This document shows positions 1 through 20,023 of a DNA stretch of 20,023 bases, one piece after another. The first letter of the stretch is position 1. Each line of letters starts with the position of its first letter. The DNA is taken from IMG/VR virus record IMGVR_UViG_3300034111_000311, positions 1 to 20,023 of that record; one strand, written 5' to 3'. The notes under the pieces are model-generated. The model ran no database searches, had not been told where the DNA came from, and saw nothing but the letters and a program-made list of their open reading frames with translations. The position numbers and the translations under genes are program-made. Source of the stretch: a virus.

Positions 1-265
1 AACGACCGGCGGCATCCTGCGCGGCTTCGTTCTGTTTGTGGGCCGTAGTCTCCCAGCCGAACTTTGTGTTCTCTTGCTGCGCTTTCTGATCGGCGAGGCG
101 CATCTCCTGCGCCGCCTTCTGCTGCGCGACATCGGCAGCGCGTATTTGAGCGGCAAGGGCCTGCGCACGCGCCTGCGCCTCAATGCCACCGCCGTTTGTC
201 AGTCCTGAGAGCGCCGATGCGTTTGAGTTCGCGTAGGGGTCGTTAATTTCCTGCAGGATCGGCAT
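1..265 (-). CDS. N-terminal part of a putative internal virion (DNA-ejection) protein, truncated by the window edge
   Basis: An ATG at 265 opens a frame that runs without a stop to the window edge, giving 88 codons. The start overlaps the stop of the preceding gene as TAATG, the same coupling used elsewhere in this operon. The visible part begins MPILQEINDPYANSNA, then becomes very rich in Ala and Gln with alternating Arg, Lys and Glu (residues about 29-88), as in a long helical or coiled-coil segment. This composition, and the place after two other Ala/Gln-rich genes, suits a large podovirus internal or ejection protein. That role is inferred: no catalytic domain is visible and the C-terminus lies outside the window. 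The frame itself is well supported by codon choice (many GCG, CAG and GCC codons). Confidence 0.7.
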   Translation of the reverse strand, partial: MPILQEINDPYANSNASALSGLTNGGGIEAQARAQALAAQIRAADVAQQKAAQEMRLADQKAQQENTKFGWETTAHKQNEAAQDAAGR

Positions 266-1083
266 TAGAAAAATCCTCCCCCTGAACCAGCAGCTTCGCC
301 CATGCCCTTCATGCCGGAGCCAAAGAGACCAGCAAGGCCCATCGCCGGGCTTTGCTTGTATTGATACTGAGACGCGGGGATTTGCATCTCGGCGTTGTAG
401 ACGTTCATATCGCCGCGCCTAAAGTTGTTGAAAAGATCGATCGTCTGTCCTGATTTCTGCAGGATCAGCGGATTGACTGTGCCGAGGCCGCCATACGATC
501 CGCCGTAAGCGGAGAGATCAGCGAGCGCGTTGATTTGACCACGCGCGCCGCGCGCTGCGATGTTCAGCTTGCGCGCAAGGTCACTCCTGAAGAGATCGGT
601 GCCGCCCTTCGATCCTTGAATGCTTGGATCAAACGAGAAGCCGCCCTCCTTGGAGGCGGGAGCCACAACTGTCTTGTCGGATGTCGGCGCGTCGGTGTAG
701 GTCGCGATGCCCTTGCCGCCGGGGCCTGTGTCGATCGCATGCGTCTGCGCGCTGGAGTTGCCGAGGGACGCCGGGTAGGGCACATTCGTGATCGGCTGGC
801 TGTCGCCGTTGAGATAAGACGCGAGGCGCGCACTCTCTTGAGACTGTCGCGCGATCTGCGTCGATGCGCTCATGTCATCGAGTGCGGCAGACCATGCGCC
901 CTCTGCCTGACCACGAAACGCATTCTGCGTCTGCATATGCTGGTTCATCAGCATAAGCTTCATCATCGCGTGGTCTTTGTTAGCCTTGTCCTGCTGCTGG
1001 GCGGCCTTCTGCCGGCCCATAGCGTCCATCACCTTTGTGCCGGCGCCGACGCCAGTGGAGAGGAGAGAACCCGGATCACACAT
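265..1083 (-). CDS. Putative internal virion protein, Gly/Ser/Ala-rich, 272 aa
   Basis: The protein begins MCDPGSLLSTGVGAGTKVMD. It then has a Lys/Gln/Met-rich helical stretch (about residues 23-56), an Ala/Ser/Gln-rich segment, and a Gly-rich C-terminus ending GSGGGFF. No transmembrane helix or catalytic motif is evident. The start is preceded by AAGGA about nine bases upstream, and that sequence overlaps the TAA of the upstream gene. The stop overlaps the next start as TAATG. Podovirus genomes commonly encode several such low-complexity internal proteins after the tail hub, which enter the head during assembly and are ejected with the DNA. Assignment to that class rests on position and composition; I do not recognise a named family with certainty. 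Confidence 0.7.
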   Translation of the reverse strand: MCDPGSLLSTGVGAGTKVMDAMGRQKAAQQQDKANKDHAMMKLMLMNQHMQTQNAFRGQAEGAWSAALDDMSASTQIARQSQESARLASYLNGDSQPITNVPYPASLGNSSAQTHAIDTGPGGKGIATYTDAPTSDKTVVAPASKEGGFSFDPSIQGSKGGTDLFRSDLARKLNIAARGARGQINALADLSAYGGSYGGLGTVNPLILQKSGQTIDLFNNFRRGDMNVYNAEMQIPASQYQYKQSPAMGLAGLFGSGMKGMGEAAGSGGGFF

Positions 1084-1094
1084 TCATCTAATCC

Positions 1095-1697
1095 TTAACC
1101 GATCATCCGACCGGCATTCTGTGAAGACGCGCCGCCCTTCATGCCGCCAAAGCCAGCACTCTTGTAGGCCTGTCCCGTATTGTAGCCCTGCATGTAATTG
1201 CCGGCGCCGATGATGCCGACATTGAACATCTGGCCGAGAGGAGACAGCGACGGCTGATCCTGACCGATGCCCTTTGCAGCCGTGAGAGCGCTGCTTGCTG
1301 CGAGGTCTGGATCACTCGTTGAATTTAGCTGACTGATCAGTCCGGCCTTTTCAGACGCAACGCGCGAGCGAAGGTTTGACGCAGCTTGGTCGCCTTGCTG
1401 CAGCACGCTTGCACGGTTGAGCGCATTCTGTCTCGCGAGGTCAGCAGTGTTAGTCGCAGCCATAGAGGAATTAAGCGTCCCAGCCCGCGCCAACCGATAC
1501 GAGAGTTCATTCTGCGCGTCCTTATATTGCTTCTCTTCCTGCGGCATGTTGTATTCGTTATTCGCCGTCGCAAAGTTGCGGAAATAATCATCATCGAAGC
1601 CCTTGAAGGCTCCATCGATGCGGCTCATTCCCTGCTTAATGCGCGACTGCCGATCGGCCTCTTGCTGCTGCGCAACGAAGGCGTTGATGATGCCCAT
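1095..1697 (-). CDS. Putative internal virion protein, Ala/Gln/Asn-rich, 200 aa
   Basis: The protein has a charged, Gln-rich N-terminal helix (MGIINAFVAQQQEADRQSRI), a long Ala/Arg/Gln helical middle (about residues 55-125), and a Gly/Met-rich C-terminus containing a mildly hydrophobic stretch around FNVGIIGAGNYMQG. Size, composition and position next to the 272-aa protein fit a second internal or DNA-ejection protein of a short-tailed phage; this is inference from context. The ATG at 1697 lacks a strong Shine-Dalgarno sequence. The 78 bases between it and the upstream acetyltransferase-like gene hold only a 15-codon ORF of doubtful meaning. The upstream frame stays open for some distance but offers no better start. 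Confidence 0.7.
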   Translation of the reverse strand: MGIINAFVAQQQEADRQSRIKQGMSRIDGAFKGFDDDYFRNFATANNEYNMPQEEKQYKDAQNELSYRLARAGTLNSSMAATNTADLARQNALNRASVLQQGDQAASNLRSRVASEKAGLISQLNSTSDPDLAASSALTAAKGIGQDQPSLSPLGQMFNVGIIGAGNYMQGYNTGQAYKSAGFGGMKGGASSQNAGRMIG

Positions 1698-1775
1698 CGA
1701 CTGATCGGTTGAGTTCGTCTGCGAGGATTTACCGCCGATAGGAGCCTCCGGCCATTTTTAGGTCTTGGCGAACCA

Positions 1776-2276
1776 TCAGAAGGCCCTCGTCATAATAGCG
1801 CCGGCGTGCTTGAAGCCGGCCTTGGCGAATAGGTTCTGCAAGGATTTTGTTTCCTTCATGCCTGAAGAGATCGGCGCGGAGATGGCGCACGCGCCTTCAT
1901 TCTTGGCTATGTCCAGCATGAAGCTGACAAGCATCCGGCCAATCGGGGAGCGCCGATATTCGGGGCGCACATAGATCGTGTGGAGAACTGCGATCGGCTC
2001 CTCGCAGAAACTGTCGTCCATCGACCAAGAGATCACGCCGGCGATCTTGCCATCCACGCGAGCGATGACGTGCGGGAAAGCGCCCGTCGAGATGACGCGC
2101 TTCAACCACGCGGCTGCTTTGTTCGGTGAGTAGGTGATGCCGTTGCCGGCGTAGTCGCTCTCGGCGAAAAAGTCTTTGAACAAGTATGTCAGCGCGACAA
2201 CGTCATGCGTCGTCGCGAGATCATAATCGCAAAGCGGCAGTTTCTTCTTTACGGGAGCGTCAAGTGTTTGGTTCAT
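1776..2276 (-). CDS. GNAT-fold acetyltransferase-like protein (second of a tandem pair), 166 aa
   Basis: Residues about 68-165 show the GNAT layout: strands with VIARVDGKIAGVISW, then motif A with VLHTIYVRPEYRRSPIGRML (97-116), then a C-terminal helix and LFAKAGFKHAGA. The acetyl-CoA loop reads RRSPIG, so Pro sits where the usual R/Q-x-x-G-x-G/A has its first Gly; activity may be altered. The ATG at 2276 is chosen because the frame upstream to 2429 lies wholly inside the other acetyltransferase-like gene; this start overlaps that gene by 17 bases, with a weak GGGTG upstream. Another ATG at 2288 is possible. GNAT-like proteins occur in the structural clusters of many podoviruses. Whether this one acetylates a host or virion target, or is structural, is unknown. 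Confidence 0.75.
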   Translation of the reverse strand: MNQTLDAPVKKKLPLCDYDLATTHDVVALTYLFKDFFAESDYAGNGITYSPNKAAAWLKRVISTGAFPHVIARVDGKIAGVISWSMDDSFCEEPIAVLHTIYVRPEYRRSPIGRMLVSFMLDIAKNEGACAISAPISSGMKETKSLQNLFAKAGFKHAGAIMTRAF

Positions 2277-2727
2277 CGAGCACCCATGCATAAAGCAGCA
2301 TGTCTTGGTGCGAGGAGCCAAACCCCCTGAGAACGGCCTCTTGATTAAAACCAAGAGAGGTGAGCCACCGCTGGGAGGCTCGATTTTCGGGATGCACAAT
2401 GCACTGCGCGCGATGCAGTCCCGAAGCAATTAACGCCGGGACCATATACGCTTTTGCGTAGTCTGTCATCTCCCGAATGGCAGACTTATAGTCATTCGTG
2501 CCGAAGCCCCAAACAGTCGCCACGCCAGCATGTGCGGGCTTCGCGCCAAGCGCCATGACGGGCTGGCCGATACTCCCGGCGGCCCATTTCCACGGGGACG
2601 CATGGGCGTCGATCGCGATGCTCGCCGGCGACATATCCTCACGCGTCTCGGCGAGTTCCTGCTGGTCACGCTCGCGCAGATTGTGCGCGAGGTAGTAGAG
2701 GTCGAGGAGGGTCGCCGGGGCGATCAT
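2260..2727 (-). CDS. GNAT-like virion-module protein (T7 gp13-type candidate), 155 aa
   Basis: The N-terminus (LYYLAHNLRERDQQELAET, residues 10-28) resembles the start of phage proteins of the T7 gp13/DUF2833 kind. The C-terminal half carries a RimJ-like GNAT signature: HPENRASQRWLTSLGF (112-127) followed by QDMLLYAWVL. The central acetyl-CoA loop (motif A) is not recognisable, so it may have the fold without the activity. The gene starts directly after the TAA of the tail hub gene (TAA-ATG) and overlaps the next GNAT-like gene by 17 bases, so the two are probably co-translated. T7 gp13 is required for virion assembly; a similar role is possible but is inferred only from resemblance and position. 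Confidence 0.7.
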   Translation of the reverse strand: MIAPATLLDLYYLAHNLRERDQQELAETREDMSPASIAIDAHASPWKWAAGSIGQPVMALGAKPAHAGVATVWGFGTNDYKSAIREMTDYAKAYMVPALIASGLHRAQCIVHPENRASQRWLTSLGFNQEAVLRGFGSSHQDMLLYAWVLDEPNT

Positions 2728-4944
2728 TTACGCCTCATCATCAGCGACCCTGAAATGGATCGCAGCGTTGCAGAGCGTCGCCGGGCCGGGGGCCTCATGG
2801 TAGAAGCGCATCGAGACGTGCGAGGCGTAGCCCTGCATCCCAAAGCGGCCCTTATTCCATGTCGGGCTGGTCATCGTGCCGAGGAATTCCTCTGCCTCCG
2901 GCAGGTCGTAGTTGTAGGAGACTGAAGCCTGCCACGCACCCTCGACCGTAGCATCCAGAGCCTCAAACATTTTGTTGTGGCCGGGCTTGCCGCCGTCGAG
3001 ATACGGGAAGCGCACCTCAACCGGGCAGGCGTCATACTCCTCGCCCGTCTTGCCGCCGAAGGCGTAGAGGTCGTCGCCCGAGCGCACAAAGATATGATCG
3101 CCGGCAGAGACGATGTAGTCGATCGTGAAGGGCACCGTGTAGAGGCTCCACGCCGTGATCGCCGGGCCGGGGAAATAAGACAGCACCAAAATCTCGTTCG
3201 GGAAGACTGCCCAAAAGCGCCCCACGATCGGCTCAATGATCGCCTTGCAGTTCTTGAGGTAGAGGAGACCCTTTTCCCTCGCGATCTGCAGGATTATGCG
3301 ATCGACCGGCGATCCGATGTCGGTGACGGCGGCGCTGTTAGATGCGTCGCGGGCCTTCATCGAGCGAAGGCCTGAACTGTTCAGATAGAGCACGTCGCCG
3401 GAGCCATACTGCTGCACGCTCTTTGGCGCCCGCGTCCCATTGTTGCGCAGCACCTGCGCCAGCGCGTTCTGATCGGGGTCGGGGTCCATCGACCAAAGCT
3501 GCGATGTCTGCTCACTCAGGACGGCGAGTTTGTCGAAATAGATTTCTAGGCCCTGCAGGCCCATACCGCCGCTCTCCTGCAGCGCCACATCCATGAAGCC
3601 GCAACCATTGCGCTGATCGCTCTCTTCAATCCACGCCAAGTCTTCAGCGCTGGGGTCGCTCGCGACCCAATTACCCATGCCCGCGTCATCGACCGTCCAT
3701 GTGTAGCATTTCTTTTTCGCTGGCAGGATGATGTATTCGTTCTGCACGCCTTGGATCGGCAGCACCGAGACAACTGTCGCACCGCTTGGCGGCACGTCTG
3801 AAATCTCTTCCCACAGCTTCGGGTATTTGATCGCGGAGAAGGCTACATGCCGCCCCCAGATTGAATACATTTTCGTCTGATATGATTTGACGAAATAACC
3901 CTTGCCGGAGCCTTCCGTCTTCTCGTATGTGCGCGTCGTGGTGTCAGGGTCAGATGTATCGTAAAAGTGCGGGTTATAGTCGATCGGGCCAACCGTCCAG
4001 ACAGTCCAAGCCGTGCCGCTCCATATGTATGTCTTGCCGTCAGTGGTGTTGAGGAAGACTTGCTTCTCGATAGGCGGGGATGCAGGGAGGACCGCAACCG
4101 TAGCGGTCGGCGTCCACGTCACCCACGCACCATTCGTCAGCTTGAAGCGCGTGTTCGAAGATGTGTTGAGATAGATGTCACCCTCCTTCGCGATCGGCGG
4201 CAGTTCATCGCCAGTAGCGTTCGGGGTGAATAGAGACCAAGTGCCGGCAGTTATGATGATGTAAGTCAGGCCGTTGCCTGTGTTGTAGTAAGTGTCTCCG
4301 ACTTTATACTGCGCGGCGTTTGGCGGCGTATCTGTCGAGACCTTCGGAGTTATCGTGGCCCATAAACCGCCAGTGAACTTGTAGTTTCGGTTCGATAGAT
4401 TTTGATGAAACGTGCGGCCTTCGACCGCACCCGGCTCGTAGGGCAGGGTGAAATTCACAGCCCAATTCTGCCACGCCTTGCCGGACCAGCGATGATAGCT
4501 GTTATCAGTCGATAGCTGATAGATCGCGCCTGTCGCGACCCCTGCGGGGTTTGTAGCGCCTGACGATGCTGGAGCCGGAGGCGATGGCGTCTTGTCGTAG
4601 AATGTCACATAGATCGAGCCGTCGAACACGTCATAGTCCATCATGCGTGCAGTGGGCGACGCATACGGCAGCTTGTGAAATTCCAGCGATGCCCCGGTCA
4701 TGCCGAGATTAGGCGCCGTCATATCGGTGTTGAGCGAGAACGCGACGACCTTGTTGCCGACAGCCGCGAGGCCCTTCGTGCCTGCAAGGCTCGCCACCTT
4801 CACGAATGCGCGGCGCTTTTCAATCTCACCGCCCGGCGTGACCGCCGCATTGGTGAGACGGGTGAGCGCGCCGGCTGGTGTGGTCAGAGGGCTTTTGCGG
4901 GCGTCAAGGCCGTTCTTGTAGTTATCGATCGCAAGATACGGCAT
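2728..4944 (-). CDS. Tail hub / tail tubular B-like protein with an inserted repeat array, 738 aa
   Basis: The N-terminus MPYLAIDNYKNGLDARKSPL, followed by TRLTNAAVTPGGEIEKRRAF, is the hallmark opening of podovirus tail-hub proteins (P22 gp10 or T7 gp12-like), in which a beta-rich ring continues the portal-connector channel. Residues about 330-738 look like the propeller body of that family, with repeated YLNSSGLRSM, VGRFWAVFP and DGSIYVTFY-type blades. Between residues about 139 and 320 lies an array of five degenerate repeats of roughly 35-40 residues, each with an N-T turn, a Tyr and a G-x-W-x-x-W/F-T-P ending; the pattern also occurs in fibre proteins and probably decorates the outside of the tail. 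The gene follows the connector gene by four bases and abuts the GNAT-like gene, which fits a tail-assembly operon. The hub role is well supported by N-terminus, size and position; P22 versus T7 affiliation is not settled. Confidence 0.82.
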   Translation of the reverse strand: MPYLAIDNYKNGLDARKSPLTTPAGALTRLTNAAVTPGGEIEKRRAFVKVASLAGTKGLAAVGNKVVAFSLNTDMTAPNLGMTGASLEFHKLPYASPTARMMDYDVFDGSIYVTFYDKTPSPPAPASSGATNPAGVATGAIYQLSTDNSYHRWSGKAWQNWAVNFTLPYEPGAVEGRTFHQNLSNRNYKFTGGLWATITPKVSTDTPPNAAQYKVGDTYYNTGNGLTYIIITAGTWSLFTPNATGDELPPIAKEGDIYLNTSSNTRFKLTNGAWVTWTPTATVAVLPASPPIEKQVFLNTTDGKTYIWSGTAWTVWTVGPIDYNPHFYDTSDPDTTTRTYEKTEGSGKGYFVKSYQTKMYSIWGRHVAFSAIKYPKLWEEISDVPPSGATVVSVLPIQGVQNEYIILPAKKKCYTWTVDDAGMGNWVASDPSAEDLAWIEESDQRNGCGFMDVALQESGGMGLQGLEIYFDKLAVLSEQTSQLWSMDPDPDQNALAQVLRNNGTRAPKSVQQYGSGDVLYLNSSGLRSMKARDASNSAAVTDIGSPVDRIILQIAREKGLLYLKNCKAIIEPIVGRFWAVFPNEILVLSYFPGPAITAWSLYTVPFTIDYIVSAGDHIFVRSGDDLYAFGGKTGEEYDACPVEVRFPYLDGGKPGHNKMFEALDATVEGAWQASVSYNYDLPEAEEFLGTMTSPTWNKGRFGMQGYASHVSMRFYHEAPGPATLCNAAIHFRVADDEA
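3985..4530 (-). repeat. Five degenerate ~36-40-aa repeats within the tail hub protein
   Basis: Protein residues about 139-320 of the hub protein divide into five units, starting near residues 139, 175, 214, 253 and 293. The aligned core is GDxYxNT followed by five to eight residues, then Tyr or Phe, a short turn with Gly, and W-x-x-W/F-T-P. Examples are GDTYYNT...GTWSLFTP, GDIYLNT...GAWVTWTP and KQVFLNT...GTAWTVWT. The DNA copies have diverged, so this is an old amplification kept at protein level. Confidence 0.7.
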
Positions 4945-4948
4945 GAGA

Positions 4949-5659
4949 TCACGATCCCCCCATCGGGATATAATCGAGGCCGGGGCGCAGGCCGTGATTG
5001 TATTGATCGCTGCGCTGTGCGCCGAAGGTCGTAACGCGCATCTTGGCGCTTGTCTGATTGCCCAGCAGGCGCTTCAGGTGGCGCTGCGCCTTGTCGCCCT
5101 TCGCCTGCGCGTCTGCAGCCTTGGCGCGGATCAGCAACTCTTCAGCGGCGAATAGTGTGATGGCCGTCGCGTCGATCGTGCAGTAGTCGTCGGTGTCCGT
5201 CATGTCCTTGAGGGGCTTCATGCCCTTCAGGCGCATGTAGCCGGGATTGACAGGCTCCGGCCAAATGCGAATTCGCGGCGGCTCATGCGCCGTCGTTTCC
5301 CAGAATTCGATCGTCGTGCCCTTCTGCGCGGCGATGCCTTCCGGCAGGATCGCGTCTTCAGGGATGCCGTATTGAACGGGAAGCCATGTGTGAGATTTCG
5401 GCTGCGCGTAATAGACGGCGCGTATCTGCTCGAATTGGAGCTCGGCGGGGTAGGCGTATTCAGTCTGCCCTGCGACGATCTGTAGGTCGGCCCTGATCTG
5501 CAGTTGCGGCCACTGAAAGGCGACCCACAACTCCTCCTGCGTGCGGCGCAGAATGTGCTTCAGGGTCTCAACGGCATTGAGACCCTGAGAGGCGGTGAGC
5601 GCATGCCCGGCTTCGGCGCGGACATCTGTGACTAATTCACCAAGCGTTTTCACCGCCAT
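4949..5659 (-). CDS. Head-tail connector / adaptor protein (P22 gp4 or T7 gp11-like), 236 aa
   Basis: The protein begins MAVKTLGELVTDVRAEAGH and has a helical N-terminal half with LKHILRRTQEELWVAFQWPQ (residues 33-52), a mixed middle with a QTEYAYPAELQFEQIRAVYY segment, and a helical C-terminal third (AAEELLIRAKAADAQAKGDK). This is the architecture of podovirus adaptor proteins that dock twelve copies under the portal, with a long extended C-terminus reaching the neighbour. It lies between the capsid region and the hub gene, the usual place for the adaptor. The start has AAAGGA 7-8 bases upstream. The adaptor call is confident from context; relatedness to P22 gp4 rather than T7 gp11 is not resolved. 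Confidence 0.78.
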   Translation of the reverse strand: MAVKTLGELVTDVRAEAGHALTASQGLNAVETLKHILRRTQEELWVAFQWPQLQIRADLQIVAGQTEYAYPAELQFEQIRAVYYAQPKSHTWLPVQYGIPEDAILPEGIAAQKGTTIEFWETTAHEPPRIRIWPEPVNPGYMRLKGMKPLKDMTDTDDYCTIDATAITLFAAEELLIRAKAADAQAKGDKAQRHLKRLLGNQTSAKMRVTTFGAQRSDQYNHGLRPGLDYIPMGGS

Positions 5660-5671
5660 CTCAGTTTCCTT

Positions 5672-6064
5672 TTACTTGAAAGCCCGCACGGGCTTTTCAG
5701 CGGCAGCGGCAGGAGCCGGCGCCGGGGGCTTCATCTCGTAGGGATCGTCGGCGGCGAGCGGGTTCTTCCAACCGACAGGCGCTTCAGCGAGACGTGCGCC
5801 AGTGGCCTCCAGTTCCATCTGCGGATTGCGACCGGGGAAAACCTCTTCCAGCACGTCACTGCCGTAGACGCGCTGCAGGCGCTCTTTCTCTGCCTTGGCG
5901 GTCTGCTCAACACTGGCGAAGGGCTTAACGTCGATCACGCTGTCGTCGCCGTGAAGGAAACGCAGCACCTCAACCTCTGGGAGCGAAATCGGATTGAATG
6001 GCGTGCGCGCAACCGTGTTGCGCAAATCACCCATCAAGCGAACCGTTGCTGAACAAAAATGCAT
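5672..6064 (-). CDS. Small structural-module protein of unknown function, 130 aa
   Basis: The ATG at 6064 is chosen because it has AAGGA seven to eight bases upstream; an in-frame start at 6091 would add nine residues without that site. The recognisable core is FNPISLPEVEVLRFLHGDDSVIDV (within residues 23-46), a Pro-Glu-Val/Leu-His-Gly-Asp pattern that I associate with small hypothetical proteins just after podovirus major capsid genes. The C-terminus is a flexible Ala/Pro tail ending KPVRAFK. No catalytic or membrane feature is seen. Its place between capsid and connector genes suggests a head-completion or decoration role, but the function is unknown. Tandem hairpins lie just upstream, between it and the capsid gene. 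Confidence 0.7.
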   Translation of the reverse strand: MHFCSATVRLMGDLRNTVARTPFNPISLPEVEVLRFLHGDDSVIDVKPFASVEQTAKAEKERLQRVYGSDVLEEVFPGRNPQMELEATGARLAEAPVGWKNPLAADDPYEMKPPAPAPAAAAEKPVRAFK

Positions 6065-6101
6065 TGTGATTTCCTTACACTCTGATTGCACTCTCTGAGG
6101 C

Positions 6102-6160
6102 GAGGCTCGCGGAGACCGCGAGCCTCTATCCTCGCGCCGCCGGAGTGCAGACGGCGGCGC
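6102..6160 (-). promoter_or_regulatory. Tandem GC-rich hairpins downstream of the major capsid gene
   Basis: Two perfect inverted repeats occupy the 108-base gap after the capsid stop. The first in transcription order has a 9-bp stem (6134-6142 with 6152-6160, nine-base loop). The second has an 11-bp stem (6102-6112 with 6116-6126, three-base loop). Neither is followed by a U-tract on the transcribed strand, so they are not classical intrinsic terminators. They could attenuate transcription or protect the capsid message 3' end; both uses are inferred. Confidence 0.6.
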
Positions 6161-6172
6161 AAAGATATTCTG

Positions 6173-7246
6173 TTATTCGATGTCCATGACGATCGAGGAG
6201 TTAAGCTGCGAAGCAACCAACTGACCCGTCGAGGTGATCGACTTGAAGACGATGAACTGATCCGCCGGGCGCGTCGGATTGTGGTCCTTGCGCCATTCAC
6301 CCTGCATAGCCATCAGGAAGATTTTCGACGTGTCGAGCCAGTAGCAGCGCTTCGACATATTCATGTCGTCGAGCGTCGGATCATACACAAAAGTGGTGTT
6401 TAGATATTTTGTTGCCCCGATTGACACATCATCAGAGCCGGTAACACCAGTCGTGCTATACAGAGCATTGGCGCGACGCTCGCGCTCCATCGCGTCGAGG
6501 AAGTCAGAACCGCACACAGCAAAGTTCGGCTTTCCACCGTAACGAATTAGCTGGCGATATTCCCAGCTAAGAGCCTGCAGGATGCTTCCGCCATCAGCCA
6601 CATTGAATTTCAAAGGACCGAGACCACCAGCAGCAGCGCTGGCGGCAGTGCGGGCGCGGTTACGCCAGAACGCAGTCGTCGCGCGATCAATGCCGCCGGT
6701 CGTGCCGACCGCAGGATTGTCGAGGATGATTGACTGCAGGCCAGCGAAGCCCTTCGGATCGGCAGTGCCATCCGAATACAGCATCGTGTTCATGCTGCGC
6801 GCATACTGTTCAGCGAGGCTTTCCAGCTTCGTCTGGATCAGATTAACGAGCACCGTCAGTTCACGCTGCGAATGATTAGACATCGCATCACGATCATCAG
6901 TGATCGAGATGCCATCTATTTTCGCCTCGGTGTGGGAAAACGACAGACCAATATGTGTTTCGCGCCAAGGATACGCAGCGCGCTTCATGTTGGCCGGGGT
7001 CATGAATTTTACGACATCAAGATGATGGTAGCCCTTCAGAACATCGTTGCCGCTGCCATCGCCATACTCGCCGAGAATTGCCAGCGAGATGTCAGATTTT
7101 CCGCCGGGAAATTCTTTCTTGCCGCGTTCCATCTTATCGAGAAACGGACGCGCCTGAAGCGTCTGCGGAAAGTAGTCGCCACGATTAAAGAAGAAATCGA
7201 GCGATGAGTTGAAGATGTTAGTGATTTCACCTGCTGTAAACGCCAT
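6173..7246 (-). CDS. Major capsid protein, 357 aa
   Basis: Length and position (directly after the scaffold gene and before the connector genes) fit a podovirus major capsid protein, which normally takes the HK97 fold and assembles into the shell on a scaffold core. Telling segments are an N-terminal helix region (ITNIFNSSLDFFFNRGDYF), a long helix (LVNLIQTKLESLAEQYARSM), then GFAGLQSIILDNPAVGTTGG and a GGIDRATTAFWRNRA motif common in this type of capsid protein. The C-terminal half has QFIVFKSITSTGQLVASQLN, a beta-rich segment. The ATG is preceded by AGGA about nine bases upstream. There is a hairpin before the gene and a tandem pair after it. No protease gene or cleavage prodomain is evident, in line with a separate scaffold. 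Confidence 0.85.
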   Translation of the reverse strand: MAFTAGEITNIFNSSLDFFFNRGDYFPQTLQARPFLDKMERGKKEFPGGKSDISLAILGEYGDGSGNDVLKGYHHLDVVKFMTPANMKRAAYPWRETHIGLSFSHTEAKIDGISITDDRDAMSNHSQRELTVLVNLIQTKLESLAEQYARSMNTMLYSDGTADPKGFAGLQSIILDNPAVGTTGGIDRATTAFWRNRARTAASAAAGGLGPLKFNVADGGSILQALSWEYRQLIRYGGKPNFAVCGSDFLDAMERERRANALYSTTGVTGSDDVSIGATKYLNTTFVYDPTLDDMNMSKRCYWLDTSKIFLMAMQGEWRKDHNPTRPADQFIVFKSITSTGQLVASQLNSSIVMDIE

Positions 7247-7264
7247 TGTCTTATTCCTGCAATT

Positions 7265-7285
7265 CCGAGGACGTTAAATCCTCAG
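7265..7285 (-). promoter_or_regulatory. Hairpin between scaffold and capsid genes
   Basis: On the transcribed strand CTGAGGA and TCCTCGG pair over seven positions, one a G-U wobble, with the seven-base loop TTTAACG. It sits immediately after the scaffold stop and about 12 bases before the capsid Shine-Dalgarno sequence. The ten bases GGATTTAACG are identical to the core of the hairpin upstream of the scaffold gene. No U-tract follows, so termination is unlikely; control of capsid:scaffold translation or message stability is possible. Confidence 0.55.
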
Positions 7286-7286
7286 A

Positions 7287-8333
7287 CTAACCAGCGCGAG
7301 AGCCATGCAGGCCCGCGACGACCGCCTCCATGAGTGATTTCGGAGCGGTGCGTGTTGCTGGTGTTTGGGATAGGGATGCGCTTGGCGTGCGCGCAGTTGC
7401 TTTCGGTGCAGGAGCCATCTTTTTAAGTTGAGCGTTCACGTTACTGTAGGCCGTCCTCACAACCGTGAGTGCTTCCTCAATAGACTTTACTTGCCCACCA
7501 AATTGCTCTTGCAGGATCGCTGCTGCTTCACGCTGCACAAACCCGGCTTTTTTGCCTTTGTAGTCAGGATCGCTCGCAGCAAGCTGGTTCTCAAAATCAG
7601 ACACTGCCCTAGCAACATTGCCCTGAACCTCTTGCGTGACATATCTCTGACCGAGATCGTTCATGCGCTGGTTCTCGACCGCTGCTCTCTGCTGGTCGAA
7701 ACGGGTTTTGGCGAATTCCCGCGCCACGTTCTCAGTCATCTGCCCCTGCGCAACCAGCGATTGCAGGTCGTCAGGCAGCACAACGCCGAGATACTCTTGC
7801 GCGTGTCGCACATAGGGAGAGACCATTTCGTAGAAGGCGCGCATATCGCCCCTACGCAACGTCGCTGCTATGTGCAGTGCATTGACCACATCGTCGCCCG
7901 AAAGATCGTGCGTCTTTGTGAAATTCTCCAGTTGCGAGCCTATCTCGGCAGGCGCCCGAAGCTGTGCAACCTCGTTGCGCAGTTCAGTCCTGTCCTTCAA
8001 TAGGCGTCGAATTCGCTTGCCGGCTTTCGGGGACACGTCGTCCTTATCAGCAGCGATCTCTTCGTCAGTCTCTTCTTTTGTCTCTTCCGGCTCTGCTGCC
8101 TTACCTGTCTCTTCAGCGTCTTCGGAGGCGGGAGGCTCCTCCTTGCCCTCTGTCGCGTCTTCGCCATCCACGCTCGTCGTTTTCACGACCTCTTGGATTG
8201 CGTCGAACAGCGTCTCTTTGGGCTGCTCCCCTTTGCTATCACCCGAATTGTCGGGCGAGACCGTAGCCTCTGTCGTCGGAGCAACGCTCTCGATCGGCGG
8301 GCTGTCGTTCTGGAAATCTTCGTCGCTCTGCAC
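7287..8333 (-). CDS. Scaffolding protein, 348 aa
   Basis: The N-terminal third is strongly acidic and disordered (residues about 56-99 are mostly Glu, Asp and small residues), followed by a basic patch (KAGKRIRRLLKDR, 103-115) and a helical, probably coiled-coil body with DQQRAAVENQRMNDLGQRY. The C-terminal 45 residues are basic and Ala/Pro/Thr-rich, ending LHGSRAG. This charge pattern, a length near that of P22 scaffold, and placement between portal and capsid genes fit an internal scaffold that directs shell assembly and then leaves the procapsid. The start is GTG, fixed by AAAGGAG six bases upstream. Hairpins with a shared core stand on both sides of the gene. No protease motif is seen, so a protease-scaffold fusion is unlikely. 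Confidence 0.8.
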   Translation of the reverse strand: MQSDEDFQNDSPPIESVAPTTEATVSPDNSGDSKGEQPKETLFDAIQEVVKTTSVDGEDATEGKEEPPASEDAEETGKAAEPEETKEETDEEIAADKDDVSPKAGKRIRRLLKDRTELRNEVAQLRAPAEIGSQLENFTKTHDLSGDDVVNALHIAATLRRGDMRAFYEMVSPYVRHAQEYLGVVLPDDLQSLVAQGQMTENVAREFAKTRFDQQRAAVENQRMNDLGQRYVTQEVQGNVARAVSDFENQLAASDPDYKGKKAGFVQREAAAILQEQFGGQVKSIEEALTVVRTAYSNVNAQLKKMAPAPKATARTPSASLSQTPATRTAPKSLMEAVVAGLHGSRAG

Positions 8334-8339
8334 TCTGCG

Positions 8340-8347
8340 CTCCTTTT
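8340..8347 (-). promoter_or_regulatory. Shine-Dalgarno site fixing the GTG start of the scaffold gene
   Basis: The transcribed strand reads AAAAGGAG here, six bases before GTG at 8333. No ATG in this frame has a comparable site, so the GTG start is preferred. Confidence 0.65.
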
Positions 8348-8350
8348 GTG

Positions 8351-8378
8351 TGCCTGCGGATCGTTAAATCCGCAGGCA
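8351..8378 (-). promoter_or_regulatory. Perfect 11-bp hairpin between portal and scaffold genes
   Basis: TGCCTGCGGAT and ATCCGCAGGCA pair perfectly around the six-base loop TTAACG. The hairpin lies in the 83-base gap between the portal stop and the scaffold Shine-Dalgarno site, ending about four bases before that site. It shares GGATTTAACG with the hairpin downstream of the scaffold gene. It lacks a U-tract, so it is more likely a processing, stability or translation-control element than a terminator. Confidence 0.6.
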
Positions 8379-8416
8379 TGGGGGTAAATAACAGAAAAAA
8401 GATGTAGATTAAACCC

Positions 8417-10633
8417 TCAATGTAAGGGCTGACCTTGCGGCGGCGCTCCAGTGTTCGCGCCGGGGGCGCTAGACTGCGGCGTCGGCGGCTTCTCTGCGTT
8501 CGCGCCACCCTGTGCGCCCTGCGCCGGAGAAGCGCCGCCACCGGGCGGCAGAGGCTTCGCGGCGTTCTGCATCATTATCGACGGAGCGCCCTCGGAAAGG
8601 GCTTCGTTGATGTCCAGCTTGTCGTCCAATCTCTTGATCGCTTCCTGCGCCAAGAACATCGGCGTGATGCCCGGTATCTGCATGAGGATCGGACCCAGCT
8701 TCTCAAAGTTCGACACGGCGAGAGCCTGATCCGGCACGCCAGAACTGCCGGCCTCGATTTCGAGGTAGACGTTCTTCGCTACATCGGCCTTCGTAAGCTG
8801 CGGCCACACGGCGCCGGGGCCGACAATGTCCTTCACCGTCTCTTCAGAGACGTTCAGGATGAGGATTTCACCTGCGGCGCGAGCAAGCTGCGTCAGGGTC
8901 TCGTCGAGATCATCAGCGGCGCTGCCAAGGGCGTCTGAGCGCGACTGCTGCGCAACCTGCGTCTCAGTGGCCGTGCTGTTGCTGTTGCCGCCGAGGTTCG
9001 CCTCCTGATCGCCAACCGCGCGCATCATGTCTTGGAAGATCGGATTGACCTCATAGAGCGCGTTGTCGAAGGGATTGCCCTTGATTGGCTGCACAACCGT
9101 GTCGATGCTCTGCCCCTGCGCGAGGCCGGAGATCGAGATCAGCGCATTCACGGGATGATTGCGCAGGCTGTCCAAATCCTCCGCAGACAGCATGCCCTCG
9201 GCATACGCCAGCTTCGGGCGGTTCGCGAAGCGATGCTCGCGCATGCCCTGCCGTGTTCTGTTCAACTCCAACTGCATGGGCTTCAGGAGTTGAATATCCG
9301 ATGGCGGGAAAACCTGTCCGTCCGTCTCGTTGAACATGACGGCGAACCAAGGATAGAAGCGCTCAATCCAAGCGTCGGGCGCCGCCGGCTCCTGCAGGAA
9401 ATCGATGTAGCCGTCGCAGATGACATAAACCATGCCGTCGCGCTTGTTGTAGACCTCCCACACAAGGGCCGTGTCGCTGTCGCCCTTTGAGATGTTCGCC
9501 GTGTCGCCGCCCTGCTGCCAAGACGCGCGTGCGCTCTCGTAAGCGGTGCCGACATCGGTGCGCGAATAGGCCGTGTAGTTCGTGCCCACGTCCACGCCAT
9601 AGGTCTCTTTAATCTCGTTGACCGAGAGGAGATACTCTTCGGCAACCCAATCGCAGCCCAGAAAATCGCGTAGCTGCACGCAGCGCGGGTCGGGGATGAT
9701 CGCCGTGCTCTTGGGGTAGGAAAGCTGCAGGCCTTCGCGCAGAACGATCTCCTGCTCGCGCATAAGATCAGCCATCGCCAGACGAAGCTGTTCGGCCTCT
9801 GCGCTATCTTCCTGCGTTTCGCCATCCGCTATATCCGCAGAAATGCGTTCGACAATCGACAGGCGCTGCTCAAGATCGGCGAGGTGCGTGTCGTAGTCGG
9901 GAGATTTGCCCATGACGCGCTGGAAGCCAATCTTGATCCAGCCAACGCCGGCAGTTGCCGCGCGACGCAGCACTAACTTCATCATCGACTTGAAGGGCTG
10001 CTGCTGGCTGTCGATCTCATATTCGTAAAGAAGCTGCAGCGTCTCTGCGATTTTCTTTTCCTGATCGAGTTGCTGCTTCGCCTGCTGCGCGTCCTGAATA
10101 AGCGTCTGCGCCTGCTGCACGGCGACCGGATCAACGGGTGGGGGAGGCGGGGCCGGCATACCCGTGGCCGGGTCGATCTGCGGCGGCATCATCGCCTGCT
10201 GCTGCGACATCATCGCATTTTGGATGAGAGCCTGCGCGGCCTGCAGTGACTGCATGTTGCCGTCCCAGACGGTCGTCAGCAGTCGCTTACGTCGGCGCGC
10301 AATCGCCTTCGGATTTTTCGCATAAAGAGAGGCCACCTTCTGCTGCACATGGCGCAGCGTGATGTTCGCAACGTAGCGATCCTCTTCGGCGTCGTTAAAG
10401 TAGGACGCTTTCGTCTCACTCGGCCACTGCTTACCAGCACAGAAGCGCTGATCCTTCTCCATCTGGCGGAAGACTTTATCCCAATGCGTCTTGGCCTCGC
10501 GCACCATGCTGGACATGGCGGTGACAAGGGCCTTGCGCGACTGAGAGGGATCGGGCGTCTCGCGATCCATCACCTTCTCAGGAGTTTCTTCGGACGGGAT
10601 CGGACCCTCATCCATGAGTTCGCCGTCAACCAT
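8417..10633 (-). CDS. Portal protein (large podovirus type), 738 aa
   Basis: The portal forms the twelve-subunit ring through which DNA is packaged and ejected. The N-terminal region has HWDKVFRQMEKDQRFCAGKQ (residues 50-69) and NITLRHVQQKVASLYAKNPK (90-109), both characteristic of large podovirus portals. The length of about 740 residues is close to that of P22-type portals. Later segments include MQLELNRTRQGMREHRFANR and KLDINEAL near the tunnel and crown regions. Residues about 128-200 are Gln/Ala/Pro-rich with a poly-Pro run (PAPPPPP, 160-166), and the C-terminus is a disordered Gly/Ala/Pro tail. The ATG at 10633 overlaps the terminase stop as TGATG; TTG and GTG codons just upstream are less likely starts. 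Confidence 0.85.
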   Translation of the reverse strand: MVDGELMDEGPIPSEETPEKVMDRETPDPSQSRKALVTAMSSMVREAKTHWDKVFRQMEKDQRFCAGKQWPSETKASYFNDAEEDRYVANITLRHVQQKVASLYAKNPKAIARRRKRLLTTVWDGNMQSLQAAQALIQNAMMSQQQAMMPPQIDPATGMPAPPPPPVDPVAVQQAQTLIQDAQQAKQQLDQEKKIAETLQLLYEYEIDSQQQPFKSMMKLVLRRAATAGVGWIKIGFQRVMGKSPDYDTHLADLEQRLSIVERISADIADGETQEDSAEAEQLRLAMADLMREQEIVLREGLQLSYPKSTAIIPDPRCVQLRDFLGCDWVAEEYLLSVNEIKETYGVDVGTNYTAYSRTDVGTAYESARASWQQGGDTANISKGDSDTALVWEVYNKRDGMVYVICDGYIDFLQEPAAPDAWIERFYPWFAVMFNETDGQVFPPSDIQLLKPMQLELNRTRQGMREHRFANRPKLAYAEGMLSAEDLDSLRNHPVNALISISGLAQGQSIDTVVQPIKGNPFDNALYEVNPIFQDMMRAVGDQEANLGGNSNSTATETQVAQQSRSDALGSAADDLDETLTQLARAAGEILILNVSEETVKDIVGPGAVWPQLTKADVAKNVYLEIEAGSSGVPDQALAVSNFEKLGPILMQIPGITPMFLAQEAIKRLDDKLDINEALSEGAPSIMMQNAAKPLPPGGGASPAQGAQGGANAEKPPTPQSSAPGANTGAPPQGQPLH

Positions 10634-12198
10634 CACCAACCCCCATTCTTAACTTGCCGCTGCATTTCAGCGCGGCGCGATTGTTCTTTGATCCAACCAA
10701 ATGTGCCGCGCGCCGGCGTCTTCTTTGTCGGACGCGCCATCGTCGGGCGCACCTGCTTCGCAAGGCCCATGCCGATAAGAGCGATCGCGTCGCAGAAATC
10801 GTCGTGCCCGCCATACGGGAATTGCAGCATCTCGTTGTAGGCTTCCATATACCAAGGCGCATAGGTGGGGATGTAGACCTTCCCCATCGCCATGCGAGCC
10901 GCGATAGATTGTGCGCGCGTCATCTTGTCGTTGATCGGCACAATCTCTTCCATCATCGCGTAGATGCCTTCCTCATGCTGCCTTTTGCGGAGGAACGGCC
11001 CGATCGACTTGGAGATGTGACCTCGCTCGGCCCACCATGCGAGGGGCTTATATCGCTGCATGAGACCAAGCATCTTCTCGACAACCACGTCTGACGGCCA
11101 TCGCCCCCATTCGACATCGTCCATGATCCAGATGTTGTCGTCGGCGTCGATGCCAATGGGCAGGAGACAGGTTTTGTCTCGCTCCTGCTTGGTAGATACG
11201 GCGTGATCAGAGGCGACATAAAAACGCAACTGATCGCGGGGAGGGCGATCAGTAGGCTTAGAATAGCCACGGATTTTTTCGGCAGGGAAAAAGTTGCCGC
11301 TGTCGGGGGTGGGGCTACCTTGATAAAGGGCTTGGAAACCTCTGGGGTCTGCTTCTCGCAGTTCGTAGAGGTAGGATGATGGGAAGCGTTCAGGCCAGAG
11401 AGCTTCGCCTTCTTTGCGGCCAAGAACGTCTTTATCTTTTGCAAGTGCGGGTAGGTCAATGATCTTCCATTTCTTTGCTTCGCTCGCTGAATAGCTTGCG
11501 TTCATGGGGTCAGTAATTCTTCCGACTAAGTCATCGCCGTGCCAGCGAGTTTGAATAATAACGATCCAGCCGACACTCGACAGCAGTCGCGTTTTCAAGA
11601 CTTGGTTATACCAATTCCAGAGTTTCTCTCGCGTCGTCGGGCTGTCGGCCTCCACGCGGTCTTTGATTGGGTCATCGATGATAAGGCCGTGGCCGCCGCG
11701 ACCTGTAAGAGAGCCGCCGCGTCCAACAAAAAAGAGTTTGCCCTTCTGTTCCAGTTCAAGGCGATCCACAGACGCCGCACCCGATAGGACAGAAACCTCT
11801 GGGAAGATTTGCTGATAGATCGGGTCTTGAATAATCGCGCGAACATCTCGTCCGAAATCCCATGAGAATTTCTCATTGTAGGTCGCCTCGATGATCGAGT
11901 TGGCCGGATTGCGGCCCATATACCAAGCTGGAAAGAGCCGGGACGTGAGTTGAGACTTGCCATGACGCGGGCCGAGGTTAATGATGAGGCGCTTGATGTT
12001 GCCCTTCTCAACTTCCTGCAGCGCGTGCGCGATGACCCTGTGATGCTTCGCAACCTCGTATTCAGATTGATCTGGGTCTTCGTGTGCGTCCTGCTTTGGC
12101 ATCATAAGACGCGCGAATTGAAGCAAGTCATCGCGAGCGAGAAGCGTCGCACGCCTCCGCTTTAACGCCAGCAAATATCTCTTTTCGTCCTCGGTCAT
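10633..12198 (-). CDS. Terminase large subunit (ATPase-nuclease packaging motor), 521 aa
   Basis: The Walker A motif GPRHGKS is at residues 76-82 and Walker B LIIDD at 172-176, followed by an arm with a TRWHGDDLVGRI segment (217-228) typical of phage terminases. The RNase H-like nuclease domain has its first acidic residue in VASDHAV (Asp331), Asp-rich IWIMDDVEWG near 360, and GGHDDFCDA (464-471) supplying the late catalytic Asp residues. All key residues are present, so both ATP hydrolysis and concatemer cutting are expected. The ATG at 12198 forms an ATGA overlap with the 31-aa ORF upstream. An in-frame extension to 12336 would overlap two genes and has no terminase-like sequence. The protein ends QVKNGGW and couples to the portal by TGATG. 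Confidence 0.92.
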   Translation of the reverse strand: MTEDEKRYLLALKRRRATLLARDDLLQFARLMMPKQDAHEDPDQSEYEVAKHHRVIAHALQEVEKGNIKRLIINLGPRHGKSQLTSRLFPAWYMGRNPANSIIEATYNEKFSWDFGRDVRAIIQDPIYQQIFPEVSVLSGAASVDRLELEQKGKLFFVGRGGSLTGRGGHGLIIDDPIKDRVEADSPTTREKLWNWYNQVLKTRLLSSVGWIVIIQTRWHGDDLVGRITDPMNASYSASEAKKWKIIDLPALAKDKDVLGRKEGEALWPERFPSSYLYELREADPRGFQALYQGSPTPDSGNFFPAEKIRGYSKPTDRPPRDQLRFYVASDHAVSTKQERDKTCLLPIGIDADDNIWIMDDVEWGRWPSDVVVEKMLGLMQRYKPLAWWAERGHISKSIGPFLRKRQHEEGIYAMMEEIVPINDKMTRAQSIAARMAMGKVYIPTYAPWYMEAYNEMLQFPYGGHDDFCDAIALIGMGLAKQVRPTMARPTKKTPARGTFGWIKEQSRRAEMQRQVKNGGW

Positions 12199-12290
12199 CT
12201 TGCACTCAATAACCAGATTGCAAAAAAGGTCAGCGCCATTGCCGTTGTGACAAAAAGTAATGCGCCGGCGAGGACGCTGACCACAAACAT
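12195..12290 (-). CDS. Hidden 31-aa single-transmembrane peptide between the HTH gene and the large terminase
   Basis: An ATG at 12290 (or the adjacent ATG at 12293) opens a frame of 31 codons, closed by TGA at 12197-12195. The start overlaps the stop of the 75-aa gene as TGATG, and the stop overlaps the terminase start as ATGA, so it fills the gap exactly. The peptide starts MFVVSVLAGALLFVTT and continues with Ala, Leu, Phe, Ile and Trp. Its only charged residue is the C-terminal Arg, so residues about 3-28 would span a membrane, with the C-terminus predicted inside. There is no strong Shine-Dalgarno sequence; translational coupling is likely. Function is unknown. The precise two-sided overlaps make it more than a chance ORF, though its length keeps confidence moderate. 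Confidence 0.55.
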   Translation of the reverse strand: MFVVSVLAGALLFVTTAMALTFFAIWLLSAR

Positions 12291-12517
12291 CATGCGAACA
12301 ACCGCCCAAGAGCGATGTCGCGCACCATGCCAGCATTCATGCCCGTCATGTCGGCGATCTCATAGATCGAGACGCCCTTCGCATAGCTGTCGCGGATCGC
12401 CTTAACGTCACCCCACGTCACCTTGCTCTCTGCCAGAACACGATCCTTCAGATTGCGCACAATCGGCGCATCAGAATTCAAAGAGTTTTTGAGGCTTAGT
12501 TTCTTCTGCGTCGCCAC
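12290..12517 (-). CDS. Small helix-turn-helix protein, candidate small terminase subunit, 75 aa
   Basis: Residues about 34-73 fit a helix-turn-helix: TWGDVKAIRDSYAKGVSIYE, then IADMTGMNAGMVRDIALGRL, the pattern seen in recognition helices of phage DNA-binding proteins. The N-terminus is Lys/Ser-rich. The start is GTG, fixed by AAGGAG eight bases upstream, which makes a 47-base overlap with the preceding gene. It lies next to the large terminase gene, separated only by the 31-aa ORF. Small terminases bind pac or cos DNA with such domains and usually lie just upstream of the large subunit, so this is the best candidate in view. At 75 residues it is shorter than most small terminases, which have an added oligomerisation part. 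It could instead be a regulator. Confidence 0.65.
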   Translation of the reverse strand: MATQKKLSLKNSLNSDAPIVRNLKDRVLAESKVTWGDVKAIRDSYAKGVSIYEIADMTGMNAGMVRDIALGRLFA

Positions 12518-12884
12518 CGGCGATCTCCTTCGTTTCTGCGAGTTGACGTGTGATCCAAGGAAGCTGGGGCTGTATGATCGGCCCCTTCTTCAGTTCTTCG
12601 AGTTTCAGGATGTTGGCCTGCTCGATGTCCTTGACCTGTGGGCCAAGTATCTCTTTCAAGGCGTCGATGACCTCCTGCTCGGTGAGGTCGGCAAAGTTCG
12701 ACACAACGTCAGCATTCACCTCTGTGATGCCTGATGACGCCGCGCAGCAAGCCTGCTCATTCCAGCCGAGTTCGCCGTCAGTCGTCTGCACGCGCCACCA
12801 CACGCGCAGGACAGAGGTGATGTTGCGCTTCGCGTCGGCGACGCACTCCATGCCCTCGATGATCCACAAATGCTCAATCATCAT
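12471..12884 (-). CDS. Small conserved phage protein, possible paralogue of the 119-aa protein, 137 aa
   Basis: The first half has a W-x-IE strand (LWIIEGMEC), then VLRVWWRVQTTDGE, and the second half a helix with TEQEVIDALKEILGPQVKDI, followed by a Lys/Glu-rich helix and PQLPW. The same order (W-x-IE, WRV...DG, IxAxK...G...IE, Pro-rich end) appears in the 119-aa gene at 15241-15600, and I associate it with a widespread small phage family, probably the one labelled DUF7936. Function is not known to me. ATG codons at 12884 and 12881 are both usable; AGGAG, which overlaps the TAG of the preceding gene, lies four or seven bases upstream and favours the second. The last 47 bases overlap the HTH gene. 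Confidence 0.7.
   Translation of the reverse strand: MMIEHLWIIEGMECVADAKRNITSVLRVWWRVQTTDGELGWNEQACCAASSGITEVNADVVSNFADLTEQEVIDALKEILGPQVKDIEQANILKLEELKKGPIIQPQLPWITRQLAETKEIAGGDAEETKPQKLFEF
12525..12530 (-). promoter_or_regulatory. Shine-Dalgarno site fixing the GTG start of the HTH gene
   Basis: AAGGAG on the transcribed strand is eight bases before GTG at 12517. It lies inside the preceding gene and supports the 47-base overlap. Confidence 0.65.
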
Positions 12885-12891
12885 CAGGCTC

Positions 12892-14247
12892 CTAGTTCTG
12901 CGCCATGTTCTGCGTTAGCTGGATACGATCGAAATCGAAGGTGATGCCCGATCGACCGTTGCTGCACGGGTCATACCCGGCAGGGCCAGCGTTGAAGAGA
13001 GTGAAGCGCCCCGTGTCGGACAGCGGCAACCAACCAAAGCCGACATCACGCACGCCGCCATAGACGCTTGTGTTGTAGACTTGCTGGATCACCTGCGGGC
13101 CAAAGATCAGCGAATAGTCGAGGCGTGAGCCGGTGAAGTAATTGACGCCGACACGGTCGGTGTCCAACTCCAGCTTCGCGTGAACTGCCGCGACGCTACT
13201 GTGGACGACGCCCATACCCATCGCCTCAAGGTCGATCTCGCTCCAACCATAGAGCGGATCGCTGCCAGCGGCGGGGAATGCCGTTCCCGGCGTCTGGATA
13301 CAGAACGGCGTCAGGAGCGGCGGGTTCCAATGACCGACTGTGCGGATCATCTCGAAAGACGGCTGACCTAAATCGGCAAGAGAAAGCTGCGGGCCAACCA
13401 CGGCGGTCGGAAGCGCAACGTAATAGACATCATGCTGCGCGCCCTCAAACAGCACCATGATGTCGAGGCGTGTAGCGTCGGGATGAACGTAGTGCGTCAC
13501 CGACACAAACTCGTAGCCGCGCGTGACGGGGTGCGAATAGCCGTGACCGTAGATCGGTGCGCTGTCGCTGCTTGTGTTAAGATAATCGCGAACGCCAATC
13601 TTGGCCGTCCCCGTGCCGCGCTTCTCCTTCTGATAAATCAGCACACCAAACGTGACGAAGCGACCGCGAAGCGTCTTCACCTTTTCTGGCGGGACGATGT
13701 GAAGGATGTATTCTTCCGATGCAGTCATCTTGTGAACGCCCATCGGGCGCGACGCGCCGGGGCAGGCGTTCTCGGCCCAATCGTCCGGCCAAGCGACTGT
13801 ATCAACCGACTTTTTCCAACCATCAGCGCACTGACCTGTGCCGGGAACAGCGCCGGCGCTAAAAGCACGCGCGACGCCAGCCGTAGAGGTCTGTGGCGAC
13901 ACGCCTCCGAAATGACCAAGCGGGACGAACCACTGATTGTCCTGCACTTGCACGACACGGTTCGCGCACTCAAAATTAGACGCAGTCGCCCAACCTCTGC
14001 CGGGGTAGCCCCAAAAGCCGGGACCATTACCAATAAACACAAGATCGCCAGCACGCAGGCCATATGTGTTGTTGGTGTATAGGCGCGGATTGTTGTTCAC
14101 CGTGTCGAAGCCGGTGATCTGCATTTGAGGCAGTGTGCCCCCACCCTGCGGATTTATCTTCGTCATGTTGCCGCACGCGGCCCACACCTGCCACTGCGTG
14201 TTCGGCAGGAAATTCTCGACGCGGTGGCTTACCGGCGAATAAGTCAT
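12892..14247 (-). CDS. Unrecognised 451-aa protein, probable virion adhesin or tail appendage
   Basis: The ATG at 14247 overlaps the preceding stop as TAATG; a GTG at 14262 is less likely. The opening ENFLPNTQWQVWA (11-23) is like the start of phage tail appendage proteins of the NLLPNxxFxxW type. Residues about 185-290 (VKTLRGRFVTFGVLIYQK, then GYEFVSVTHYVHPDATRLDI, then VYYVALPTAVVG) have the strand order of a carbohydrate-binding jelly roll. The protein is rich in Gly, Asn and aromatic residues and has seven or so scattered cysteines. No hydrolase active site is recognised. Position at the end of the fibre cluster and before the packaging genes suggests a sugar-binding virion protein; this is an inference from fold pattern and context. 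Confidence 0.6.
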   Translation of the reverse strand: MTYSPVSHRVENFLPNTQWQVWAACGNMTKINPQGGGTLPQMQITGFDTVNNNPRLYTNNTYGLRAGDLVFIGNGPGFWGYPGRGWATASNFECANRVVQVQDNQWFVPLGHFGGVSPQTSTAGVARAFSAGAVPGTGQCADGWKKSVDTVAWPDDWAENACPGASRPMGVHKMTASEEYILHIVPPEKVKTLRGRFVTFGVLIYQKEKRGTGTAKIGVRDYLNTSSDSAPIYGHGYSHPVTRGYEFVSVTHYVHPDATRLDIMVLFEGAQHDVYYVALPTAVVGPQLSLADLGQPSFEMIRTVGHWNPPLLTPFCIQTPGTAFPAAGSDPLYGWSEIDLEAMGMGVVHSSVAAVHAKLELDTDRVGVNYFTGSRLDYSLIFGPQVIQQVYNTSVYGGVRDVGFGWLPLSDTGRFTLFNAGPAGYDPCSNGRSGITFDFDRIQLTQNMAQN

Positions 14248-15017
14248 TAGATCACCCACCACGTTGCGCCGTCAGCCTGCACCGTGACGGACTGATACTG
14301 GACATGAATGTCGATGAAGACGCGACCATCGATCCGATAGGGGCTTGTGACGCCCACTACGTTCGCAGTTGCATCCGTCTTCTTGATGATGTGCCGCTGG
14401 CCGGCTGTCGGCGCCGGGAGCGTGACGACACAGCCGCCACTTGCGCCATTGCACAGCACCATCTCTTGATTAGCGGCGAGCGTCACATCGCCCGTCACCG
14501 AGATGGGCGGGAGTGTCACCGTGCCGGGCGTGTAAAGCAGCCCATCAGTGCCAAGGCGTGAAATGTTGCCCGCATCAGCCGACACAGCGGTCGGGCCTGC
14601 GGGGCCTTGAGGCCCCGTGATGCTCTGACCGGGGACGCCTTGTGGCCCAGCGGGGCCTTGAGGCCCTGTGATGCTCTGACCGGGGACGCCTTGTGGCCCA
14701 GCGGGGCCGGGGCTTCCCGGCTCGCCCTGCGGGCCGCGCGCCTGCTCCCACTGTGCAGGATTAAAGGCGCCCGGCGCGCTACCGTTGACCGAAAAGTAAA
14801 GCTGTCCGTCGTGCGCGACGATGTCGCCCGCACTATAGGCGGCGGTTTCTGAATAATATCGGACGGCGAGCAAATCTTGCGTGTAAGTGGCGGCGTCGCT
14901 GACGCTCAACTGCTTATCCGCAAGATTTACATGCAGCACGCCGGGGGGCTGAACGCCTGCCGCTGGACGCACGCCAGTGACCGTCGATCTATTGGTCTGG
15001 ACCCTATGTAGCGTCAT
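14247..15017 (-). CDS. Collagen-like tail fibre with putative chitin-binding-like domain, 256 aa
   Basis: Residues 1-45 carry the module GVRPAAGVQPPGVLHVNLAD that resembles the start of the 655-aa fibre. Residues about 52-92 have YYSETAAYSAGDIVAHDGQL and PAQWEQ, the pattern of small carbohydrate-binding modules of the CBM5/12 type (W/Y-x-x-x-x-Y-x-x-G-D-x-V-x-x-x-G-x-x-Y). Residues 95-142 are Gly-X-Y collagen repeats (GPQGEPGSPGPAGPQG) with two Ile-Thr interruptions, so the shaft should form a triple helix. The C-terminal region is beta-rich and may be a trimerisation or binding head. The start has AGGGG about ten bases upstream. Host attachment is the likely role; the receptor is unknown. 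Confidence 0.75.
   Translation of the reverse strand: MTLHRVQTNRSTVTGVRPAAGVQPPGVLHVNLADKQLSVSDAATYTQDLLAVRYYSETAAYSAGDIVAHDGQLYFSVNGSAPGAFNPAQWEQARGPQGEPGSPGPAGPQGVPGQSITGPQGPAGPQGVPGQSITGPQGPAGPTAVSADAGNISRLGTDGLLYTPGTVTLPPISVTGDVTLAANQEMVLCNGASGGCVVTLPAPTAGQRHIIKKTDATANVVGVTSPYRIDGRVFIDIHVQYQSVTVQADGATWWVI
14599..14700. repeat. Two 51-bp tandem repeats encoding the collagen-like shaft
   Basis: The units 14599-14649 and 14650-14700 differ at one base. Each encodes 17 residues (GPQGVPGQSITGPQGPA), and the first eight bases of a third copy follow. The near identity points to recent duplication by slippage or unequal recombination, a route to changing fibre length. Confidence 0.85.
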
Positions 15018-15040
15018 TCGTTTCAGCCCCTTTGCGGCGT

Positions 15041-15223
15041 TTAGGCCGCCTCTTTTTCCTCAGTCGCCATTGCCTCGGCGGCGGCCTGCGAAAATGCCGC
15101 GTCTGCCTGCGATTTTACGAGCGATATAATCTCAGCAACCTCTAAATATGGGCGCTGCCCAAGGCTGTTGAGAACAACATTCCACGCATTCACCGGCAGT
15201 TCGACTTTCAGTTTCGGTTCCAT
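15041..15223 (-). CDS. Small conserved phage protein of unknown function, 60 aa
   Basis: The start has AAGGAG about eight bases upstream, the strongest kind of site in this cluster, so it is probably a true gene. The protein reads MEPKLKVELPVNAWNVVLNS, then LGQRPYLEVAEIISLVKSQA, and ends in an Ala/Glu-rich helix. The V-E-L-x-x-x-x-W-N-V-x-L-N-x-L-G-x-x-P-Y-x-x-V pattern is one I associate with small phage proteins encoded beside fibre genes; I know no function for them. It lies in a pair with the 119-aa gene, between two fibre genes, so an accessory or fibre-associated role is possible. Confidence 0.7.
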   Translation of the reverse strand: MEPKLKVELPVNAWNVVLNSLGQRPYLEVAEIISLVKSQADAAFSQAAAEAMATEEKEAA

Positions 15224-15240
15224 TGCACTCTCCTTTTGAG

Positions 15241-15600
15241 TTATTTCACCAGCATCGTCGCTGATGAGTTCAGCTTCCCGTTCTCGTCGAACGTGAAGGT
15301 CGCTGTGGGAGGGTTTAGATTGCTCGCAAGCTGCGCCTCCAATCCGGCTTCAATTTCAGCAACGCGCTCATCGCCCATAGCGGTTTTCACCGCTGCAATG
15401 ATGGTCGCCCCATCGACGCCAGCCTTCACAACTGTCTCGATAACCTGCGTCCCATAGACTGACGCAGCGTTCGGCACTTTATTGCCGAAAATATCCACGA
15501 CTGTGTTGCCGTCCTCGGCGTTTACGCGCCAATGAGCAACCGCCTTGCTGGTGTCGATCTTATCGACCACAACCTGCTCAATATTCCATGTTGAGGTCAT
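15241..15600 (-). CDS. Small conserved phage protein (DUF7936-like), 119 aa
   Basis: The protein has TWNIEQVVVDKIDTSKAVAH, WRVNAEDGNT, a SVYGTQVI strand, a helix with IIAAVKTAMGDERVAEIEAG and a conserved-looking NPP (about residues 96-98). That order is typical of a very widespread small protein near the tail genes of many tailed phages; I believe it is the family named DUF7936, but I could not check. Its function is unknown to me. The ATG overlaps the stop of the 655-aa fibre as TAATG, so the two are co-translated. Unlike most family members it has a 20-residue Asp/Asn/Thr-rich extension after the NPP. The 137-aa gene at 12471-12884 seems to be a diverged relative. Confidence 0.75.
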   Translation of the reverse strand: MTSTWNIEQVVVDKIDTSKAVAHWRVNAEDGNTVVDIFGNKVPNAASVYGTQVIETVVKAGVDGATIIAAVKTAMGDERVAEIEAGLEAQLASNLNPPTATFTFDENGKLNSSATMLVK

Positions 15601-17567
15601 TAGTTTGCTCCTTTGAGTGCTTGAATTTCAGCGTTGAGACTGTGGATCGCGTTGACAAGAGCGGGGATCATCTCGGTCACGTTCAAAGTCAGATATTTCA
15701 CGCCGTCTTTGTCCGCGCTCATGCGCTCGCCAACCAACTCCGGCATGATTTTCTTGACGGCGCCGGCGAGGAAGCCGAGGCGTTTATGCTCCAAAGGCGC
15801 GTCAATCAGGTCGTATGAGACCGGCGAAAGTTCGAGAATTTCTTTCAAGCCATAGTGCAGAGGAGCGATATTCTTCTTAAGGCGCTCGTCTGAAACACCA
15901 GCAATACCTCCAGATGTAGAGTGAACCATGCCGGTGTAATCGACATAAAAAACAAGATTACTCGCCGCATCGAGGGCTAGGAATGAGTTATTCCCACTGC
16001 CCTGCACCTGCGAAACAAAACCATTAAAGCCTGTGGACGCAAACAAACTCATCTTGCCGCCGGCGAGTTTTTGCGTCGTGCCCAGCTTGAAACACATATC
16101 ATTGTCGAAAACGGCGAGTTCTGTCTCCACACCACCCGAAGGCATTTTTATGTGGGTGCCGTTGCCGAGGATCGCGAGCGGGTATGCTGCGGCATGACCA
16201 TCGGTCAAACTATCGACGCGGTTCTGACCGTTCAACTCACGCAACAAGATACGGGAGACGTTCGGCATGCCAATATTGGCGATGCCGTTCACCTCGATGT
16301 TGCCGTTGAGGTAGCTTAGACCCTCAACGTGGAGGGGAGCGATCGGAGCATTATTGCCAATGCCTAGACGACCTGCAGCGGAGAACCTGAATTTCTCAGA
16401 GCCGCCAGTATACATGGCAAACGATTTTTCGCACATCAGCACGCCGGCGTCGGGGCGGGCGGTGATGTGCATGGTCTGGTTAATGCCATCCGAAAACTTG
16501 GCGATATAGTTATGGCCGCCGATGGCGTTGTAATTCACAACGCTAAGAGGGACGACATAGTCACCAGAGCCGATGGCGATGCCCGTGCTGGTCACTTTGG
16601 CGCGCATCACGCCATCTTGCAGGAAGCCTAGTTCCTTGCCGGCCTGCAAAGACCCAAATTCGACGCGCGCTTTGTCAGCCGACAGACGAAGACCGGCAGC
16701 GCCGTCAGATGGGAGGGACCATGCTTGCGCCCAAGGCTTCGCAATATTGTGGTTGACCACAAAGAGAAGACTGTCGTGGTTTGGGAGGCTTTCACCAACG
16801 CCAACGCTACCAGACGGCGTGACGTGGATGCGTCGCGCGTCATTGGCGACGATGTAAAAATCATGGTTGCTGCGAGAGCCGACAGCGATGTTGCCCGGCG
16901 ACGCTATAAATTCCCCAACCTGAGAGCCGCTTTCCACTAGAAGGTGCGCAACATTGCCGTTCAGAATGTGCATGCCGGCGCCACCAAAATTGGCGGGGGC
17001 AGACGTGCCTAGACCAAAATTACCTTCGCGCGTCAGGCGCGCTGTTTCTGCATCATTAACGCCGGTGTGATAGCTGATATACGACGCGCTGATGCCTAGA
17101 GGAACGGCGCCCGTGATCGGCCAATTATAGCTGTTGATGAAATTAATGCCGTTCAAATTGCGGAGATAGAGGGCGTTCGGCTTATTGTTGCCGATAATTA
17201 ACTCTTCACCCACATACTGCATTTTTGATGTGTAGGATGTGCCTTCCACCTCTAACTCAGCGCCCGCAGAATGGCGCCCGACACCAAGCCGATTGTTCGT
17301 ATCATCCCAAAACAGTTTTGCGTTGTCCTGCGTCGGCAAGCCATCAGCGCCGGCGAACAACACAGAACCGGGGGTATATGTCGGAGGCGTGTAGGTCGAT
17401 CCACCACCACCGCCCACCGTCAAATCAAGCGGATTGCCGGACGGATCAATGACGCCCAGCATCTTGTCAGGCCAATTCACATACAGGACGCCGGGAAGAT
17501 GAGAGCCAGCGGCGGGACGCGCGCCGGGGACATTGCTTCTCAGAATTTGAACCTGTGTGACAGCCAT
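15600..17567 (-). CDS. Tail fibre with C-terminal peptidase S74 intramolecular chaperone, 655 aa
   Basis: Residues 559-655 begin SDERLKKNIAPLHYGLKEIL and continue with SPVSYDLID, GFLAGAVKKIMPELV and a coiled-coil end, the S74 chaperone that trimerises the fibre and then cuts itself off, using Ser559 and Asp560 of the conserved SDERLKKNI. Residues 1-45 are the shared N-terminal module (GARPAAGSHLPGVLYVNWPD). The shaft (about 60-540) has at least five copies of a RLGIGNNAPIAPLHVEG-like repeat, seen near residues 93, 184, 254, 329 and 400, typical of S74 fibres with trimeric beta structure. Residues 51-62 form a Gly-rich hinge. Spacing and AGGAG before the start are good, after a 65-base gap with a hairpin. 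This is probably a major receptor-binding fibre. Confidence 0.85.
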   Translation of the reverse strand: MAVTQVQILRSNVPGARPAAGSHLPGVLYVNWPDKMLGVIDPSGNPLDLTVGGGGGSTYTPPTYTPGSVLFAGADGLPTQDNAKLFWDDTNNRLGVGRHSAGAELEVEGTSYTSKMQYVGEELIIGNNKPNALYLRNLNGINFINSYNWPITGAVPLGISASYISYHTGVNDAETARLTREGNFGLGTSAPANFGGAGMHILNGNVAHLLVESGSQVGEFIASPGNIAVGSRSNHDFYIVANDARRIHVTPSGSVGVGESLPNHDSLLFVVNHNIAKPWAQAWSLPSDGAAGLRLSADKARVEFGSLQAGKELGFLQDGVMRAKVTSTGIAIGSGDYVVPLSVVNYNAIGGHNYIAKFSDGINQTMHITARPDAGVLMCEKSFAMYTGGSEKFRFSAAGRLGIGNNAPIAPLHVEGLSYLNGNIEVNGIANIGMPNVSRILLRELNGQNRVDSLTDGHAAAYPLAILGNGTHIKMPSGGVETELAVFDNDMCFKLGTTQKLAGGKMSLFASTGFNGFVSQVQGSGNNSFLALDAASNLVFYVDYTGMVHSTSGGIAGVSDERLKKNIAPLHYGLKEILELSPVSYDLIDAPLEHKRLGFLAGAVKKIMPELVGERMSADKDGVKYLTLNVTEMIPALVNAIHSLNAEIQALKGAN

Positions 17568-17598
17568 CTCAATCGCTCCTATCTAGGGCGCAAATCAA

Positions 17599-17623
17599 TG
17601 TGAGGGGCGCATGGCCCCTCACA
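17599..17623 (-). promoter_or_regulatory. Perfect 10-bp hairpin upstream of the S74 fibre gene
   Basis: TGTGAGGGGC and GCCCCTCACA pair perfectly around a five-base loop in the 65-base gap after the 330-aa fibre gene. There is no run of T following it on the transcribed strand. On the other strand TTTTT follows only after about seven bases, which is too distant for a good terminator. It may be a transcript-stability or partial-termination element between the two fibre genes. Confidence 0.55.
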
Positions 17624-17632
17624 CTATCATTT

Positions 17633-18625
17633 TTAGAAAACGCCGCCGTCGATCGGGCCGCGCAGGGCGACATCGAGTTCGTCAATCGCAGCCTGAACAT
17701 TGTTCGAGACCGCGTAGACGTTCGTGCCGGGCGTATATTCGACGTTCGCAGCAACGACAGCCTGCAGGCCGTAGTTCAGCGTGACCATCTTGGTGCCGTC
17801 AGAGGCGACCCAATCCTGCTTCGCAGCCGGTTTGGTGTTGCCCGTGCCGACTTCCGAACCGGCGACCGTGACAATCCAGACATAGTTCTTCGTCAGGGCC
17901 GGATCGACATCGGCAATGTTCGCCGGGACGTTCGGAACGCCAGACGCGGCAGTGATGTCACCCGTCGAAGCGTCCAAGGTGCCGGCGTAGATCATCACGC
18001 CCGTAAGAGCGGCAATCTCAACCCTCAACTCGTTGATGGCCGGCACAACCGTCTTCGCGGTCGTCGTCAGCGTGGACAGGCCAGCGCCGAGAACGTCCGT
18101 CTTCAGGACGGCGGTATCGACAAAGGCGTCAGCAGTGCCGGCATCAACGTCAGCCGTGACGGCCTTGTTGACGGCGAGAACGCCAGCATTGTCCTTGATC
18201 GTGATGCCGTCGGCGATGCCAGCAGTATTGACCGACAGGATGCCGTCGCCGTCATCGACGATGGTCGTGCCGTCACCCGTGACAGACGAAGCCGCCGCGC
18301 CGAAGAACAGGTTGCCCGCGCCGTCGGTGATGATAACATCACCAGCCGCACCACCCTTGACGTTAAGGTCAGCAACCTCAATCGCGAGCTTTGCACCAGC
18401 AGCGAAGGTCTTGGCGCCGGAGGCAATCGTCTGGTTGCCCGTCAGTTCGAGCTGGCGAGCCGGGCCAACGAGGACATGGTTCGCCGCGCCGTCGCTGACA
18501 ACGAGGGCATTCGGGCCATTACCCGTAAAACCACCCTTCGCCCACGCGAGTTCACCCGCGAGAAGCGTCGGTTCGGCAACGGGCGTATTGCCAACATTGC
18601 GTTTAATCTGGATTACAGTTGACAT
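17633..18625 (-). CDS. Tail fibre or fibre-like structural protein, 330 aa
   Basis: The N-terminus (IQIKRNVGNTPVAEPTLLAG followed by ELAW) resembles the N-terminal domain of the Bordetella phage major tropism determinant and similar proteins, which attach fibres to the virion. The body is Gly/Ala/Val/Thr/Asp-rich and repetitive, with GNQTIASGAKTF (63-74), AKTVVPAINELR and, near the C-terminus, NNVQAAIDELDVALRG, all common in phage fibre shafts. No C-type lectin head or protease domain is visible, and the C-terminus ends GPIDGGVF, so the binding tip may be supplied by another protein. The start has AGGAG six bases upstream. The fibre role is well supported; the receptor is unknown. Confidence 0.75.
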   Translation of the reverse strand: MSTVIQIKRNVGNTPVAEPTLLAGELAWAKGGFTGNGPNALVVSDGAANHVLVGPARQLELTGNQTIASGAKTFAAGAKLAIEVADLNVKGGAAGDVIITDGAGNLFFGAAASSVTGDGTTIVDDGDGILSVNTAGIADGITIKDNAGVLAVNKAVTADVDAGTADAFVDTAVLKTDVLGAGLSTLTTTAKTVVPAINELRVEIAALTGVMIYAGTLDASTGDITAASGVPNVPANIADVDPALTKNYVWIVTVAGSEVGTGNTKPAAKQDWVASDGTKMVTLNYGLQAVVAANVEYTPGTNVYAVSNNVQAAIDELDVALRGPIDGGVF

Positions 18626-18638
18626 CTTTCACTCCTGC

Positions 18639-18908
18639 TTAAAACTCACCGGCGGAAATCGTTCCACCCCACATGACGACGCCCGCCGGGTCCACCGTAA
18701 GCGCATCATTCGTTCCGAGAGGCGGCTCTGGTAGACCACCACCCAAACTCCCAAGAGAAACCATCACGAAACCGCCCGTTCCATCGGTCGCGATCGTCAT
18801 GTTCGCTTGTTTGCTATTTTCAGCACGCAACTGCGTGATCGTTTCGAGGGAGAGAACCTCATCCCCTCGCACGATGATGTCGTAAGCGCGCTCCAAAGCC
18901 CTGCTCAT
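18639..18908 (-). CDS. Unrecognised small protein in the fibre cluster, 89 aa
   Basis: The ATG at 18908 overlaps the stop of the preceding gene as TGATG; a GTG three bases upstream is the alternative start. The first 30 residues (MSRALERAYDIIVRGDEVLS and on) form a charged amphipathic helix. The rest is Gly-rich with PPLGTNDALTVDPAGVVMWG, a turn-rich pattern like the linkers and strands of fibre proteins. I do not recognise a family. Coupling to its neighbours and lack of any enzyme motif suggest a small virion protein or a fibre-assembly partner. Confidence 0.6.
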   Translation of the reverse strand: MSRALERAYDIIVRGDEVLSLETITQLRAENSKQANMTIATDGTGGFVMVSLGSLGGGLPEPPLGTNDALTVDPAGVVMWGGTISAGEF

Positions 18909-19321
18909 CACGGCCTCACTGTTACGTTGAAGGAAATTGTTTGCAGCGTCTTACCGGGAATGCCCGACATATCCCGCAACGAGCAGGCGAAAGACGAGTA
19001 ACCCGATAGACCAAAGCGCCGGCTAAAGTTGCGCCCGACATAACCGTCGAGCCCAGTGATCGTCGTGCATTCGAAGAAATACCCTTCGTTCACGTCGCCG
19101 GTCGGCCATCCATCGAGGGCCGTAAAGTCAGCCGAATAGTCCGGCGTCTGCGTCACTTGCACGTCGTAGAGATACGGGGGCGCAGCATCAGGCCAAACCT
19201 GCTTCCACACGCCGTTCTCTAGGACGCTGATCTTCGTCGGCGTCTTCCACGTCGTCCCGACAAGCACGCCTTTTGGGCTTGCGTTTTTCCATGTATTGGC
19301 GTTGAGGATTTTCATTGTCAT
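18908..19321 (-). CDS. Unrecognised 137-aa protein, probable tail appendage
   Basis: The ATG at 19321 overlaps the HNH endonuclease stop as ATGA, which fixes the start; the longer frame up to 19402 lies inside the endonuclease gene. The N-terminus (MTMKILNANTWKNASPKGVL and GTTWKTPTKISVLENGVWKQ) contains a twofold TWK-x-x-x-P-K repeat ending in VWKQVWP, a strand-turn pattern seen in some small phage tail proteins. The middle is acidic and aromatic (YDVQVTQTPDYSADFTALDG). The end, SFNVTVRP, suggests a beta-sandwich. The function is unknown; a structural or fibre-associated role follows from its neighbours. Confidence 0.6.
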   Translation of the reverse strand: MTMKILNANTWKNASPKGVLVGTTWKTPTKISVLENGVWKQVWPDAAPPYLYDVQVTQTPDYSADFTALDGWPTGDVNEGYFFECTTITGLDGYVGRNFSRRFGLSGYSSFACSLRDMSGIPGKTLQTISFNVTVRP

Positions 19322-19734
19322 GTCAACACCTCCGCGAGCGGCTTGCCCTTGTAGATGCGCTGGAAGATGCGATGGGCCGGAATGCCCAACTCTGCCGCCC
19401 ACTCGGTCACGTTCTTCGTCTTTCCGTTGAACGTCAGGAGGCGGTTGCTGCGGCGGTTATTGCACTGCGCCTTGTGCGTCACCCACGCACAATTCTCAGG
19501 TGAATAGTCGCCGTTCACGTCGATGCGTTCGAGCGTGTGGCCTTCGGGACGCGGCCCCATGTCAGCATAGAAATTCAGAAAATCTGCGAGCCAGCGGTCG
19601 CAGACTTTAATGCCGCGACCACCGTAATGGTCGAAGTCGTGGCGGCGGGAAGCGGAGCAACGCTTCTTCATGTTGCGCCAAGCCTCATGCTCTGGCGTGC
19701 CGGTCATGCCGTGTGTGGTGAGGCTGCATGCCAT
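19318..19734 (-). CDS. HNH homing endonuclease, 138 aa
   Basis: Residues 36-49 have HYGGRGIKVCDRWL, then GPRPEGHTLERIDVNGDYSP (60-79) and ENCAWVTHKAQCNNRRSN (80-97). These carry the HNH catalytic elements: His66, Asp72, Asn81 and the later Asn92/93. The C-terminal KNVTEWAAELGIPAHRIFQR (107-126) is a recognition helix-turn-helix like those following HNH domains of phage free-standing endonucleases. Such enzymes cut related phage DNA and promote spread of their own gene. The ATG at 19734 overlaps the preceding stop as TGATG, with GGTGGA about ten bases upstream, and the stop overlaps the next start as ATGA. The key residues are intact, so it is probably active. Confidence 0.88.
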   Translation of the reverse strand: MACSLTTHGMTGTPEHEAWRNMKKRCSASRRHDFDHYGGRGIKVCDRWLADFLNFYADMGPRPEGHTLERIDVNGDYSPENCAWVTHKAQCNNRRSNRLLTFNGKTKNVTEWAAELGIPAHRIFQRIYKGKPLAEVLT

Positions 19735-20023
19735 CAAGCGTATTCCACCCACAACGTGCCAGCCGACAGACCCGTTGTCGCCGGAGCCGCACCGCCAGCC
19801 GCCTGCGCAATCACACGGCCATCCACATAATCGCGCCGCACTGCTTCACCCGCAGCGGGAGCGGTGTTAGGCAACTCAATCGCACCAGAGGCTGCAATCT
19901 TCGTCGCCGCAGAACCGCGAGACAGCGTCGCGCCGCTCACGCCGAACTGGACGCCTACGCCCGTCGCGGGCGTAATCAGCGGCACGAAGTTGGTGACGTT
20001 CGCTCCCGTGAAGGTGACGATGT
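19734..20023 (-). CDS. C-terminal part of a tail fibre-like protein, truncated by the window edge
   Basis: The frame is open to the window edge and gives 95 residues before the TGA at 19736-19734, which overlaps the HNH start. It includes GATLSRGSAATKIAASGAIE, PAAGEAVRRDYVDGR and a GTLWVEYA ending. The AVRRDYVDGR-type sequence and the GTLWVEY strand recur near the ends of phage fibre and appendage proteins. A GTG at 19985 is not needed as a start because the frame continues upstream (VTFTGANVTNF). The receptor and the rest of the protein are outside the window. Confidence 0.65.
   Translation of the reverse strand, partial: IVTFTGANVTNFVPLITPATGVGVQFGVSGATLSRGSAATKIAASGAIELPNTAPAAGEAVRRDYVDGRVIAQAAGGAAPATTGLSAGTLWVEYA

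Follow-up and report, generated by a model that had tools for sequence, protein, structure and literature searches.

A probable coupled membrane-peptide gene ahead of the terminase large-subunit gene of a metagenomic phage, with a possible role in lysis

Small membrane proteins encoded next to and between packaging genes are found in phage T7, where the holin gene (17.5) precedes the gene for the small terminase subunit (TerS, 18) and the spanin genes (18.5/18.7) are located between those for TerS and the terminase large subunit (TerL, 19). A comparable arrangement is described here in a 20-kb metagenomic virus record, whose analysed stretch of 20,023 nucleotides is referred to as the window. 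The T7 proteins differ from the window peptide in being longer and in having lysis roles, and no phage record matched the latter. Single-span holins of KP34-like phages are about 83 residues long, carry a charged C-terminal domain, and adjoin the endolysin (PMC4411677). Like them, the window peptide is short and has one span, but it lacks their length, their charged C-terminal domain and their endolysin neighbour. Several two-span proteins, namely those of the DUF3309 family (PF11752), a 57-aa protein (L080/L044) and 66/73-aa proteins (L059/L018), share their genomic neighbourhood with the window peptide; they differ from it in their two spans, in their length (50-75 aa) and in being usually located hundreds of bases from terL. 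DUF3309 proteins are about 50 aa long, and the window peptide, with 32 aa, gave no Pfam match.

The small ORF is encoded on the minus strand, from 12293 or 12290 down to 12195, and reads ATG ATG TTT ... GCA AGA TGA, its two in-frame ATGs giving products of 32 aa (12293) or 31 aa (12290) (Table 1). The first ATG overlaps the TGA stop codon of the upstream helix-turn-helix (HTH) gene (12292-12290) as ATGA and the second one as TGATG, and the stop codon of the small ORF (TGA, 12197-12195) overlaps the ATG of terL (12198-12196). Only a weak Shine-Dalgarno-like sequence is present ahead of the small ORF and of terL. An initial annotation had described an ORF bridging the HTH gene and the terminase gene, with its start overlapping the upstream stop (TGATG) and its stop overlapping the terminase start; its coordinates and both overlaps proved right, and the strand, which had not been given, is minus. 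The same annotation held that the product is almost wholly hydrophobic with one charged residue, which was confirmed, the C-terminal Arg being the sole charged residue of the peptide.

Table 1. Position of the small ORF and its neighbouring genes in the window.
Feature	Coordinates	Strand	Details
Small membrane-peptide ORF	12195..12293	minus	product MMFVVSVLAGALLFVTTAMALTFFAIWLLSAR, 32 aa
HTH protein, 75 aa, candidate small terminase subunit or regulator	12290..12517	minus	GTG start after GGAG
Terminase large subunit (TerL), start MTEDEK	10633..12198	minus	PF03237 E 3e-12, phrog_38 E 3e-104
DUF7936 protein, 137 aa, upstream of HTH gene	12471..12884	minus	PF25590 E 3e-12
Portal protein, overlapping TerL end	8417..10639	minus	phrog_156 E 8e-11

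Membrane spans were judged by hydropathy, standing in for a dedicated span predictor. The hydropathy of the small peptide is 2.32 over 19 residues, and its AlphaFold2 model, for which no alignment was used, consists of a single helix comprising residues 2-31 (pLDDT 97). All other strongly hydrophobic ORFs of the window are nested in a larger gene or antisense to one. When both starts are kept in place, 42% of random sequences with the window composition contain an open frame. An equally hydrophobic open frame has p = 2.5e-5 under a Markov null with the window composition and p = 5e-3 (0.5%) under the composition of the small ORF or gap itself, the latter being a conservative bound because this composition already reflects the hydrophobic codons. 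Similarly, 0.8% of the 3,404 short ORFs (28-45 aa) from related loci, a comparison set that includes real genes, are as hydrophobic as the small ORF. These figures agree with the initial view that a chance ORF was improbable here, and chance is a poor explanation for the small ORF.

The HTH protein gave weak matches to HTH_38 and phrog_517 in profile searches, its model contains a three-helix HTH that is confident over residues 31-75, and its structural neighbours were HTH domains, all at E>0.1. From its position alone, this protein could be the small terminase subunit. Among other genes of the window, that of the DUF7936 protein is present in two copies amid tail-fibre genes (12471-12884 and 15241-15600, minus strand), and two successive genes for GNAT-type acetyltransferase-like proteins follow the tail genes (1776-2324 and 2260-2727, minus strand). 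No endolysin was detected in the 20-kb window.

No Pfam or PHROG family matched the small peptide, very short peptides being hard to detect, and no homologue of it was found in 50,697 phage records; the lack of a match in 17 related contigs is not informative by itself. A degenerate DNA pattern of the peptide core found no match in IMG/VR. A search with TerL yielded 48 IMG/VR loci, to which an alignment search added more, and the window's peptide was absent from all of them. Used as the sole query, the HTH protein recovered no relatives among viral contigs, whereas tblastn against the related loci did find them. A pattern built on the 3' end of the HTH gene matched four known contigs plus one chance case (L157), and none in 84,980 genomes.

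The closest relatives are four contigs (L001, L002, L012 and L045) with a terminase 95-99% identical to that of the window. The HTH proteins of L001, L045 and L012 are 48-51% identical to the window's, and the last 39 bases of the HTH gene show 92% DNA identity to the window in all four contigs. The HTH gene is followed in them by a 41-aa membrane ORF, VRENDLEAIMAFIGFWASVTLGVVLVTFIVLLVRWAAAVHD, whose start shares a GTGA with the HTH stop codon and which, in all but L012 (L001, L002 and L045), ends 8 nt inside terL. Only 0.4% of the short ORFs in the comparison set are as hydrophobic. All three substitutions found in this ORF among its contigs are synonymous (p about 0.02 if neutral), a test that comprises three changes only and concerns the neighbour-family ORF, not that of the window; in the adjoining HTH protein, 13 of 65 residues have changed.

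This 41-aa ORF resembles the window's in its place after a related HTH gene, its overlapping junctions and its one span, as well as, in three contigs out of four, in immediately preceding a terL of 98-99% identity; counted from an internal ATG, it has 32 aa, as in the window. Unlike the window ORF, it is longer and has a charged N-terminus, a GTG start and an 8-nt overlap with terL, and apart from composition the sequences of the two peptides are not similar: the window peptide aligned to the L001/L045 product with a score of 22, against a shuffle mean of 22.8, and 56% of the shuffles scored as high. To judge from their sequences, either replacement or divergence past recognition may separate the two peptides. 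In L012, the 41-aa ORF is separated from terL by an HNH gene and has itself not changed. The inserted HNH endonuclease gene (L012:4110-4960 and L003:1-560) opens with a remnant of MTEDEK, the old TerL start; terL behind the insertion has a new start, MSQDKQ, and its first codons after the HNH gene are recoded in the DNA, with protein identity still about 95%.

Relatives at 74-76% TerL identity (among them L004, G001, G002 and G004, at 75-76%) have a slot without such a membrane ORF. An ATGA couples the HTH gene straight to terL in L004, and the slot is occupied by a 177-aa protein in the contig of L006, by a 60-aa protein in L008, and by a 110-aa protein rich in Ala and Lys, with a single moderately hydrophobic segment, in L007. 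The proposal that the peptide acts in membrane docking of packaging found no support, since its sequence is not conserved, it is absent at 75-76% TerL identity, and in other relatives the neighbourhood is occupied by unrelated membrane ORFs.

Across 66 non-redundant relatives whose TerL was at least 50% identical, the wider terL neighbourhood, from 1.5 kb before to 2.8 kb after terL, was surveyed for ORFs of 24-80 aa that were not nested and contained a strongly hydrophobic segment. Seventeen such ORFs were in sense and three in antisense orientation, in a survey with simple thresholds whose sense/antisense control is no formal significance test. They are located before terL, between terL and the portal gene, or beyond the latter, sometimes near an endolysin gene, and include DUF3309 (PF11752) proteins. 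The 57-aa two-span family occupies three different packaging-operon junctions in the relatives; it is found before terL in L080/L081, between terL and the portal gene in L082, L084 and L087, and about 3.9 kb after the terL start in L067-L069. The initial annotation had regarded the ORF as a deliberate gene and a membrane peptide inside a packaging operon as unexpected. The former idea is strengthened by the hydrophobic ORF of the closest relatives, with its synonymous-only change, while the latter is refuted by the 17 versus 3 recurrence together with the T7 arrangement. The small ORF is very probably a fresh example of a recurrent kind, not an oddity.

We consider it highly likely that the small ORF is a real, coupled membrane-peptide gene. 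Its translation would be coupled to that of the HTH gene upstream and of terL downstream, its product would be a single-span peptide of the inner membrane, and it would fill a variable slot by terL in which this phage group repeatedly puts tiny membrane-protein genes. Its likeliest role would be in lysis, whether as a small holin, as a helper of one, or as a remnant of the lysis cassette found ahead of terL in sister phages, although the full reading, a genuine coupled single-span peptide gene with a role in lysis, is proposed tentatively and at somewhat less than even confidence. Lysis is ranked first because sister phages keep lysis genes nearby and because L059 has a single-span ORF of 31 aa overlapping the end of its endolysin gene and, after it, a 66-aa two-span ORF, a member of the 66/73-aa family (L059/L018) that comes after the endolysin in this locus. 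Several relatives at 57-68% identity encode a GH19-like endolysin ahead of terL, at a distance of about 1.2-2.3 kb (4 kb in L043), and the endolysin gene of Rhizobium phage RHph_N65 lies about 2 kb before terL. Confidence in lysis stays under one half because the endolysin of the closest long relatives is encoded elsewhere: where its gene was located at 75-76% TerL identity (contigs of L006 and L005), it lies on the opposite side of terL, about 15.8 kb downstream in the L005 contig, so that the slot is not a lysis cassette there.

With regard to holin traits, the window peptide has at least one span in a short protein, as indicated by hydropathy and the helix at residues 2-31. A hydrophilic, charged C-terminal tail is absent, there being a single terminal Arg; no endolysin neighbour is present within the window; and no Pfam or PHROG profile matches the peptide. 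The label of holin is left unsupported by these three absences. Assignment as an i-spanin or o-spanin was rejected, since the peptide has no residues outside the span and no Cys, and consequently neither a periplasmic domain nor a lipobox. Two further observations concern endolysin regions of the relatives: the RHph_N65 endolysin (L051:1700-2530) has an apparent hydrophobic, probably membrane-spanning segment near its C-terminus, and a four-span bestrophin-like protein (PF14023; L135:9098-9859), a possible holin or channel, is encoded shortly after an endolysin.

The interval could instead be untranslated, or it could encode the N-terminal part of an extended TerL, as the TerL frame continues without a stop up to an ATG at 12336; such a longer frame can hide a small ORF. 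However, TerLs 98-99% identical to the window's begin at MTEDEK and have an in-frame stop at -81, a stop lies immediately ahead of the TerL start in L004, and upstream of this start relatives show no conservation of the TerL reading frame. The gap before terL is therefore real, and the longer TerL from 12336 was rejected. Given also the low probabilities of so hydrophobic an open frame (2.5e-5; 5e-3), chance or mis-framing is improbable. The small hydrophobic toxin of a type I toxin-antitoxin system, controlled by an antisense RNA, would resemble the peptide in its TisB-like size and hydrophobicity only, but the plus strand has one weak promoter-like site, about the number expected by chance, and the location inside an operon leaves no room for a control region of its own, making this explanation highly improbable. 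A terminator-like site inside the small ORF is likewise at chance level.

A host-takeover or superinfection-exclusion peptide, that is, the product of an accessory gene blocking competing phages or modifying a host membrane complex, is the main alternative to lysis, though rather unlikely. The accessory-like contents of the slot, unrelated among relatives (membrane ORF, HNH gene, 60-aa or 110-aa proteins), and the lack of relationship between the window and L001 peptides, with over half of the shuffles scoring as high, would be consistent with it, but the position among packaging genes suggests late expression, which would be late for exclusion, and no family or neighbour supports such a function. 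It is unlikely that the ORF serves as a translational spacer, carrying ribosomes from the HTH gene into terL and yielding an inert peptide, even though the overlaps at both junctions, the weak Shine-Dalgarno-like sequences, and the direct ATGA coupling of the HTH gene to terL in L004 would all fit this function. A spacer has no need of hydrophobicity, yet two unrelated slot sequences both encode a span, which makes this explanation less likely than lysis or exclusion; moreover, the ORF of L012 is unchanged despite the HNH insertion before terL, although this insertion may be recent.

A coupled single-span peptide gene with a role in lysis is thus the reading preferred here. In a bolder version, to which we give little credence, the product would be a functional effector of lysis or exclusion that, with only 31-32 residues, ranks with the smallest of its kind, and terL junctions would be a general docking place at which tiny membrane genes are swapped. 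Gene callers often overlook genes of this length, and in this case the longer terminase frame can also hide the gene; the exchange of tiny, mutually unrelated membrane ORFs near the genes for terminase and portal in the relatives points to an under-annotated class of phage membrane peptides.
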